Origin: Olsenella porci
GTDB lineage: Bacteria; Actinomycetota; Coriobacteriia; Coriobacteriales; Atopobiaceae
DNA length: 64,000 nucleotides
NCBI RefSeq assembly: GCF_009695875.1
Contig: NZ_VUNC01000005.1
Coordinates: 124,001 to 188,000 of the forward strand
Reading direction: 5' to 3'
The position numbers and the translations under genes were made by a program. Below, in pieces: positions 1-64,000 of this stretch. Position 1 is the stretch's first letter, and each line of letters opens with the position of its first letter. The notes under the pieces were generated by a model. That model saw only the letters and a program-made list of their open reading frames with translations. It searched no databases and was not told the DNA's origin.

Positions 1-115
1 CAACGTACGTGGGGTTGTTGGCGACTGCAAGTGCGGAGACGGGCGCCATCGCCATGGTTCCCGCGAAGACCGCGGCGGCCGCGATACCCTTGAGGTTGGT
101 CTTGGTGAGCTTCAT
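1..115 (-). CDS. Secreted protein, N-terminal fragment (likely pilin or surface protein)
   Basis: Only the first 38 codons lie in the window. They begin MKLTKTNLKG and form a clear signal peptide: Lys-rich n-region, Ala-rich hydrophobic core, and a VSALA cleavage site followed by VANNPTY. The gene is the last visible one of a minus-strand run: adhesin, small protein, signal-peptidase-like protein, then this. In sortase pilus loci a major pilin commonly follows the signal-peptidase-like gene, so a pilin is the best guess. The mature protein is outside the window, so the function is inferred from position only. The upstream ATG at 118-120 hits a stop after two codons, so the start at 115 is used. 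Confidence 0.6.
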   Translation of the reverse strand, partial: MKLTKTNLKGIAAAAVFAGTMAMAPVSALAVANNPTYV

Positions 116-149
116 GTCATGTCCCTTCTCTTGTCTGATGTAGGTGTGC

Positions 150-740
150 TCATATCCCCCGAAGCCTGAGGAGCGCGACCACCTTGCCCTCGACCTCGCT
201 GATACCAATCGGTCCGTACGTGCGGGAGTCTCTCGCCGACCCCCTTCCATCTGCCAGGACGTAGAACTCGCCCGCCCCCAGCGTCAGCGGATATGAGGGT
301 CCGCTCGGCTGTGGAAACGTCTTGAGCCCGTACTCCAAAGGCTGCAACCCCCCGTTGATCTTGATCTCGCCATCCTGCGTCACCTCCACCGTGTCTCCCG
401 GCTGCGCGATCACACGCCCCACGGTCTGTTCGCCATCCACCTGGTAGACCACCACGTCGTCCGCCTGTAGGCTCTGAACGACCCTGCTCGTGAGGGCCAG
501 GTCGCCATCCCCCGCAGTGGGCTCCATGCCGCTTCCCGTGATTCGGAAGAGTCCGAAGGCCCAGGTGAAGAGAACCCCGATGGCGAGCGCGAAGACCAGG
601 AGCTTTGCGATGGCACCCGTGAGGGTCGACCTCGCGTCCCGTCGCGCCTTCCTCCTGGCGATTGCCTTTGCAGTTGGGGCGAGGTTGACGCTCTCCGCAA
701 ACTCACTCAGCCAGACCTCGTCCCATTCCGTCGCCGCCAT
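150..740 (-). CDS. Signal peptidase I-like protein lacking the catalytic Ser/Lys (SipA-like pilus factor)
   Basis: The protein has 196 residues from an ATG two bases after the upstream stop. A cytosolic N-terminus of about 43 residues is followed by one membrane span (about 44-64), then the S26 signal peptidase fold. Box B reads ITGSGMEPT (67-75): the residue directly before Met, where the catalytic Ser sits in LepB/SipS, is Gly71. Box D reads TVGRVIAQPGD (106-116): the catalytic Lys position is Gly108. Box E (DSRTYGP, 171-177) is intact. Family knowledge: streptococcal SipA proteins in pilus islands also lost Ser and Lys, yet are needed for pilus assembly. A non-proteolytic pilus assembly role is therefore inferred. 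A longer upstream reading frame exists but overlaps the previous gene and has no support. Confidence 0.8.
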   Translation of the reverse strand: MAATEWDEVWLSEFAESVNLAPTAKAIARRKARRDARSTLTGAIAKLLVFALAIGVLFTWAFGLFRITGSGMEPTAGDGDLALTSRVVQSLQADDVVVYQVDGEQTVGRVIAQPGDTVEVTQDGEIKINGGLQPLEYGLKTFPQPSGPSYPLTLGAGEFYVLADGRGSARDSRTYGPIGISEVEGKVVALLRLRGI

Positions 741-742
741 GG

Positions 743-1033
743 CTACTTCCCATCCCGCGAGCCACGCGCCTCTCGCTCCGCTCGCTCGAGCAGGGCCTGG
801 TACCGAATCTCCTGCTCGCGGAACAGCTGCCGGTACATCTGGTCCAGCCGCTCGATCACGTGCCATACCTGCCGCTCGTCAACCCCCATGGGCTTGTGCC
901 GCCACTTGAGTCTCTCGAGCTTGGACGCGATCAGCTCCAGCGATACCTCCTGGTCCCCCGTGGCGTCGGTCGATGCCGGGACGCCTTGCCCCTTGGAGGG
1001 CTTTTGAGGAGAGTCAGAGTCCCTATTCCTCAT
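743..1033 (-). CDS. Small cytosolic protein of unknown function in pilus operon
   Basis: The protein has 96 residues, no signal peptide and no membrane span. Residues 1-27 are polar and probably disordered. Residues 30-90 are charged and helical (LIASKLERLKWRHK; ERLDQMYRQLFREQEIRYQ) and probably form a coiled coil. It overlaps the 3' end of the adhesin gene by 11 bp and ends 2 bp before the signal-peptidase-like gene, so all three are probably translationally coupled. I do not recognise a family. Position suggests a role with the surface-protein system, but nothing in the sequence shows one. Confidence 0.65.
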   Translation of the reverse strand: MRNRDSDSPQKPSKGQGVPASTDATGDQEVSLELIASKLERLKWRHKPMGVDERQVWHVIERLDQMYRQLFREQEIRYQALLERAEREARGSRDGK

Positions 1034-2678
1034 CTCGACACCTCCTCCGCACCGTCTCGGCTGCCAGTGCCACTCCGCCCATGACAGAGGTGGCGAGGAG
1101 ACCGACCATCGGGGTCGTGTTTACGGTCACCCCCGTATCGGGGACGGCTTCGGCGACGTTGTTGACCTCAACCATGGTGGTCTTGCCCTCGGTGATTGCC
1201 GCCTGCACCTGATCCGTTGAGGTCGAGGTGCTGCCCTCGGACTTGATCGTGGTCTGGGCACCACCGTCGACGCGGGCGGTCGCGGACGTCTTTGCCTGGA
1301 CCCTAAGATTGACCTCTCGTATGTCAACCGTTATGCCGGCGGGAAGGTTCTGGAGCGTGACGCTCTGCCCGTGCTTGAGCGTCACGGTGGCAACGCCGCT
1401 GGCGTTAAAGGCGACACCGGATATGGACTTGTTGGCAAGGCTGACGCACGAGAGCTCGAAGGTGAAAGTGTCGTTCACGTTGGCGGCGCTGCCGCTCACG
1501 GTCTTGGAGATGGTGAGGTTGCCGAGCTCTGGCACGTAGCGGCCGTAGTAGATGGTGTTTGCGGTGACCGAACCGGCGAACGTCGCCTTGGTCGTGCAGG
1601 TCTCGTCGGTGTACCAGCCGTCGAAGCGGTACGTCACTCCGTCCTTGGCGATCGTCTCCCTGAACTCGTCCGGCGTACCGTACGAGGGCTTGGTCAGGCT
1701 GGACTCTGCCGTACCGTGCTCCACGCGCTTGGCGTACTCGCCCAGGGAGGAGAAGCCCGTCTCGCCCGGATACCTTACGGCAAACTGCACGGTGTAGAAG
1801 TTCTTCTCGTTGAGGACGATGGTATTGTCGATGTGATAGGTGTGCGTGCTGTGCGCCACCACGGGGTTGTAGTTGTTGTTGCCGGCGTTGGCACCGTTTG
1901 CGACGCGGGTGCGCATGTGCGAGATGGTGTAGTACCCCTGCTTGCTGGCGTTTGCACTACCCGCCTCGGCGTACTTGTACGTGGCGCCGTCCCAGGTGAG
2001 GTCGGGGAACAGGGAATAGCCGTTCCACGCCGAATAGCTGATTGTGCCGGCGCCAGAGATGTCGGTGCCAATGGCGAGCCCAGCTGGGTTGGAGACGCCC
2101 GAGATGGTGCTGACACCCAGGCCAAACCAGGTGCCGTCGGGATTCTCGTAGGACTCACTGTCGGCGCCGGGAATGAGGGCGTACCAGTAGAGACGATAGG
2201 TCCCACTCGCCGGGCGCTCCGCGATGGAGGCGGCGGAAACGTTGGTCACGAGAACGAGGTCCTGTGGTTCGGTCCCATCAGGTTCCTCGCCCGCGCCGCC
2301 CGTCTCGTCCGATGCTGCCGATGGGGTATCGGTCGAGGGCGCGTCCTTGGACTGGGCCTGGTCGGACCGGTCGGTTCCCGCAGCAGGGACATCCATGGTG
2401 GTCGCCCCCGCCGTTGCGGAGGAATCGGGAGTGACGCTTGGGGCCGCGCAGTCCGAGGTCGTCGACCCCACGGCTTCCTCCGAAGCCGGTTCAACAGCCT
2501 CCTCGGGGGCGGAGGCGTCGACCTCCTCCGACATCGGGCTCGATGCAACCTCCATGGGCACCGCCACCTCACCCTCATCGGCGAAGACGCGAGCATCGGG
2601 CACGGCCATGCCAATGACAACTGCCGCGGCAACGATTGCCGTAAGAACGAACCTCTTCGATATCCTCGGTTTCCTCAT
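1023..2678 (-). CDS. VPDTG-anchored SpaA-like adhesin / minor pilin
   Basis: This 551-residue surface protein begins with a signal peptide (about 1-33, ending near ARVFA) followed by an acidic Ser/Thr/Glu-rich stalk (about 34-140). A region around residues 350-380 (YRFDGWYTDETCT) resembles the InlB B-repeat/Flg_new fold. A following domain (ELGNLTISKTVSG onward, with NDTFTFEL) resembles SpaA/Cna-B type pilin domains. The C-terminus carries the sorting signal VPDTG (512-516), a hydrophobic stretch and a basic tail (RRRCRDEE). A sortase is expected to link it to the wall or to a pilus; no sortase gene is in the window. It is the first gene of the minus-strand operon, preceded by an AT-rich promoter region. 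Confidence 0.85.
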   Translation of the reverse strand: MRKPRISKRFVLTAIVAAAVVIGMAVPDARVFADEGEVAVPMEVASSPMSEEVDASAPEEAVEPASEEAVGSTTSDCAAPSVTPDSSATAGATTMDVPAAGTDRSDQAQSKDAPSTDTPSAASDETGGAGEEPDGTEPQDLVLVTNVSAASIAERPASGTYRLYWYALIPGADSESYENPDGTWFGLGVSTISGVSNPAGLAIGTDISGAGTISYSAWNGYSLFPDLTWDGATYKYAEAGSANASKQGYYTISHMRTRVANGANAGNNNYNPVVAHSTHTYHIDNTIVLNEKNFYTVQFAVRYPGETGFSSLGEYAKRVEHGTAESSLTKPSYGTPDEFRETIAKDGVTYRFDGWYTDETCTTKATFAGSVTANTIYYGRYVPELGNLTISKTVSGSAANVNDTFTFELSCVSLANKSISGVAFNASGVATVTLKHGQSVTLQNLPAGITVDIREVNLRVQAKTSATARVDGGAQTTIKSEGSTSTSTDQVQAAITEGKTTMVEVNNVAEAVPDTGVTVNTTPMVGLLATSVMGGVALAAETVRRRCRDEE

Positions 2679-2882
2679 CGCAACGAGCCCCTTACCTGTT
2701 CGCCACGTCGGTTCCTGCCAGGCAACCGGGTCCGCAAGTCCATGTGCACGAGACGCATCGGCTGCTTGATGGAAAACTTACCTGCGGTGGGAGGGGGTAC
2801 ATTGACGAGAAGCGTCACAGACACTTGTCGGTTTGTATGTTTTTGATTTTTTATGAGTTGTTATGGATAGAACAGTTCAGAT

Positions 2883-2964
2883 ATGTGACAAGACAGGGTC
2901 AGTGTGGAATACAGGAAAGCCACAGGTAGATGGTGCGAACCAAGCAAGCTGAATCTTGTCACAT
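2883..2964. promoter_or_regulatory. Perfect 11-bp inverted repeat upstream of adhesin operon
   Basis: ATGTGACAAGA at 2883-2893 and its exact reverse complement TCTTGTCACAT at 2954-2964 flank 60 bases within the AT-rich region. The half-sites are about seven helical turns apart, which suits a looping regulator. The binding protein is unknown; the adjacent winged-helix gene is one candidate. Confidence 0.4.
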
Positions 2965-3183
2965 GGCAGCTGGTTTAAAACTTCAACACCTGTCATTACT
3001 AATGATGTGTTTTGTACCAGGGGATAGGTTTCCTTTAGGCCCTACACAAATCTGAGGGTTTGAGGCCTGAGGCGGGGGTCCCTGTCATCCAACGCCCCTG
3101 GCGGCTGACAGCTCCCCACATGTAGAGGCGGAGATTCGAAATGGGTGATCAGCCGCCGCGTCGCGTCTCCCCCCGCCACATGA

Positions 3184-3227
3184 GGGAACCCTCCCCCATG
3201 GCACGCGCGCCACGAGAGAGGGTTCCC
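3184..3227. other. 10-bp inverted repeat
   Basis: GGGAACCCTC at 3184-3193 is matched by GAGGGTTCCC at 3218-3227, with a 24-base loop. There is no T-run on either side, so it is not an obvious terminator. Confidence 0.4.
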
Positions 3228-3277
3228 GCTCTTCTCCCCTGCTACTAGTATTAGTTGCGAGGCAGACTATGTCGGCG

Positions 3278-3298
3278 CCCCGAGCCATTCGCTCGGGG
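3278..3298. other. 8-bp GC-rich stem-loop
   Basis: CCCCGAGC and GCTCGGGG enclose a 5-base loop just beyond the 3' end of the winged-helix gene. It could act as a 3' end structure for that transcript, but a U-run is absent. Confidence 0.4.
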
Positions 3299-3357
3299 AT
3301 GACGGTTCTGCCGCCGCGCGCCCGCACGACGCGATAGGGCGGGTAATCCCTGTGTGG

Positions 3358-3699
3358 TCACGAAATCACCTCGCATGGTTGGGCTTCGTCAGCAATCCGA
3401 TAGCGATTTGCGATTTGAGCCCCCGACGACGAGAACACCGCCTCCGAGGCAAGCACGCCCACCGCCCTCAGACGCGAGATGAGTCTGCCGATAACCCGCT
3501 TGTTGCGATGGAGCCTACGGGCGAGCGCCGCCTTTGAGACGGGCACACCCTCCATCTCTTCGATTATCCTTACCAGCTGCAACTCGGTGGGGGTGAGGTG
3601 GATGCAGCCAACGGGGGTGAGCACGTACCGCCTGCCGGACGCCCCGGGCAGCTCGGCAAACTTCAGGGCACGATCAACCGCCATGTCAGCCTTCTCCAT
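3358..3699 (-). CDS. Winged-helix DNA-binding protein
   Basis: The protein has 113 residues. The central part (LTPTELQLVRIIEEMEG, then VSKAALARRLHRNKRVIGRL) has the layout of a winged helix-turn-helix: a three-helix core whose recognition helix is probably around RNKRVIGRLISRL. This is followed by a wing-like tail (about 80-105). There is no receiver domain and no membrane span. It is transcribed toward the adhesin operon and is its nearest upstream gene on the same strand, so a local regulator of surface-protein expression is plausible but unproven. RBS GGAGG lies upstream of the chosen ATG; an ATG five codons later is possible. Confidence 0.65.
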   Translation of the reverse strand: MEKADMAVDRALKFAELPGASGRRYVLTPVGCIHLTPTELQLVRIIEEMEGVPVSKAALARRLHRNKRVIGRLISRLRAVGVLASEAVFSSSGAQIANRYRIADEAQPCEVIS

Positions 3700-4368
3700 C
3701 AGTAATGCACCTCCAGAGAATCAGGGGCCGCCACGACCCGCCTATACTGGAACGTCTCCTCCATGCGGCACCATCTACCTGCGATGTTGTTATAAGTTGG
3801 AGACGGTGAGCAGAAGATACACCAGGAAATCTCGCCTGTGGAAAACCCCGGAACGAACAATGTGCGTGGGGGAACGAAAACTCGATTTTTCTCCCGTCGG
3901 CGCAGCAGCGCCTAGCTCGGCGCCCAATCCATCCGCCGTGCGGGCACTGGTAGGCGGTAGCCAACGGCGAACGGACTCGCACGTTTACCAGTGCGATTGC
4001 CCACGAGGTCTGGGAGGGGGTTGGGACCGTCGCCCTCCTACCTCAGAGAGGTCCCGCCGGGTCCGTTGCCACACGGACCCGGCTGCTGATGGCGGCGGGG
4101 AACGGCATCGGCAGTCGAGCCATGGCGGAAAATCGTTCACGTGAGCACCGTCGGATTGTCAGGAGCGACTACCTGCGCGACGTTTGCCCAGTTGCGGGGC
4201 ATCAACTCTCGAATCTTGGCAGACAATCGCCCGCGTGAGTGCCGCAGGGCAGCTTCTGCCACCAGAAGGGGAACCAGGGTTTTCCAGCGGCCCATCTACC
4301 CGCACCGAACATCGAGACGCCCCTCTCGCCCGAGGATCACCTGTCCTCCCGAGGGATGCCGGACACGG
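3700..4368. other. Gene-free region
   Basis: I find no supported gene in this stretch between the winged-helix gene and the repeat cluster at 4369. A 9-bp hairpin (CCGGGTCCG at 4057-4065, CGGACCCGG at 4074-4082) is visible. The open frames here run into the following transporter gene on the opposite strand and have no RBS or family signature. Confidence 0.5.
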
Positions 4369-4532
4369 GTGCTGAGGAAAATGGAGTTGTGGCAATCAGG
4401 ACGGGTTAGCCACACTTTCCGTACCGGGTTTTCCGGACGTTTGCGCCCCTTCGGGGGCTTGGTGCTGAGGAATGTCGAGCTGTGGCGGCAAAATGGCACG
4501 GCCGATTGCCACAACTCGCATTTTCTCAGCAC
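4369..4532. repeat. Composite inverted repeat, cluster A (three ~30-bp units)
   Basis: Unit A1 (4369-4399, plus) starts GTGCTGAGGAAA and ends GTGGCAATCAG. Unit A2 (4462-about 4490, plus) is a diverged copy. Unit A3 (4503-4532) is a reverse-orientation copy that starts CGATTGCCACAAC and ends CTCAGCAC. A1 and A3 can pair along almost their full length; A2 could compete with A1. The spacer between A1 and A2 is also conserved in cluster B. It lies just past the 3' end of the sugar ABC operon. Confidence 0.8.
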
Positions 4533-4590
4533 CCGTAGGGGCACCCCGGGCACCCGCTTAGCGCTCCCGCCGCTCGGACTACTCCCAAGC

Positions 4591-4633
4591 ATAAAACGGC
4601 CCCGACCTGTCGGGTCGCCGACGGGCCGAGGCC
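4591..4633 (-). terminator. Rho-independent terminator of sugar ABC operon
   Basis: On the minus strand a GC stem (GGCCTCG pairing with CGGGGCC, one G-U pair, with further internal pairing) is followed by GTTTTATG. It lies 33 bases past the permease stop. Between stop and stem is a motif shared with the terminator at 12341. Confidence 0.75.
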
Positions 4634-4665
4634 ATTCCCTGAGGAGGCTGCTTGTTGCGCGGAGG

Positions 4666-5727
4666 CTACTCCGAGGCACCTGCCTTCGACTTGCCGAAGC
4701 GGTCCTTGAGCCTTGGTCCCATAATCTGGATAAGGATGACGAGGATCAGGATGACGCCCTTGATGGTGTCGTTGATGAGGGAGTCCATCTTGAGGGCGAT
4801 GATCACCTTGTCAATCACCGTGTAGGACATGGCGCCAAAAAGCACGCCCAGCAGCTTGCCGCGGCCGCCGCTCATCGAGATGCCGCCCAGCACCACGGCT
4901 GCGATGGCGTACATCTCGTAGCTCTTGCCCGTGGTCGCGGGGTCGGAGCTCGCGTTCATGGCAATCCAGAGGAAGGCTGCCAGCCCGATGAGAGCACCGG
5001 CGATCACGAACACCAGGGTCCTCATGAGGGGCACGGAAATGCCGGCGAGTCGCGCGGCGCGGGCGTTGGACCCCACGGCGTAGACCTTCTTGCCAAACTT
5101 GGTGGAGGTCAGCAGGTACACGAAGGCGATGATGACCAGCAGCAGGATAAGACCCACGATGGGCATGCCGCCGGGGAGACGGCCGTTGCCAAACTGGTAG
5201 ATGGCCTGGTAGCTGGGCAGCGTGCTGGACATTCGGTAGACGGAGCTGCCGTTGCCAATGAGCTCGGAGGGCAGGTGCTGGCACTCGTACTGCGAGAGCG
5301 AACGGAAGATGAGCATCGTCGCGAGCGTGACGATGAACGACGGCATCTCGACCACGCCCACCAGGACACCGTTGAGAAGCCCGCAGAGCGCACCGAGGCA
5401 GAGGGCAAACAGCAGGGTGAGGGGGATGGACCCCTGTGTCTGGTTGAACACCACGACCGAGAAGCCCGCCACGAACGCGAGCATGGAGCCAACCGAGAGG
5501 TCGATGTCACCCGTGAGGCAGATGAGGCCCATGCCCACGGCGATGATGCCGATGACCGCACTGTGGCGGAAGATGTTCATGGTCGCGCCAACGGTGAGTC
5601 CGCCGCTCACCGCCGCGTAGACAATATAGATTGCCAGAAACACGAGGACGAAGCTGTACCGCTTGAGCGCCCCCAGCAGGGAGCCTCCCGACCGTGCCTT
5701 GCCCTCTTCCATGGTTTTCACTGCCAT
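4666..5727 (-). CDS. Sugar ABC transporter permease (RbsC family)
   Basis: The protein has 353 residues and about 8-10 hydrophobic segments (for example YSFVLVFLAIYIVYAAV near the N-terminus). It is a BPD_transp_2 permease: the family signature region GDIDLSVGSMLAF is near residue 80, and VVLGGISMSGGRGKLLG near 290 is where the ATPase docks. It would form the membrane channel with the ATPase encoded 29 bp upstream and the lipoprotein binding protein. It is the last gene of a five-gene minus-strand operon and is followed by a terminator. The sugar is not deducible from sequence alone; the family carries ribose, xylose, inositol, allose and similar. Confidence 0.92.
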   Translation of the reverse strand: MAVKTMEEGKARSGGSLLGALKRYSFVLVFLAIYIVYAAVSGGLTVGATMNIFRHSAVIGIIAVGMGLICLTGDIDLSVGSMLAFVAGFSVVVFNQTQGSIPLTLLFALCLGALCGLLNGVLVGVVEMPSFIVTLATMLIFRSLSQYECQHLPSELIGNGSSVYRMSSTLPSYQAIYQFGNGRLPGGMPIVGLILLLVIIAFVYLLTSTKFGKKVYAVGSNARAARLAGISVPLMRTLVFVIAGALIGLAAFLWIAMNASSDPATTGKSYEMYAIAAVVLGGISMSGGRGKLLGVLFGAMSYTVIDKVIIALKMDSLINDTIKGVILILVILIQIMGPRLKDRFGKSKAGASE

Positions 5728-5756
5728 CCCAACGCACCAACCCTTCTTATCTCGCG

Positions 5757-7247
5757 CTATGCCGTGGCAAGCGAGTTCGTGGAATAGAGCATGACCGTCC
5801 GCTCGTCGATCTGGTCATGGGGCAGGGCCTTGACAACCTCGCCCTCGTAGAACACGTAGCAGGTGTCCGCGACCTCCTTGAGCTCGGGAATCTCGAGCGT
5901 GTTGATGAGGACCGTCTTTCCCGCCTCGGCGAGGCCGAGGATCAGGCGATAGATCTCGGCCTTGGCGCCGACGTCGATTCCCTGGGTGGGGTTGTCGAGG
6001 AGAAGGACGTTCGCGTCGGTGTTGAGCCACCTGGCGATGAAGACCTTCTGCTGGTTACCACCCGAGAGGGAGTTGATGTTAGCGTCTGCCGAGGGTGCCT
6101 TGATGCCCAGAAGCTTCTTGTAGTGCTCGAACCTCTCCTCCTCGCGGCCGCGCGAGATGGGAAGCGACCTTGCAGAGAGTACCTGCTCGGAGAGACACAT
6201 GTTCTCGAGCAGTGACATGTCCGGGACCACCGAGTTCTCCTTGCGGTCCGCAGGCAGCATGGCGACGCCGGCCCTCATGGCCTCGTGGATGGAGCCGCCA
6301 TGCAGCTTGGTGCCAGACACGCTCGCGACACCGCCCGACGGGCGCATGACACCAAAGAGCGTCTGCATGAGCTCGCTGCTGCCGCAGCCCTTGAGGCCCG
6401 TAAGGCCAATGACCTCGCCCCTCCTGACCGAGAGGTCGACGTCGTGGAAGCCGTTGCCAGAGTACCCCTCGAGGCGAAGAACCTCGTCGCCCAGATCGCG
6501 GGACTGCCACGAGCCGCGCTGCTCCATGGACGCGCCCACCATGAGGCTGGTAGCCTCGGCCGGGGTGGTGTCCGCGATTCTCCCGCTCTTGATGAAGCTG
6601 CCGTTGCGCAGAATGGTGTAGGAGTCGCAGAGCTCGAATATCTCGGGCATCTTGTGCGAGATGAAGATGAACGACGTTCCGCCCTTGCGGAGCCCCCGCA
6701 CGATTGAGAACAGGTGCTCTACTTCCTCAGTGTTGAGTGCCGTCGTGGGCTCGTCGAGGATGAGGAGCCGTGCGCTGCGGAAGAGTGCGCGAGAGATCTC
6801 GAGAAGCTGCTTCTCGCTGGGCTTGAGGTCGTCCACCAGGGCGCAGGGATCGATGTCCACCCCGAGCCTGGTGAAGAGGTCATTCGCCTGCGAAATCATC
6901 TTCCCCTTGTCCAGGGAGCCAAACCGGTTAGTGAGCTCCTGTCCCAGGAAGATGTTCTCGTACGCCAGGAGGTCGTTGAACAGGTTAAGCTCCTGGTGGA
7001 CGAACGCGATCCCCGCGTCCTCGACCTGCTTGATCGAGGCGTTGGTGATGTCGCTGCCGGCAAAGGTGACGGCCCCCGAGTCGCACGCGTAGGCACCGGT
7101 GAGGATGTTCATGAGGGTCGACTTGCCGGCGCCGTTCTCGCCTAGCAGCGCATGTACCTCGCCCTCCTGCACGCTCAGGCTCACCCCGCGCAGGACGGGC
7201 ACTCCAGAAAATGACTTGTGGATGTCCCTCATCCCAAGAAGTTCCAT
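5757..7247 (-). CDS. Sugar ABC transporter ATP-binding protein (RbsA family, two ATPase domains)
   Basis: The protein has 496 residues with two fused nucleotide-binding domains, as usual for RbsA/MglA/XylG. Domain 1 has Walker A GENGAGKST and Walker B LLILDEPT. Domain 2 has a degenerate Walker A region (GLKGCGSSEL), signature LSGGNQQKV and Walker B VLLLDNPTQG. A degenerate second Walker A is normal in the family. The start is the ATG at 7247, because GGGAGGAGAACCC sits just before it; the longer frame has no RBS. It energises uptake with the downstream permease. Confidence 0.93.
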   Translation of the reverse strand: MELLGMRDIHKSFSGVPVLRGVSLSVQEGEVHALLGENGAGKSTLMNILTGAYACDSGAVTFAGSDITNASIKQVEDAGIAFVHQELNLFNDLLAYENIFLGQELTNRFGSLDKGKMISQANDLFTRLGVDIDPCALVDDLKPSEKQLLEISRALFRSARLLILDEPTTALNTEEVEHLFSIVRGLRKGGTSFIFISHKMPEIFELCDSYTILRNGSFIKSGRIADTTPAEATSLMVGASMEQRGSWQSRDLGDEVLRLEGYSGNGFHDVDLSVRRGEVIGLTGLKGCGSSELMQTLFGVMRPSGGVASVSGTKLHGGSIHEAMRAGVAMLPADRKENSVVPDMSLLENMCLSEQVLSARSLPISRGREEERFEHYKKLLGIKAPSADANINSLSGGNQQKVFIARWLNTDANVLLLDNPTQGIDVGAKAEIYRLILGLAEAGKTVLINTLEIPELKEVADTCYVFYEGEVVKALPHDQIDERTVMLYSTNSLATA

Positions 7248-7276
7248 GGGTTCTCCTCCCATCCGCATTCGTGCGC

Positions 7277-7311
7277 ACGTGGGACCCACCCACTACGGGC
7301 AGGCCCCACGT
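7277..7311 (-). other. Intercistronic hairpin between binding-protein and ATPase genes
   Basis: ACGTGGG at 7277-7283 pairs with CCCACGT at 7305-7311. It has no U-run. In ABC operons such hairpins often protect the binding-protein message from decay; here that role is inferred from position. Confidence 0.4.
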
Positions 7312-7345
7312 CTTTCCGGGGCTGCGCACGACCCCGACGTGTTTG

Positions 7346-8464
7346 CTACTTGAAGGACTGGAACTTGTCCACGTTGTCCTTGGTCACGTTCTCGCACTTG
7401 ATGACGTGGTCCTGGGTGACCTGCTTGCCATCGAGGTGGTCGATGAGGTCCTGGATCGCCGTCTGGATCATGGACGGCGAGTAGGTGACCGACATGACAC
7501 CACCCAGGTTCTTGACGATGTCCTGGTAGGAGTTGCCACGGATGACCTCGTAGTACTCGTCGAGGCCGCCGCAGCCGGTGATGTACGGCTTGGTGGCGAA
7601 GATCTTCTCCTTGGTGGCATCGGAGATGCCGCCGCCGTTGAGCGCCTCGAGGATGCCCATGGCAAGCTCGTCGTCCTCGGCGTAGAACCACTTGATGTCT
7701 GCGTTGGAGTCGTCGCTCATGAGGGACTCGAAGGCAGCCTTGGTGTCGGAGCGGCTCCAGTTCATGGCGCCGGACTTGCTGATGGAGGCGGTGTCGGAGT
7801 CGGACCACTTGGAGGCGTCGTCGATCTTCTTGCCGTCGAAGTCCAACTTACCGGTAACGAACTCGGTGAAGCCCTTGTCGCGCAGCGTTGTGACGGAGGA
7901 GGTGTCGCCCTCGTACACGTAGACCTTGTCCCCCGGCTTCATGCCGTTGTCGACGAAGTACGAGGCGGAGCCTGCGCCGATGCCCTCGTTGTCACCCTTC
8001 ACGTTGGAGACGGCGGTGCTGGCGACGGCCTCGATGATGCGGTCGAACGCGACGTACGGGATGCCCGCGTCCACGATGGACTGAATTGCGGACTGCAGCG
8101 TGTCGTCCATGGGCTGAATCACGATGCCGGCGATCTGGCTGGTATCGCCCGCCAGGATGTCCTCGACCTCGCTGATCTGCTTGGAGGCGGAGTCTGCGGT
8201 CTGGAGCTCGGCGGTGTACTTCCCCTCCTTGTTGACGTCGGCGATCTTCTCCTTTGCGAAGGTTGCGACCGAGCCGGTCCAGCCGTGGTCCTCGGAGGGC
8301 GTGAGGACGTAGATCTTCTTGCCGCCCGAAGCCGCGTTGGAGGAGTCAGACGAGTCCGACGTGCCGGAGTTCGACGCGCCGCAGCCCGCAAGGAAGGCAG
8401 TGAGAACTGCCCCGCCCGTACCGGCAATGAAGGCGCGACGGCTGATGTTGTGGTTCCTGGTCAT
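7346..8464 (-). CDS. Sugar ABC transporter substrate-binding lipoprotein
   Basis: The protein has 372 residues. The N-terminus has twin Arg (SRRAF) and a lipobox (FLAGC), then a Ser/Asn-rich linker and a periplasmic-binding-protein type 1 fold (KKIYVLTPSEDHGWTGSVATF at about 48; VIQPMDDTLQSAI; VAFDRIIE). It is expected to be a membrane-anchored receptor that delivers a monosaccharide or polyol to the RbsC/RbsA pair. It sits in the middle of the operon between the isomerase and the ATPase gene. The twin-Arg motif suggests Tat export, which is known for some actinobacterial lipoproteins. Confidence 0.9.
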   Translation of the reverse strand: MTRNHNISRRAFIAGTGGAVLTAFLAGCGASNSGTSDSSDSSNAASGGKKIYVLTPSEDHGWTGSVATFAKEKIADVNKEGKYTAELQTADSASKQISEVEDILAGDTSQIAGIVIQPMDDTLQSAIQSIVDAGIPYVAFDRIIEAVASTAVSNVKGDNEGIGAGSASYFVDNGMKPGDKVYVYEGDTSSVTTLRDKGFTEFVTGKLDFDGKKIDDASKWSDSDTASISKSGAMNWSRSDTKAAFESLMSDDSNADIKWFYAEDDELAMGILEALNGGGISDATKEKIFATKPYITGCGGLDEYYEVIRGNSYQDIVKNLGGVMSVTYSPSMIQTAIQDLIDHLDGKQVTQDHVIKCENVTKDNVDKFQSFK

Positions 8465-8484
8465 GATGAGTCTCCCTTTCTCCC

Positions 8485-9405
8485 CTAGATCACGAACTGA
8501 CGCATGTACCTGTACGAGAGCGCCACGCTCTGCACCACGCGCTCCCTGCTGCCCTCGAACGCGTGGTCCTCGACCTCAATGCAGGCGTCCCCGTCAAACC
8601 CAACCTCGGTGAGCGCCGAGACGAACGCGCCCCAGTCGACGTCTCCCAACCCACAGAGCTTTGGCACCATGTAGTCCAGCGGATAGGCCATGGTTCCGCA
8701 GGTTGCGAGCTTGTCTGGCAAAAGCTTGATGTCCTTGAAGTGGACGTGGAAGATCTTGTCGCCAAAGTCGTAGACGGCACGGCTGATGTCCATCTGCTGC
8801 CACACGAAGTGGCTGGGGTCGAAGGCCAGGCCCAGGTTGTCGCTGGGCAGGAGCTCGAACACCCTCTTCCAGTTGGCCGGAGAGGTCATGATGTTCTGCC
8901 CGCCAGGCCAGTTGGAGGCATCAAAGAGCATGGGGCAGTTCTCGATGGCGACGAGGACGCCCTCTTCCTCCGCTACCGCCAAGATGGGGTTCCAGACCTC
9001 TGGAACCTGGGCGAGGTTCTCCTCCACCGTCTTGTCGGTCATGCGCCCGATGAAGCTGGTGACCTTGGGGACACCGAGCTTTGCCGCCGCGCGGATGACC
9101 GCGACGAGGTGAGCGGAGAAGCGTGCGCGACGCTCGGGGTCGGGGTCCATCATGTTGGGGTAGTACGCGAGCGCCGAGAGCGCCACGCCCCTCTCGTCCG
9201 CATAGTCCCTGACGTGACGCGCGTAGGCGTCATCGGAGAGCACCCGCTCCGCGTCCACGTGGGAGACGCCCGCGTACTTGCGCTCCGCCTTGCCCTGCGG
9301 CCACGCGGCCGCCTCAACGCACTCGTATCCCTGACGAGCCAGCTCGTCGATCATCTCCTCGTAGGTCCAATCGGAGAGGATCGCGCTTACCAATCCAAGC
9401 TTCAT
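8485..9405 (-). CDS. Sugar phosphate isomerase/epimerase-type TIM-barrel protein
   Basis: The protein has 306 residues starting MKLGLVSAILSDW. It is an AP endonuclease 2/xylose isomerase-like barrel. Probable metal ligands are the Glu in VAIENCP, the Asp/His of FDPSHF, the His pair in FHVHFKD, and the Glu of CIEVEDH near the C-terminus. RBS GGAGG precedes ATG 9405, which lies 4 bp after the dehydrogenase stop, so the two are coupled. With the Gfo/Idh/MocA partner it probably converts the imported sugar or polyol by an oxidation/isomerisation route, as in inositol or 3-keto-sugar pathways. The substrate is unknown. Confidence 0.85.
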   Translation of the reverse strand: MKLGLVSAILSDWTYEEMIDELARQGYECVEAAAWPQGKAERKYAGVSHVDAERVLSDDAYARHVRDYADERGVALSALAYYPNMMDPDPERRARFSAHLVAVIRAAAKLGVPKVTSFIGRMTDKTVEENLAQVPEVWNPILAVAEEEGVLVAIENCPMLFDASNWPGGQNIMTSPANWKRVFELLPSDNLGLAFDPSHFVWQQMDISRAVYDFGDKIFHVHFKDIKLLPDKLATCGTMAYPLDYMVPKLCGLGDVDWGAFVSALTEVGFDGDACIEVEDHAFEGSRERVVQSVALSYRYMRQFVI

Positions 9406-9409
9406 GTGC

Positions 9410-10450
9410 CTATTCCTCCAAGGTCGAGACGGTCTTGCCCGTCTTGCTCGACTCGATGCTCGCGAAGACCGCACGCATGGCAGAGAGCACGCTCGCGCCA
9501 GGGACCGGCGGCTCCACGTCGCGCTCGATGCAGTCAACGAACGCGTCGATGACGCCGGACTTCGTCTGGTTGTCGTTGGTCTGGATGGCCTCGACGTCGT
9601 AGCACTCGCGTTCGCCGTTCCTCAGGTCCACGACAATGGAGTGCGCAGGGTCGCTGTAGATGCGCATGACGCCATCGGTGCCGTATAGGACGGTGGAGTT
9701 GTCCTCCCCGCCGTAGTAGGTCCAGCTTGCGGTCATGGTCCCGACCGTGCCGTCCGCGAGGGTGTAGATGCAGACCGCGTTGTCGTCCACGCCGACGAGG
9801 TTGCCCTGGGGGTCGCGCTTGTCCAGGGTCGTCACCTTGGCGGTGGTGGAGACGACCTCCTGGCCCAGGAGCCACTGGATGAGGTCGGTCTTGTGCACGC
9901 CCAGGTCGGCCATCGCACCCATGGCGGCGCGCTTGGGGTCGAAGAACCAGCTGCCGGTCCCGGGGTCGACGCTCCAGGTCTCGGGCCCGCCGTGGCCAAA
10001 GGTAGTCTTGAAGGTGAGGACGCGACCTATCTTGCCGGCGTCAAGGAGTTCCTTCGCGCGTTGGTGGGCGCGGGCGAAGCGCTGGTTCTGGTCAACCATC
10101 AGCTTCTTGCCGCTCGCATTGGCGGCGTCGACCATGCGGACGCACTCCTCGAGCGAGACTGCCATGGGCTTCTCGCACAGGACATGCTTGCCCGCCTGGA
10201 GTGCTCTGACCGATACGTCGGCATGCGTGGCGTTGGAGGTGCAAACGCTCACGGCGTCGATGTCGGGCGAGGCAAGGAGGTCGTCCAGATTGTCGAAGGC
10301 GACGCACCCGTAGCGCTCGGCAAGCTCCGCGGCACGCTGGGCGTTGTTGTCATACAGACCAACGATCCTCGCGTCTGGGTTTCCCTCGTATTCCGGGAGA
10401 TGGCGCACCTGGGCGATTTTTCCGCAGCCGACTATCCCCACACCAACCAT
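9410..10450 (-). CDS. Gfo/Idh/MocA family NAD(P)-dependent dehydrogenase
   Basis: The protein has 346 residues. The Rossmann fold is at the N-terminus (VGVGIVGCGKIAQ), and the family motif CEKPMAVS (with the catalytic Lys of EKP) follows at about residue 90. The C-terminal oxidoreductase domain includes GAMADLGVHKTDL, where Asp/His usually act in catalysis. It is the first gene of the five-gene sugar operon and divergent from the LacI repressor. Start ATG 10450 is chosen because the Rossmann motif begins four residues later; the longer frame overlaps the promoter region. Confidence 0.9.
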   Translation of the reverse strand: MVGVGIVGCGKIAQVRHLPEYEGNPDARIVGLYDNNAQRAAELAERYGCVAFDNLDDLLASPDIDAVSVCTSNATHADVSVRALQAGKHVLCEKPMAVSLEECVRMVDAANASGKKLMVDQNQRFARAHQRAKELLDAGKIGRVLTFKTTFGHGGPETWSVDPGTGSWFFDPKRAAMGAMADLGVHKTDLIQWLLGQEVVSTTAKVTTLDKRDPQGNLVGVDDNAVCIYTLADGTVGTMTASWTYYGGEDNSTVLYGTDGVMRIYSDPAHSIVVDLRNGERECYDVEAIQTNDNQTKSGVIDAFVDCIERDVEPPVPGASVLSAMRAVFASIESSKTGKTVSTLEE

Positions 10451-10534
10451 CAAGAACCCCCTCTGCAGTCGAGACGAACCTGTTGGGACACAAGCGGCAG
10501 CTGCGCGATGCCAAAGGGCTCGGCATGGTGTCGT

Positions 10535-10552
10535 TGTGAAAACTTTTCTTTC
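10535..10552. promoter_or_regulatory. LacI-type operator copy 1 (sugar operon side)
   Basis: TGTGAAAACTTTTCTTTC, with palindromic core GAAAACTTTTC (10538-10548), lies 85 bp upstream of the dehydrogenase start. An identical 18-bp copy is at 10759. Confidence 0.6.
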
Positions 10553-10758
10553 TCTTACTGAATCGCTTTCATTAGCTGTGATGCTAGGACCACGGCCGCG
10601 AATTCCCCAACACGAGAGCGGCAAACGGTTACAAAACGATTGCGAGCGTTACGTTTTTGCACTTGTTTAAATATGTTGGACATCGTTTTGCACGAACGCT
10701 TAGCATTCTTCGAAGAGAGCAACCTCAGTCCAACTCGCTTCCATTCCATGGATTCTTA

Positions 10759-10776
10759 TGTGAAAACTTTTCTTTC
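10759..10776. promoter_or_regulatory. LacI-type operator copy 2 (repressor side)
   Basis: This is an identical copy of the site at 10535, 224 bp away in the same orientation and 68 bp upstream of the lacI-type gene. It abuts a possible -10 (TAAAAT near 10785). Paired sites fit autoregulation and looping. The AT-rich stretch between them (10621-10685) also has CG-centred LacI-like motifs (AACGATTGC, GCGAGCGTT). Confidence 0.6.
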
Positions 10777-10843
10777 AAAGGTGGTAAAATACAGGATTGT
10801 TCCTGGACTTGGCCGGCATTCCTACGATTTCGGAGGGGATCCC

Positions 10844-11860
10844 ATGGGCAGAGGAGACAAGGCGACGGTCGCCGACGTTGCGAGGGCAGCGGGCGTCTCC
10901 CCCGCCACGGTCTCACGGGTGCTCCACCACCCCGAGCTCGTCAACGGCGAGACGTTGGAGCGCGTCAGACGCTCGATTTCCGACCTGGACTACAGCAGCG
11001 TGTCGTTCGATGGCATCGGTGCGAGCGGCACTCCCCTCGTCGTCATCAGCATCCCCTGGCTGGACAACCCGTTCTACGGGGAGATAGTGCGCGGCGCCCG
11101 CGTTGCGGCGCAGATTCACGGGGCGCAGATCCTCATCTCGTGGGGCAACCCCGAGGACCCATCGCTGGACGACTTCTGCCAGATGCTGAGGTCGTGCGGC
11201 GCACAGGGAATCATCACGTGCGGACCGCTGTCGCTGGAGGCTCTGGGGCAGATCGATGACACCGTTCCCGTGGTCCAGTGCTGCGAGTTCAACGACCGGT
11301 CCAGCGTCCCCTACGTAAGCATCGACGACTTCTCCGCCGCGCGCACGGCCACCGAGCACCTGCTGTCCTGCGGGTGCCGCCGCCTCGCGTTTGTGGGCGG
11401 GCCGGACGTGTACAAGTACACAAGGGAGCGTCGCAGGGGCTTTCTCAGCATGGTCGGAGAGCAGATGATCGAGGTGCCCGACCGTTGGGTGCTGCAAATC
11501 CCCAACAACAGCTTTGGACTGGCGTACTCGGCCGTCTGCCACATGCTCGAGTCGGAGGAACGCCCCGACGGGGTATTCGCCTGCTCCGACACCTTTGCCT
11601 CCGCGGTCATCCGCTCGGCAAGGAAGTCAAGCCTGGAGGTCCCGGGCGACCTCATGGTGGTAGGCTTCGACAACACCGACACCGCGGTGATGACCACCCC
11701 CACCATCACGACGATCAACCAGCCCCGGTACAACATGGGCTTCTCCGCCTGCAACCTCCTGTTTGAGCGCATCGAGGGGTCAAGCGAGGCAACGTCGATG
11801 ACGCTGGAGACTGAGCTCATAGTACGCGAGTCCACCACGAGCAAGAAGGAGCTCTCGTAG
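10844..11860 (+). CDS. LacI family transcriptional repressor
   Basis: The protein has 338 residues. The N-terminal helix-turn-helix ATVADVARAAGVSPATVSRVL (residues about 7-27) is the LacI signature. It is followed by a periplasmic-binding-protein-like effector domain (VISIPWLDNPFYGEIVRG; FACSDTFASAVI; VVGFDNTD). It is divergent from the sugar operon, so it most likely senses the imported sugar or a phosphorylated derivative and represses uptake. RBS GGAGGGG precedes ATG 10844; the longer in-frame extension covers the operator and lacks an RBS. Confidence 0.92.
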   Translation: MGRGDKATVADVARAAGVSPATVSRVLHHPELVNGETLERVRRSISDLDYSSVSFDGIGASGTPLVVISIPWLDNPFYGEIVRGARVAAQIHGAQILISWGNPEDPSLDDFCQMLRSCGAQGIITCGPLSLEALGQIDDTVPVVQCCEFNDRSSVPYVSIDDFSAARTATEHLLSCGCRRLAFVGGPDVYKYTRERRRGFLSMVGEQMIEVPDRWVLQIPNNSFGLAYSAVCHMLESEERPDGVFACSDTFASAVIRSARKSSLEVPGDLMVVGFDNTDTAVMTTPTITTINQPRYNMGFSACNLLFERIEGSSEATSMTLETELIVRESTTSKKELS

Positions 11861-11880
11861 GCGAGGCGCGCGGAGCGAGG

Positions 11881-12044
11881 GTGCTGAGAAAAGTTGAGTC
11901 GTGGCAATCGGAACGGCCTAGCCACCCTTTCCGTGCGGGGTTTTTCAGATGCTTGCGCTCACTTGGGAGCTTGTGCCTAAGGAATATCGAGTTATGGCAG
12001 TGAAATTACCTGACCGATTGCCACAACTCGCATTTTCTCAGCAC
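11881..12044. repeat. Composite inverted repeat, cluster B (three ~30-bp units)
   Basis: It has the same architecture as cluster A: unit B1 (11881-11911, plus), diverged unit B2 (11973-about 12003, plus) and reverse unit B3 (12015-12044), with a homologous spacer. B3 is identical to A3 over the 30-base core. It lies in the convergent gap between the lacI-type gene and the MHS transporter gene, 20 bp past the lacI stop. Confidence 0.8.
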
Positions 12045-12148
12045 CCACGGAGAGGGACCCCAGTTGCCCGCTTAGCTTTCTCGGGATCCAGATGGACGGA
12101 TGGGGGCCCTTCTTAACATTCCCGGTACCCGGACGGATTTTGCCTCGG

Positions 12149-12166
12149 ATGCTTAGTCCCACCGGG
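12149..12166. repeat. Short repeat shared with 18804-18821
   Basis: This 18-base stretch, starting ATGCTTAGT and ending CCACCGGG, matches 17 of 18 bases at 18804. Both copies lie in convergent gaps that also hold a composite repeat cluster. Confidence 0.5.
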
Positions 12167-12340
12167 GCCCGCACTGGTAGGGGAGGCAGAAACTCGTCCG
12201 TGCCTTGCTCGGATTGTCACGGCACCGATCCTCTGAGCACTTCCCTGGCCCGGGCCACCGTGGCGCCGGCGGGGCGAGAAACAGTCCCGGGGGCGGCACC
12301 TCTCCCCCGCCGCGCCCTCCCGTCGCGCGGGCTACCCCCG

Positions 12341-12387
12341 ACACAAAAACGGCCCCGGTCCGCCGAGCAGACGACGAACCGGGGCCG
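12341..12387 (-). terminator. Rho-independent terminator of MHS transporter gene
   Basis: CGGCCCCGGT (12350-12359) pairs with ACCGGGGCCG (12378-12387). On the minus strand the stem is followed by TTTTTGT. It starts 31 bases after the transporter stop. It is one of the clearest terminators in the window. Confidence 0.9.
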
Positions 12388-12418
12388 ATCCCTGAGGAGG
12401 CTGTGTTTCTCGCAGGCG

Positions 12419-13744
12419 CTAGGCCTCGAAGCTCACGTCCTTGCCCTCCTTGACGAGGAGCAGTGCGACGAGGGCGACCACGGACATGACGACGAGGTAC
12501 CAGCCCACGCCCTGGATGCCAAAGGCGAGCACGAGCGCCGTGGCGATCGTGGGGGCAAAGGCGCCACCGAGGATCGAGGCGAGGTTGTACGCCAGGCCGG
12601 AGCCGGAGTAGCGGACGTTGGCAGGGAACATCTCGGGCAGATAGGCACCGCAGGGCCCAAAGAGGCTGCCCATGAGGCAGAAGCCCACAGAGAGGAACAG
12701 GAACACGTTAGCGGCATTCTGGGTTGCCAGGAGCTGCGGGGCAAAGAAGCTGAACACCACGGTGAGCAGCGTCGCGAGAAGGACGACGGGGCGACGACCG
12801 TACTTGTCTGCGGCAAGGCAGCCCACGACGATGAAGACGGCGAAGAAGAACACGGCGCCGAGTTCGAGCTTGAGGTACTCGGTCTGCGCAAACCCGAGGG
12901 TCTTCACGCCGTACGAGAGGGACCAGGTTCCCAGCAGGTAGAAGAGGGTGTAGGTGATGCCCATGGCGCAGGTGCCGAGGACAACCTGCTTCCAGTACTT
13001 GGCGAGCTCGTGCAGCGGGCTCTTGACCACGCGGTCCTCCTTGACGGCCTTCTGGAAGACGGGGGTCTCGCTCATGCGCTCACGGACGACCATGCCCACG
13101 ATCACGAGAACCGCCGACAGGAGGAACGGGATGCGCCAGCCCCAGGCGACCATGGTCTGCTGCGAGAGGTTGTTCTCAAGAACGAGGTTGACGCCGTAGG
13201 CGCAGAAGAAGCCGAGGGGTGCACCCAGGTTGGGGAAGGAGCCCCACAGCGCGCGCTTGTTGGCGGGCGCGTTCTCGGTGGCGACGAGCGCGGCGCCGGA
13301 CCACTCGCCGGCGAGGCCCAGGCCCTGGAAGGCACGGCATACACAGAGGAGGACGACGGCCATTGGCCCGAGTACGTCGTAGCCGGGGAGGACGCCCACC
13401 ACGAAGGTGGAGATGCCCATCATCAGGAGTGCGGCGACCAGGGTCTGCTTGCGGCCGAGCTTGTCGCCAAAGTGTCCGAACAGGAGCGAGCCAAACGGAC
13501 GCGCCAGGAACGAGACGGCAAAGGTCACGAACGAGAACAGCGTGGCCAGGAAGGGGTTCTGCTTTGCCACGTTGGTGAAGAAGACCATTCCGAAATAGCT
13601 TGCCGCTGCGATCGAATAGCAGTAGTTGTCGTAGAACTCGATTGCGGTGCCAACCATTGAGGCCGCCATGACCTCGAGGACGGAGTCCCTATGCGGTGCC
13701 TCGGCCGCTGCCGGAGCGGATAGCGTTGCTGCTTGCGATGACAT
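12419..13744 (-). CDS. MFS transporter, metabolite:H+ symporter (MHS) family
   Basis: The protein has 441 residues with about 12 membrane spans. Features of the MHS branch (ProP, ShiA, YhjE type) are EFYDNYCYSIAA in helix 1 (family EWYDF region), FGHFGDKLGRKQTL in the loop between helices 2 and 3, CRAFQGLGLAGEWSGAA, and the repeat of the loop motif AADKYGRRPVV. The family imports osmolytes, shikimate, oxoacids or other carboxylates with protons; the substrate here is unknown. RBS GAGGGAGAG precedes the ATG. A leader ORF with terminator and a palindromic operator lie upstream. Confidence 0.9.
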   Translation of the reverse strand: MSSQAATLSAPAAAEAPHRDSVLEVMAASMVGTAIEFYDNYCYSIAAASYFGMVFFTNVAKQNPFLATLFSFVTFAVSFLARPFGSLLFGHFGDKLGRKQTLVAALLMMGISTFVVGVLPGYDVLGPMAVVLLCVCRAFQGLGLAGEWSGAALVATENAPANKRALWGSFPNLGAPLGFFCAYGVNLVLENNLSQQTMVAWGWRIPFLLSAVLVIVGMVVRERMSETPVFQKAVKEDRVVKSPLHELAKYWKQVVLGTCAMGITYTLFYLLGTWSLSYGVKTLGFAQTEYLKLELGAVFFFAVFIVVGCLAADKYGRRPVVLLATLLTVVFSFFAPQLLATQNAANVFLFLSVGFCLMGSLFGPCGAYLPEMFPANVRYSGSGLAYNLASILGGAFAPTIATALVLAFGIQGVGWYLVVMSVVALVALLLVKEGKDVSFEA

Positions 13745-13818
13745 TTCGTCTCTCCCTCTGCTGGAGTCTTGGGCGCCTTCGTTGCGCCCGCGCTGGTCGT
13801 TGGTTGCATGGGTTGATA

Positions 13819-13834
13819 TGGGAACGTTCCCATG
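13819..13834. promoter_or_regulatory. Perfect 16-bp palindrome, LacI-type operator
   Basis: ATGGGAACGTTCCCAT is a perfect palindrome with the central CG typical of LacI-family operators. It lies 75 bp upstream of the transporter start, downstream of the leader terminator. The cognate repressor is unknown; the local LacI gene appears to use a different site. Confidence 0.6.
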
Positions 13835-13929
13835 CCCCCGTGGCAGTGCTTCCTACGTCTTTGTTGGTTGCTCCTCTCGCCTAGCCGATGTTCCGGATCT
13901 TGGTGGGAGCTGGGATGAGGGTCGGCGTC

Positions 13930-13975
13930 GAGAAGAAAAGGGCCCGACGCCGTCTCTGATGACAGCCCCGGGCCC
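13930..13975 (-). terminator. Leader terminator (putative attenuator) upstream of MHS transporter
   Basis: GGGCCCG (13940-13946) pairs with CGGGCCC (13969-13975), extended by inner pairs. On the minus strand TTTTCTTCT follows. It ends 186 bp before the transporter ATG, so it would stop transcripts before the gene. Confidence 0.7.
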
Positions 13976-13998
13976 AGAGGGTCCACGGCCGCCCGCGG

Positions 13999-14031
13999 GT
14001 GCGGACGGCCGAATATGTTGGCCACCCGCAC
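13999..14031 (-). other. Hairpin directly after leader ORF stop
   Basis: GTGCGG pairs with CCGCAC, with an inner GGCC/GGCC pair and a 9-base loop. The stem starts one base after the leader stop codon. Its 3' arm could instead pair with CGGGCGGCCG-type sequence further downstream (about 13987-13996), giving a mutually exclusive fold. Confidence 0.5.
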
Positions 14032-14082
14032 CTAGATAATGTTGGTAATCTCAATCTGTGAGTGCTTGCTGGCCTGGAACAT
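14032..14082 (-). CDS. Leader peptide ORF, Ile-rich (16 codons)
   Basis: The reading frame encodes MFQASKHSQIEITNII and stop. Four of the last seven residues are Ile. An RBS (GGGAGA) sits 7 bases before the ATG. It is followed at once by a hairpin and then a U-tailed terminator, the layout of a translation-coupled attenuator. No protein of this size can be checked by homology by eye; the case rests on RBS, position and downstream RNA folds. Confidence 0.5.
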   Translation of the reverse strand: MFQASKHSQIEITNII

Positions 14083-14344
14083 CGTTGGTCTCCCTTGGTT
14101 TTGAACGCGTCTGCGTTGCGTGGCTGCGACTATGGACCCCTGGAGTTCACCCGGCGATACAAACCGTCGACTCGTAACATGCGAGTAACATATTCGGCAG
14201 ACGGTGTCGTTTTGTCGGCGAAAGTTGTTGCTTGTCGCAAGGGGGGCATCCCGCGACGCCCGACGTGAGATCCACGAGGTCCGAAAACCCGTACCATCAG
14301 GGGAACAATGCAACCAACGGAAACCACGCGACGAGAGGTCACCC

Positions 14345-14713
14345 ATGGACGTGCTGCTTCTGGAGTATCCCAAGTGCTCGACATGCAAGAGGGCAAAGCG
14401 CTGGCTGGACGAGCGCGGCGTGAATTACGCAGACCGCGACATCGTGGCGGACAACCCCACGGCAGACGAGCTGGCAAGGTGGGTGGAGGCGTCGGGTCTC
14501 CCCGTGCGGCGGTTCTTCAACACCTCCGGCCGCCTCTACCGCGAACTGGGCGTGAAGGCACGTCTGGACGGCGGGATGACGAACGAGGAGGCGGTACAGC
14601 TCCTCTCCACCGATGGGATGCTGGTCAAGCGCCCCCTCCTCATCGTGGACGGCACGCCCACGATCCCCGGCTTTAGGGAGGACGCCTGGTCCCAGGCGCT
14701 GGCGCTGGACTGA
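14345..14713 (+). CDS. ArsC/Spx-family thioredoxin-fold protein
   Basis: The protein has 122 residues. The N-terminal LLEYPKCSTCKRAKRWLDE has the CxxC redox motif of the ArsC/Spx superfamily. RPLLIVDG near residue 98 matches the conserved RPI/L motif that binds substrate in ArsC-type proteins. The length matches the arsC-related YffB/SpxA group. It could be a reductase with a glutathione-like cosubstrate or a Spx-like regulator; the specific arsenate-binding Arg set is not evident. It is a single gene with RBS GAGAGG, convergent with prfC. Confidence 0.82.
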   Translation: MDVLLLEYPKCSTCKRAKRWLDERGVNYADRDIVADNPTADELARWVEASGLPVRRFFNTSGRLYRELGVKARLDGGMTNEEAVQLLSTDGMLVKRPLLIVDGTPTIPGFREDAWSQALALD

Positions 14714-14739
14714 GCCGCCATCGCAGGGGAGAGACGCGA

Positions 14740-14773
14740 CCGCCCCGGGCCGAAAAGTTTCGACCCGGGGCGG
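14740..14773. terminator. Convergent-gene stem-loop
   Basis: CCGCCCCGGG (14740-14749) pairs with CCCGGGGCGG (14764-14773). It lies between the two convergent stops. There is no clear T-run, so it may be a Rho-assisted or simply stabilising structure. Confidence 0.5.
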
Positions 14774-14816
14774 CTCATGGTCTCGCATGGCTTGCGTGCG
14801 GTACACCCGCCCGTTG

Positions 14817-16430
14817 CTAGAACGTGATGTTCCCGAACTCGGACAGGCGTAGGTCCGGGTTGTTCTCGATGGCCCAATCCAGGTTCCACTGGCTCTTGAA
14901 CAGCAGGAGGCGGCCACCGCGCCAGTCCTCCACGCGGCAGGTGTCGCGCGTGAGGTTTAGTGAGCGCACGTCCAGCTCGTCCGGACTGTTCTGAATCCAA
15001 CGGATGATGGTGTACGGCAGCGGCGAGCGGCTCACGCGAACGTGGTACTCGCTCTGCAGGCGCTGCTCCAGCACCTCGAACTGCAGCACGCCCACGGCAC
15101 CCACGATCACGCTCTCCATGCCGGTGCCCAGCTCGCGGAAGATCTGGATGGCACCCTCCTGCGAAAGCTCCTCCATCCCCTTGACGAACTGCTTGCGCTT
15201 GAGCGTGTCCACCTGCGTGATGCGCGCAAAGTGCTCGGGGGCGAACGTGGGGATCTGCGGGTACTGCACGCGGTCCCTCCCGGCGCACAGGGTGTCGCCG
15301 ATGGAGAAAATGCCGGGGTCGAACAGGCCGACGATGTCTCCGGCGTAGGCCTCGTCCACCGTGGCGCGGTCGTCCGCCATCATCGACGTGCCGGTAGCGA
15401 GCTTGATCTTGCGGTCTCCCTGGACGTGCCACGCCTCCATCCCGCGCTCGAACTTGCCCGAGCAGATGCGAACGAAAGCGATGCGGTCACGGTGCCGCTG
15501 GTCCATGTTTGCCTGGATCTTGAACACGAAGCCCGAAAACTCGTCGCGCGTGGGGTCGACGGGCTCGCCCGAGAGGACGTCGGTGTATGGCAGGGGCGGG
15601 GGCGCGAGACGCAGGAAGTCCTTGAGGAAGGGCTCCACGCCAAAGTTGGTGAGCGCCGACCCAAAGAACACCGGGGTCAGACGCCCGTGCCGGACCGCAT
15701 CGAGGTCGAACTCGTTGTCGGCGCCATCCAGCAGCTCAACGTCGTCAACCAGCGTGCGGTGGTTCTCCTCGCCAATGAGCTCGTCGAGCTGGGGGTCGCC
15801 CAGCTCCGCCTCGATCTCGCCCACGCGCTTGGTGGCGTTGGCGTGGCCGTCGCCCTCGAAGGCAATCACATGGCGCGAGTTGCGGTCGAAGACGCCGCGG
15901 AAGTTGCGACCACTCCCAATGGGCCAGGTCATGGGGTAGGTCCCAATGCCCAAGACGTTCTCGATCTCCTCCATCAGGTCGAAGGGGTCGCGCGTGTCGT
16001 GGTCCAGCTTGTTCACGAAGGTGAAGATGGGGATGTGACGCAGCGTGCAGACCTTGAACAGCTTGATGGTCTGTGCCTCGACGCCCTTGGCACCGTCAAT
16101 CACCATGACGGCGGCGTCGGCCGCCATGAGGGTACGGTAGGTGTCCTCCGAGAAGTCCTGGTGACCCGGGGTGTCCAGGATGTTGACGCAGGCACCGTTG
16201 TAGGTGAACTGCAGCACCGAAGACGTGACCGAGATGCCGCGCTCCTTCTCGATGTCCATCCAGTCCGAGACCGCATGCTTTGAGCTGCTCTTTCCCTTAA
16301 CGGAGCCGGCGGTCTGGATGCTGCCGGTATAGAGGAGGAGCTTCTCGGTGAGCGTCGTCTTGCCGGCATCCGGGTGAGAGATGATGGCGAAGGTGCGCCG
16401 AGAGGCGATCTGTTGCGACAGGCTTGGCAT
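14817..16430 (-). CDS. prfC: Peptide chain release factor 3
   Basis: The protein has 537 residues. It is a translational GTPase with G1 SHPDAGKTTLTEKLL, G3 DTPGHQDFSEDTYRTL and G4 NKLDHD. The full-length match through domains II and III (LRHIPIFTFVNKLDHD to the C-terminal ESEYHVRV-type region) identifies RF3, which recycles RF1/RF2 after stop-codon hydrolysis. The start is ATG 16430, where MPSLSQQIASRRTFAI matches the usual RF3 N-terminus; the longer frame has no homology. A possible -10 (TACAAT, 16526-16531) is upstream. Confidence 0.95.
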   Translation of the reverse strand: MPSLSQQIASRRTFAIISHPDAGKTTLTEKLLLYTGSIQTAGSVKGKSSSKHAVSDWMDIEKERGISVTSSVLQFTYNGACVNILDTPGHQDFSEDTYRTLMAADAAVMVIDGAKGVEAQTIKLFKVCTLRHIPIFTFVNKLDHDTRDPFDLMEEIENVLGIGTYPMTWPIGSGRNFRGVFDRNSRHVIAFEGDGHANATKRVGEIEAELGDPQLDELIGEENHRTLVDDVELLDGADNEFDLDAVRHGRLTPVFFGSALTNFGVEPFLKDFLRLAPPPLPYTDVLSGEPVDPTRDEFSGFVFKIQANMDQRHRDRIAFVRICSGKFERGMEAWHVQGDRKIKLATGTSMMADDRATVDEAYAGDIVGLFDPGIFSIGDTLCAGRDRVQYPQIPTFAPEHFARITQVDTLKRKQFVKGMEELSQEGAIQIFRELGTGMESVIVGAVGVLQFEVLEQRLQSEYHVRVSRSPLPYTIIRWIQNSPDELDVRSLNLTRDTCRVEDWRGGRLLLFKSQWNLDWAIENNPDLRLSEFGNITF

Positions 16431-16800
16431 GAGAGTCCCATCTGCCGCGGCACGGGCGAGACTGCAGGCGTGTCCGCGCACCCCTCGCGCGCCGACGGCT
16501 TGACGCGTTGCGATTGACCTCGGGTATTGTACCGAGCACGATGGGCCCCAAGGTACATTGCACAAAATGGGGAGAAGAGCGCGGCCCCCCGGCGGTGCCG
16601 CGGCACATCCCACCGACCGCCAACGCGTCCCAGCCCCACTGCCAACGGGGGGGCGTGCGGAGGCAGAAGGGCGCGCATCTCTCCCCTTCCTGGCTTTGTT
16701 GCGAAGTTCTGGCACCACGACCTGCGACGCGGTATGTTTCTTGGGTCACAAGCCAGAGGGGAAGCGCCCTCTTACCCACCAGCAGAAAGCGAGACCCCCA
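16431..16800. other. Divergent intergenic region prfC / yhbY-like
   Basis: I find no gene here. It must hold promoters for prfC (minus) and the YhbY-like gene (plus). TACAAT on the minus strand at 16526-16531, inside an imperfect palindrome (16519-16536), is the best -10 candidate for prfC. Confidence 0.4.
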
Positions 16801-17097
16801 ATGGAACTCACCGGAAGCCAGATCAGGCAGCTTCGCAGCCTGTGCAACTCCCTCAAGCCCACCGTCACCATCGGCAGGGCGGGCGTGGAGGCAGTCGTCG
16901 AAGCGGCAGACGCCAGCCTTGAGGCGCACGAGCTTGTGAAGTGCTCGGTCCAGAACAACTCCGGGCTCGACGCGCGCGACGCCGCAATCGCACTCTCGCG
17001 ACTCACACACTCCGAGGTCGTCCAGGTAATTGGCCACAAGTTCTCGCTCTACCGCGAGACCAGCCGCGACGACGTGGAGAAGATCAAGCTGGTATAG
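16801..17097 (+). CDS. yhbY: CRM-domain RNA-binding protein (YhbY family)
   Basis: The protein has 98 residues and is a single CRM (CRS1-YhbY) domain. It has LTGSQIRQLRSLCNSLKPTVTIGRAG at the N-terminus with the GxxG-type loop region, HELVKCSVQNN in the middle and QVIGHKFSLYR at the end. Family members bind pre-50S ribosomal particles and act in ribosome maturation. The start at ATG 16801 fits the usual length. It is followed 36 bp later by the glyoxalase-family gene on the same strand. Confidence 0.88.
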   Translation: MELTGSQIRQLRSLCNSLKPTVTIGRAGVEAVVEAADASLEAHELVKCSVQNNSGLDARDAAIALSRLTHSEVVQVIGHKFSLYRETSRDDVEKIKLV

Positions 17098-17133
17098 CCC
17101 CGATAACCGGGGATCAGAGCCCGAGGAGGAGAC

Positions 17134-17505
17134 ATGCAGGCAAAGTTCGTCCATCGCTGCACGCACGTTCTGGACAAGCAGGCGACCATCGAATTCTACG
17201 AGAAGGCCCTGGGCTTCCGCGTAGTTCGCGAGATGGGGCCAGATGACGGTTCTTGGACCAACACCTTCATGGAGAATGACGCGTCGCCGTTCCAGATCGA
17301 GCTCACGTGGAACCGGGGCCGCACCGAGCCCTACGCCAACGGTGGCAAGGACACCCACATCGCCTTCGAGGTAGACGATTACGACGCCTACCACCAGCTT
17401 CACGAGCAGATGGGCTGCATCGTGTTCGAGAATCATGCGATGGGCCTCTATTTCATCGCAGACCCCGACGGCCAGTGGATCGAGATCCTGCCCCAGGACC
17501 GATAG
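17134..17505 (+). CDS. Glyoxalase I-type VOC family protein
   Basis: The protein has 123 residues and two beta-alpha-beta-beta-beta modules. Predicted metal ligands are spaced as in GloA: His7, Glu56, His75 and Glu117. The motif IEFYEKALGF follows strand 1, and YFIADPDGQWIEILP closes the fold. It probably isomerises the hemithioacetal of methylglyoxal with a low-molecular-weight thiol. RBS GAGGAG is 5 bp before the ATG. It is followed by a strong terminator. Confidence 0.85.
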   Translation: MQAKFVHRCTHVLDKQATIEFYEKALGFRVVREMGPDDGSWTNTFMENDASPFQIELTWNRGRTEPYANGGKDTHIAFEVDDYDAYHQLHEQMGCIVFENHAMGLYFIADPDGQWIEILPQDR

Positions 17506-17544
17506 CGCCTCTCGCCAGAGACCACATCGTTACGCATTGCCCAT

Positions 17545-17583
17545 CGCCCCGGCAGGTTCTCCCCGCCGGGGCGATACTCTTCT
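17545..17583 (+). terminator. Terminator after glyoxalase-family gene
   Basis: CGCCCCGGC (17545-17553) pairs with GCCGGGGCG (17565-17573), followed by ATACTCTTCT. Confidence 0.75.
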
Positions 17584-17628
17584 CGCACGGAGGCGGCACA
17601 CCCTTCCCCGCCCCGTCAGGAGGGCATC

Positions 17629-18657
17629 ATGCTGCTGCTGGGACAAGACGAGATTCGCGCGTGCTTCTCAATGGGAGAGGCGATCGACGCCGTGGGCGAG
17701 GCCTTCTCGCTTGCCAGCGAGAAGTGCGCCGACGTTCCGCAGCGCACGGTCCTGGCGCGGCCCGAGCTCGACGCGACCCTGCTGGTCATGCCCAGCTATG
17801 TCCCTGCAGGGGGACGGGAGCGCGCCGACGCCGCGATGGGAGTGAAGGTGCTGGGGGTCTACCCCGACAACCGCAGGTGGGGGCTTCCCACCACAACTGC
17901 GGTCATGGTCGTTGTTGACCCTGACACCGGATTGGTCGACGCCCTGGTGGACGGCACCTACCTCACAAGGCTTCGCACGGGAGCCGCCGCCGGTGCCGCA
18001 ACCCGCTTGCTTGCAAGGCCCAACGCGCGCGTGGGGGCACTGCTGGGGACGGGAGGACTCGCGCTCTGCCAGCTGGAGGCGCTCCTCTGCGCACGCAAAC
18101 TGGAGGAGGTCCGTCTCTTCAGCCCGCATCCCGAGCATGCGCGGGAGCTGGCGCGCCTTGCCCGGAAGGAGCTGGACCTGAACCGAACCACGCTTGTGCC
18201 CTGCGACTCCGCGCGGGCCTGCGTCGAAGGCGCCGACGTGATCACTTGCGCCACGACCTCTCACGAGCCAGTGATGGAGGCATCGTGGGTCAAGCCAGGG
18301 GCACACGTAAACGGCGTGGGGTCCTACACCCCGAACATGCGGGAGCTGCCAGAGACCCTGATTGCGCGGGCAGAGCTCATCTCGGTCGACTCCACCGATG
18401 CGGTCATGGCCGAGGACGGAACCCTAATCGATGCCGTGGCAGATGGGCTGGTGAGCCGTGGTGACCTGGTCGAGCTGGGAACCCTGTGGGACCAGGCGGA
18501 CGGCGGGGCGTCCTGCCTTCGCGGAACGCCGGCGCTGCCAAGCGACTCCACGAGCGTCTTCAAGACCGTGGGCATCGCGGTCCAGGACAGCGTGTGCGCT
18601 GCGCGGATCGTTCGAGCGGCGCGCGAGAGGGGCGTCGGCCGCGAGGTGGAGCTGTAG
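17629..18657 (+). CDS. Ornithine cyclodeaminase / mu-crystallin family protein
   Basis: The protein has 342 residues. The N-terminal part carries the substrate-binding segments (VKVLGVYPDNRRWGLP; DGTYLTRLRTGAAAGAATRLL). The central Rossmann fold is GALLGTGGLALCQLEAL, and the conserved VNGVGSYTPNMREL follows at about 227. The family includes ornithine cyclodeaminase, alanine dehydrogenase (archaeal type), lysine cyclodeaminase and imine reductases; the exact substrate cannot be read from sequence. RBS AGGAGG precedes the ATG. It is a lone gene, convergent with the TetR gene across repeat cluster C. Confidence 0.88.
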   Translation: MLLLGQDEIRACFSMGEAIDAVGEAFSLASEKCADVPQRTVLARPELDATLLVMPSYVPAGGRERADAAMGVKVLGVYPDNRRWGLPTTTAVMVVVDPDTGLVDALVDGTYLTRLRTGAAAGAATRLLARPNARVGALLGTGGLALCQLEALLCARKLEEVRLFSPHPEHARELARLARKELDLNRTTLVPCDSARACVEGADVITCATTSHEPVMEASWVKPGAHVNGVGSYTPNMRELPETLIARAELISVDSTDAVMAEDGTLIDAVADGLVSRGDLVELGTLWDQADGGASCLRGTPALPSDSTSVFKTVGIAVQDSVCAARIVRAARERGVGREVEL

Positions 18658-18961
18658 CCCCACTGTCTCGGGCGTCTCGACCGCTTGGGCTCTGGGTTCT
18701 TCACGTGCCTTGCGGGCGAGGTGCTTGGCATCGCCGGGGCGTGCATGGTCAGCGTGCGACCAGTGCTTAGAAAACCCGACGCGTGCACGTATTTCGGGAT
18801 GAAATGCTTAGTTCCACCGGGACGCGCGCGGCTCAAGCCCATGGAAACACAACCGAGCCCCGAGTTCTCTAAGCGTCTCTCCTATCCCAATCGCTCGAGC
18901 ACCGAATACTTTAAGCGCTTTGCGGCTACCACCAGACGGGGGCAAGGCCTCCACGTGAAAG
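18658..18961. other. Gene-free stretch before repeat cluster C
   Basis: No supported gene. It holds the 18-base repeat at 18804 and several degenerate GTGCTTAG/ATGCTTAG motifs that may be decayed relatives of the repeat units. Confidence 0.4.
18804..18821. repeat. Short repeat shared with 12149-12166
   Basis: It matches 17 of 18 bases of the copy at 12149 (ATGCTTAGT to CCACCGGG), in the same orientation. Confidence 0.5.
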
Positions 18962-19251
18962 GTGCTGAGGAAATGCGAGCTGTGGCAATCGGGATGGCCG
19001 GAAGCCTAGCTTTCCCGATGCCCAGCGGTTCCCTAGGAAGACCAAAAGCCAAGAAGTACCTCTTGCTGCTGAAGAATTTCGACCTGTGGCAATCGAGGCG
19101 GGCTCCAACGGGGGACCCGATTGCCACAACTCCAATTTTCTCAGCAGCTCACCGTGCTGAGGTACGTGCGCTCACTGTTTTACCGGGTTCTTCCGTGCGC
19201 GAGGAGGCTTTACTGCCCGCGCAATTGCCACAGCTCGCATTTTCTCAGCAC
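18962..19251. repeat. Composite inverted repeat, cluster C (four full units, one partial)
   Basis: The units are C1 (18962-18991, plus), C2 (19066-19095, plus), C3 (19118-19147, reverse), a partial plus unit GTGCTGAGG (19154-19162), and C5 (19222-19251, reverse). C1 and C5 form the outer pair, C2 and C3 an inner pair. It lies between the convergent ornithine-cyclodeaminase-like and TetR genes, just past the TetR stop. Confidence 0.8.
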
Positions 19252-19305
19252 CGATACCATCACCAGATGCACGCGCCCGAGTCCTTCGCGCCTCCTCGCG
19301 CTGCC

Positions 19306-19917
19306 CTACCTCAGCCATGCGGGGAGAGACCCGTCGTCCCCCTGTGTCGAGTGGAGGTTCCGACGTATCGCCGGAATCACGATGTCACGCACCGTCCGCA
19401 GGAACTCCCCTGCGGGAATCGAGTTGCCAGTAGAACCCCTAAAGCGAAGCGCTTCTCCCACCCCACCCACAGCGAATGCGAGCAGCGTGCGGACCCGGTT
19501 ACCAGCCTTATCAGGATCCACGCCGAGCGCCTCTGCAGTCGCCTGGGCGAGAAGCCCGTCAAGATACTTCCTGCCAAGGCCACCCTCGTTGAGAGAGGCG
19601 AAGGTGCACAGCCGGTCGAGGCTCTCTGCCAGCTGGGACTCATCAGTGACGGGTTGGGCTTCGCGTCTCTCGCCCACCATTCGCTCCACCACCACACGCA
19701 CGGCGCCGTCGATGCCCATCGCCCCCAACGCCGTGTCACTGAGGGACTCGAGCGTCCGGAAGTGGTAGTAGAAGGTCGTCTTGTTGCATCCCACCGAGTC
19801 GACGATCAGCCGTACGCTGATCTGGTCCACAGGCATCTGCGTGGCAAGCTCCTGGAACCTGCTGACCAGCTGATCCCTGGTGGCATATTTTTCGTCTGTA
19901 CGTCTTGGCCGTGCCAT
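19306..19917 (-). CDS. TetR family transcriptional regulator
   Basis: The protein has 203 residues. The N-terminal TetR helix-turn-helix spans about residues 8-52: VDQISVRLIVDSVGCNKTTFYYHF, with the usual TFYYHF recognition helix. The C-terminal ligand domain is variable. The ATG at 19917 is preferred over the GTG two codons earlier because AGGTG lies at the right distance. Two related palindromes lie upstream. No intact target gene is apparent in the divergent direction, only a small peptide gene. Confidence 0.88.
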   Translation of the reverse strand: MARPRRTDEKYATRDQLVSRFQELATQMPVDQISVRLIVDSVGCNKTTFYYHFRTLESLSDTALGAMGIDGAVRVVVERMVGERREAQPVTDESQLAESLDRLCTFASLNEGGLGRKYLDGLLAQATAEALGVDPDKAGNRVRTLLAFAVGGVGEALRFRGSTGNSIPAGEFLRTVRDIVIPAIRRNLHSTQGDDGSLPAWLR

Positions 19918-19930
19918 CCCCACTCACCTC

Positions 19931-19959
19931 TTTATTACAACTCTTTGTTGGGTTTAAAT
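19931..19959. promoter_or_regulatory. TetR operator copy 2
   Basis: ATTACAAC, five bases, then GTTGGGTTTAAAT. The AAC-N5-GTT core has the same spacing as the site at 19999. It lies immediately upstream of the TetR start, fitting autoregulation. Confidence 0.5.
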
Positions 19960-19998
19960 TCATGGTACGAGTTTAAGACGCAGGTTGCCCTCTTGCTC

Positions 19999-20027
19999 AT
20001 TTAATATAACTATGAGTTGTATTAAAT
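19999..20027. promoter_or_regulatory. TetR operator copy 1
   Basis: ATTTAATATAAC and GTTGTATTAAAT flank TATGA, an inverted repeat matching 11 of 12 positions. It lies in an AT-rich promoter region and is followed by RBS GAGGAGGGG and an ATG at 20052. Confidence 0.6.
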
Positions 20028-20273
20028 GATACGAACCATCGAGGAGGGGCCATGACTCGATGGGAACGCAAGAAGGGCGCAGGAACGCTGACTTGCCTGA
20101 CACGCCCGAGCGCAGCAGGTACGTATCGACCATGCGCGGAGACGCGCGACGAGGCCGCTCCATTCGTGCTGAAAATGCTATCGAACAGCCCGCACTCGCC
20201 AATCGCGATGGAACAACCATCCTTTGCGAGTAGAATAGTTCAAACTGCAACTCAGAAGAATCGTAGGTGTTCA

Positions 20274-20396
20274 ATGACAGAGCAAGCATCAGCTTCCAAT
20301 AACTACGAAACTCCCCAAGCGGAAATCGTGCAGGTGGAGGGTAGTGCGCTATGCAGATCAGACAGCTACACCCCCTACCCCGGCGAACCCGGATAA
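20274..20396 (+). CDS. Small 40-residue peptide of unknown function
   Basis: The predicted peptide begins MTEQASASNNYETPQ, has an acidic/hydrophobic middle (AEIVQVEGSAL) and a short Cys/Ser/Tyr/Pro/Gly-rich tail (CRSDSYTPYPGEPG). It has an RBS (AGGTG), a plausible -10 (TAGAAT near 20232) and a strong terminator 22 bp after the stop, so it looks like a complete small gene. The layout of a leader-like N-part with a short Cys-containing tail resembles precursor peptides, but no modification enzyme is next to it. The same frame stays open back to an ATG at 20052 with a good RBS, so a 114-residue product is the alternative. I do not recognise a family. Confidence 0.5.
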   Translation: MTEQASASNNYETPQAEIVQVEGSALCRSDSYTPYPGEPG

Positions 20397-20417
20397 TTGC
20401 AGGCGCATATAACCAGC

Positions 20418-20447
20418 CGGCCCAACGTAAAACGTTGGGCCGTTTTT
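20418..20447 (+). terminator. Rho-independent terminator of small peptide gene
   Basis: CGGCCCAACG (20418-20427) pairs with CGTTGGGCCG (20433-20442), loop TAAAA, then TTTTT. Confidence 0.92.
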
Positions 20448-20517
20448 CACTTATGCCTCAACCCTACTCCTCGATGCTCGCCGAGCATCACTCTTGAGAA
20501 CACGAGGTCCAGGAAAC

Positions 20518-20555
20518 ACGCCCCTCTCGCCTAACGGTCAAGACGAGAGGGGCGT
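20518..20555 (-). terminator. Terminator of flavin-reductase-like gene
   Basis: ACGCCCCTCTCG (20518-20529) pairs with CGAGAGGGGCGT (20544-20555). On the minus strand GTTTCC follows. It lies 53 bp past the gene's stop. Confidence 0.7.
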
Positions 20556-20608
20556 GGGGCTTAGGTACAGGCAGACCCCCAGGGGGTACGGCATCCGGGA
20601 GGGGATGC

Positions 20609-21157
20609 CTAGCGCAGCGACAGCCCGTCGTGCCAGGCCCTGCCTACGGATTCACCCACAACGCGATACTCGCGTGCGGCGGAATCGAAGACGATAGGAC
20701 GAAGCTTTCCCAGATCGACATGCCCATCGGTAATCACCGAGTCGTCCGCGATCTCGTTCACGACCTCACCGACCAGGATTCCCGTATTGGGGTCGTAGCT
20801 CGCGACCGTGCACTCCATCGTCACCGGATACTCCTCGATAACGGGGGCGTTTACGTGCGGCGCCTTATGCACGTGGACGCCCGCCCTCTCGATCTTGTTG
20901 ACCTTGGCGCCAGAGTCGATGCCAAAGTAGTCGGAGATCGCCACGGTATCCGCCGTTCCAAACGCGACCGTGAACGCTCCCGTCACCTGCAGATTCTGGG
21001 TGGTCTTGTGCTTGCCCAGAAAGAAGGTGATCTGGCTGTAGTCGGATTGAACGCCCCAGGCGGCGTTCATCGCATTGGGCACACCGTTCTCGTCGTAGGT
21101 CCCAATGATGTAGACGCCCTCAGGAATCATGGCCGACTTGCTTCCCTCAAATTCCAT
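20609..21157 (-). CDS. Flavin reductase-like / FMN-binding split-barrel protein
   Basis: The protein has 182 residues. It shows the flavoredoxin-like pattern: VYIIGTYDENGVPNAMNAAWG at the N-terminus, ITFFLGKHKTTQNL, FTVAFGT, then EYPVTMECTV and DPNTGILVGEVV. It is expected to bind FMN or FAD and act as an oxidoreductase or electron donor. RBS GGGAGG precedes ATG 21157; the longer frame lacks one. It is monocistronic, with its own terminator. Confidence 0.82.
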   Translation of the reverse strand: MEFEGSKSAMIPEGVYIIGTYDENGVPNAMNAAWGVQSDYSQITFFLGKHKTTQNLQVTGAFTVAFGTADTVAISDYFGIDSGAKVNKIERAGVHVHKAPHVNAPVIEEYPVTMECTVASYDPNTGILVGEVVNEIADDSVITDGHVDLGKLRPIVFDSAAREYRVVGESVGRAWHDGLSLR

Positions 21158-21356
21158 GCTTGCCTCCCTGCCAAATTCGGTCACCATCACCACCATTGTT
21201 CCCAGCAGGGAGGCGTCGCCCGCACAAGAGACGGGAACCCCCGCCGCATGCGAAAGGAACGGTCTTCAGGAGCGATAGCGGCGACTGCCCCGTTGTCGTA
21301 CCCTCGGTGCGAGGAGAAGCGCCCCCCAGCGGACGATTCGAGGACGGGAGCAGAGC

Positions 21357-22067
21357 ATGAAGTGGGTGGAGAACCGGCTGCACGAGCTGGCGGACACAGG
21401 TGGCGAGTATCGCGAGTTCAACGCGCGGATAGTGGCGACCGTCGACCCCACAACCATGCTTGGGGTACGCGTGCCGCGACTGAGGGCACTTGCTCGCGAG
21501 GTTGTGCGCTCGGAAGACCGCGACGCGTTTCTCGCGGAGCTCCCCCATCGCTGGTACGAGGAGTACCTGGTACACGCCTTCGTGCTCAACGATACGCACG
21601 AGCTGGATCGCACCGTCGACCTGCTGGACGCGCTGCTGCCCTACGTGGACAACTGGTGCGTGTGCGACGCCCTCAACCCGCGCGCGTTCCACGACGGCCG
21701 CGAGTTGCACGGAGACCCCGCGGGGACGCTCGTGCCCCTGGCACGGAGGTGGATGGCGTCTCCACGCACCTACACCAGGCGCTTTGGCGTGTCGGTGCTC
21801 ATGAGGGACCTCTTGGGCGAGGGGTACGACCCCTCACAGCTGGGGCTCGCGGTCGCGGCAGACAATGGGGAGTACTACGTGCGGATGATGATTGCCTGGT
21901 ACCTGGCCGAGGCGCTCGTCTCGCACGAGGCAGACGCGATGGCCGCGATAGCCTCGGCGGCCACCAACCCCCAGGTCAGACGCATGGCTATACAGAAGGG
22001 CATCGAGAGCCGGCGAGTTGACGCCACAACAAAGGAGGCCCTCCGCCGCATGAGGCGAAGGGCCTAG
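21357..22067 (+). CDS. DNA alkylation repair enzyme (AlkD-like)
   Basis: The protein has 236 residues of helical HEAT-like repeats. Family patterns are MLGVRVPRLRALAREVV near residue 34, HRWYEEYLVHAFVLN, VDNWCVCDALNPRAF (Trp/Asp region lining the DNA-binding cleft in AlkD), and YTRRFGVSVLMRDLL. AlkD enzymes remove N3- and N7-alkylated purines without base flipping. It stands alone between the flavin-reductase-like gene and the arsenic locus. Confidence 0.87.
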   Translation: MKWVENRLHELADTGGEYREFNARIVATVDPTTMLGVRVPRLRALAREVVRSEDRDAFLAELPHRWYEEYLVHAFVLNDTHELDRTVDLLDALLPYVDNWCVCDALNPRAFHDGRELHGDPAGTLVPLARRWMASPRTYTRRFGVSVLMRDLLGEGYDPSQLGLAVAADNGEYYVRMMIAWYLAEALVSHEADAMAAIASAATNPQVRRMAIQKGIESRRVDATTKEALRRMRRRA

Positions 22068-22289
22068 CCCGGTCAGACGCACGTCACGCGCCCAGGGGGC
22101 ACGAGCCCCCCCCGCCCCGTCCCAACACGAGGCAGGACGTGTCAGCAAATGGAATTGGTCGTACAGGGGTTGTCGCCCCGCCCTCACTCGAAGATCATCT
22201 GTGGCAGTCGTTGCCATCCCATCGCGAATCCCCAGGTCGTCAGTGGTTAACTCGTAGGGATGGCTCCTGACAAGAGAGGCGAGGCAACC

Positions 22290-22610
22290 TCACTCGCAGC
22301 AACGTCGCGAGGTGGACCTATCGTCCCCGCCAGGCTCGGGGATTCCCCCAAAGAAGTCCGAGAGGCCGTGCGCCACCCGGGGATCAATTGAGTAGTAGCA
22401 CCACCGGCCCTGACGCCGGCAGCGAACCAGGCCGCAATCACAGAGCACGCGCATGTGGTGCGAGAGGGTCGGCTGCGATATGTCCAGGCCGTCGAGCAGC
22501 TGGCAGGCGCACATCTCGCCACGCCCAGCGAGGGAACGGACCACGGTGAGGCGGTTCTCGTCCGCCAGTGCCCTGAACACGTTGACCAGCTCAGCCTCGG
22601 TCATCGGCAT
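22290..22610 (-). CDS. arsR: ArsR-family metalloregulator
   Basis: The protein has 106 residues. The winged helix carries LLDGLDISQPTLSHHMRVL, and the metal site is EMCACQLL (Cys34, Cys36) in the usual helix-3 ELCVCDL position. Further Cys residues are C57, C59 and C64 and a C-terminal Cys pair, which may add an As/Sb ligand. It is the last gene of the acr3-arsC-arsR operon and overlaps arsC by 20 bp. RBS GGAGG. A palindrome upstream of acr3 is the likely operator. Confidence 0.9.
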   Translation of the reverse strand: MPMTEAELVNVFRALADENRLTVVRSLAGRGEMCACQLLDGLDISQPTLSHHMRVLCDCGLVRCRRQGRWCYYSIDPRVAHGLSDFFGGIPEPGGDDRSTSRRCCE

Positions 22611-23034
22611 CCGCCACCTCCTGGGCCGTCTCCCCCGAGGGAATCATTCTCTCGCGCAAGGTGCCCAGCCTCGTTACGATGGAGTCGGCGCAGGATGCAT
22701 ACCCCTCAGCCGGGCCACCCATGGGGTCATCCAACCCCCAGTCCTCGCGGTGATCGCAGGGAAACGCTGGGCACGACACGCCGCAGCCCATGGTCACGAG
22801 CCAATCCACGCGAGGTGGGAGCTCGTCAAGGGTCTTGGGTCGCAGGTCGCTGGCATCGACCCCACGGCGGGCGAGTTCGGCGAGCGCCCCCGGATCCACG
22901 GCCTCGGCGGGATGCGTGCCAGCGGAGAGGAACGTTGCCTCCCCAGGCATCAGGCTCCTCGCCAGGGCCTGCGCCATCTGGCTGCGACAGGCGTTGTGCG
23001 TGCACACGAACGCGACGATGGGACGCTGCCTCAT
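22591..23034 (-). CDS. arsC: Arsenate reductase, low-MW tyrosine phosphatase type
   Basis: The protein has 147 residues. The P-loop VCTHNACRSQMAQ gives nucleophile Cys11 and Arg17. A later Cys cluster MGCGVSCPAFPC (C84, C88, C93) provides the resolving Cys residues as in thioredoxin-coupled ArsC. It reduces arsenate to arsenite for export by Acr3. The start codon overlaps the acr3 stop by 4 bp (ATGA), showing translational coupling. A longer frame upstream is antiparallel in content to acr3 and is not real. Confidence 0.92.
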   Translation of the reverse strand: MRQRPIVAFVCTHNACRSQMAQALARSLMPGEATFLSAGTHPAEAVDPGALAELARRGVDASDLRPKTLDELPPRVDWLVTMGCGVSCPAFPCDHREDWGLDDPMGGPAEGYASCADSIVTRLGTLRERMIPSGETAQEVADADDRG

Positions 23035-24119
23035 CTCTCCCCTTCCCCCAAGACGGGCCACGAGAGCCCGCGACGCATGGCGGTGGCTGCATTCACCAAC
23101 AGTATGAGCGAAGGCACCTCGATGAGCGGCCCGACCACGGCAGCAAACGCCTCGCCCGAGCCAAGCCCAAAGGTCGCAACGGCAACGGCGATGGCAAGCT
23201 CGAAGTTGTTGCCCGCTGCGGTGAATGCTATGGAGCTGGTCTGGGGGTACGGAAAGCCCGCCGCGCGAGCCGCAGCAAAGCTCGCAAAGAACATGACCGC
23301 AAAGTAGATGACGAGCGGGACCGCAATCCTCACCGCATCGAGCGGGAGCTGGACGATCTGCCGACCCTTGAGAGAGAACATCAACACGATGGTGGCGAGA
23401 AGCGCCGCGAACGAGACCGGCGACACGCGCGGGAGGAGCACGCCTTCGTACCAGTCGCGTCCCCTGGCATGCTCGAGGGCAAGACGCCCAAGCGCACCCG
23501 CGGCAAACGGAATGCCGAGATAGAACAGGACGGTGCCAGCCACGTCCCCCACCGAGAGGCTCACGGCAACGACCGGTGCGCCGACCAGAGCCGTGAGCCT
23601 GGTCGCATAGAGCCACGCGAGAGGACCGTACAACAGGACCTGCAGAATCGCATTGACCGCGACGAACCCCGCGCAGTACTCGGCATCACCGCCGGCGAGC
23701 CCGTTCCAGACGATGACCATTGCGATGCAGGGAGCGATTCCGATGAGGATAAGCCCCGTCATGTAGTCGGGGTGGTCTCCGAGGAGGGTCGTTGCCAGGG
23801 TAAACATGAGGAGCGGGCCTACGACCGCACAGAACAGGAGCATGAGGGCGAGGGCACGGCCGTTACGAAAGACCCTCGGCAGTTCCGAATACCGCACCTT
23901 GGCAAGGGGCGGATAGAGCATCAGCATCATGCAGACCGCCAGTGGGACGTTGGTAGTCCCCACCGCCACGGAATTGAGGGCATCGGCAACCCCTGGGGCA
24001 ACTGCGCCCAGCGTTATCCCCGCCGCCATCGCCAGGAAGATCCACAGGGTGAGGAGCCTATCCCTCACCCCCAAGCGGGATGCCGCACCCCCTTGTGCCA
24101 CGTTTTTCTCCCCTGTCAT
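23031..24119 (-). CDS. acr3: Arsenite efflux permease Acr3
   Basis: The protein has 362 residues and about 10 membrane spans. Diagnostic Acr3 segments are NSVAVGTTNVPLAVCMMLMLYP near residue 55, LILIGIAPCIAMVIVWN with its conserved Cys, and the helix FTAAGNNFELAIAVA near the C-terminus. It exports arsenite/antimonite across the membrane. It is the first gene of the ars operon, divergent from the DUF5714-type gene. ATG 24119 follows RBS GGGAGG. Confidence 0.94.
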   Translation of the reverse strand: MTGEKNVAQGGAASRLGVRDRLLTLWIFLAMAAGITLGAVAPGVADALNSVAVGTTNVPLAVCMMLMLYPPLAKVRYSELPRVFRNGRALALMLLFCAVVGPLLMFTLATTLLGDHPDYMTGLILIGIAPCIAMVIVWNGLAGGDAEYCAGFVAVNAILQVLLYGPLAWLYATRLTALVGAPVVAVSLSVGDVAGTVLFYLGIPFAAGALGRLALEHARGRDWYEGVLLPRVSPVSFAALLATIVLMFSLKGRQIVQLPLDAVRIAVPLVIYFAVMFFASFAAARAAGFPYPQTSSIAFTAAGNNFELAIAVAVATFGLGSGEAFAAVVGPLIEVPSLILLVNAATAMRRGLSWPVLGEGER

Positions 24120-24161
24120 CGGAACCACCCTCCCACGCCGAGCGCATTGGTACGTTCGACT

Positions 24162-24179
24162 TATTGACACTTATCAATA
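24162..24179. promoter_or_regulatory. Probable ArsR operator
   Basis: TATTGA, six bases, TCAATA is a perfect inverted repeat in the AT-rich gap between acr3 and the DUF5714-type gene. Position and sequence fit ArsR sites (ATTGA-type half-sites). It could control both directions. Confidence 0.6.
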
Positions 24180-24332
24180 CGTTGTGGATGGTAGCACACA
24201 AATTGACGTATTTCGATATGATGGGAAACGAACTATGAGGTGGGAGACGGGCAAGCCGTCGTAGGCGCGCAGTGAGCCCGATGGCGGCAGCTGCCGGATG
24301 GCGCAGCCCGTGCCAGCGAAGGAGGGAGAGGC

Positions 24333-24911
24333 ATGGATGCCATGACCACGTATGCCCCCGGGGAGCGCGAGGCCCTGATCGCGCGGGCGTGCGAGGAGTC
24401 CACAAGCACCGATCCGCTCGAGGTGTTTGAGGAGGTCACCTCGCTCCCCTTCGTGCGCATGCATGGACCGGAGCACCACGTGCTGGACGGGGCGTGCCTG
24501 CTCGCCGCCTACCGCAACGCAGGGGGCAAGATAGACCTGGATGCGGCGCTTGCCGAGCTCGCGTCACGGGGGCTCAAGATGCCCGGGGCCATGTGCGGCA
24601 TGTGGGGAGCCTGCGGCTCGACGACCTCCGTAGGCGCCGCCCTCTCGATCATCGAAGGCACGGGTCCCCTTACCACCGACGAGTCCTGGGGAGGGCACCT
24701 CGCCGTCTCGTCGCAGGCTCTCCTCAAGATGGCAGAGGTCGGCGGCCCCCGGTGCTGCAAGCGAGACGCCTACATCTCGCTGCGCGAGGGGACTCGCTAC
24801 GTCTGCGACTCGCTTGGAATCAAGCTGGGTTGGCACGAGCCGCGCTGCAAGTTCCACCAGCGCAACGCGCAGTGCCTGGGGGAGAGGTGCCCCTTCTTCC
24901 CCCCTGCCTGA
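24333..24911 (+). CDS. Cys-rich DUF5714-type protein next to ars operon
   Basis: The protein has 192 residues and is cytosolic. Conserved-looking blocks are LPFVRMHGPEHHVLDGACLL, MPGAMCGMWGACGSTTSVGAA, GPRCCKRDAYISL and a C-terminal CKFHQRNAQCLGERCPFF. The many Cys, arranged as CGMWGAC, CC and CxFH...CLGERC, suggest metal or Fe-S binding. I assign it to DUF5714 from memory of the family. It is divergent from acr3 across the ArsR operator and so may be arsenic-induced. RBS GGAGGGAG. Biochemical function is unknown. Confidence 0.72.
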   Translation: MDAMTTYAPGEREALIARACEESTSTDPLEVFEEVTSLPFVRMHGPEHHVLDGACLLAAYRNAGGKIDLDAALAELASRGLKMPGAMCGMWGACGSTTSVGAALSIIEGTGPLTTDESWGGHLAVSSQALLKMAEVGGPRCCKRDAYISLREGTRYVCDSLGIKLGWHEPRCKFHQRNAQCLGERCPFFPPA

Positions 24912-24941
24912 TCCCCGGGTTGCCCACGCATCCCAAACGGA

Positions 24942-24976
24942 GCGCCCCCGCGGCTTCAACGAGGCCGCGGGGGCGC
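24942..24976. terminator. Bidirectional terminator hairpin
   Basis: A perfect 13-bp stem (GCGCCCCCGCGGC at 24942-24954, complement at 24964-24976) lies between the convergent DUF5714-type and cupin genes. No strong T-run on either side. Confidence 0.6.
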
Positions 24977-25011
24977 CGCCATGCGGTCAATTTGAGTGAG
25001 CGCCGCAAGCC

Positions 25012-25674
25012 CTACTCGCGCGTGAGCAGCAGGGCCATCTTGAACCGACTGCTCGCCTTCACGTAGTGACGGCCGCCCTTCGCAAAGCGGATCGCCTCGC
25101 CGGCGCGTAGCCTGTGCACGGCGCCCTCGTAACCGATGAGCCCCTCGCCCTCCAGCGCCAGGACGATCGCGTCGCCAGGCGCGGAGTGCTCGTCCAGCCC
25201 GGTGCCCTCGTCAAAGCTCATCACGGCAAGCTTAACGGAGTCGGTGTTAACGACATCCTTGCTCACGACCTCGCCCTCCCGGTACGGAACCTCGTCCGCA
25301 AGCGAGAGGACCCTTCCTGCCTCGGGAAACGCTCCCATGTCTCCTCCATTCGCAACCGATACCTCAAGGTAGACGCACCCGTCGTCCTCGCAGCCAATGC
25401 CAACGGGGGCATCCGCGGGAAGCGAGACGGCGCTGAGCCTCGGTGCGCGCAGCGGCTCGGGGGTTCCGGGGATGCTCGCGAGCAGGTTGCCCGCCACCAC
25501 GACCTCGAGCCGTCGAGCCGGCGATGACTCCGCGCTGATGTCGGTTCCCTCGCTCAGTGAGAACCGCGTGACCGTGGCGCTAGAGAGCTCCCACATCTTG
25601 CGCGAGGACGTGCACCCGGGGATCGGTGCCCACTCGCCTGCCATCGAGAACGGCTCTCCCACATCGTTTGTCAT
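25012..25674 (-). CDS. Bicupin protein
   Basis: The protein has 220 residues from ATG 25674 (RBS GGGAGGAGAG). The second half is a clear cupin: FDEGTGLDEHSAPGDAIVLALEGEGLIGYEG, followed by RLRAGEAIRFAKGGRHYVKA. The first half (SLPADAPVGIGCEDDGCVYLEVSV) looks like a diverged cupin barrel. The single His per motif suggests weak or altered metal binding. Stand-alone cupins of this kind often act in stress or small-molecule sensing; function here is unknown. A 14-bp palindrome lies in its promoter. Confidence 0.75.
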   Translation of the reverse strand: MTNDVGEPFSMAGEWAPIPGCTSSRKMWELSSATVTRFSLSEGTDISAESSPARRLEVVVAGNLLASIPGTPEPLRAPRLSAVSLPADAPVGIGCEDDGCVYLEVSVANGGDMGAFPEAGRVLSLADEVPYREGEVVSKDVVNTDSVKLAVMSFDEGTGLDEHSAPGDAIVLALEGEGLIGYEGAVHRLRAGEAIRFAKGGRHYVKASSRFKMALLLTRE

Positions 25675-25726
25675 CGTTTCTCTCCTCCCGTGCATCGGCC
25701 ATTGTCTCCCACATACCCAATGGTAT

Positions 25727-25740
25727 CTGTTATGTAACAG
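25727..25740. promoter_or_regulatory. Perfect 14-bp palindrome upstream of bicupin gene
   Basis: CTGTTATGTAACAG lies 53 bp before the ATG, in an otherwise GC-rich region. Likely operator; regulator unknown. Confidence 0.5.
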
Positions 25741-25846
25741 TTAGCCCTCAGCCTCTCGCCGACCCAGCGGAGGTCCGGCTTCGCCGACGCGACGTTCTCG
25801 CTGTTAGAATGTGTCGCGCCAGCAAGATGCTAACAAGGAGCCCCAC

Positions 25847-26188
25847 ATGGAGCTACAGCAGGTCCAGCGTCAATCAGCCGAGATACGCGCGCTCTATCAC
25901 GGGCTGGAGCGTAAGATCCATGGCTCCGAGTGGACCGTTGAGGAGGACGCCCTGGCCTTTCTCACCGATGCCGGCCTGGTGGGCCGCCTTGTGATGGACG
26001 AGCAGGGGCGCTGGCCAAGCTCTGATGGCCCCACGCTCCCCGCGAAGATCGGCGAGTGCGTGTGGTGGCTCGCCGTACTCGCGGAGCGGACCGGATTGGA
26101 CCTCGACGCCTGCGTGGAAGGCTTTCTGCGCGAGCGATCGGCGGCGCTCGGCGCCAACGCAACTCTCAACGCGAGGGAGAGAGCGTAG
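25847..26188 (+). CDS. MazG-like protein
   Basis: The protein has 113 residues and is mostly helical. ALAFLTDAGLVGRLVMDEQGRWP is followed by PAKIGECVWWLAVLAERTGLDLDACVEGFLRER, which matches the second half of MazG-like (all-alpha NTP pyrophosphatase) proteins, where EELGDVLWYL is usual. Some acidic metal ligands differ (KIGECVWW), so catalysis is uncertain. RBS AAGGAG precedes ATG 25847. Single gene. Confidence 0.65.
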   Translation: MELQQVQRQSAEIRALYHGLERKIHGSEWTVEEDALAFLTDAGLVGRLVMDEQGRWPSSDGPTLPAKIGECVWWLAVLAERTGLDLDACVEGFLRERSAALGANATLNARERA

Positions 26189-26382
26189 CGCGCAACCGCC
26201 TTGCCGCCGGGCATCGGCAGAGCGCGATGGGAAGCTGGTGGGAATTGGCATGCGCGCCTTCGGGGCAGCACCAACCCCGCGGCGCACGGTGCGATGCGCC
26301 CAAGCCTTATCAGCGGCAGGCTTTGGGCTGGCTTTGGCTATCGGTCGATTTGCCGCACGAATGCCCCCGGTGACCCGCCTAT

Positions 26383-26398
26383 GTTAGATTTCTCTAAC
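26383..26398. promoter_or_regulatory. Inverted repeat upstream of methyltransferase gene
   Basis: GTTAGA and TCTAAC flank four bases, 66 bp before the methyltransferase ATG. It is a possible operator within the only AT-rich patch of this gap. Confidence 0.4.
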
Positions 26399-26464
26399 TA
26401 AACTGCGCCGACGGGGCGGGTCCGGGGCAAGCCGGCTCACCCCACGACCGAAGGCGGGGACGCC

Positions 26465-27088
26465 ATGGGACTGCTTCGCTCGTTCTTCAACAACACCCGG
26501 AAGCCCAAGGGACCCCTTGGCAGGGGGATGCTCGCGAGCATGAACCGTGGTCACGTTGCGGTATCGGACTGGGGAATGGGGCACCTTGGAGGCCTTGCGC
26601 CCCAGAGCATCGTGGAGCTGGGCTGCGGCGGTGGGCGCAACGCGCACAGGCTGCTGGAGGAGTACCCCCAGGCACACCTGGTCGCCGTCGACTACTCGGA
26701 GGAGTCGCTCGCGAAGACCGAACAGGTCAACCGCGACTTTGTGGCGGAGGGGCGCTGTACGCTGGTGGAGGCGAACGTCTCTGGCCTACCTCTCGAGGAC
26801 GACTCCTTCGACCTGGCGACTGCATTTGAGACGGTCTACTTCTGGCCTGGCCCCGTGGAGAGCTTTCGCGAGGTCAGGCGAATACTGCGGGACAGCGGCA
26901 CCTTCCTCGTCGTGAACGAGTCGGACGGCACCAACGAGGCCGACGAAAGGTGGACGGGCATCATCGACGACCTGCGCATCTACACCGAGGAGCAGCTTCG
27001 CGCCTATCTTGCGGAGGCTGGCTTCACCCGCGTGGAGGTCGACCATGACCAGCGAAGGCACTGGCTCTGCCTGCTTGCCCGGAAGTGA
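26465..27088 (+). CDS. Class I SAM-dependent methyltransferase
   Basis: The protein has 207 residues. Motif I is IVELGCGGGRNAHRL (about 47-61), with the acidic loop VAVDYSEES after strand 2, motif post-I around FDLATAFETVYFWPG, and RRILRDSGTFLVVNE as motif III. The family is Methyltransf_11/25, ubiE-like. The substrate is unknown. It is a single gene; cluster D lies directly downstream. Confidence 0.85.
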   Translation: MGLLRSFFNNTRKPKGPLGRGMLASMNRGHVAVSDWGMGHLGGLAPQSIVELGCGGGRNAHRLLEEYPQAHLVAVDYSEESLAKTEQVNRDFVAEGRCTLVEANVSGLPLEDDSFDLATAFETVYFWPGPVESFREVRRILRDSGTFLVVNESDGTNEADERWTGIIDDLRIYTEEQLRAYLAEAGFTRVEVDHDQRRHWLCLLARK

Positions 27089-27140
27089 GGCCGCGCCCCC
27101 GGCGAGGAGACCCCGCGTCGCAGGGTCTGCGGTGAGCGAC

Positions 27141-27357
27141 AGCTGAGGAATGTCGAGTATTGTCAATTTGGGGGGGGCACGGCTGCTGAGGAAATCGGAG
27201 TATTGGCAGCCGGGAACGCCCGTTCTCTGCCAACACTCGCATTTCCTCAGTGGAATCTGCCCATGGATTGCCAACACTCGCATTTCCTCAGCAGCTTCCG
27301 CTGACTGGCGGTGCCCGGAGTCCCCTCGGACTGCCACAACTCAAGATTCCTCAGCAG
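27141..27357. repeat. Composite inverted repeat, cluster D (five units, variant subfamily)
   Basis: Plus units D1 (27141-27169) and D2 (27183-27212) are followed by reverse units D3 (27225-27250), D4 (27266-27294) and D5 (27329-27357). D1-D4 carry TATTGGCA or TGTTGGCA where clusters A-C have TTGTGGCA, so this is a subfamily; D5 has the A-C form. It fills the convergent gap between the methyltransferase and the ABC permease gene. Confidence 0.8.
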
Positions 27358-27384
27358 CCAGCCCTCGAATTGCACGCACGCGCC

Positions 27385-28572
27385 TCACGCGAGTTCCGAG
27401 CGCCCCCGACTCCTGCCCAGCACAAGTCCCACGAGCAGGGTGGCGATCCCAAACAGCACGCATATCCCGATGTCGCCCACGAGCGGCATCACGTTCTGGG
27501 AAGTCACCCGCCCCATGCCCGCGGCACCCTCGACCACCCGCGTAACCCAGTACGACGGCGTGAAGTGAGCCACGGCGATGAGTTCGTCAGGCAGGAGCGA
27601 GAGGCCCGTCCATGCCCCGCCGAGAAACGACATCACCATGCCCAGGATGTTCGCCAGCGCGTTAGCGGCATTCTCGCTCACGCCAAGCTGTCCCGCGAGA
27701 AAGCCCACGCTGGCCGCCACCAGCGCGTACGCAAGAAGCGCCGCCCCCACGAGAGCCAGCTGTACGGGGGAGCTCGCGAGCGCGGAGCGTCCCAGCACCA
27801 GGACCTCGAGGCCAAAGGTCCATGCCCAGGCAACCAGCCCGATCGTGACACAGGAGCCCAGCAGCGCCAGGTTGCGGGTACGGGCCGGCTCGGGCGAGGC
27901 GAGCCTGCGGTAGCGCACGGGCCGGCGCTCCACGGAGGACATGAGCACCGCGATGCAGACCATCGCGCTGGAGAAGATGGGGTACGAGGCAAACTCCACC
28001 GCCGTGACGAGGCTCGCGGGCAGGGGCGAGGTGACCTGCTCGACCATGTCTACCCGGGTAGACCCCTCCCATGCGTCGTCCGTGGCATAGACAACCTCCG
28101 CAGCACTGCCGCCCAGCGTCGCCGCCATGCCGTAGAGTCCGTCGGCATAGCCAGTCACCTCGATGTCCAGGAGCCTCCCCATGCCGGAGTAGTACGACAC
28201 GTAGGTCTCGAGCTCGGGGGCCTTCGTGCCCTGGCGGGCCGCGTCCATGAGGCCCTCTCCCCACCCCTGGGGGATGACGAGCAGGTAGCTGACCCTGTCA
28301 CGAGCCACGCTGTCCTGGATGGCGCGCTTCTCGTCCGCCACCTCCACCCGGTTGTTACCGGCGAGCACACGCCGAGCCAAGGCCGACGAGAGCTCGGAGC
28401 CGTCGCGGTCAATGACTGCGACGTTTGCGGCGGTCTCCTGGTACTCGCCCGTTGCGCCAGAGTTCGCGGAGAGGCCGACGAACACGCCTACAAGCGAGAG
28501 CATGACCAGGTAGATGGCGATGTACACCCTATGCGAGAGGAAAATCCTGAGGTAGGTCCTAAAGGTGGTCAT
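27385..28572 (-). CDS. ABC-2 type exporter permease
   Basis: The protein has 395 residues. One N-terminal membrane span (IAIYLVMLSLVGVFVGLSA) is followed by a large extracytoplasmic domain (about 40-225), then five or six spans at the C-terminus, with AVAHFTPSYWVTRVVEGA typical of the ABC2_membrane_3 family. It is the third gene of a minus-strand operon (ATPase, permease, permease) and overlaps the previous permease gene by 14 bp. It probably pairs with that permease to form a drug or peptide exporter. Confidence 0.88.
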   Translation of the reverse strand: MTTFRTYLRIFLSHRVYIAIYLVMLSLVGVFVGLSANSGATGEYQETAANVAVIDRDGSELSSALARRVLAGNNRVEVADEKRAIQDSVARDRVSYLLVIPQGWGEGLMDAARQGTKAPELETYVSYYSGMGRLLDIEVTGYADGLYGMAATLGGSAAEVVYATDDAWEGSTRVDMVEQVTSPLPASLVTAVEFASYPIFSSAMVCIAVLMSSVERRPVRYRRLASPEPARTRNLALLGSCVTIGLVAWAWTFGLEVLVLGRSALASSPVQLALVGAALLAYALVAASVGFLAGQLGVSENAANALANILGMVMSFLGGAWTGLSLLPDELIAVAHFTPSYWVTRVVEGAAGMGRVTSQNVMPLVGDIGICVLFGIATLLVGLVLGRSRGRSELA

Positions 28573-29728
28573 ACGAGGTCCTCCTCATGCGCAGGGAAGC
28601 CAGGACGAGAAACGCGACCGCCATCGTCAGGAGCGCGGCGCAGCTTGCGAGGAACGCGTCGGGCGTGTCGTAGTAGAGAAGCGCGTAGAAGCAGTTGGTC
28701 GTCTGCCAGAGGGGGTTGGCGTGCGCAAGCACGGGCATCGCGGCCTCGATGGAGTCCGCCAACTGCTGCGACGCCGTGCCATACAGTCCAGTGAAGAGCG
28801 AGAGCAGGCAGGTGATGCCGGATATCATGCCCGCCTCCATGCGGGGGACGGTCCCGCACAGGGCACCGGCCGCACACGCCATGAACGATGACGCCGCGAT
28901 TGCACCCACCACGCCCGGGGCGTTGTCGCCAAACGGGACGCCCGCCGCGCCCCACATGAAGAGCGCCGCCACGAGGAGGCATGCGAACTCGCAGAGCCAT
29001 GCGCCCAGGAGTGCCCCCACGAGCATGCGCCAGCGTGGCACGGCGGCAAGCGTCTGCCGCGCCCCCAGCGGACCGGCCGTTGGGAGGAGCCGCCGGGCGG
29101 ACTCCATACCCGCAGTGGCGCCCATGCCGGCGGCCATGGCAAGGAGCGCGTAGTAGTAGCGCGCATCGGGGCTTGGCGGATTCTTTGTGGCGGAGAGCCG
29201 CACCGTTTTGACGGCTCCGCTGGTAAAGGCCTTGATCGCTCGGCCGTTGGCGAGGAGCTCCGGCCGCGTTGCCGCGACCCTCTCTACTGCCGAACGCGTG
29301 TGCAGGTGGGTGTCCAAGACCTCGGAGAGGACCGAGGTGGGGAGGCTGCCACCCTCCGCCACGCTCGCCTGGGTCACGTGGAGCTGTGGCGTGCCGTCGC
29401 CGCTCACGGTGAGATAGGCGTCCACGTCGCCCATGCTGGCCGCCGCCCTGGCATCCGCCGCGTCGTCGTAGTAGGTGACATCGCAGACGTGGTCGCTCGA
29501 CTCGGGGTCCGAGATCGCCTGGATCGTCTCGTCCAAGCCCACCGCGGCATCGTAGTTGGCGTCGCGCACCACGCCCAGCGTGGAACCCACGGCCGAGTAC
29601 GCATCCCCTATCCCCGAGAACATCCCAATGAATATGAGGGTCATGATGGTGGGGAACGCAAGCGCCCACACGAGGAGGGCCTTGTCGCGCACGAGCGAGA
29701 GCACGCTGCTCCTAAGGCTTGCGAGCAT
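28559..29728 (-). CDS. ABC-2 type exporter permease
   Basis: The protein has 389 residues with the same layout as its neighbour: an N-terminal span (ALLVWALAFPTIMTLIFIGMF), an extracytoplasmic region up to about residue 185, then several spans. The end AHANPLWQTTNCFYALLYYD matches the conserved ABC-2 permease region. It lies 10 bp after the ATPase stop. Two different permeases suggest a heteromeric exporter. Confidence 0.88.
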   Translation of the reverse strand: MLASLRSSVLSLVRDKALLVWALAFPTIMTLIFIGMFSGIGDAYSAVGSTLGVVRDANYDAAVGLDETIQAISDPESSDHVCDVTYYDDAADARAAASMGDVDAYLTVSGDGTPQLHVTQASVAEGGSLPTSVLSEVLDTHLHTRSAVERVAATRPELLANGRAIKAFTSGAVKTVRLSATKNPPSPDARYYYALLAMAAGMGATAGMESARRLLPTAGPLGARQTLAAVPRWRMLVGALLGAWLCEFACLLVAALFMWGAAGVPFGDNAPGVVGAIAASSFMACAAGALCGTVPRMEAGMISGITCLLSLFTGLYGTASQQLADSIEAAMPVLAHANPLWQTTNCFYALLYYDTPDAFLASCAALLTMAVAFLVLASLRMRRTSYDHL

Positions 29729-29738
29729 GGCAGTCCCC

Positions 29739-30692
29739 CTATGCCTCGTCGCGCAAGGCGCGACCGGTGATCTCGAGGAATACGTCGTTCAGGGTGGGCG
29801 GCTCGGAGAGCACGCGACCGTACGCGAGGCCAGCGTCGCCCAGCACGCCCAGCACGTCGGCAAGGTTATGCGCCCCAGAGGCACACTGCACGCGTAGCAT
29901 GCCCCCGTCCGTCTCGGCCGTACGCACGTGATCGAGCGACCGCACGCGCTCGAGGATGCCCTCGTCCATCCGCCCCACCTCGACGGAGATCTTTTCGCCC
30001 GTGCCAATCATGCCCTTGAGCTCGTCGGCAGTGCCGCTCGCCACGCAGCGTCCGTGATCCATGATCATGATGCGCGAGCAGAGCCGCTCGACCTCCTCCA
30101 TGTAGTGCGAGGTGTAGATCACCGTGGCACCCTCGGCGTTCAGGCGCTCGATGCCCGAGAGGATCGACTCGCGGCTCTGCGGATCAACGGCCACGGTGGG
30201 CTCGTCCATGATGATGAGCTCGGGACGGTGCGCTATGCCGCACGCGATGTTGAGGCGCCTGAGCAAGCCTCCGGAGAGCTTCTTGGGACGAAACCCCTCG
30301 AACTTCTCCAATCCCACGAAGGCGATGGCGTCGTTAACCAGCTCGCGGCGAAGCGCACGGTCGCCCACGTAGAGCGCGCAGAAGCTGTCCACGTTCTCGC
30401 GCACGGTGAGTTCGTCGAAGACCGCGACCTCCTGCGGGACCACTCCGATGCGACGCTTGAGCTGGTAGCTCGTGGGACGCATGGGCTCGCCGAACAGCTG
30501 GATGTCGCCGTGATCATAGGAGAGGAGCTGCAGGATGCAGTTGATGGTCGTCGTCTTGCCTGAGCCGTTGGGACCCAAGAGGCCAAAGACCTCCCCCCGC
30601 GCGATTGAGAGCGAGAGGTGGTCCACGGCGACCAGGTCACCGTAGCGCTTGACCAGGTTGTCTATGCGAACGACCGCGTCACATGCACCCAT
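29739..30692 (-). CDS. ABC exporter ATP-binding protein
   Basis: The protein has 317 residues. Walker A is GPNGSGKTT, the signature is LSGGLLRRLNIA, Walker B is LIIMDEPTVAVD, and the switch His is in YTSHYMEEVE. The C-terminal 90 residues are an accessory domain as in DrrA/CcmA-type exporters. It is the first gene of the exporter operon and divergent from the two-component system that presumably controls it. Confidence 0.92.
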   Translation of the reverse strand: MGACDAVVRIDNLVKRYGDLVAVDHLSLSIARGEVFGLLGPNGSGKTTTINCILQLLSYDHGDIQLFGEPMRPTSYQLKRRIGVVPQEVAVFDELTVRENVDSFCALYVGDRALRRELVNDAIAFVGLEKFEGFRPKKLSGGLLRRLNIACGIAHRPELIIMDEPTVAVDPQSRESILSGIERLNAEGATVIYTSHYMEEVERLCSRIMIMDHGRCVASGTADELKGMIGTGEKISVEVGRMDEGILERVRSLDHVRTAETDGGMLRVQCASGAHNLADVLGVLGDAGLAYGRVLSEPPTLNDVFLEITGRALRDEA

Positions 30693-30748
30693 GTTGGCCC
30701 CTTTCCGATTTCTGAAACCAGTCTGGGGGAACGGTGGCGGGAGCGGAA

Positions 30749-30795
30749 GTGACCAGCGTCACAAGTTGCAGGGGGAGGTCCGTGACGTTTGTCAT
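30749..30795. promoter_or_regulatory. Two response-regulator boxes between exporter and two-component genes
   Basis: GTGACCAGCGTCAC (30749-30762) and GTGACGTTTGTCAT (30782-30795) share GTGAC-N4-GTCAY. They are 33 bp apart, about three helical turns, in the divergent promoter. This fits two dimers of a NarL/LiaR-type regulator on one face of the DNA. Confidence 0.6.
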
Positions 30796-30844
30796 GCCTA
30801 CGGGCGGCCCCTGCGCCCCCAGCGCACCCGTATACTCTGGAGCC

Positions 30845-31939
30845 ATGGAGAGAATCGCGGACAAGGCCCTCATGCTCGCCTCATGCCTGGGCGTCGTCGC
30901 AGTCGCCGGGGACGCAGGACCGGTGGCCGTCGTCGCCGTTGCCCTGGCGGTGTGCGTGTCCGCCGGTGTGGAGCTTGCGCTGCCATCACGTCCCGGCGTG
31001 GCCATCGCCACCTGCTGTGTCACCACGCTCCTCTCAGCCATCGTGCCTGGCGCGTTCGTGGCGCTGCCGCTTGTCTCGTACGACCTCGCGCGCACGCGAT
31101 GGAGGGTCACGTGGGCGCTCGCCCCCGTCGCCGCCGCGTGGGCGTGGCTCATGCAGGAACCCAGACAGGCCGTCGCGGCGGCGCTTCTCCTGTCTTGTTG
31201 CTCCGTCGCGCTCTCCCTGCGCTGCGGGTGCCAGATAGAGCTTGCGGGCAAGGCCACCCGGCTGCAGGACGACCTGCAGGACAAGCTCCTCGCACTGGGC
31301 GAGAAGAACCAGGAGCTCGAGGAGGCGCGCGAGTACGAGGCGCATGCCGCCGCGCTCGCCGAGCGCACGCGCATCGCAAGGGAGATGCACGACTCCATGG
31401 GCCACCTGCTCACGCGACTCGTGCTGCAGGTCGAGGCCCTCAAGGTAATCCACCGAGGCGATGCCGTCGCGACGGACGAGCTGTCACAGGTCTCTGACGG
31501 CCTCAACGAGGCGCTGAGAACCATGCGCGCCAGCGTCCACTCCCTGGAAGATTCGGGCGTGGACCTTGGGGTCGAGCTCAACCGGCTTGCGGCGACGAGC
31601 GGCATTCCGGGCGTGCAAGTAGAATGCGACCCTCACGGGACCCCGCCCGCCGAAGTGAGCCGCTGCCTTGTGGCGGTTGCGCGCGAGGCGCTCACCAACG
31701 CCGCGCGACACGCCCATGCGAGAAGCGCCACCGTGCGCATGAACGGGATGCCCGGCATCTGGCAGCTGCGGGTGTGGAATGATGGCGAGGTACCCGGCAC
31801 CGCCTCCCACCTCGAGGAGCGTGGGATGGGACTGCGCACCATGCGCGAGCGGGTGGAATCGCTGGGAGGGACGCTCCGCGTGAGCGTTGGCAACGGGTTC
31901 GAGGTGTTTGCCTCGCTGCCCAGGAGGGAGCACTCATGA
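30845..31939 (+). CDS. Sensor histidine kinase (HisKA_3, LiaS/DesK/NarX type)
   Basis: The protein has 364 residues. The N-terminal 125 residues hold four or five membrane spans with almost no extracytoplasmic loop, as in intramembrane-sensing kinases. A coiled coil (about 135-175) leads to the H-box ERTRIAREMHDSMGHLL (His182) of the HisKA_3 family. The ATPase domain has VAREALTNAARHA (N-box) and GMGLRTMRERVESLGG (G-box). It should phosphorylate the regulator encoded next, whose start overlaps its stop (ATGA). It probably senses membrane or antibiotic stress relevant to the divergent exporter. Confidence 0.9.
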   Translation: MERIADKALMLASCLGVVAVAGDAGPVAVVAVALAVCVSAGVELALPSRPGVAIATCCVTTLLSAIVPGAFVALPLVSYDLARTRWRVTWALAPVAAAWAWLMQEPRQAVAAALLLSCCSVALSLRCGCQIELAGKATRLQDDLQDKLLALGEKNQELEEAREYEAHAAALAERTRIAREMHDSMGHLLTRLVLQVEALKVIHRGDAVATDELSQVSDGLNEALRTMRASVHSLEDSGVDLGVELNRLAATSGIPGVQVECDPHGTPPAEVSRCLVAVAREALTNAARHAHARSATVRMNGMPGIWQLRVWNDGEVPGTASHLEERGMGLRTMRERVESLGGTLRVSVGNGFEVFASLPRREHS

Positions 31940-32574
31940 GGGTCATCGTGGTGGACGACGACGCCTTTGTGGTCCGGTCGCTGGCAACGATCCTCTCTGC
32001 CGAGACGGACGTCGACGTGGTGGGGACCGGCACCACGGGCGACCAGGCGGTAGGACTGTACCGCACGCTCTCCCCCGACATCGCACTCCTGGACATCCAG
32101 ATGCCCGGACGCAACGGCCTCTCCGCCGCCGAGGAGATTCTGCAGGGCGACCCGGACGCGCGCGTCGTGTTTCTCACCACGTTCTCGGACGACGACTACA
32201 TCGTGCGGGCGCTCCGGCTGGGGGCGCGAGGCTACCTCATCAAGCAGGACGTTGCCACGATAGCCCCCGCGCTACGTTCCATCATGGCGGGACAGAGCGT
32301 ACTTGAGGGGGAGGTGCTGGCGCGTGCCACGCAACTCACGTCACATGGCGCAATGGGAGCCGACGGACGGGACGAGCCGGCACTTGGCGCCCTTACGCCG
32401 CGCGAACGAGAGGTGGTGCGCGCCATCGCCGACGGGATGACCAACGCAGAGGTGGCGGGCGCCCTGTTCATGAGCGAGGGAACGGTCCGCAACCACATCT
32501 CGTCGATCCTGGCCAAGCTGGGGTTGCGCAACCGCACGCAGATCGCCGTGTACTACTACCGCCACTGCGCGTAG
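31936..32574 (+). CDS. NarL/LuxR-type response regulator
   Basis: The protein has 212 residues. The receiver domain has acidic pocket VVDDD (7-9), phosphoacceptor Asp53 in IALLDIQMPG, the Thr in VFLTTFSDDD, and Lys in YLIKQD. The C-terminal LuxR helix-turn-helix is LTPREREVVRAIADGMTNAEVAGALFMSEGTVRNHISSIL in layout. It is translationally coupled to the kinase and is the likely binder of the GTGAC-N4-GTCAY boxes upstream. Confidence 0.93.
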   Translation: MRVIVVDDDAFVVRSLATILSAETDVDVVGTGTTGDQAVGLYRTLSPDIALLDIQMPGRNGLSAAEEILQGDPDARVVFLTTFSDDDYIVRALRLGARGYLIKQDVATIAPALRSIMAGQSVLEGEVLARATQLTSHGAMGADGRDEPALGALTPREREVVRAIADGMTNAEVAGALFMSEGTVRNHISSILAKLGLRNRTQIAVYYYRHCA

Positions 32575-32576
32575 GC

Positions 32577-33440
32577 TCACCGCGAGGCGTAGCGACGGGC
32601 AATGGAGATCGCCAGTCCCACGTACGCATCCCCGTACAGGACACAGTGCAGGAGCACGGGGACGAGCTGGTGAATCTGCACCCTATCCTCCCATCCGTCC
32701 GCGAGCGGCGAGGCCGCGTCGTAGGCGGCGATGAGTTCGTCCAGATACGCACAGCCAAACAGCTGCAGCATGGCCAGGTCCGTCTCGGCATGGCCGCCCG
32801 ATGCCATGGGGTCGATCAGCGCCGCTCCCGTCGCGGCGGCGCGGCTGCCGGGTGCCGACCAGAGCAGGTTGCCCGCCCACAGGTCCCCGTGGATGCGCGA
32901 GCAGGGGTGTCCCCCGCGTCGGACCAGCTCCGGCTCCGGCGAGTCGAACTCGCCCCCTGCCATGCGGTCAGCCACGCGTGAGAGCAGGCGTACCTCCCCC
33001 TCGTCCACGAGCCCCTGGTCCCTAATCGCCCTCACGTGCGGCATCACGCGCCAGCGGGCGCAGGCGGCTCCCCACGAGAGCGCCTCGGGGGCAAGCTCTC
33101 CCGACGATGACTCCACCACACCGCGAGGGACAACCATGGTGCGGGAGGGGCCAATCGCATAGGCCTTGCCCGTCCATCCCGGCGGCGGGCAGCCGTACCA
33201 GTCCGCGCCCGCGGCATGGGTCCGCGCCAGCGCCTCACCGGCAAGGTGCGCCGCCTGGCGCGTGGGCGCACCGGTGGGGATGCGCTCCTCGACCAGCCGG
33301 CGCGCGCTCGCCTCGCGCACGCGCGCGCACGAGATGCCGCCGGACGCCTCCGCCTCGCCAAGCCAGCGGAGCCCGGCAGCCTCTCCCACAAGGTCCGCCG
33401 CCGGCGCCTCGTCGTGCTTCACGATCACGTCTGCCGCCAT
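32577..33440 (-). CDS. Fructosamine kinase family protein
   Basis: The protein has 287 residues from ATG 33440 (RBS GGAGGGAG; two earlier starts lack good spacing). It has an aminoglycoside-phosphotransferase-like fold: VIVKHDEAP with the ATP-site Lys near the N-terminus, RIHGDLWAGNLLW as the catalytic loop with Asp, and LIDPMASGGHAETDLAML as the metal-binding Asp segment. Family members phosphorylate ketoamines such as fructosamines to start protein or amino-acid deglycation. It is convergent with the response-regulator gene with only 2 bp between stops. Confidence 0.87.
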   Translation of the reverse strand: MAADVIVKHDEAPAADLVGEAAGLRWLGEAEASGGISCARVREASARRLVEERIPTGAPTRQAAHLAGEALARTHAAGADWYGCPPPGWTGKAYAIGPSRTMVVPRGVVESSSGELAPEALSWGAACARWRVMPHVRAIRDQGLVDEGEVRLLSRVADRMAGGEFDSPEPELVRRGGHPCSRIHGDLWAGNLLWSAPGSRAAATGAALIDPMASGGHAETDLAMLQLFGCAYLDELIAAYDAASPLADGWEDRVQIHQLVPVLLHCVLYGDAYVGLAISIARRYASR

Positions 33441-33477
33441 GTGGCGCTCCCTCCACTCAAGGGTCATGGTACCCCCC

Positions 33478-33503
33478 AAGGGGAGAGGCGCGCTGCCACG
33501 GCG
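33478..33503. repeat. 26-base repeat, copy 1 (half of a terminator-like hairpin)
   Basis: It matches 25 of 26 bases at 37864-37889 (starts AAGGGGAGAGG, ends GCCACGGCG). The copy at 37864 is completed into a hairpin; this one is not. It lies upstream of the fructosamine kinase gene. Confidence 0.6.
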
Positions 33504-33627
33504 GGCCGGGCCCTACGGTGTAATAAGTGGCGCAAAAGCCTCTTTTACCTGTGTTTATGACATGACGGGCGAGAGCCAGCCCCCTATGTTGAGGACACGT
33601 CCCGAGCACACCGAAGGGAGGAAGGCC

Positions 33628-34794
33628 ATGCGCTACTTATCGTTGCTCGTCCACTGCATCGCCCGGCAACCGGCAACTGTCACGATTGCGGTGCTCCTCG
33701 CGCTCGCATTTGCCACCCCGCTTGCGCTTGACTGCGTCCTGTGGGGAGAGAGTATCGTCGCCGCGAACGCGCAGAACGCCTACACCACGCTCAAGGCAGC
33801 CGAGGACGCTGGCGCATATGACTCCGCCCCTGACTACATCCGAACCGAGAACGGGCGCGACCTCAAACTGCTGAGGGGAGTAGTCGACGCCAAGGACCCC
33901 CACACGTTCTGGGCCGCAGTGGCCAAGCAGTCGAAGGCTGAGCTCGACGAGATACAGGAGGGCACCCTTCAGGGCGATGCGCTCAATACCGAAGCGGAGT
34001 ATAGACGGGCAGTCATCATGTCTATGGAGAAGAATCCAAGAACCATCAACTACGTAGGCGACCTCCCGCCGGCACAATACCTCCCTGCGGCAATCGCCTC
34101 GCTTCCCAGCGTGGCGTGGCTTCTTCCCTCCCTGGTAGTAGGAGTTGGGCTCTGCCGCATCACCTCGCCTCAACGGCTCCTGGGAGCACGCACCATTCCC
34201 GCAACTCGTCGTGTCCCCACCGTCTGCGTGGCAGCCTCCATCTCGTGCGTCGCAATTCTTGTCGTTGCCTTCCTCCCTGGAATGGTCCTCTCGGGACTTC
34301 GGAACGGATTCACCTCCAGTGGGCTCCCTGTCGTATTCATCAAGAACGGATCCGTCGTCGTCGCATCCTCGGGCCAGGCTCTCTCCTCGTTCCTCGCCCT
34401 CGTCGTCCTCGAAAACGTCTTCGTCTCGTGCGCCATCGTGTGCCTCGGCCAGCTCACGGGGGGTGCAGCAGCGGGGGGTGTGGTTGGAGTGGCGCTCTGT
34501 CTCCTGCCCCTGTCCGACTCGTACCTCTCACCGTCTTCCCCCCTATCTCCATTGCTCAAATGGCTTCCCACCTCATACTTCGACGCATCAAGGCTCATGG
34601 GATTTGCCGGAGCTTTTGGGGTGGACATCTGCGAGGGAATCTCCCTCGACACGGCAACTGGCCGCATCGTGCTGCTGTCTTGGACCGCTTGCTTCATTCT
34701 GCTCACGCTCGTCGTCGGCTTTGCCCTAAGCAGATACCATGCGGCAAGGCGTCAAAGGAGGGGTCAGACATGTCCCTCGACATCGAGAATCTAA
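33628..34794 (+). CDS. ABC transporter permease, putative
   Basis: The protein has 388 residues. An N-terminal span (about 15-35) is followed by an extracytoplasmic region (about 36-150) and at least five C-terminal spans (ASLPSVAWLLPSLVVGVGL; CVAASISCVAILVVAFLPG; LSSFLALVVLENVFVSCAI). The sequence is not close to named families, but the topology and the ATPase gene overlapping its 3' end by 25 bp make it an exporter subunit. RBS AGGGAGG precedes ATG 33628. Codon use is slightly less GC-biased than in neighbouring genes. Confidence 0.75.
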   Translation: MRYLSLLVHCIARQPATVTIAVLLALAFATPLALDCVLWGESIVAANAQNAYTTLKAAEDAGAYDSAPDYIRTENGRDLKLLRGVVDAKDPHTFWAAVAKQSKAELDEIQEGTLQGDALNTEAEYRRAVIMSMEKNPRTINYVGDLPPAQYLPAAIASLPSVAWLLPSLVVGVGLCRITSPQRLLGARTIPATRRVPTVCVAASISCVAILVVAFLPGMVLSGLRNGFTSSGLPVVFIKNGSVVVASSGQALSSFLALVVLENVFVSCAIVCLGQLTGGAAAGGVVGVALCLLPLSDSYLSPSSPLSPLLKWLPTSYFDASRLMGFAGAFGVDICEGISLDTATGRIVLLSWTACFILLTLVVGFALSRYHAARRQRRGQTCPSTSRI

Positions 34795-35507
34795 CCGTTG
34801 GCTACCGTCGCGAACCACCACTGCTAAAGGATGTCTCCCTGCACATCGACCCTGGACAGATATGGGGGCTCATCGCACCAAACGGAGCAGGAAAGACCTC
34901 GCTCATGAGAGCGATTGCGGGCGACGCAAAGCCGCTGGTTTGTGGCAGCCTCTGCGCCGACGGTATGACGCCCCTCAAACCCACCCCCTACAACAGGTTC
35001 GTGAGCTACGTTGCCTGCGACGATTCAGCCCTCAACCGAAGCTGCACCGCGCGCTTCCATCTGAAGGCGGCGTCTGACCTTTGGGGTTCGCGCCTCGATC
35101 CATCCGAGACCGCCCGCCTCTTCGAGCTCGATGGATTTCTGGACAAACCCATCCGCTCCCTGTCGCAGGGCATGCGCCAGCAGGTCACCATTGCCCTCTG
35201 CTATCAGCAGGATGCCCCATACACGTTATTGGACGAGCCACTCAACGCCCTCGACCCGCTCAAGCGCGAGATGGCATGCCGCAACCTTCGCGACATGGCA
35301 CATCGCAACTGTTCCGTATTCGTCTCGTCCCACATCCTGAGCGACCTGAACGGGCTCTGCGACAAAGTCGTCGTGTTTCGGTCGGGAACCGCCGTCGTCG
35401 TCCCAGCCACAGCGAACATGCAAGAACTCTTCGACCGGTGCTATGGAGGTGAGTCTTCGCACCCCTCAACGGACGGGAACCGACCACCCCGACACCTCGC
35501 TCGTTAG
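34770..35507 (+). CDS. ABC transporter ATP-binding protein
   Basis: The protein has 245 residues. Walker A is APNGAGKTS, signature LSQGMRQQVTIAL, Walker B YTLLDEPLNALD, and switch His in VSSHILSDL. It couples to the permease encoded just upstream. The stop lies 14 bp from the stop of the convergent LuxR-domain membrane gene, which makes that gene a likely regulator of this transporter by proximity only. Confidence 0.9.
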   Translation: MSLDIENLTVGYRREPPLLKDVSLHIDPGQIWGLIAPNGAGKTSLMRAIAGDAKPLVCGSLCADGMTPLKPTPYNRFVSYVACDDSALNRSCTARFHLKAASDLWGSRLDPSETARLFELDGFLDKPIRSLSQGMRQQVTIALCYQQDAPYTLLDEPLNALDPLKREMACRNLRDMAHRNCSVFVSSHILSDLNGLCDKVVVFRSGTAVVVPATANMQELFDRCYGGESSHPSTDGNRPPRHLAR

Positions 35508-35521
35508 TGCCTGTGAGAGGG

Positions 35522-37666
35522 CTACCCCCTCCCGCTCACCTTCTCGATGAGGGTACGCTGGCTGTGAACTCCAGCCTTTCGGTACACCTCCCTCTTGTGC
35601 GATGCGACCGTCTCGGGCGACACCACCAGCTCATCCGAGATACGCGGCACCCCGTGCCCAAGCAGAAGCATTTCCGCCACGCGCGTCTGCACCTCAGTCA
35701 AGCCGTAGTCGCACAAGGCTTTGCCAAGGTCCCCGCGCGCATACTCCTGCAGCATCACATGCCCCCTCGTGGCATCTCGCCTCACCAGCAGCGCAACAGC
35801 AATGGCAAGAGACTCCCCCAGGCACCACAGCAGCACGATGGCCCACTCGCCAAAGCGAATCAGGGGTACGCCGAGAAGTCCGATGCTCCCAAGCAGCTGT
35901 CCAACCCCATAGACGGAGAGCGCGTGCGAGGGCATACGCGTCACGACCCTCCCACCAGAGACTCGCGACACTACGAGGAGGCAATACGGAATCGCCGTCA
36001 GCGGCTGCGCCAGAGCGAGGTATCCCTCCCTCATCTGGCACGCCATGGCGCACGCGACCGCCAGTCCCTGAGCGAACCCCGCAGCAACGAGCAGGAGGGT
36101 CCTGTCCCAGAGGGGAACGCTCCGAACGAGTAGGTCGGTCGGCAAGTATGACCTCACCCCAACCGCCGCAACCATACCCGCGACGAGACAGAGCGCCCAC
36201 CCCCACCCCTGAAGCCAATACGACTCCACGTCACGGGCGCTTGCCACGCAGGAGTACAGCATCGCCAGGAGGAGTACCGCCGCAGTCGCCATCATCCCCA
36301 CGCGGCGTCTTTCGTCATAGGCTCCCAGATTGACGAGAGAGCACCCCAGAAGCATGGCGACCACAGCCAGCGTCTTGACGCGCTCGATAGAGCGAGGAAG
36401 CCATGCCATTGGGGCACTGGGAACGGACGCGCAGGAGTACAGGAAAAGAACCACGCAAGCCAGCACTATGGCAAGGGGATGGGCATCCAGACCCTCCTCC
36501 TCGTCGCTCAACAGCTCGTTCACCTGCCTTATCCGCAGTCGAGCAAGGAGCTCAGTCATGGTGCGGACCCCCAGTTTGCGAAGCCCGCGCGAGCGATAGG
36601 TGCTCACAGTGCCAGGGGAAAGCCCCATGCGGTCCGCCGTCTGCCGGACCGTCTCGCCCGAGACGGCACCCTCAATCGCATCGAGCTCGCGGGTGGAAAG
36701 CTCTTCCCGCTCCTCCGCCGAAAGAAGATAGCGTTCGCGCTGCCCCTCCTTGTCGTCTTCCATACGCCCACGACGAGCCAGAAGAACCAGGGTGGCCACA
36801 CTGGCAGCAAGGCATCCCAGTGTCAGCGGTGTGAGGTAGCCATACCCGCCCGTAGAGCCGTAGGGGCGCCCGTCCCCATACGCTCCCTCGTTTGCAACGA
36901 GCGCCGCAAGGGTCATCGAGAGGAGGAGCTCGACGAGCGCGGTCTCGCCATTGCCGCACCATCGACAGCGAATGACCGCGAGCTGAGAGAACACCACAAC
37001 GAGGCAAGACAAGGGAATCAGGACGGCAGCAGCATCACCATGACCCAATCCAACCAGGAGCAAGGCGCATGCGACAAGACCAACGTTCGCAATCTGCGCA
37101 AAGGCATTATGTCTGGTTGGCAGGGAGCAGAACTCGATCAGAGAGGCGCCAGCCACGAGGACCGCCACCCCAACAAGGTCGAAGGGGACAAGCATTTGCC
37201 CGGTACCCACCCGCACGATGCTTGTCACGGAATGCAGTGCGTAGAGCTCGACCATCACACACGCAGACAGAAGGTACGCGGAGCAGACCCTTTGCAAACG
37301 GGGTTCCTGCCGCCCTCCATCATCCGTCGCGACGATAATCGAGAGGGCGGAGACGACTGCAGAGGTTAGGTACATGGCAACCTGGACGAACTCTCCCCAG
37401 GGGGAGTTCGGGAGGAGGAAGGCCACCTGTGGAAGTGTCGCAAGCGCCCAGACGACGGCAGCGGCAATCAGGCCCCTCCGCAGCATGACGCTGCTGGCCC
37501 TCACCCTGCCGGACATCCGCACCACACAAGCTATGGCGATTCCAATCGCGGACGCGCAGAGCCTCTCAGCCGCATCCCAGGGACCAAGCGAGACTGCCGA
37601 GGCAAGCACCAGGGCCTGAATGAGCCAGGGCGCCCAACCCCAGCTCTGCACATGCCGCAACCCCAC
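35522..37666 (-). CDS. Membrane protein with two LuxR-type DNA-binding domains (tandem fusion)
   Basis: The protein has 714 residues from a GTG at 37666 (RBS GGGGAGG; longer frames lack both RBS and homology). Unit 1: about 10 membrane spans (1-305), then a LuxR helix-turn-helix at about 315-375 (LSTRELDAIEGAVSGETVRQ, TADRMGLSPGTVSTYRSR). Unit 2: about 8-10 further spans (390-640), then a second LuxR domain at 655-712 (LTEVQTRVAEMLLLGHGVPR, SPETVASHKREVYRKAGVHS). Membrane-bound LuxR regulators with a single such unit are abundant in Coriobacteriia; here two units are fused in one frame. No stop or start is visible at the junction. Confidence 0.85.
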   Translation of the reverse strand: MGLRHVQSWGWAPWLIQALVLASAVSLGPWDAAERLCASAIGIAIACVVRMSGRVRASSVMLRRGLIAAAVVWALATLPQVAFLLPNSPWGEFVQVAMYLTSAVVSALSIIVATDDGGRQEPRLQRVCSAYLLSACVMVELYALHSVTSIVRVGTGQMLVPFDLVGVAVLVAGASLIEFCSLPTRHNAFAQIANVGLVACALLLVGLGHGDAAAVLIPLSCLVVVFSQLAVIRCRWCGNGETALVELLLSMTLAALVANEGAYGDGRPYGSTGGYGYLTPLTLGCLAASVATLVLLARRGRMEDDKEGQRERYLLSAEEREELSTRELDAIEGAVSGETVRQTADRMGLSPGTVSTYRSRGLRKLGVRTMTELLARLRIRQVNELLSDEEEGLDAHPLAIVLACVVLFLYSCASVPSAPMAWLPRSIERVKTLAVVAMLLGCSLVNLGAYDERRRVGMMATAAVLLLAMLYSCVASARDVESYWLQGWGWALCLVAGMVAAVGVRSYLPTDLLVRSVPLWDRTLLLVAAGFAQGLAVACAMACQMREGYLALAQPLTAIPYCLLVVSRVSGGRVVTRMPSHALSVYGVGQLLGSIGLLGVPLIRFGEWAIVLLWCLGESLAIAVALLVRRDATRGHVMLQEYARGDLGKALCDYGLTEVQTRVAEMLLLGHGVPRISDELVVSPETVASHKREVYRKAGVHSQRTLIEKVSGRG

Positions 37667-37863
37667 GGAGCACCTCCCCAAGACTTTGAACACTCCGCAA
37701 CTGTACGGCAGGGAGGGCGCGCCGACGTCCACACCCTCAGCCAAAACGACAAGCGACGGCAGGAGGCTCAGGAGCGGATGGCTCGGCGAAGCCTTGGGCC
37801 CCGAGGAAGAGGGCGCGCATGCTCGGAGGAAAGGGAGGCGTGGTGAGCCTGACTCGGACTCCA

Positions 37864-37905
37864 AAGGGGAGAGGCGCGCAGCCACGGCGTTGCGCCCCTC
37901 TCCCC
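37864..37905 (-). terminator. Terminator of sirtuin-macrodomain operon, containing 26-base repeat copy 2
   Basis: GGGGAGAGG (37866-37874) pairs with CCTCTCCCC (37897-37905), extended by GCGC pairs inside. On the minus strand TTTGGAG follows. Bases 37864-37889 repeat 33478-33503 with one mismatch. Confidence 0.75.
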
Positions 37906-37916
37906 TGCCGGCGCCG

Positions 37917-38822
37917 TCACGCCGCGTCTGTGTTCTCGCCGCCGGAGAGCCGGCCTCGAAGCTCGCGCAAAAACTCCGCGGCGTCGCCGTCCACCAGCAC
38001 GGTCTGGTCGGCAATCGCGGAGGGCGCGATCGTCTCGCCCATGTTCACCTGCACGTAGGTCGCCTTGGGGTTCTGCGACGCCATGCGCCAGAAGGGGTAC
38101 TTGATGATGACTGGCGTGTTAGCGCCCACGCCCAGCTCGAGCAGCACCACGGAGCCCGACTCGTGCGCCGCCACAAAGTCCTGGTAGCGCCCGAGCGCGA
38201 CGTGCCAGCCCTCGTCCTCCACGAACGTGTCGTCGCAGCGGAGGTTGGGGACCATGACCCTGCCGCAGCGAGGGCAGCGGGGCACCAGCTCGCTGGGCAC
38301 GCGCATGTCGCGCTGGTCTCGCACCATCAGGCGCACGAGGTCCTCGTTGTCGTAGGTTGCCTGGTGGCAGGGCTCGGGACACTGCAGCAGGCCGTAGTCC
38401 CCCTGCGTGTAGAACAATCGCGACCGGTCGACGCCCGCACGCTGGAACTGGTGGTCGACGTTGGTGGTGAGCACAAAGTACTCGCGCCCCCGCAGCATGC
38501 GAACGAGATCCTGGTACGGACGGCCCACGGGACACGCGTAGCGGTTGACCCAGATCATGCGGCTCCACCAGGCCCAGCGGGTCTCGTCGTCCGGGAAGGG
38601 GTAGAACCCGCCCGCATACATGTCGGTGATCCCAAACCGGTCGCGGAAGTCGGCGAAGTCCTTCTCAAACCGGGGCCCCGAGTAGTGGAACCCCGCGGCG
38701 GTGGAGAGACCCGCACCGGCTCCGACCAGCACCGCGTCCGCCCGTTCGATCGCCCGAGCGACCCTATCGACCGACTCCGAGAAGCTCCCCGTAGAGCCGC
38801 TGATCCACTGGCTTGAAGACAT
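37917..38822 (-). CDS. SirTM-class sirtuin (protein ADP-ribosyltransferase type)
   Basis: The protein has 301 residues. NAD-binding motif is VLVGAGAGLSTAAGF. The usual sirtuin TQNID is TTNVDHQF, and the segment that normally carries the catalytic His reads LFYTQGDYGLLQC, with Gln in its place, as described for SirTM proteins that ADP-ribosylate rather than deacylate. The zinc module is QCPEPCHQ with CPRCGRVMVPNLRC. It overlaps the macrodomain gene by 59 bp with its own RBS (GGAGGTGG). Family knowledge: SirTMs are paired with a macrodomain hydrolase and usually target a lipoylated GcvH-like carrier. Confidence 0.88.
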   Translation of the reverse strand: MSSSQWISGSTGSFSESVDRVARAIERADAVLVGAGAGLSTAAGFHYSGPRFEKDFADFRDRFGITDMYAGGFYPFPDDETRWAWWSRMIWVNRYACPVGRPYQDLVRMLRGREYFVLTTNVDHQFQRAGVDRSRLFYTQGDYGLLQCPEPCHQATYDNEDLVRLMVRDQRDMRVPSELVPRCPRCGRVMVPNLRCDDTFVEDEGWHVALGRYQDFVAAHESGSVVLLELGVGANTPVIIKYPFWRMASQNPKATYVQVNMGETIAPSAIADQTVLVDGDAAEFLRELRGRLSGGENTDAA

Positions 38823-39564
38823 CGAAGACCACCTCCGTCTGGTTTTTCGTCTCACGCTTCCACGCGCGCACCGTCGACGCCGCGACCTCCGCCGCCTCCC
38901 GGTTGGGATAGCGGAACTCCCCCGTGGAGATGCAGCAGAACGCCACGCTGCGCAGGCCCCTCTCCGCCGCCAGGTCAAGGCACGAGCGATAGCAGCTGGC
39001 GAGAAGCTCGCGGTCGCGCGCCGTGGGGACCTCCCCGTACACGATCGGTCCCACGGTGTGCAGGACATGCCCCGCCGGGAGGTTGTAGCCGCGCGTCAGC
39101 TTGGCCCCTCCCGTTGGCTCCTCGTGGCCCTGGGCCCGCATGATGCGCGCGCACTCAAGGCGCAGCTGGACCCCCGCGTAGGTATGGATGGCGTTGTCGA
39201 TGCAGCGGTGGTTGGGCACAAAGCAGCCCAGCATCTGGCTGTTGGCGGCGTTGACGATGGCGTCGACCTGGAGCGTGGTGATGTCGCCGCGCCACACCGC
39301 GAGCCCGTCGTCCGTGAACCCGAGGTCGTCCACACGCGTGACGCCGCCGCGCTCGGCGAGGCGACCTTGCAGGTACTCGTCCTGGACGCGGAGAAACTCG
39401 TCGCCCACGGGCCGCGGGGGCCTCACGTTGAGAAGGCCGCGCAGCAGGAGCCGCTGGCCCTCCCCGTCGGGAGGAACCCGGATCCCGCCGAGGTCGTCCC
39501 TCTCCCCCATCAGCGCGTCTATGAGCCACAGGCGCCTCTGGTCCTGCGTCATCTGGTCGTGCAT
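38764..39564 (-). CDS. Zinc-type macrodomain ADP-ribosyl hydrolase (SirTM-linked)
   Basis: The protein has 266 residues. About 90 helical residues precede the macrodomain, which starts near VWRGDITTLQVDAIVNAANS. The sequence LGCFVPNHRCIDNAIH contains the Cys/His/Cys set typical of the SirTM-linked zinc macrodomains. Further motifs are GGAKLTRGYNLPAGHVLHTVGP and CCISTGEFRYPN. It should bind or remove ADP-ribose added by the sirtuin encoded downstream. RBS GGGGGAGG precedes ATG 39564. It is the first gene of this two-gene operon. Confidence 0.92.
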   Translation of the reverse strand: MHDQMTQDQRRLWLIDALMGERDDLGGIRVPPDGEGQRLLLRGLLNVRPPRPVGDEFLRVQDEYLQGRLAERGGVTRVDDLGFTDDGLAVWRGDITTLQVDAIVNAANSQMLGCFVPNHRCIDNAIHTYAGVQLRLECARIMRAQGHEEPTGGAKLTRGYNLPAGHVLHTVGPIVYGEVPTARDRELLASCYRSCLDLAAERGLRSVAFCCISTGEFRYPNREAAEVAASTVRAWKRETKNQTEVVFDVFKPVDQRLYGELLGVGR

Positions 39565-39960
39565 GTGGCCTCCCCCCACGTCCCGAAACAGGGCGCACCC
39601 AACTTGTCATATCGTTGTTGACAGGTTCTTGTAATTATTGACTTTACACGTTTTGTCCACGCAGGGCTCCGTGGAGGCGCTGGCGACCTTTGCCAGAACG
39701 CCCCCCACTGGAGCAGCGGTCACGAACAGAGCAAAGATGGGTGAGATGAGAACGGTCCCAGTCAAACGAAACGGGGCCCGCAAGACGGAACGAAGAGAAA
39801 TCGCTTACGCGTTTATACCGTTTACCATCGAATACTAACCGTTCGCGGCTAATAATCTTCGCTTTTCTTCGCTTTTATCCCTTTCCTTCGCTACGTGCTA
39901 TCTTTGTGAAGGACTCGTAGTGGATGCGTGGAGCATCCGAGCGAAGGAAAGGAGCGCGAG
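39565..39960. other. Divergent intergenic region with PTS promoter
   Basis: No supported gene (a 66-codon frame at 39638-39838 has no RBS or recognisable sequence). AT-rich stretches near 39615-39660 and 39790-39900 mark promoters for the macrodomain operon and the PTS gene. Confidence 0.5.
39857..39892. promoter_or_regulatory. Direct repeats, probable DeoR operator
   Basis: CTTCGCTTTT occurs twice in tandem (39857-39866, 39867-39876) and CTTCGCT again at 39886-39892. DeoR-family repressors commonly bind short direct repeats, and a DeoR gene follows the PTS gene. Confidence 0.5.
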
Positions 39961-41478
39961 ATGGCAGAAGAGCAGGCCGAGACCTACGACATCATCGCAG
40001 CAACCGGCTGCCCGACCGGCATCGCCCACACCTTCATGGCCAAGAAGGCCCTGGAGCAGGCGGCCGAGGCCATGGGGCTCACCATCAAGGTCGAGACCCA
40101 CGGGCAGGTCGGCGTTGAGGACGAGCTCACGCCGGCACAGATTAAGGCGGCAAAGGCCGTCGTTGTCGCAGCCGACAAGGACGTCAACGCCGAGAGGTTC
40201 GAGGGCAAGCCCATGGTTTCCGTGGGCGTCTCCAAGTGCCTGTCCCAGGCGGCGGCGGAGGACCTAATCAAGAGGGCCATGGCCGCGAAGCCCGAGGGCG
40301 AGCTCGCCGAGGAGGTTGCCACCGCCGAGCCCGAGGCCAGCGAGGAGAAGGAATCCGTTGGCCACGTGATCTACAAGCACCTGATGAACGGCGTCAGCCA
40401 CATGCTCGTGTTCGTGGTTGCCGGCGGCGTCCTCACGGCCGTCTCGTTCCTCTGGGGCATCACGTCCTTCGATTCCACCGCATCTGACTACAACAGCTTT
40501 GCCGCCATGCTCAAGATCATCGGCGGCATCGCGATGAACCTCATGGTGCCGGTCCTCTCGGCCTACATCGCCGAGTCCATCGGCAAGCGCCCGGCCCTGG
40601 TGCCCGGCTTCGTCGCCGGCATGATCGCCATCACCGGCCTGCCCGTCTCGCCCGACACCGGCCTGATCGACGCCGGCGGCGCTGGCGTTGGCTTTGGCTT
40701 CCTGGGCGGCATCGTCGGCGGCTTCCTCTCCGGCTATGTGATCCTGGGCCTGGAGAAGCTGCTCTCTGGCATGCCCAAGAACCTCGACGGCCTCAAGGCC
40801 ATCTTCCTGTACCCGCTCCTCTCCACCTTCATCGTCGGCCTTGTCATGCTCGGGATCTCTGGCCCCATGGCCGCCATCAACACCGGCATGATGGACTTCC
40901 TGAAGGGTCTGGAGACCTCCGGCCCCATCGTCCTGGGTCTTGCCATCGGCTGCATGTGCGCGTTTGACATGGGCGGCCCCGTCAACAAGGCTGCCTACGT
41001 CACCGGCACCGCCCTGCTGACCGAGGCGCTCACCGCCGGCGTCGGCACCGACACCTACAACTTTGGCACCAACTTCATGGCCGCCGTCTCCGCCGCGTGC
41101 ATCGTCCCGCCGCTGATCACCGCCTTTGCCGTCATCGTGGGCAAGAAGTACTTCTCCAAGGAGGACCACGACGCCGGCATCGTGAACATCGTCCTGGGCT
41201 GCACCCACATCACCGAGGGCGCCATCCCGTTCATGACCAAGAACATCTGGCCCGTGATGCCCATCATGATGTGCGGCTCGTCCATCGCGGCAATCCTCAC
41301 CATCATGTTTGGCGTCCACGACCCCGCGCCCCACGGTGGTTTCCTGGTCCTGCCCGTCGTCGACGGCTGGTACCTGTGGCTCATCGCCATCTTCGCCGGC
41401 GTGATCGTTGGTGGCATCCTGTATGTCATCTTCAAGCGCAGCGAATACCACAAGAACGGCGACAAGGTTGTCGAGTAG
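39961..41478 (+). CDS. PTS fructose-type transporter, fused EIIB-EIIC
   Basis: The protein has 505 residues. The EIIB domain (1-100) starts IIAATGCPTGIAHTFMA with phosphorylated Cys17. A linker rich in Glu/Ala (about 105-130) leads to the EIIC domain with about 9-10 spans (SHMLVFVVAGGVLTAVSFLW; CTHITEGAIPF; PHGGFLV). It phosphorylates a ketose or similar sugar during uptake. EIIA, HPr and a 1-phosphofructokinase are not next to it, so they must be supplied elsewhere. RBS AAGGAG precedes ATG 39961. Confidence 0.93.
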   Translation: MAEEQAETYDIIAATGCPTGIAHTFMAKKALEQAAEAMGLTIKVETHGQVGVEDELTPAQIKAAKAVVVAADKDVNAERFEGKPMVSVGVSKCLSQAAAEDLIKRAMAAKPEGELAEEVATAEPEASEEKESVGHVIYKHLMNGVSHMLVFVVAGGVLTAVSFLWGITSFDSTASDYNSFAAMLKIIGGIAMNLMVPVLSAYIAESIGKRPALVPGFVAGMIAITGLPVSPDTGLIDAGGAGVGFGFLGGIVGGFLSGYVILGLEKLLSGMPKNLDGLKAIFLYPLLSTFIVGLVMLGISGPMAAINTGMMDFLKGLETSGPIVLGLAIGCMCAFDMGGPVNKAAYVTGTALLTEALTAGVGTDTYNFGTNFMAAVSAACIVPPLITAFAVIVGKKYFSKEDHDAGIVNIVLGCTHITEGAIPFMTKNIWPVMPIMMCGSSIAAILTIMFGVHDPAPHGGFLVLPVVDGWYLWLIAIFAGVIVGGILYVIFKRSEYHKNGDKVVE

Positions 41479-41503
41479 GCTATCTCTCTGAACGCCACCA
41501 GCA

Positions 41504-41547
41504 CGAGCCGGATCGTCTCTTCGCGGGACGTCCGGCTCGTCCCTTTT
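41504..41547 (+). terminator. Terminator after PTS gene
   Basis: CGAGCCGGA (41504-41512) pairs with TCCGGCTCG (41531-41539), followed by TCCCTTTT. It separates the PTS gene from the DeoR gene. Confidence 0.75.
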
Positions 41548-41598
41548 ACGACACGCTCCCCCGCCAGGACGGCGGGCCCATGGGAAGGACAAGGCACG

Positions 41599-42399
41599 AT
41601 GAGCGCGGCACAACAGGCACGCATGATCGCAGCCGAGAGGCACCAGCACATCCTCGACACGCTCGCGGAGCGCTCCGCCATCTCGGTGCAGGAGATATGC
41701 GACAGCTGCGGGGTGTCGGCAGTGACCGCGCGAGCGGATCTAAGCTACCTGGAGGAGGAGGGTAAGCTCAAGCGGACGCACGGCGGCGCCGTGCCCGTGA
41801 GCAGCTTCGTGATTCCCCGCGTCCCCCAGCGCATCCGCAAGAACGCCGCCGCCAAGCACGCGATCGGCCTCTACGCCGCAACCATGGTGCGCGACGGCGA
41901 CACCATCCTGGTTGGGTCCGGAAGCACGACGTTGGAGTTTCTCCATTGCCTCCAAGACCTGAGGGAGATCACGGTCATCACCGACGACTACTACGGCCTT
42001 GAGTACGTGGAGCAGCACCTCCTCAACGCGACCCCCGTGTGCACGGGCGGCACGCTGGGGCGGCAGTACCGTCACTTCTACGGGCCCATGCTCGCCGACT
42101 CGCTGGCAAACGTCTACATCGACAAGGTCTTCCTCGGGGCGGACGCCTTTGAGCCCGACTTTGGCTTCCTCGCCGAGTTTGAGCAGACCGCATCCGCCAA
42201 GGCTGAGTTTGTGAAGCACGCCCGCACCAGGGTCATGCTCATGGACTCCTCCAAGGTGGGGGCGTCCCGGTCGTTCGTGCGCTTTGCCGGCCCCGCGGAC
42301 ATGGACATTGTGGTCATGGACCACGACCCCTCGAACATCGTGGGAGACGCGATTCGTGAGGCGGGCGGCTCCGGTCGCGTCGTTTCGACCATGAGATAG
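41599..42399 (+). CDS. DeoR family transcriptional repressor
   Basis: The protein has 266 residues. The N-terminal DeoR helix-turn-helix includes RHQHILDTLAERSAISVQEI followed by CGVSAVTARADLSYLEEEGK. The C-terminal sugar-phosphate sensor domain has DTILVGSGSTTLEFLHCL and KVFLGADAF. It is 120 bp downstream of the PTS gene and probably controls it in response to a phosphorylated sugar. Confidence 0.92.
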   Translation: MSAAQQARMIAAERHQHILDTLAERSAISVQEICDSCGVSAVTARADLSYLEEEGKLKRTHGGAVPVSSFVIPRVPQRIRKNAAAKHAIGLYAATMVRDGDTILVGSGSTTLEFLHCLQDLREITVITDDYYGLEYVEQHLLNATPVCTGGTLGRQYRHFYGPMLADSLANVYIDKVFLGADAFEPDFGFLAEFEQTASAKAEFVKHARTRVMLMDSSKVGASRSFVRFAGPADMDIVVMDHDPSNIVGDAIREAGGSGRVVSTMR

Positions 42400-42445
42400 G
42401 GACACAGCAGAGGGGTGCCGCCCCTCTCCCCCGTGCGAAGGCGAA

Positions 42446-42482
42446 GGCGGGACCCCAGTTCATTGCGAGCCGGGGTCCCGCC
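42446..42482 (+). terminator. Terminator after DeoR gene
   Basis: GGCGGGACCCC (42446-42456) pairs with GGGGTCCCGCC (42472-42482), followed by TTGCGTTGGTT. Confidence 0.75.
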
Positions 42483-42886
42483 TTGCGTTGGTTGAGCAGC
42501 GAGCGGTTGCACCCCCGCGCGTGGCAATCCGAGCGTGCCAGCAATGCGAAGAGCCAGCGGCGATACATGGGTGACACGAGTGTTTGCCCGACAAAGTGCG
42601 CAGGGAAGAGGATGGGAGGGCGGCAACTCCTCCGGCGCTTAGGAGTCCTCGTCCTCATGCGGGTTTTCGGCCGTCCGACTCACACGAGGCCTAGGAAGAT
42701 TAAGCATTCTGCCTTGAAATCCGCATGGGAACTAGCAACGCTAAGCATCGCGTCCCGAGATTTGCACGAGGTCGGGGCAGAGTAAGCAGGCGATACCTCC
42801 GCACGAGCAGGGGTACCGCAAAGTGGCAGCGTCTCTCGCCTGCATAGAGGCCAGACCCAGCAAGTTCACCTAACGTGGCGTTAGGC
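42483..42886. other. Gene-free convergent gap
   Basis: I see no gene between the DeoR terminator and the end of the tannase-like gene. The sequence is somewhat richer in A/T than its flanks and has no copy of the composite repeat family, although it lies between convergent genes like clusters B-D. Confidence 0.5.
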
Positions 42887-44350
42887 CTAGCCGCACAGGC
42901 CGTCCACCCAAGCAAAGAGTTCGTCCATCTGGTAGTCACCCGCGTGCGGGACGCCCCAGGGGATTCTGAAGTCCACGTCGCACCCGACGTTCCGAAGCCT
43001 GGTCGCGAGTATCACCGGAATGGCAAACGAGGTATCTCGGTCAAACGATCCGTGGCGGATCCTCCAGTGACGCGTTGGCATGCCGGAGCGGATGTGGGGA
43101 ATTGGGTTTATGAGGCGCACGACCTCCGGATCTGCCATCTTCCCGGAATCGCTGAAGAATCCCAGAGCCTCTCGGTCCGCAGAGAAGTGACGCGCCCCCA
43201 CAGTCTGGTCGCCAAACTCCTCGTTCTCGGGACTCGACAGGTCGGAGGCGTCAAACGCAGGGGTTGCCTTCATGCGTGTGATCGCGTGTACGTAGGCGCG
43301 CCAATCGAGCCCGCAGACCCGCTCGTCACGCACGTCGAGGGCGTTCACCTGGTCCACCGCACTTCCGGGAATGGACTTCCCGATGCTCGCGGCCACGTCC
43401 TCATGCAGGCGCAGCTCCCGCTGGGCGGAGTCGACGAGCTTGCCCACGACGAAATCCCGGAAGCTGCCGCTCCCATCTGGATTCAGAGTCAGGAGCCGTC
43501 CTTCAGGGTCGGTCAGCCCCAGTCCGTCGACGTAGTCGGGAAAGCGGGCCGCCAGTCTCGCAGAGAGCTCCATCTGGGCATCCGTCAGCTCGCCCGACAC
43601 GGGGACGCGCGTCACGACGCCGTCCACCACCTTGTGCTTGGTACGGTGCCATTCCCTCTCGCCCGCAAACTGCCACTCGTAGGCCGCGTCTGCATGCTCG
43701 AGGTTGTGGATGGGACAGAAGCAGTTGGAGGCGAACACGTCGTCGCGGCCAGAGGCGGCACCAATCCGCTCGAGGTACGGCTCGTACCCGGGGTCGTTCC
43801 CCGTAGCACCCATGAGCGCGGAGAGCGCGCCGCCCGCGCTCGTGCCGTTGGTCACGATTCGCTCCGCGTTTCCGGGAATGACATCGGCGTTGAGACGGAC
43901 AAAGCGCACGATTGCCTTTTGGTCAACCACCAGGGCAGGGGCGCGACCCACCATGCGACCCGTCTCAACTCCGCGGTAGCCAGCATCTGCCCCCTCAAAG
44001 AACTCGTCGCTGCGTTTGCCCGAGGTCCTGCCGCGCACTCCACCGGACACCACCACCAGGCCGTGCTCCAGCGCACGAAACAGCGAGTTGGCTCCCCCGT
44101 TGCGGGCGTCATCCCCCGGTTCCTCCGCAGGGCCAGGCAGGTAGCCACCCACGGAGTTGGGCATGAAGATGGGTGCCGTCACGGCGTTGTACCCTCCGAC
44201 TGACCCACCCGTAAAGTACTCCTCGGGCACAAACACGTTGACCCGCTGTATGGGGTCGACGGGCTTGGCGCAGTAGGGTGCGCCAAGAATCGCTCGGCAC
44301 GAGACCTCCCTCCCGTCCGCACGGTAGGCACGCGGGACAAACTCCCCCAC
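42887..44350 (-). CDS. Tannase-like (subtype B) alpha/beta hydrolase
   Basis: The protein has 487 residues. The nucleophile elbow is NGTSAGGALSALMGATG (Ser near residue 170), and the N-terminal part (GAPYCAKPVDPIQRVNVFVP) and overall length match bacterial subtype B tannases that hydrolyse gallate esters. The C-terminal HxxD region (IPWGVPHAGDYQMDELF) carries the probable His/Asp. There is no signal peptide, so it is cytosolic. The start is a GTG with a weak RBS; the better RBS (GAGAGGAG) lies about 30 bp further up but leads into another frame, so the true N-terminus is uncertain. Confidence 0.78.
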   Translation of the reverse strand: MGEFVPRAYRADGREVSCRAILGAPYCAKPVDPIQRVNVFVPEEYFTGGSVGGYNAVTAPIFMPNSVGGYLPGPAEEPGDDARNGGANSLFRALEHGLVVVSGGVRGRTSGKRSDEFFEGADAGYRGVETGRMVGRAPALVVDQKAIVRFVRLNADVIPGNAERIVTNGTSAGGALSALMGATGNDPGYEPYLERIGAASGRDDVFASNCFCPIHNLEHADAAYEWQFAGEREWHRTKHKVVDGVVTRVPVSGELTDAQMELSARLAARFPDYVDGLGLTDPEGRLLTLNPDGSGSFRDFVVGKLVDSAQRELRLHEDVAASIGKSIPGSAVDQVNALDVRDERVCGLDWRAYVHAITRMKATPAFDASDLSSPENEEFGDQTVGARHFSADREALGFFSDSGKMADPEVVRLINPIPHIRSGMPTRHWRIRHGSFDRDTSFAIPVILATRLRNVGCDVDFRIPWGVPHAGDYQMDELFAWVDGLCG

Positions 44351-44494
44351 GCTCAGTCGCAGCTCGTCCTGCCTCGTTCAAAGCTCCTCTCGCATGCCAG
44401 GGCGGGCGAGACGGGAGGGACAACGTTGTCCCGCCGCGACCGCCCGGACGGCATGTCTCTCAAAGGACAGGAGACCACAGCTAGTCTCGCGCGC

Positions 44495-47020
44495 CTACCG
44501 CAGCCCCAGCTCCTCCGCCAGGTAGCGGCCCGTCACCGACTCCGGGCAGGCGCACACCTGCTCGGGCGTGCCCGTACACACCACGCGCCCACCGTCCTCG
44601 CCGCCGCCTGGCCCGAGGTCGATCACGTAGTCGGAGTTGCTAACCATGTCCAGGTCGTGTTCGATCACGATGACCGTGGCGCCGTGCTCCACGAGCCCCT
44701 GCAGGACCCCAAGGAGCACCTCCACGTCTAGTGGGTGCAGGCCAATGGACGGCTCGTCAAACACGTAGAGCGCGCCGACCTGATCCCTGCCCACCTGGCT
44801 CGCAAGCTTAAGGCGCTGCGCCTCGCCGCCAGAGAGCTCCGGCGTGGCCTCTCCCAGCGTGAGGTAGCCAAGCCCAATGTCCGAGAGCACCTGAAGGCGC
44901 CTGGTGACGCTGCGGAGACCCCGCAAGCGCTCCAGCGCCTGGTCCACGGTCAGCTCCATGAGCTGGGGGAGAGACGCGCCGTCCCTCTCGCCCGCGGCCC
45001 CTCTGCCTGTGGTGCGGCGCACATCCCACGCGGCGTCGGCATAGCGCGAACCGCGGCAGTCGGGGCAGGTAATTTGGACGTCCGGGAGAAACTGCACGTC
45101 GAGCGAGATGGTCCCCGTCCCATCGCAGGTGGGGCATCTCAGCGAGCCGGTGTTGTACGAGAAGTCCCCGGCACGCAGCCCACGCTCCTTGGCGTCGGGC
45201 GTCTTGGCGAAGGCTCGCCTTAGGTCGTCCATCACGCCGGAATAGGTCGCCACCGTCGAGCGCACGTTGGCGCCGATGGGCGTGGAATCGATGAGCTCAA
45301 CACGCGACACCCCGGCCGGGTCACACGCCGCAACCGTTGGGGGGAGCGTCTCGCCCGCCGCGGCAGCGCGCAACGCCGGGACCAGGCACTCCAGCACAAG
45401 CGTGGTTTTCCCCGAGCCAGACACCCCCGTGACCGCCACCAAGCGCCCCACGGGGACATCCACGGAGAGGGGTCGGACTGTATGGACCTGGTTCGTCTCC
45501 AGGTGGATCCTCCCGCTCGCAAACACGTCGTCGGGGGTCGCGCGGTCTCGCACCCGGATGCGCCTCTCCCCCGATAGGAACGGCGCGATGCGAGAGTTGC
45601 GGTCCCTCTCGACCTCCCCGACCGTGCCCTGGGCGATGACCGTGCCGCCGTTGGCACCCGACCCGGGACCGATCTCGATGATGTGGTCCGCATGGCGCAG
45701 CACGCGGACGTCGTGGTCCACCAGCACCACCGAGTTGCCATCTGCCATGAGGTCATCGACCACGCCCAGCAGACCCTCGACGTTTGCGGGATGCAGGCCA
45801 ATAGAGGGCTCGTCCAACACGTACAGGACGCCCGTGGTGCGGTTGCGCACCGCACGCGCAAGCTGCACCCGCTGGAGCTCGCCGTTTGAGAGGGTCGAGC
45901 TCGCGCGATCGAGCGACAGGTATCCCAGACCAAGCTGGCGGAGGCGGGCGATGGGCTCTGCCATCGAGTCCACCACCTGGTGGGCGATGGGCGCCACCTC
46001 GGCGGGGAGGGTGCCCTCGACTCCTGGTAGCCACTCGGCGAGCTGGTCGAGGGTCATCATGGTCGCCTGCGCCAGGTTGATGTCACGCACCAGTGGGTCG
46101 CGTGCCGCGGCTGAGAGGCGCGTTCCGTGGCAGTCGGGGCAGGGACCCTCGCGCAGGAACCTCGCGATGCGTCGGTACGCGCTCTCGGTCTTGGCCTTGG
46201 CCAGGGCGTTCTCCACCGTCGCGACCGCCGAGTAGTAGGTGAAGTCGAGCTCGGTGGCGGTGTCGTTCCCCTTGTTGTGGTACAGGATGTGGCGCTTCTC
46301 CGCGGGACCGTGGAACACGATCTCGCGCTCCTCTGGCGTCAGCTGGTTGAAGGGGACGTTGGTCCGCACGCCCATCTCGCGGCACACGTCCTTCATGAGC
46401 GACCACATGAGCGTGCCCCACACCACAACGGCACCCTCGTCGATCGTCTTGGTCTCGTCGGGTACGAGCGCGGACTCGTCCACCAGGCGCATGACTCCGG
46501 TGCCCCCGCAGGTGGGACAGGCGCCGTCGCTGTTAAAGGCAAGCTCCTCTGCGCCACGGCCATAGAACTCCGCCCCGCACGTGGGGCAGACGATAGGCTT
46601 CTCCAGCGCCACGTTCATGGTGGGCGGGCAGCGGTGCCCGTTGGGGCAGGTGTAGGAGCCCACACGGGAGAAGAGCAGGCGGAGTCCGTTGAGCAGCTCG
46701 GTGGACGTGCCGAAGGTCGAGCGCACCCCCGGCACGGCAGGGCGCTGCCTAAGGGCGAGCGCCGCCGGCACGTACTCGACCAGGTCGACATCTGCCCGGG
46801 AGCTCTGCGAGATGCGCCGCCGCGTGTACGTTGAGAGCGCCTCCAGGTAGCGGCGGCTACCCTCCGCGTACAGCGTCCCCAGCGCCAGGCTCGACTTGCC
46901 CGAGCCCGACACGCCAGCGATTCCCACGAGCTTGCCCAGGGGCACGTCCACGTCGATGTTCTTAAGGTTGTGGACGCGCGCACCTCTCACGCGTATGCAA
47001 GTCGGTCCGTTCTGAGCCAT
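44495..47020 (-). CDS. UvrA-like ABC ATPase (UvrA2 / drug-resistance class)
   Basis: The protein has 841 residues, about 100 shorter than UvrA. Two ABC domains: Walker [10 protein letters not shown] and GVSGSGKTT, signatures [12 protein letters not shown] and [12 protein letters not shown], and Walker [15 protein letters not shown] and [14 protein letters not shown]. Zinc-type CxxC pairs are [32 protein letters not shown] and CPDCRGSR. It lacks part of the UvrB-interaction/insertion region by length, which is typical of UvrA2 paralogues linked to drug resistance or self-protection. ATG 47020 follows RBS GGGGGGAGGG. Confidence 0.9.
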
Positions 47021-47073
47021 GGGCCCTCCCCCCCTCGCACCGCAGGCCGTAGACACAAGGGGGAGGAGGGCAA

Positions 47074-48186
47074 TCAGCCCTCGAACGGAAAGCGGTACGG
47101 GAGCCCCAGCTCGTCTCGCACCTCGACAAGCTCGCGCTGCACTGCCTCACCAACCGGCACGCCCCTGTCCCTGCGGTCGAGCCAAGCGAGATATTCCTTC
47201 TCCCCAGCAGTATAGATGCGATCGTATCCGGGGGCCCTCTTGGAGGCGCGTAGCTCGCGGCAGATGTCGCCGGCGACCTTCTTGAACGTCTCGCGCCCGC
47301 AGAAGGCATCGGGGTCCACGACAAAGAAGAAGTGGCCCAAGTGGTACATCTGCGGTGAGCCGTCAGGCGAGACGCCCGTAAGCGCCTTCATGAACTGGCC
47401 TCCGGCGAGGGCGGCGGAGAGTATCTCGACCGTTGCCGCATAGCCATATCCCTTGTAGCCGCACATCTTGTCGTCCGGGCCGCCGCCAAGCGGTGCCAGT
47501 GCCGCCGTGCCCTCAACGAGCATCCGCAGGATCTCCTTGGAGTCTGTGACGGAGGAGCCGTCCTGCGTCACGACCATGCCTGGAGGGGTGGGCTTACCCT
47601 CGCGCGCGTAGTACTCGATCTTGCCGCGCTGCACGATCGAGGTGGCACAGTCGATGCAGAACGGAAACTCCTCGTCGGTGGGAAGCGCGAAGGTGAGGGG
47701 GTTGGTGCCCATCATGTTCTCGACGCCAAAGGTCGGTGCGATCGACGGGCGAGCGTTGGTTCCCACCAGGCCGATCATGCCCTCCCTGCTCGCCATCGTC
47801 GCCCAGTAGCCCGCGATGCCAAAGTGGGTGGAGTTGCGGATGGCGCCACCAGCCATACCGTTGGCACGCGCCTTCTCTATCAGCATCTTCATGACGCGGT
47901 ACGAGGCGACCATGCCCATGCCGTCGTGGGCGTCCGCCACCACGGTGGTGGGCGTCTCCCTCACGATCTCGAGGTCGGTCTTGGGCAGGAGGGTGCCGCG
48001 CTTGATGCGGTCGATGTAGATGGGCTTGAAGCGGTTGCACCCGTGACTCTCGATGCCGCGACGGTCGCTCTCGAGAAGAACGTCCGCGCATATCTTCGCG
48101 TCGTCCTCTGGCACGCCGTATCCCTTGAAGGCGTCGACGAGGAACGAGTTCATGAGGTCCCAGGGCACGTATGGTCTTGTTTCCAT
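47074..48186 (-). CDS. Malate/L-lactate dehydrogenase family (Ldh2) oxidoreductase
   Basis: The protein has 370 residues. Characteristic Ldh2 segments are RRGIESHGCNRF (with the conserved His), VVADAHDGMGMVAS, NSTHFGIAGYWATMAS, TNARPSIAPTFG, MGTNPLTFALPT and KGYGYAATVEILSAAL. The fold differs from the classical Rossmann dehydrogenases and uses NAD(P) to oxidise or reduce 2-hydroxy acids such as malate, lactate or ureidoglycolate. The substrate is not certain. It lies 53 bp upstream of the UvrA-like gene on the same strand. RBS GGGGGGAGTG precedes ATG 48186. Confidence 0.9.
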   Translation of the reverse strand: METRPYVPWDLMNSFLVDAFKGYGVPEDDAKICADVLLESDRRGIESHGCNRFKPIYIDRIKRGTLLPKTDLEIVRETPTTVVADAHDGMGMVASYRVMKMLIEKARANGMAGGAIRNSTHFGIAGYWATMASREGMIGLVGTNARPSIAPTFGVENMMGTNPLTFALPTDEEFPFCIDCATSIVQRGKIEYYAREGKPTPPGMVVTQDGSSVTDSKEILRMLVEGTAALAPLGGGPDDKMCGYKGYGYAATVEILSAALAGGQFMKALTGVSPDGSPQMYHLGHFFFVVDPDAFCGRETFKKVAGDICRELRASKRAPGYDRIYTAGEKEYLAWLDRRDRGVPVGEAVQRELVEVRDELGLPYRFPFEG

Positions 48187-48311
48187 GTGGCACTCCCCCC
48201 TTGGTTGGACGGCTCCCACGATTATCGCCACGACCAAGGCGAAGTGCGGATACGCCGTGCGGGAGCGGGGCAAATGCGTAGGCAAGCGATTGGGGCGCGC
48301 TTCTCGGCGCT

Positions 48312-48348
48312 CGGCCCACCACACTGCATCAGGCAGCGCGGTGGGCCG
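48312..48348 (-). terminator. Stem-loop past butyrate kinase remnant
   Basis: CGGCCCACC (48312-48320) pairs with GGTGGGCCG (48340-48348). It follows the remnant's stop by 36 bp on the minus strand and may be the original terminator; the U-run is weak. Confidence 0.5.
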
Positions 48349-48384
48349 ATTAAGCCGAAACTTTATGGGCAGACAAGGCAGGGG

Positions 48385-48885
48385 TTACTTGTCAAAGCCC
48401 TGGAACACGGGAATGCCTGTATACTCCCTCGCGTCTTCCTCCCCGTTCAGCACGCGACGGGCACCAGCAGCCATGGCCTCGAGCTCAAACTCGCCAGGAT
48501 ACGCCGTGACCGGGGCGATCCAGCCGCACCTCTCGCGAACCGCTTCGACGAGGGCGTCGCTGTGCACCATCCCGCCACCGAGGAGAATCCCGTCGACGTC
48601 TCCGCCGAGCACGGCGGCCATGGCTCCGACCCACTTGCAGATCTGGTAGACCAGGGTATCCCAGACGCGGGCCGCCTCAGCGTCGCCCTTCTCGGCCCTT
48701 GCCTGGACCTCGCGGGCATCGTTGGTCCCAAGCAGGTTCACGAAGCCGCCGTTCTTGAGGCAGAGCTTGTGGACCTGGCCCGCATCCATTCCGCTCTTGA
48801 TGAGCCCCAAGACCTCGACAACCGGAAGGCTACCGCAACGCGTCGGCGTCATGGGCCCCTCGCCGCCGACGATGTCCTATCTGGG
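48385..48885 (-). pseudogene. Butyrate kinase remnant (C-terminal ~160 residues)
   Basis: The frame encodes the C-terminal part of a butyrate kinase (full length about 355 residues). Matching segments include GSLPVVEVLGLIKSG, NLLGTNDAREV, ICKWVGAMAAVLGGDVDGIL, LGGGMVHSDALVEAV and APVTAYPGEFELEAMAAGA. Homology continues upstream of the first ATG (DIVGGEGPMTP) until an in-frame TAG at 48884-48886. The N-terminal half with the ATP site is missing, and the sequence beyond shows no butyrate kinase. A short product from ATG 48852 is possible but could not be an active kinase. Confidence 0.8.
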
Positions 48886-49086
48886 GTAATGGATGCGCAG
48901 GCAAGAAGCCACGGACCTTATCGGCTACAAGTCTCCGTCTCCTACGAAACGTCCTGCGTCCTCACGTTTGCCGTGCTGGAGACGTCAGGCTAACCTCGCT
49001 GCCACGTCAGCACTGATGCGTGGGGGCATCAGCCAATACCACTCGCCTGAACCACGAAGGACAGCGAGCCTCTCCCCCTGCCCTAC

Positions 49087-49127
49087 CAATTGCCAGCTCC
49101 ATCTCCTTCGCATGGGGCTGGCAATTG
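49087..49127. other. Perfect 11-bp stem-loop
   Basis: CAATTGCCAGC (49087-49097) pairs with GCTGGCAATTG (49117-49127), with an inner CCAT/ATGG pair. No T-run follows. It may be a terminator relic or a regulatory site. Confidence 0.5.
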
Positions 49128-49169
49128 TGTGCAGATGAAGGTCGATTCAGCCATCTCCAGCAACATATC

Positions 49170-49198
49170 TTGACCTGAAGTCAGGTTTAGGTTCTACC
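49170..49198 (+). promoter_or_regulatory. MerR-type promoter of alpha/beta hydrolase gene
   Basis: A -35 (TTGACC) overlaps the dyad ACCTGA-AG-TCAGGT, and a -10-like TTCTAC follows at an apparently long spacing. A dyad inside an overlong spacer is the hallmark of promoters twisted open by MerR-family activators. Confidence 0.5.
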
Positions 49199-49245
49199 TT
49201 CGTCATGTCAAAGCGAGAGGCACAAGCGAAAGCGGAGGAATCACC

Positions 49246-50229
49246 ATGATGAAGGCAGAGAAGCTCGACCTTACACAGGAGTGGGACAAGACGTTTCCGC
49301 GTGACGAGCGCGTAGACCACGAGAAGGTGACGTTCGTCACACGGTACGGCATCACCCTTGCCGCAGACCTGTACAAGCCGAAGGGTGCGGAGGGCAAGCT
49401 ATCCGCCATCGCGGTGTGCGGTCCGTTTGGAGCCGTGAAGGAGCAGGCCAGCGGCCTGTACGCCCAGGAGATGGCGACGCGCGGCTTACTCGCTATCGCC
49501 TTTGATCCCTCATTCACAGGCGAGAGCGGCGGCCAACCCAGGCGCGTGGCTTCCCCGGACATCAACACCGAGGACTTCTGCGCCGCGGTCGACTACCTGA
49601 GCTGCCGAGAAGACGTAGACCCGGATCGCATTGGCATCATCGGCATCTGCGGCTTTGGTGGCATGGCGATTAACGCTGCCGCTCTGGACCCACGCATCAA
49701 GGCGACCGCAGCCATGACCATGTACGACATGTCGCGCGTTACCCGCGAGGGCTACTTTGGCTCCACCGACAGCAAGGAGGCCCGCGACGAGCAGCGCCGC
49801 GCCTGGGCAGCCCAGCGCACCGCCGACTACAAGGCAGGCGAGTACACACGCGCGGGCGGCGTGGTGGACCCACTGCCCAATGACGCCCCGCAGTTCGTGC
49901 GCGACTACCACGACTACTACAAGACGCCTCGCGGCTACCACGAGCGTTCGGGCAACTCCACCGACGGATGGAACGCCACAGGCACCATCTCGTTCATGAA
50001 CCAGCCGCTGCTGGACATGGCTTGCGAGATTGACACGCCCGTCCTTCTCGTCCACGGCGAGAAGGCCCACTCTCGCTACTTCAGCGAGGGGGCCTACGAG
50101 CGCCTTAGGGGCGACAACAAGGAGCTCGTGATCATTCCGGGTGCCAGCCACGTGGACCTCTACGACAACCGCGACACCATCCCGTTTGACAGGCTCGAGG
50201 CGTTCTTTGGCAAGAGCCTCATCAGGTAG
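49246..50229 (+). CDS. Alpha/beta hydrolase with Cys in the nucleophile elbow
   Basis: The protein has 327 residues and no signal peptide. The fold is of the dienelactone-hydrolase/YcjY type: KVTFVTRYGITLAADLYKP at the start, IGIIGICGFGGMAINAA as nucleophile elbow (about 130-146), TPVLLVHGEKAHSRYFSEGAY near the acid residue, and IPGASHVDLYD with the catalytic His. The elbow has Cys instead of Ser (G-I-C-G-F-G), as in dienelactone hydrolases. The substrate is unknown. A MerR-type promoter is upstream. Confidence 0.82.
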   Translation: MMKAEKLDLTQEWDKTFPRDERVDHEKVTFVTRYGITLAADLYKPKGAEGKLSAIAVCGPFGAVKEQASGLYAQEMATRGLLAIAFDPSFTGESGGQPRRVASPDINTEDFCAAVDYLSCREDVDPDRIGIIGICGFGGMAINAAALDPRIKATAAMTMYDMSRVTREGYFGSTDSKEARDEQRRAWAAQRTADYKAGEYTRAGGVVDPLPNDAPQFVRDYHDYYKTPRGYHERSGNSTDGWNATGTISFMNQPLLDMACEIDTPVLLVHGEKAHSRYFSEGAYERLRGDNKELVIIPGASHVDLYDNRDTIPFDRLEAFFGKSLIR

Positions 50230-50282
50230 AAACTCGCAAGCAAGATGGATCCGAACGCGAGAGCTGATGCATCGGAGCCATA

Positions 50283-50349
50283 CCGCGGAATCGTCCGACC
50301 ACGCCCACCGCGACGGTGATCTCAGGGGGCGTGGGCGCCGATTCCGCGG
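50283..50349. terminator. Bidirectional stem-loop between convergent genes
   Basis: CCGCGGAATCG (50283-50293) pairs perfectly with CGATTCCGCGG (50339-50349); inner CCACGCCC can pair with GGGCGTGG. It lies midway between the hydrolase and Dus stops. Confidence 0.65.
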
Positions 50350-50386
50350 GTTACGGTAGGGGGCAACTCACCTGGCGTTGAGATGC

Positions 50387-51355
50387 CTATGCCAGGCTCC
50401 CTCGCCGTCGATATGACGCCTCGTCAGCCAGTCGTCCCCGTTCAAAGACAGCGGCTGCCGCCGTGACGTATTGCTCGACCTTTCTAACCTTCCTGATCGT
50501 GCGCCAGACCGAGACCGGGTCCTCGAATGCGTACTGCACATAGGACCACCACTCCTTCATGCGCAAGACGGCATTGCCGCCCATCTCGTCCTCGTAGCCC
50601 TCAAACAGGAGGTCGTGGAACCCCTCGAGCTCGTCGATGGTGACGGCGTGCCCACCCCTCGCCATTCGCCCCAGGGCGGGGTTGGCGAGGATGCCCCTCC
50701 CGAGCATCACTCGACTCGCGTCCGGAAACGCCCGCTCAAGCGCGTTGATGTCGTCAAGGGAGAACATGTCGCCGTTGTAGGTCACGGGGAAGGGAGCCCG
50801 GGCGAGCGTCTCGCCAAACGCCTGCCAGCGCGGCGTCCCGCCATAGCCATCCTCCAGCAGGCGAGGATGAACGATGAGCTCGGCAAGCGGGTAACGGCAG
50901 TAGATGTCGAGAATCCGCTCGTACTCATCGACGCTCGCAATGCCAAGGCGGGTCTTCACGGACACCGGGATGGGCGATTCCTCCGTCACTTTGCCCAAAA
51001 ACGCGTCGAGCCCATCCGGATCGCCGAGAAACCCTGCGCCCTTGCCCCGCGAAGTCACGGTACGCGAGGGGCACCCCAGGTTGAGGTTCACCTCACCAAA
51101 GCCCATCTTGGCCAGAAGCCTCGCCGCCCAAACGAACTCGTCCGCATCTCTGGTCAACAACTGGGGCACCAGCCTGGGGTCGGGATTCTCGCCCGGGCAG
51201 AGCTCCCTCAAGTCGCGCTTGCCAAAGCCGCTTCCCACCCGCGGGGGCCTGATGAAGGGAGAGTAGTAGCGATCGAGCGCCCCAAAGCATTCTGCATGGG
51301 CAGCACGAAACACGTGCCCCGTTATCCCCTCCATTGGTGCAAGCGACAGAATCAT
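50387..51355 (-). CDS. tRNA-dihydrouridine synthase family protein
   Basis: The protein has 322 residues. The FMN-binding TIM barrel starts LSLAPMEGITGHVFRA. The catalytic Cys is in EVNLNLGCPSRTVTSRGKGAGFL. Lys in VSVKTRLG, His in LIVHPRLLEDGY and VMLGRGILANP (phosphate site) complete the Dus pattern. It reduces uridines in the D-loop of tRNA. The start ATG 51355 follows RBS GGGAGGGG. Length is normal for the family. Confidence 0.9.
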   Translation of the reverse strand: MILSLAPMEGITGHVFRAAHAECFGALDRYYSPFIRPPRVGSGFGKRDLRELCPGENPDPRLVPQLLTRDADEFVWAARLLAKMGFGEVNLNLGCPSRTVTSRGKGAGFLGDPDGLDAFLGKVTEESPIPVSVKTRLGIASVDEYERILDIYCRYPLAELIVHPRLLEDGYGGTPRWQAFGETLARAPFPVTYNGDMFSLDDINALERAFPDASRVMLGRGILANPALGRMARGGHAVTIDELEGFHDLLFEGYEDEMGGNAVLRMKEWWSYVQYAFEDPVSVWRTIRKVRKVEQYVTAAAAVFERGRLADEASYRRRGSLA

Positions 51356-51588
51356 TGGCCCCTCCCACCTAAAGGCTCCCACCGCTTTCAAGCATACGAG
51401 TGCACACCAGGAAATCGAGCGGACATCTCCCTCCCACCCTCCAGCACGCAACGAGAGTTCCAGGGGCTCGACCCACGCACATCCTCGGGCTGCCTCCCCT
51501 GCACGACGCTTCAGGACGCACCTTTGAAACGGGGTCGCTACAATGGCAGCGTATTCCCTGGCATCCCGGTTGCCCAGTAGGAGAGATC

Positions 51589-52095
51589 GTGACCAAGCTG
51601 TACATCGACGCCGACGCCTGCCCCGTCACGCGTGAGGCACTGGCAGCCGCAAGGGTTCAAGGCGTCCCCTGCATCATCGCCGGAAACTCCACCCAAAACC
51701 TGGAGCGATACATCCACGCTTCGGACCCACGCGAGCCACAAGACCCCTCTCGCCCCGACCGCGGCTTCTGGGTGGACACGATCCAGGTGGGCGTTGGTGC
51801 CGACTCGGCGGACTTCGCGATCGCCTCCGCCGTCACCCCCGCTGACGTGGTGGTGACGCAGGACATTGGACTCGCCGACATCGTCCTCGGACGAGGCGCG
51901 CGTGCAATCGGGGTGCGCGGCCACGTGTACAACCCTCTCACCATCGACTCGATGATGTTCATCCGCCACGAGGAGAAGAAGGTGCGCAGGGCGGGAGGCA
52001 GGACCAAAGGCCCGGCCGCATTCACGGACGAGGACAGGGAGCGCTTCTCTCACAACCTCGCCCGATTGTTGCGGGAGGCACACCAGGCAGGATGA
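51589..52095 (+). CDS. YaiI/YqxD family protein (UPF0178)
   Basis: The protein has 168 residues from a GTG with RBS AGGAGAG. The N-terminus KLYIDADACPV, the middle VVVTQDIGLADIVLGRGARAIGVRGHVY, and the end GPAAFTDEDRERFSHNL are the hallmarks of UPF0178. The family has a PIN-like/NYN-like fold with conserved acidic residues (Asp at 6 and 8) and may be a nuclease; function is not established. Single gene. Confidence 0.9.
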   Translation: MTKLYIDADACPVTREALAAARVQGVPCIIAGNSTQNLERYIHASDPREPQDPSRPDRGFWVDTIQVGVGADSADFAIASAVTPADVVVTQDIGLADIVLGRGARAIGVRGHVYNPLTIDSMMFIRHEEKKVRRAGGRTKGPAAFTDEDRERFSHNLARLLREAHQAG

Positions 52096-52329
52096 CCGCG
52101 CAGACGCTAGCAGCGCTAGAATGCGCCTCCGTCATCGTCGGGCCCACCGCCCGTCAGGGTGGAAACGGGCCTTCATCAGAAACGCCCACCTGGAGAATGC
52201 CTCTCAGTTGCCACGCGCACTATTCCCCCGCCAGAGGGGCTTCTCTATGGCATCGGCCACACCGAAAGCTGAGGCATTTGCCACATTGGGAGCTAGGCCC
52301 TTCGCCGCGTTCCCCTCACGCGCAAGGCG

Positions 52330-53361
52330 CTAGGCCGCCTGATCGGTAAGGAAGGCCAGCATCCGTTCGAATGCATCCCGTGCGACCTTGTCCGTGCGCT
52401 CGGAGGCCACAAAGCAATGCGGCATCTTTAGGCCACGCTCAGCAAGCGGGTCAATAAGCTCGTGGACGACCCCACTCCTTGTGAGCGCAGCATCCATGGC
52501 CCGCATGTCGTTGTGATACTCGCTCCCGAGAAGGACCGCAGGCGGATAGGCGGGAGTGACCCATTGAGTGGCATCATAAACATGCACCTGTTCCTTACTG
52601 AGAAAGATCGTCCCGCTCACGTAGTTGCCTATGAGAACCTTGGTTGCAAGGGAAAACTTGTCATATACCAGGGGTGCGTCATCAATCACGAGGGCACGCA
52701 CCTGGCTGGGCTCCAACTGGGGCTCGATGCCAAGTGCGGAGGCGTATTGCGGGTTAGTGATGACCGCACCCAACTGACTGGCCATGATGGCGCCGGCAGA
52801 CGAGCCCATGATGACGACATCGTCCATGTCGAGGCCATACTCGTCCGCATGCGAATCGCACCAGGCAAGCGCCTGGTTTGCCTGGATGACAGGTACCGGA
52901 AAGTGACAGTCGGGCACAAGGCCGTAGTCCACGTTCACGACGTTGTACCCTGCGGCGCAGATGTCGTCCAACAGCGAAGTGACGTCACTCGACGCCAGCG
53001 GGTCGCCCACACTCTTACTGCCCGCAAAGAACCCTCCGCCGTGGAAGTAGACAAGCGTGGGCCTGCGCACGGAGGTGTCTGAATCCGGATAGGTGATGTC
53101 CAGGAAGCTGTTGGGATACTCGTCAGCGTAGGCGATCTCGGTGATGATTCGTTGCCCGTTGTCGCGCACGGCGTCCACGGGCTCTCCCTCGGGCTCGAAG
53201 GTGTTGGTCGTCTTGACCGTGCCGGCCGAGAGCTCCTGGATGGCACCGACTATGATCTGCGTATGGGTCGCCAGCACCAGGGCGAGCACGACAAGAGCGA
53301 CGCATATTCCGCCAACCACCTTAGCGAGCAGCCGCAGACGCCCCCGTGTCTTCTCTTTCAT
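52330..53361 (-). CDS. Membrane-anchored alpha/beta hydrolase (esterase/lipase)
   Basis: The protein has 343 residues. An N-terminal anchor (about 12-33) is followed by an extracytoplasmic hydrolase of the hormone-sensitive-lipase type: oxyanion motif FHGGGFFAGS, nucleophile elbow MGSSAGAIMASQ, and a C-terminal LKMPHCF His region. RBS AGGAGG precedes ATG 53361. It is divergent from a TetR gene with shared palindromic sites, so it is probably controlled by it. The substrate is unknown. Confidence 0.85.
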   Translation of the reverse strand: MKEKTRGRLRLLAKVVGGICVALVVLALVLATHTQIIVGAIQELSAGTVKTTNTFEPEGEPVDAVRDNGQRIITEIAYADEYPNSFLDITYPDSDTSVRRPTLVYFHGGGFFAGSKSVGDPLASSDVTSLLDDICAAGYNVVNVDYGLVPDCHFPVPVIQANQALAWCDSHADEYGLDMDDVVIMGSSAGAIMASQLGAVITNPQYASALGIEPQLEPSQVRALVIDDAPLVYDKFSLATKVLIGNYVSGTIFLSKEQVHVYDATQWVTPAYPPAVLLGSEYHNDMRAMDAALTRSGVVHELIDPLAERGLKMPHCFVASERTDKVARDAFERMLAFLTDQAA

Positions 53362-53400
53362 CGCGATCCTCCTGAAGAACGCCCTCGATTCCTCGCCATT

Positions 53401-53414
53401 GATACAATCGTATC
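53401..53414. promoter_or_regulatory. Operator between esterase and TetR genes
   Basis: GATAC, four bases, GTATC is a perfect inverted repeat 40 bp upstream of the esterase start. GATAC and GTATC recur at 53453-53457 and 53473-53477, 13 bp before the TetR ATG. These are the likely TetR sites for autoregulation and esterase control. Confidence 0.55.
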
Positions 53415-53489
53415 GTCCGTTTGGCAATCCGTTCGACGTCGGAAGCGCGACCGATACGCATCGGCGACTTTCGTATCAGGAGGTCTGCC

Positions 53490-53993
53490 ATGTCCGCATA
53501 TGCCACAGACATGCTGGGGCCTGCCCTGTTCTCGCTCATGGCCGAGAAGAACATTCGAAAGGTGACCATCGACGAGCTTGCCGCAAGGGCGGGCGTGGGC
53601 CGGGCCACGTACTTTCGCAACTTCTCGTCTAAGGAGGAGGTGCTCACCGCCTACCTCGTTCGCCGGTGGCGCGCCTACGAGGAAGGGCACCACCTCAAGG
53701 AGCTCGCGTTCTCGAATCCCGAGCGGGCCCTAGGCTACTTTGGGTTCTGCCTGTCACTGCGCACGGAAAACGACCTTATGATCGAGCAAGGATGCACGGA
53801 TGCCATCCTGACCGCGTTCGAAACGATCGTGAGCGACGCCGACCTGGGACGCGAGGGGAGCTACGAGGCCGCCCTTCTCGCCTACGGTCTCTACGGGATA
53901 TTCGTCACATGGGCGCGCAGGGGCTGGAAAGAGACCCCGCAGGAGATGGCGGGCCTCGTGTCGAGGCGCGTGCTGGGCGGACTGCACCCGTAA
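53490..53993 (+). CDS. TetR family transcriptional regulator
   Basis: The protein has 167 residues, short for TetR. The helix-turn-helix is VTIDELAARAGVGRATYFRNFSSKEEVLTAYL at about 26-57. The C-terminal ligand domain is compact. RBS CAGGAGG precedes ATG 53490. Divergent from the esterase gene and sharing its operator region. Confidence 0.88.
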   Translation: MSAYATDMLGPALFSLMAEKNIRKVTIDELAARAGVGRATYFRNFSSKEEVLTAYLVRRWRAYEEGHHLKELAFSNPERALGYFGFCLSLRTENDLMIEQGCTDAILTAFETIVSDADLGREGSYEAALLAYGLYGIFVTWARRGWKETPQEMAGLVSRRVLGGLHP

Positions 53994-54082
53994 CGTCTCC
54001 TCACTTGAAGTCGGGTGACGCCCGTAACGTCACCCGACTGTGTTTGCGCTGGTAGCGATGGCAAAAGAACCGAAGCACACGC

Positions 54083-54271
54083 TTAGCTCATGACATGGCG
54101 CGTGCCGCGGCCTGAGCCTTGGATGCGTACCAGGCCTTTGGCCGCCTCCTCAATCTCGTCCAGCAGCCTGGCAGCCACCTGTGACATGCGGAGCTTGTCC
54201 CGAACATAATGGACAGCGTCGCTCACCTGCGCCATAGCCGATGGGGCCACACGCACCTCATAGCTACGCAC
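54083..54271 (-). pseudogene. RelE/ParE-type toxin, truncated
   Basis: The frame gives 62 residues from a GTG that overlaps the original antitoxin stop. The sequence (YEVRVAPSAMAQVSDAVHYV, then ARLLDEIEEAAKGLVRI) matches the N-terminal two thirds of RelE/ParE toxins, which are normally 90-100 residues. The frame ends at GTRHVMS and lacks the C-terminal strands with catalytic residues. It is probably inactive. Confidence 0.72.
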
Positions 54272-54576
54272 CCAGAAGCTCCTCCCTCACGCGCGAGAAG
54301 GCCGCGGACGCATCGGCCCCCCCTGCCTTCCTCGGCTTCCTCGAGTCCGCGCGACAGGGCTTCGAACAGCTACCTGTCCGTCATCGCGTCCACGTCGACG
54401 GAGCGCGGAGCCTCGGGGAGGGCGACCCTAAAGGGAATGCCTCCTGTGAGGGATACCTGACGGAGAAACATGTCGACGGCAGTCGACATGGATAGCCCGA
54501 GCTGCGACAGAACGGACTCGGCGGACTGCTTCACCTCAGGATCGACCCTCAGATTGAGTGTTGCTGACTTCTGCAT
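54264..54576 (-). pseudogene. RelB/DinJ-type antitoxin, disrupted by nonsense codon and frameshift
   Basis: From ATG 54576 (RBS GAGGTG), 68 residues are intact: the ribbon-helix-helix part SATLNLRVDPEVKQSAESVL followed by LGLSMSTAVDMFL, and TGGIPFRVALPEAPRS. An in-frame TAG at 54370-54372 then interrupts it. The frame continues sensibly (LFEALSRGLEEAEEGR), reaches a run of seven G (54317-54323 on the plus strand) and shifts; removing one G restores ADASAAFSRVREELLGA and a stop at 54264 that overlaps the toxin start. So the gene carries both a nonsense change and a +1 slip. Confidence 0.78.
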
Positions 54577-54716
54577 GACAATCACCTCATGTATGTTGTA
54601 ACGCATATGTCTGTGCATTTTCAGCACTTTTGAGGCAAGGCATTCTCGCCTGTACCAGACGTTACACGAGGCTCGCATTTGGCTAACAGGCACACAAGTC
54701 CCCTAGGAGCACCAAG

Positions 54717-54755
54717 AAGGCGCCCCGGATTCTTTCGGAGCGCCTTGCGTTTTTG
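54717..54755. terminator. Terminator hairpin at guaA 3' end
   Basis: AAGGCGC (54717-54723) pairs with GCGCCTT (54740-54746), extended by CCGG/TCGG pairs. TTTTT follows on the plus strand; on the minus strand, where guaA ends 20 bp away, the tail is CTTGG. Likely guaA terminator. Confidence 0.6.
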
Positions 54756-54775
54756 CAGGTAGATAGGTTAATCCG

Positions 54776-56365
54776 TTATTCCCACTCGATCGTTGCAGGC
54801 GGCTTGGGTGTGACATCGTACACCACGCGGTTGACGCCCTCGACCTCATCCACGATGCGGCTGGAGATGCGCCCGATCACGTCGTAGGGCAGCTTCGCCC
54901 AGTCGGCGGTCATGGCGTCGGCGGACTCCACCGCACGGACAATGACGGGGCGCTGGTAGGTGCGCTCGTCTCCCATGACTCCCACGGACTTGATGTCGGG
55001 CAGCACGGCAAAGTACTGCCAGCACGCGTGCTCGGAGTTGCGGTCGCCCGTCTCCTCGAAGAGGCGCTGGTTGTAGGCGTCCAGCTCCTCGCGCACGATG
55101 GCATCGGCGTTCTTGAGGATCGCGAGCTTCTCGGGCGTTACCTCGCCGATGATGCGGATGGCAAGGCCAGGGCCGGGGAACGGCTGACGCCAGACCATCT
55201 TTGCGGGGAGCCCGAGGGCAATGCCCAGCTCGCGCACCTCGTCCTTGAAGAAGTGGTCCAAGGGCTCGATGAGGTCGAAGTGCACGCCCTCCGGGAACGG
55301 GATGAGGTTGTGGTGGCTCTTAATGGTCGCCGCCTTGCCGCCCGTCTTGCGCGCGCCGGACTCGATGATGTCGGGATAGATGGTGCCCTGGGCGAGCATC
55401 TCCACGTCGCCGATCTTCTGGGCTTCGTCGAAGAAGACCCTCCAGAACTCGGTGCCGATGAGACGACGCTTCCTCTCGGGATCGGTGACGCCGGCGAGCA
55501 TCTTGGCATAGCGCTCCTCGGCGTGCACATGCACGAGCGGCATGTGGAACTGCTCGCGGAAGACCTCCTCGACCATCTCGGGCTCGCCCTTGCGGAGCAT
55601 CCCGTGGTTCACGAACACGCAGGTGAGCTGGTCGCCGATAGCGCGATGGACAAGCGCCGCCACCACGGAGGAGTCGACACCGCCCGAGAGGGCCAGGATG
55701 ACCTTGCGGGATCCGACCTCGCGGCGGATCTGGTCCACCTTCTGGTCGATGATGCCCTCCATGGTCCAACTGGGCTCGAGCCCGCAGACGTTGAAGAGGA
55801 AGTTGCTGAGAATGGCCTTGCCGCACTCGGTATGGCGCACCTCGGGGTGGAACTGGGTGGCATAGAGGTTGCGCGAGGCGTCCTCCATGGAGGCGACGGG
55901 GCAGGTGTCGGTGACGGAGGTGACGGAGAAGCCCTGGGGAACCTCGCTCACGGCGTCGCGGTGGCTCATCCACACGGTCTGCTCCTGCGGCGTCCCCTCG
56001 AGGACGCGGCTCTCGCCCCTGCGAACGAGGTGGGCAGGGCCGTACTCGCCCTTCTCGGTGTGACCGACCTTGCCGCCCAGCTTGACCGCCATGATCTGCT
56101 GGCCGTAGCAGAAGCCGAGCACGGGAATCCCAAGCTCGAAGACCGCGGCGTCCATGTCGGGCGCGTCGTCCGCATACACCGAGGCCGGACCACCGGAGAG
56201 GATGATCGCGGAGGGTGCCATGGCCTTAAGCTCCTCCGCGCTGGTATCACACGGCACGATTTCGGAGTACACGTGCAGGTCGCGCACGCGACGCGCGATG
56301 AGCTGCCCGTACTGGGCTCCAAAGTCGAACACGGCAACGAACTGGGCGGGCCTGTTTGCCTGCAT
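54776..56365 (-). CDS. guaA: GMP synthase (glutamine-hydrolysing)
   Basis: The protein has 529 residues. The class I glutamine amidotransferase domain (1-200) has VLGFCYGQQIMA with the catalytic Cys and FHPEVRHTECG with the His/Glu. The ATP-pyrophosphatase domain has LSGGVDSSVVAAL, and the C-terminal dimer domain ends with VTPKPPATIEWE, the universal GuaA terminus. It converts XMP to GMP. RBS GGGAG precedes the ATG. Single gene, divergent from the LCP genes. Confidence 0.97.
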   Translation of the reverse strand: MQANRPAQFVAVFDFGAQYGQLIARRVRDLHVYSEIVPCDTSAEELKAMAPSAIILSGGPASVYADDAPDMDAAVFELGIPVLGFCYGQQIMAVKLGGKVGHTEKGEYGPAHLVRRGESRVLEGTPQEQTVWMSHRDAVSEVPQGFSVTSVTDTCPVASMEDASRNLYATQFHPEVRHTECGKAILSNFLFNVCGLEPSWTMEGIIDQKVDQIRREVGSRKVILALSGGVDSSVVAALVHRAIGDQLTCVFVNHGMLRKGEPEMVEEVFREQFHMPLVHVHAEERYAKMLAGVTDPERKRRLIGTEFWRVFFDEAQKIGDVEMLAQGTIYPDIIESGARKTGGKAATIKSHHNLIPFPEGVHFDLIEPLDHFFKDEVRELGIALGLPAKMVWRQPFPGPGLAIRIIGEVTPEKLAILKNADAIVREELDAYNQRLFEETGDRNSEHACWQYFAVLPDIKSVGVMGDERTYQRPVIVRAVESADAMTADWAKLPYDVIGRISSRIVDEVEGVNRVVYDVTPKPPATIEWE

Positions 56366-56583
56366 GGATGCTCCCGTTCCTATGGCCGAGACCCCAGGGG
56401 CAACAACCCCCGGCGAAGGCGGCCTCCACTACTGTCCGCAGTCATTCTAAGTCACGGAGCCGACTTGCCGTAAAGGCATGCTTGCATTTATGTACTTCAT
56501 GCGTTTGCCCTGCTCCGCGTCTACCATGTTCTGGTTGGGCTTAACGAACAGGCACGTCACGACGCGTCACCAAAGGAGCGCTC

Positions 56584-58017
56584 TTGTTCCGTAAGAGGAA
56601 GAGCACAGATCCCGAGGCCAGGGGGGTCGACGCCCGGGAACTCTCTCGAGACGGCTCTGCGGCCCGTTATGTTATCAAGAACCGCATCCGGCGCAGGTCG
56701 CGGATACGCAACGTCGTCGTGGGAATCCTCGTGGCAGTCGCCGTGGTCGCGGGAGGCGCCTTCGCATACGTCCACGACATCAACTCCAAGCTCAAGAGCG
56801 GGCTGGACAGCGGGCTCTTTGGGGTGCTCTCAAAGAGCTCGGGGGACAAGCCGTTCTACATGCTCCTCCTGGGGACCGACAAGGACGAGGCGCGCGCCGA
56901 GAGCTCGGAGTACGGCTCGAGCGACAGTTCGTACCGCAGCGACTCGATCATGCTCGCCCGCATCGACCCCGCGAACAAGAAGGTCACGCTGGTGTCGATC
57001 CACCGAGACACGATGGTCGACCTGGGGTCGCACGGCACCCAGAAGATCAACGCCGCCTACGCCATCGGCGGCGCCTCCTACGCCACCCAGGTGATCTCGG
57101 ACTTTGCCGGCGTGCCCATCTCCCATTACGCCGAGGTGGACATGGACGGCCTCGCCGCCGTCGTGGACAAGGTGGGTGGCGTGACCATCGACCTGCCCAT
57201 AGACGTCTACGACCCCGACTACACTGGCCTCGATCTCAAGGCGGGCGAGCAGACCCTGGACGGCAAGACCGCCGCCCTCCTCTGCCGCGCGCGCCACGCC
57301 TACGACAGCTACGGCGATGGCGACCTGTACCGCGCCGCCAACCAGCGCGCCGTGATTACCGCCGTGCTGAAGAAGGTCCTCTCGAGCGACCCCGTGACCA
57401 TGGCGTCCACGGTCTCGACCATGGCGGGTTACGTCACCACCGACATGGACGTCAACCCCATCGTGAGCCTTGCCAGCAAGTTCGCCGGTATGGACACCAG
57501 CAAGGACGTGATGACGGGCATGGAGCCCACCACGTCCAAGTACATCAACGACACCTGGTACGAGATCGTGAACCAGGATGCCTGGAAGACGATGATGGAT
57601 CGCGTTGACAAGGGCCTCTCGCCCTACGAGAGCTCGAGCGACGACCCGTCGTCCGGGGTCTCGGCGTCGACCGACGGCAGCTCCGCGTCGTCCTCCACGG
57701 AGAAGGACCTCACCCTGCCCAGCGACTCCAACGTGGAGGCGGCCTACACCGGCACCGTTGCGGTGTACAACGCAACCTCGACGGACGGGCTGGCCGGCAC
57801 CGTTGCGCAGACCCTTGGCGACGCCGGCTTCACCACCAGCGCCAACACCGCCACGCACAAGTCCGACCTCACCTACGTCGCCTATAACGGAGATAACGAG
57901 GCAGAGGCCGCCGGCGTGGCAAAGACGCTGGGCGAGAAGGTAGGATACGAGAAAAACGACGGAACCCTCCCCACGAGCACGGACGTGGTGGTCATAGTGG
58001 GCTCCGACTACGAATAA
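56584..58017 (+). CDS. LytR-CpsA-Psr family protein with LytR_C domain (paralogue 1)
   Basis: The protein has 477 residues from a TTG with RBS AAAGGAG. A cytosolic basic N-terminus is followed by a span (about 42-62), the LCP domain (about 95-260) and a C-terminal LytR_C domain (about 385-475). LCP motifs are FYMLLLGTDKD, SDSIMLARIDP, HRDTMVDLG, KINAAYAIGG and CRARHAYDSYGDGDLYRAANQR. LCP enzymes attach wall teichoic acid, polysaccharide or glycoproteins to peptidoglycan. Note His where paralogue 2 and most family members have Pro in SIPRDT. It lies 32 bp before paralogue 2. Confidence 0.92.
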   Translation: MFRKRKSTDPEARGVDARELSRDGSAARYVIKNRIRRRSRIRNVVVGILVAVAVVAGGAFAYVHDINSKLKSGLDSGLFGVLSKSSGDKPFYMLLLGTDKDEARAESSEYGSSDSSYRSDSIMLARIDPANKKVTLVSIHRDTMVDLGSHGTQKINAAYAIGGASYATQVISDFAGVPISHYAEVDMDGLAAVVDKVGGVTIDLPIDVYDPDYTGLDLKAGEQTLDGKTAALLCRARHAYDSYGDGDLYRAANQRAVITAVLKKVLSSDPVTMASTVSTMAGYVTTDMDVNPIVSLASKFAGMDTSKDVMTGMEPTTSKYINDTWYEIVNQDAWKTMMDRVDKGLSPYESSSDDPSSGVSASTDGSSASSSTEKDLTLPSDSNVEAAYTGTVAVYNATSTDGLAGTVAQTLGDAGFTTSANTATHKSDLTYVAYNGDNEAEAAGVAKTLGEKVGYEKNDGTLPTSTDVVVIVGSDYE

Positions 58018-58049
58018 GCGAAATCGAACGGAACGGCGGGAGCTTACCC

Positions 58050-59576
58050 ATGCATAGACGCAACAAGGAAGACAAGACGGGCCGCAGTGACTCTGGTAAG
58101 TCGAGCGAGCCTAACTTCCAGGAGCTCTCGCGCGCACACGGCGCAGAGCACTATGCGAGCAAGAGGAAGTCGCACGGTGCCCGCCGCGTCCTGAAGGTCG
58201 TCCTAATCACGGTCCTGGCAGTCGCCGCGAGCGGGACCATCGCCGTCGCCGCCTACATCCACAGCATCAACAGCAAGCTCTCGAGCGGCGTCGACAGCAG
58301 CCTGCGAGACACCCTCACCGAGACGAGCTACAACGAGCCGTTCTACATGCTCCTCCTGGGCACCGACAAGGATGCCGAGCGAGAGGAGGGCGAGTACGGC
58401 ACGAGCGACAGCGCCTACCGAAGCGACACGATCATCCTTGCGCGCATCGACCCCTCCAACAAGAAGGTCACGCTGATCTCCATCCCCAGGGACACCATGG
58501 TCGACATGGGAGAGAACGGCACGCAGAAGATCAACGCAGCCTATTCCATCGGCGGCGCGGCATACGTGACCCAGGTCGTCTCCAAGCTCGCCGGCGTCAG
58601 CATCTCGCACTATGCCGAGGTGGACATGGACGGCTTCGCATCGATCGTGGACAAGGTCGGCGGCGTCACCGTAAACCTCCCCGTTGCCGTATCCGACCCC
58701 AACTATACGGGACTCGACCTCCCTGCGGGCGAGCAGACCCTGGACGGCACCACGGCAGCCCTGCTCTGCCGTGCGCGTCACGCCTACGACAACTACGGCG
58801 GAGGCGACTTCTACCGCGCCGCCAACCAGCGCATGGTCATCGGCGCCATCATCAAGAAGGTCCTTGCCAGCGACCCCGTGACCATGGCTTCCACGGTCTC
58901 GACCATGGCCAGCTACGTCACCACCGACATGGACGTGGCTTCCATCGTGAGCCTAGCCACACAATTCTCGGGCATGGACGTGGACAACGACGTGTACTCC
59001 GGCCAGCTCCCCACCACATCCGAGTACGTCAACAACACCTGGTACGAGGTCGTCAACACCAGCGAGTGGGAAGAGATCATGAAGCGCGTGGACGCCGGCG
59101 AGACCCCCTACACCGACTCCAGCCAGGACACCACCGACGGCGTCGCGGGCTCCGTGGGCAAGAGCTACGACTCCAGCAGCAGCGATGGCAGCGACAGCTC
59201 GTCATCGAGCAGCACGAGCGAGACCTACTCGGGAGCCGTGGTCGTCCTTAACGCCGGGGCCGCCGACGGCTCGGCCACCAGCGCCTCGAACAGCCTCGCC
59301 TCGATGGGCTTCACCGCAACCCCCAAGACGGGCGGCTACGTGACGCAGACCTCAACGGTCATCTACAACGGGAGCGACGCCCAGACAAAGGCGCAGGCAG
59401 CGGCAGACAAGCTGGGGATTACCAGCGTCCAGGCAAACGACGGGAGCTACTCCACGGGCGCCGACATCATCGTGGTCCTGGGCAGCGGCTGGAGCTCGAG
59501 TGGACCTGGCTCGGCCTCGTCGGGATCCGGCTCCGGTTCGGGCAGCGGCTACGGCAGCTATTCAAGCGGCAACTAG
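58050..59576 (+). CDS. LytR-CpsA-Psr family protein with LytR_C domain (paralogue 2)
   Basis: The protein has 508 residues. It shares the architecture of its upstream neighbour: basic N-terminus, span (about 50-72), LCP domain with FYMLLLGTDKD, SDTIILARIDP, SIPRDTMVD and CRARHAYDNYGGGDFYRAANQR, then a Ser-rich linker (about 362-390), a LytR_C domain and a Ser/Gly-rich tail of about 25 residues. The strong similarity and head-to-tail order show a tandem duplication. It is probably cotranscribed with paralogue 1 and acts in the same cell-wall ligation step or on a different polymer. Confidence 0.92.
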   Translation: MHRRNKEDKTGRSDSGKSSEPNFQELSRAHGAEHYASKRKSHGARRVLKVVLITVLAVAASGTIAVAAYIHSINSKLSSGVDSSLRDTLTETSYNEPFYMLLLGTDKDAEREEGEYGTSDSAYRSDTIILARIDPSNKKVTLISIPRDTMVDMGENGTQKINAAYSIGGAAYVTQVVSKLAGVSISHYAEVDMDGFASIVDKVGGVTVNLPVAVSDPNYTGLDLPAGEQTLDGTTAALLCRARHAYDNYGGGDFYRAANQRMVIGAIIKKVLASDPVTMASTVSTMASYVTTDMDVASIVSLATQFSGMDVDNDVYSGQLPTTSEYVNNTWYEVVNTSEWEEIMKRVDAGETPYTDSSQDTTDGVAGSVGKSYDSSSSDGSDSSSSSSTSETYSGAVVVLNAGAADGSATSASNSLASMGFTATPKTGGYVTQTSTVIYNGSDAQTKAQAAADKLGITSVQANDGSYSTGADIIVVLGSGWSSSGPGSASSGSGSGSGSGYGSYSSGN

Positions 59577-59599
59577 CATCACATCTTCATGCGATACAA

Positions 59600-59632
59600 G
59601 AGAGGGTCGGCGCAGGTTGCGTCGGCCCTCTC
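59600..59632. terminator. Bidirectional terminator LCP genes / ychF
   Basis: GAGAGGG (59600-59606) pairs with CCCTCTC (59626-59632), with further inner pairing; CCCTATT follows on the plus strand. It lies between convergent genes. Confidence 0.65.
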
Positions 59633-59677
59633 CCCTATTGATTGGTGCCTGTGGTTCCGCGCAGGACGGATGGCCCC

Positions 59678-60742
59678 CTACACGTTGAAGCGGAAGACCA
59701 TCACGTCGCCGTCCTGTACCACGTAGTCCTTGCCCTCCATGCGGAGCCTGCCCGCCTCGCGGGCGCCCTGCTCGCCACCTAGGGACACGTAGTCCTCGTA
59801 GCTGATGGTCTCGGCCTTGATGAAGCCCTTCTCAAAGTCGGAGTGGATGACGCCGGCCGCCTCGGGCGCCTTAGCGCCGATGCGGACCGTCCAGGCCTTG
59901 ACCTCCTTCTCACCCGCGGTGAAGAAGCTCTGCAGCCCCAGCAGGCGATAGGCGGCCTGCGCCAGGGTCTCGAGGCCACTGTGCTCCAGTCCAAGGGAGT
60001 CCAGGTACTCGCGGGCCTCCTCGGGGTCGAGGTCGGCGAGCTCCGCCTCCACCTCGGCGCAGATGGGGATGGGATCCTGGCCCGCTACCTGGGCCACGGG
60101 CTTGCCAAGGGCGTCCTCGTCCACGTTGGCCACATAGAGAATTGGCTTCATGGTGAGAAGGAAGAGGTCGTGTGCCGCAGCACGCTCATCGTCGGTCATG
60201 TCGAGGTCAGCAGCCCTGTTGCCCTCGTTGAGCCACTCCTGCAGGCGCTTGGCGATGGCGAGATTGGGGGCCTTCTCCTTGTCGCGCTTGGCCTCCTTCT
60301 CGAGCTTGGGAATGGCGCGCTCCAGGGTGCCGAGGTCGGCGAGCACGAGCTCGGTCTGGATGGTGTCAACGTCAGACGCGGGGTCCACCCTACCATCCAC
60401 GTGCACCACGTCGGGGTCGGAGAAGTACCTCACGACCTCGCAGATGGCGTCAGTGTTGCGGATGTTGGAGAGGAACTGGTTGCCAAGGCCCTCTCCCTCG
60501 TTTGCGCCGCGCACCAGGCCTGCGATGTCCACGAACTCGACGGTTGCGGGGACTATGCGTGCGGGATGCACGATGTCGGCGAGCTTCTGCAGGCGCTCGT
60601 CAGGCACGTCCACGATGCCCACGTTAGGATCGATGGTGGCGAAGGGATAGTTCGCCGCCAAGCCACCCTTGCGGGTGAGTGCGGTAAAGAGGGTCGACTT
60701 GCCCACGTTGGGAAGTCCCACAATGCCAATGGAAAGTGCCAC
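59678..60742 (-). CDS. ychF: Redox-regulated ATPase / GTPase-like YchF
   Basis: The protein has 354 residues. G1 is [18 protein letters not shown]3 is [12 protein letters not shown], and the TGS-like C-terminus has [23 protein letters not shown]. YchF is the bacterial OLA1: it prefers ATP, binds ribosomes and acts in oxidative stress control. It is 41 bp downstream of the ferredoxin-domain gene and may be cotranscribed with it. Confidence 0.96.
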
Positions 60743-60783
60743 GTCCTCAACTCCTGTGTCTTGTGGCGGAGCCTCCGCCGGTC

Positions 60784-62055
60784 CTACTCGTCGGCCAGGC
60801 GCTCTATGGCGTCGAGCCCCTTGTTCAGTGCGCGCTTGCCCTGCTCCCTGGCCTTCTTCAGCGCCTCGCGCTGGGCTTGGGCCTCACGCTCGCGACGCTC
60901 CTTCTCCTCGTCGCGAACGACCAGGTCTGCGCTGTCACACTCCTCCATGCGAAGCGCCCCCTCGGGGCAGGCCACCACGCACGCCCCACAGTTGACGCAG
61001 TAGGCCGAGGCAACTGAGAAGTGCCCCGACGCGTCCAGGTCGCAGGCGTTTTGGACGCATGCCCGCACGCAGTCGCCGCAGTTGGTGCACTTGGACGAGT
61101 CGCACGCCGGCACGTCCAGGTGAAAGCCCTCGGCGAGCTTGGGCTGCTGCTGAATCGCCGCGAGCATCACTTTGCGCTTCTGCGTGAGGATGCGCCTGCG
61201 GTTGAGCTGCGTCTTAACGCCAACCTCGTGCTCGAGCGAGCGCTGCATCTCGGTGAGCTGCCGCGAGTGCGCGCGGATGCGGTTGGCGACCGCCTGGGCG
61301 CCTGCCAGGGCGGGGTTTGACCGTGTTACGAGCTGCTGCCCCGCCTGCGCCACGTTGCTCATGAACTGGCTGCGCTTGTAGGCGCGGGTCTGCTCGTGGG
61401 TCATGGCCGACTCGTCGACCTCCAGGTCCACGGCGCCACCGCTCAGCTCCTCCGCCTGGCCGATCTGTTCGACGTACGCCTCCTCGCCGGTGGTCGTGCG
61501 GCAGCGGTCGCAGATGCCCAGCGGGAGGTACACGCTCAGGTTGTCGAACTCGGTGAGGAGCGCGAACCACGCCTCGCTTGGGATGGCACCCACACAGGGG
61601 AGAAGCACCTCGTTGTCCTTGGGAAGCCTCCCCAGGGCGCGCGTGCACGTTACGTAGCACTTCTCGTATGCCGAGGCGATGCGCGCGACCTTGTCGTAGA
61701 GCTGCTGCGACATGATCTTCTGCGCCAGCATGGTCTCGGTGGGACAGACCATGGTGCAGAGGCCACACTTGCGGCACGAGTCCAAGATCGAGACCGTGGA
61801 TCCCTGGATGGAGATGGCGTCCACGGGGCACACGTCGAAGCACTTGGAGCACGCAGCGTCGCTCTTGGCCGAGACACGCAGGCAGTACACGGAGTTGGGC
61901 CGCGGCTTCTCCTTGTAGTCCGCCGGGTTGTACACCTTCACCTGGGACGGGTCGGTCGCAAGCGTGTTGGCGATGCCCCCGAGGGGGTTCTGGATTGCCT
62001 GGAAGTCGTTTTGGATGTCGATGAGGTCATCAATCATGTCGCGTCGCTTCGCCAA
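60784..62055 (-). CDS. 4Fe-4S ferredoxin-domain protein of unknown role
   Basis: The protein has 423 residues from a TTG with RBS GAGAGG; an ATG six codons later lacks an RBS. Two double-cluster ferredoxin modules are present: N-terminal [11 protein letters not shown] with [12 protein letters not shown], and C-terminal [16 protein letters not shown] with [12 protein letters not shown]. The middle contains a Cys-bearing region ([33 protein letters not shown]) and a coiled coil. There is no membrane span. It looks like an electron-transfer or chaperone subunit; a related single-ORF family is common in Coriobacteriia, but the partner is not evident from the neighbours. Confidence 0.8.
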
Positions 62056-62149
62056 GGTCCCTCTCCCCTCTTCTGCGCCGCGCGTGCAGCCACTCATTCT
62101 ACTACGCCTCGCTGGCGGGGCCACACGCACCTCGCGGCTTCACGCCCAC

Positions 62150-62192
62150 TCATACGAGAAGGACCCCGCAGCCCAGATGGGTCGCGGGGTCC
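62150..62192 (-). terminator. Terminator of groEL
   Basis: GGACCCCGC (62161-62169) pairs with GCGGGGTCC (62184-62192). On the minus strand TTCTCGTATG follows. It begins 38 bp after the groEL stop. Confidence 0.75.
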
Positions 62193-62229
62193 AGCCTATG
62201 CGCGATGGTCTCTCGCTGTGCCTGACGGC

Positions 62230-63903
<1,674 letters not shown>

Positions 63904-63922
63904 CTATATCCAATTACCTTGC

Positions 63923-64000
63923 TTACTCGGCAATAATCGCGTAGATGTCGTCGGCACGGAGGAGCAGGTAGGTCTCCCCGTCAATCTTGACCTCGTTGCC
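63923..64000 (-). CDS. groES: Co-chaperonin GroES, C-terminal part (gene continues beyond window)
   Basis: The last 25 codons are visible: GNEVKIDGETYLLLRADDIY and AIIAE, then TAA. This matches the conserved GroES C-terminus (GxEVKxDGEEYLIxxExDILAI). It is the first gene of the groES-groEL operon. Confidence 0.92.
   Translation of the reverse strand, partial: GNEVKIDGETYLLLRADDIYAIIAE

Follow-up and report, generated by a model that had tools for sequence, protein, structure and literature searches.

The overlapping sirtuin and macrodomain genes of Olsenella porci

The locus described here lies in a 64,000-nucleotide stretch of the Olsenella porci contig NZ_VUNC01000005.1 (the window) and consists of two overlapping genes on the reverse strand. 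The first (38764..39564) begins with an ATG at 39564, just 5′ of which we read a Shine-Dalgarno sequence, GGGGGGAGG (39569..39577, reverse strand), and codes for a 266-residue protein with a zinc-loop macrodomain (Zn-Macro), a predicted mono-ADP-ribosyl hydrolase. The second (37917..38822) begins with an ATG at 38822 and codes for a 301-residue class M sirtuin (SirTM), a predicted mono-ADP-ribosyltransferase. The first-pass annotation of the window had already pointed out their overlap of 59 bp, which we place at 38764..38822 on the reverse strand. The Shine-Dalgarno sequence of the sirtuin gene, GGAGG (38832..38836, reverse strand), is situated inside the macrodomain gene, 9 nt upstream of the sirtuin ATG, suggesting translational coupling, and it is likely that the overlap itself reflects such coupling. 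A promoter scan of the intergenic region found nothing.

The window SirTM matches the Streptococcus pyogenes protein SpySirTM (PDB 5A3A) over 261 residues (E=1.2e-68), and the alignment places Q140-G141 at the position of the HG motif of other sirtuins, with the Gln opposite the catalytic His as initially reported. The Coriobacteriia class M sirtuins in our alignment also keep the QG. The QG motif, the similarity to SpySirTM and the linkage to a Zn-Macro gene place the protein among the class M sirtuins, and by homology it is predicted to be an ADP-ribosyltransferase. One might instead take the sirtuin fold and the weak matches to deacylase models to mean that it is a deacylase, with the macrodomain clearing O-acyl-ADP-ribose; MacroD-type macrodomains can indeed hydrolyze O-acetyl-ADP-ribose. 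However, the class M copies examined carry Gln instead of the catalytic His, and the SirTMs assayed earlier were without deacylase activity (PMC4518038), making this reading highly improbable.

The partner protein scores 342 bits against the NCBIfam protein-ADP-ribose hydrolase model NF003163 (cut-off 272), is also matched by PF01661, and aligns with SauMacro (5KIV/8RSL, E about 1e-74), MorMacro (8RSI, E=1e-71) and SpyMacro (8RSM, E=5e-61). Its C114, H119 and C121 align with the His118 loop of SauMacro and form the eight-residue C-x4-H-x-C zinc loop characteristic of Zn-Macro, bearing out the initial assignment to the zinc type. The SauMacro alignment is nearly full-length from residue 9, and the N-terminal helical bundle of these proteins is thus likely to be present. 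By homology, the protein would be a mono-ADP-ribosyl hydrolase. The basic patch that binds GcvH-L is not kept: R172, K175 and R183 of SpyMacro are replaced by a gap, Y and D, respectively, and R175 and R176 of SauMacro align with Y and G (patch residues as named in PMC11490716). These catalytic signatures and the operon structure are direct readings of the DNA.

Conservation of the pair and its mobile relatives

We compared 129 SirTM loci, 49 from a Coriobacteriia sample and 80 from a scan of named genomes. In 114 of them a Zn-Macro gene lies within 6 kb of the SirTM gene, nearly always on the same strand and with a median gene overlap of 37 bp; such consistency indicates that the association is not due to chance. 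Some copies of the pair are plasmid-borne. These features, namely a compact two-gene cassette, overlapping genes for a writer and an eraser with the would-be antidote first, and carriage on plasmids, recall toxin–antitoxin modules such as DarT/DarG, in which case the SirTM would be a toxic ADP-ribosyltransferase neutralized by the macrodomain as antidote. We consider this unlikely: in 15 of the 129 loci no macrodomain lies within 6 kb of the SirTM gene, which speaks against the antidote being obligate; SirTM shows a conserved linkage to genes for redox enzymes and for stress regulators, as detailed below; and PADLOC returned no match. Phage-defence NADases also exist among sirtuin-family proteins, and an NAD-consuming anti-phage system might be envisaged on that ground; however, the conserved neighbors are metabolic or redox genes rather than defence genes, and with no PADLOC match we rejected a defence system as very improbable.

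The viral and phage collections yielded one viral contig with a Zn-Macro and three phage-collection records matching SirTM. One of these three, OR849908.1, deposited as a Staphylococcus phage, holds the extended S. aureus SirTM operon (GcvH-L, macrodomain, SirTM and LplA2; L177 in our set) and is probably host DNA. Two further sirtuin arrangements were encountered. In the Coriobacteriia loci L033-L041 and L050, the cassettes lack a macrodomain and encode two or three sirtuins in tandem that have diverged strongly, two of them with QG and one degenerate (EG and an altered NAD motif), often adjoined by TetR or Rrf2 regulators. In Lactobacillaceae plasmids (L181 and hits H12-H20), the gene for a distant SirTM-like sirtuin overlaps one annotated as a cupin-domain protein, and the same records hold a second SirTM-like match.

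Absence of the lipoyl machinery

In Staphylococcus and Streptococcus, the extended operon combines genes for GcvH-L, Zn-Macro, SirTM, LplA2, OYE and LLM. The window SirTM is homologous to its counterpart there (about 37-40% identity) and the window Zn-Macro is about 49% identical to the S. aureus protein; unlike in those bacteria, carrier, ligase and lipoylation all appear to be lacking in O. porci, and the macrodomain has not kept the basic residues that contact GcvH-L. A translated search found neither GcvH nor LplA within about 10 kb of the window pair, in agreement with the first-pass annotation, which had seen no adjacent carrier or lipoate ligase gene. The genome-wide search that it proposed extends this to the entire O. 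porci assembly (G000; 2.36 Mb, 98.95% complete): the GCV_H, Biotin_lipoyl and BPL_LplA_LipB profiles gave no match and LplA-B_cat only a sub-threshold one of 15 bits, while each lipoyl or biotinyl profile matched 13 or 14 of 14 control genomes.

The relatives present a comparable picture. Only 8 of the 80 SirTM-bearing Coriobacteriia genomes encode a true GcvH (at least 127 bits) and 12 a lipoate ligase, leaving 68 without any lipoate-attaching enzyme; where these genes do occur, a different contig or a distance of hundreds of kilobases separates them from the SirTM gene. Matches of 20-25 bits to GCV_H in relatives were not counted as GcvH, covering only about positions 40-74 of the profile and mostly coinciding with biotin carriers. 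In other groups, 38 of 46 SirTM-bearing genomes (mostly gut Clostridia, including many metagenome bins of unknown completeness) are without a lipoate ligase over the cut-off. The O. porci genome has no detectable biotinyl/lipoyl domain or biotin/lipoate ligase at all; most of its SirTM-bearing relatives retain a domain of the biotin-carrier type.

The first-pass annotation had allowed for a carrier encoded elsewhere in the genome or for a different target. Although a lipoylated carrier is the only proven class of SirTM substrate (PMC4518038), the modification of a lipoylated (GcvH-L-like) or biotinylated carrier from elsewhere is very hard to sustain in a genome without GcvH, lipoyl/biotinyl domain or ligase, and among relatives that mostly lack the ligase or encode it far from SirTM. 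With no profile match above threshold, we rejected a lipoyl carrier elsewhere; this option is excluded within the reach of sequence searches, and thereby a different target is supported. The annotation had also considered that close relatives might keep lipoyl genes beside the operon, pointing to a recent loss in O. porci. The two core enzymes are indeed shared with the extended operon, as expected of a remnant left after the loss of GcvH-L and LplA2. However, translated searches of 141 SirTM neighborhoods found GcvH or LplA in none, while the same queries detected, in an S. aureus record, homologs of both that flank the genes for the macrodomain and SirTM, and in our phylogenetic tree the clade that surrounds the window SirTM is made up of lipoyl-free loci. 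A recent loss was hence rejected and appears extremely improbable.

Thus, with no lipoyl machinery in the genome, relatives mostly without a ligase, no linked GcvH or LplA and a basic patch that is not kept, a lipoyl-dependent mechanism appears very unlikely in O. porci, and within Coriobacteriia such action of SirTM can, judging by the genomes searched, only be an exception at most. That the O. porci pair works independently of lipoate is something of which we are largely confident.

Redox gene neighborhoods and the FMNFd protein

Lone SirTM/Zn-Macro pairs recur beside redox genes in Coriobacteriia, Clostridia, Spirochaetes and Enterococcus. One recurrent neighbor is a protein of about 205 residues, here named FMNFd, with an FMN-split-barrel domain and usually a ferredoxin domain. 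It is identified by sequence as an FMN-split-barrel joined to a 2[4Fe-4S] ferredoxin (2HHZ, E=3e-25); a confident structure model (pLDDT 94) shows the same domains, its top Foldseek matches being PNP-oxidase-like flavoproteins. FMNFd occurs in 48 of the 129 SirTM loci, mostly on the same strand and directly upstream, and a divergent HxlR-type regulator and an NmrA-like protein are encoded in 49 and 23, respectively. Other recurrent neighbors are quinone oxidoreductases, Rrf2 regulators, nitroreductase, SPASM radical SAM, DUF1848, SnoaL-like and hydrolase-like proteins. The enrichment is sharply local: at up to 1.5 kb from the pair, FMNFd reaches a density of 123 per Mb (45 of its 49 matches in these loci) and HxlR one of 93 per Mb, compared with about 1 and about 2 per Mb, respectively, at distances above 3 kb. 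The first-pass annotation's description of the pair as minimal does not carry over to the many genomes where the pair is set in a redox gene cluster. In six loci (L066, L067, L077, L083, L099 and L124), FMNFd adjoins a SirTM for which no macrodomain was found, tying FMNFd to the sirtuin. Public annotation shows a similar redox setting for the plasmid-borne pairs of Roseburia, Treponema and Enterococcus; in the latter two, the FMN-domain protein is without the ferredoxin part.

At the level of whole genomes, FMNFd is present at E≤1e-25 in 36 of 298 Coriobacteriia genomes, of which 33 have SirTM (115 SirTM-bearing overall), and in 44 of 395 genomes from the order of Ruminococcus flavefaciens, of which 39 have SirTM (96 overall); Fisher tests, which ignore shared ancestry, give p=2e-12 and p=4e-22, respectively. 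The gene lies within 4 kb of SirTM in 20 of 37 copies in the former and 34 of 50 in the latter. It is hard to account in any other way for adjacency that recurs across separate phyla, and the linkage shows co-function, as distinct from modification. At the same time, FMNFd cannot be a universal SirTM target, because only those 48 of the 129 SirTM loci have it. The linkage in relatives, like the genome-wide lack of lipoyl genes, is observed directly in the sequences. No mention of this linkage was found in the literature searched, which included only a minority of subscription papers.

The window pair itself is flanked by a PTS transporter/DeoR-like pair and a LuxR-like gene, with no adjoining FMNFd. 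O. porci encodes a second SirTM, 70% identical to the first (contig C9, 112948-113832), likewise paired with a Zn-Macro gene, divergently upstream of which lies an FMNFd gene (C9, 111448-112050). Our tree places beside the window SirTM, with a support of 0.977, a sister clade of copies from relatives, most of them FMNFd/Rrf2-linked. The simplest reading would be that the window pair is a paralog that left the FMNFd cluster, or else a separate arrival; its target may be shared with the second pair or different.

Some loci show further variations. In L084 (8325-10142, forward strand), known from a single draft genome, a PIG3-type NADPH:quinone oxidoreductase and SirTM form one in-frame fusion (605 residues), with a Zn-Macro gene downstream and a divergent HxlR regulator upstream; an unfused homolog of this oxidoreductase is a separate upstream neighbor of SirTM in L146. 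Radical SAM and nitroreductase genes lie upstream of other pairs (L118, L121, L135, L140, L158 and the Roseburia plasmid locus L179), those of L179 matching the annotated ACGX-repeat peptide (acgA/acgM) system. It hence looks as if some SirTM pairs adjoin a peptide-modification cassette.

Discussion

SirTM and Zn-Macro are known from earlier work (PMC4518038, PMC11490716) as lone pairs, as part of the extended lipoyl operon and as fusions, and since lone pairs figure in both reports the two-gene form is not new in itself. The lone pairs of Methanobrevibacter oralis (the source of MorMacro), Treponema pedis and Enterococcus faecalis likewise have adjacent genes, a QG sirtuin and a Zn-loop macrodomain in an operon without GcvH-L and LplA2 (PMC4518038, PMC11490716); what sets O. 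porci apart is that its genome as a whole is without lipoyl machinery and that two divergent pairs coexist in it. In the fungal fusion Mfs1, linked to oxidative stress in Candida (PMC4518038), macrodomain and SirTM also bring writer and eraser together, and the structure 8RSN matches both window proteins, but here the genes are separate and the similarity is weaker. Flavin oxidoreductases are neighbors in both the extended operon and the lone-pair system, but they belong to different families. An archaeal lone-pair Zn-Macro failed to demodify GcvH-L in vitro, and the targets of SirTM/Zn-Macro systems outside the extended operon were stated in 2024 to be unknown (PMC11490716).

Hence, we propose that the overlapping genes constitute a writer/eraser switch: the SirTM would move ADP-ribose from NAD+ onto an acidic protein side chain, from which the Zn-Macro protein would take it off again, without the lipoylated carrier on which the staphylococcal and streptococcal system relies. 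The switch would serve in redox or electrophile stress, acting on a flavin/iron-sulfur oxidoreductase, with the FMNFd of the second pair as the leading candidate for its partner or target. On balance, we favor this explanation as a whole as the probable one. Its parts differ in standing: homology makes the writer and eraser activities very likely, the gene neighborhoods make a redox role reasonably likely, and direct targeting of FMNFd, the weakest step, is a tentative suggestion. Equally speculative is the wider proposal of a large lipoate-independent SirTM/Zn-Macro branch, common in gut anaerobes, that might reversibly ADP-ribosylate the FMNFd family as part of a redox-stress module with HxlR/Rrf2 regulators and quinone oxidoreductases.

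GcvH-L is so far the only known SirTM substrate; given that many SirTM-bearing genomes are apparently unable to attach lipoate, a second class of substrates is likely, for which the recurrent flavin/ferredoxin neighbor offers a named and directly testable candidate.
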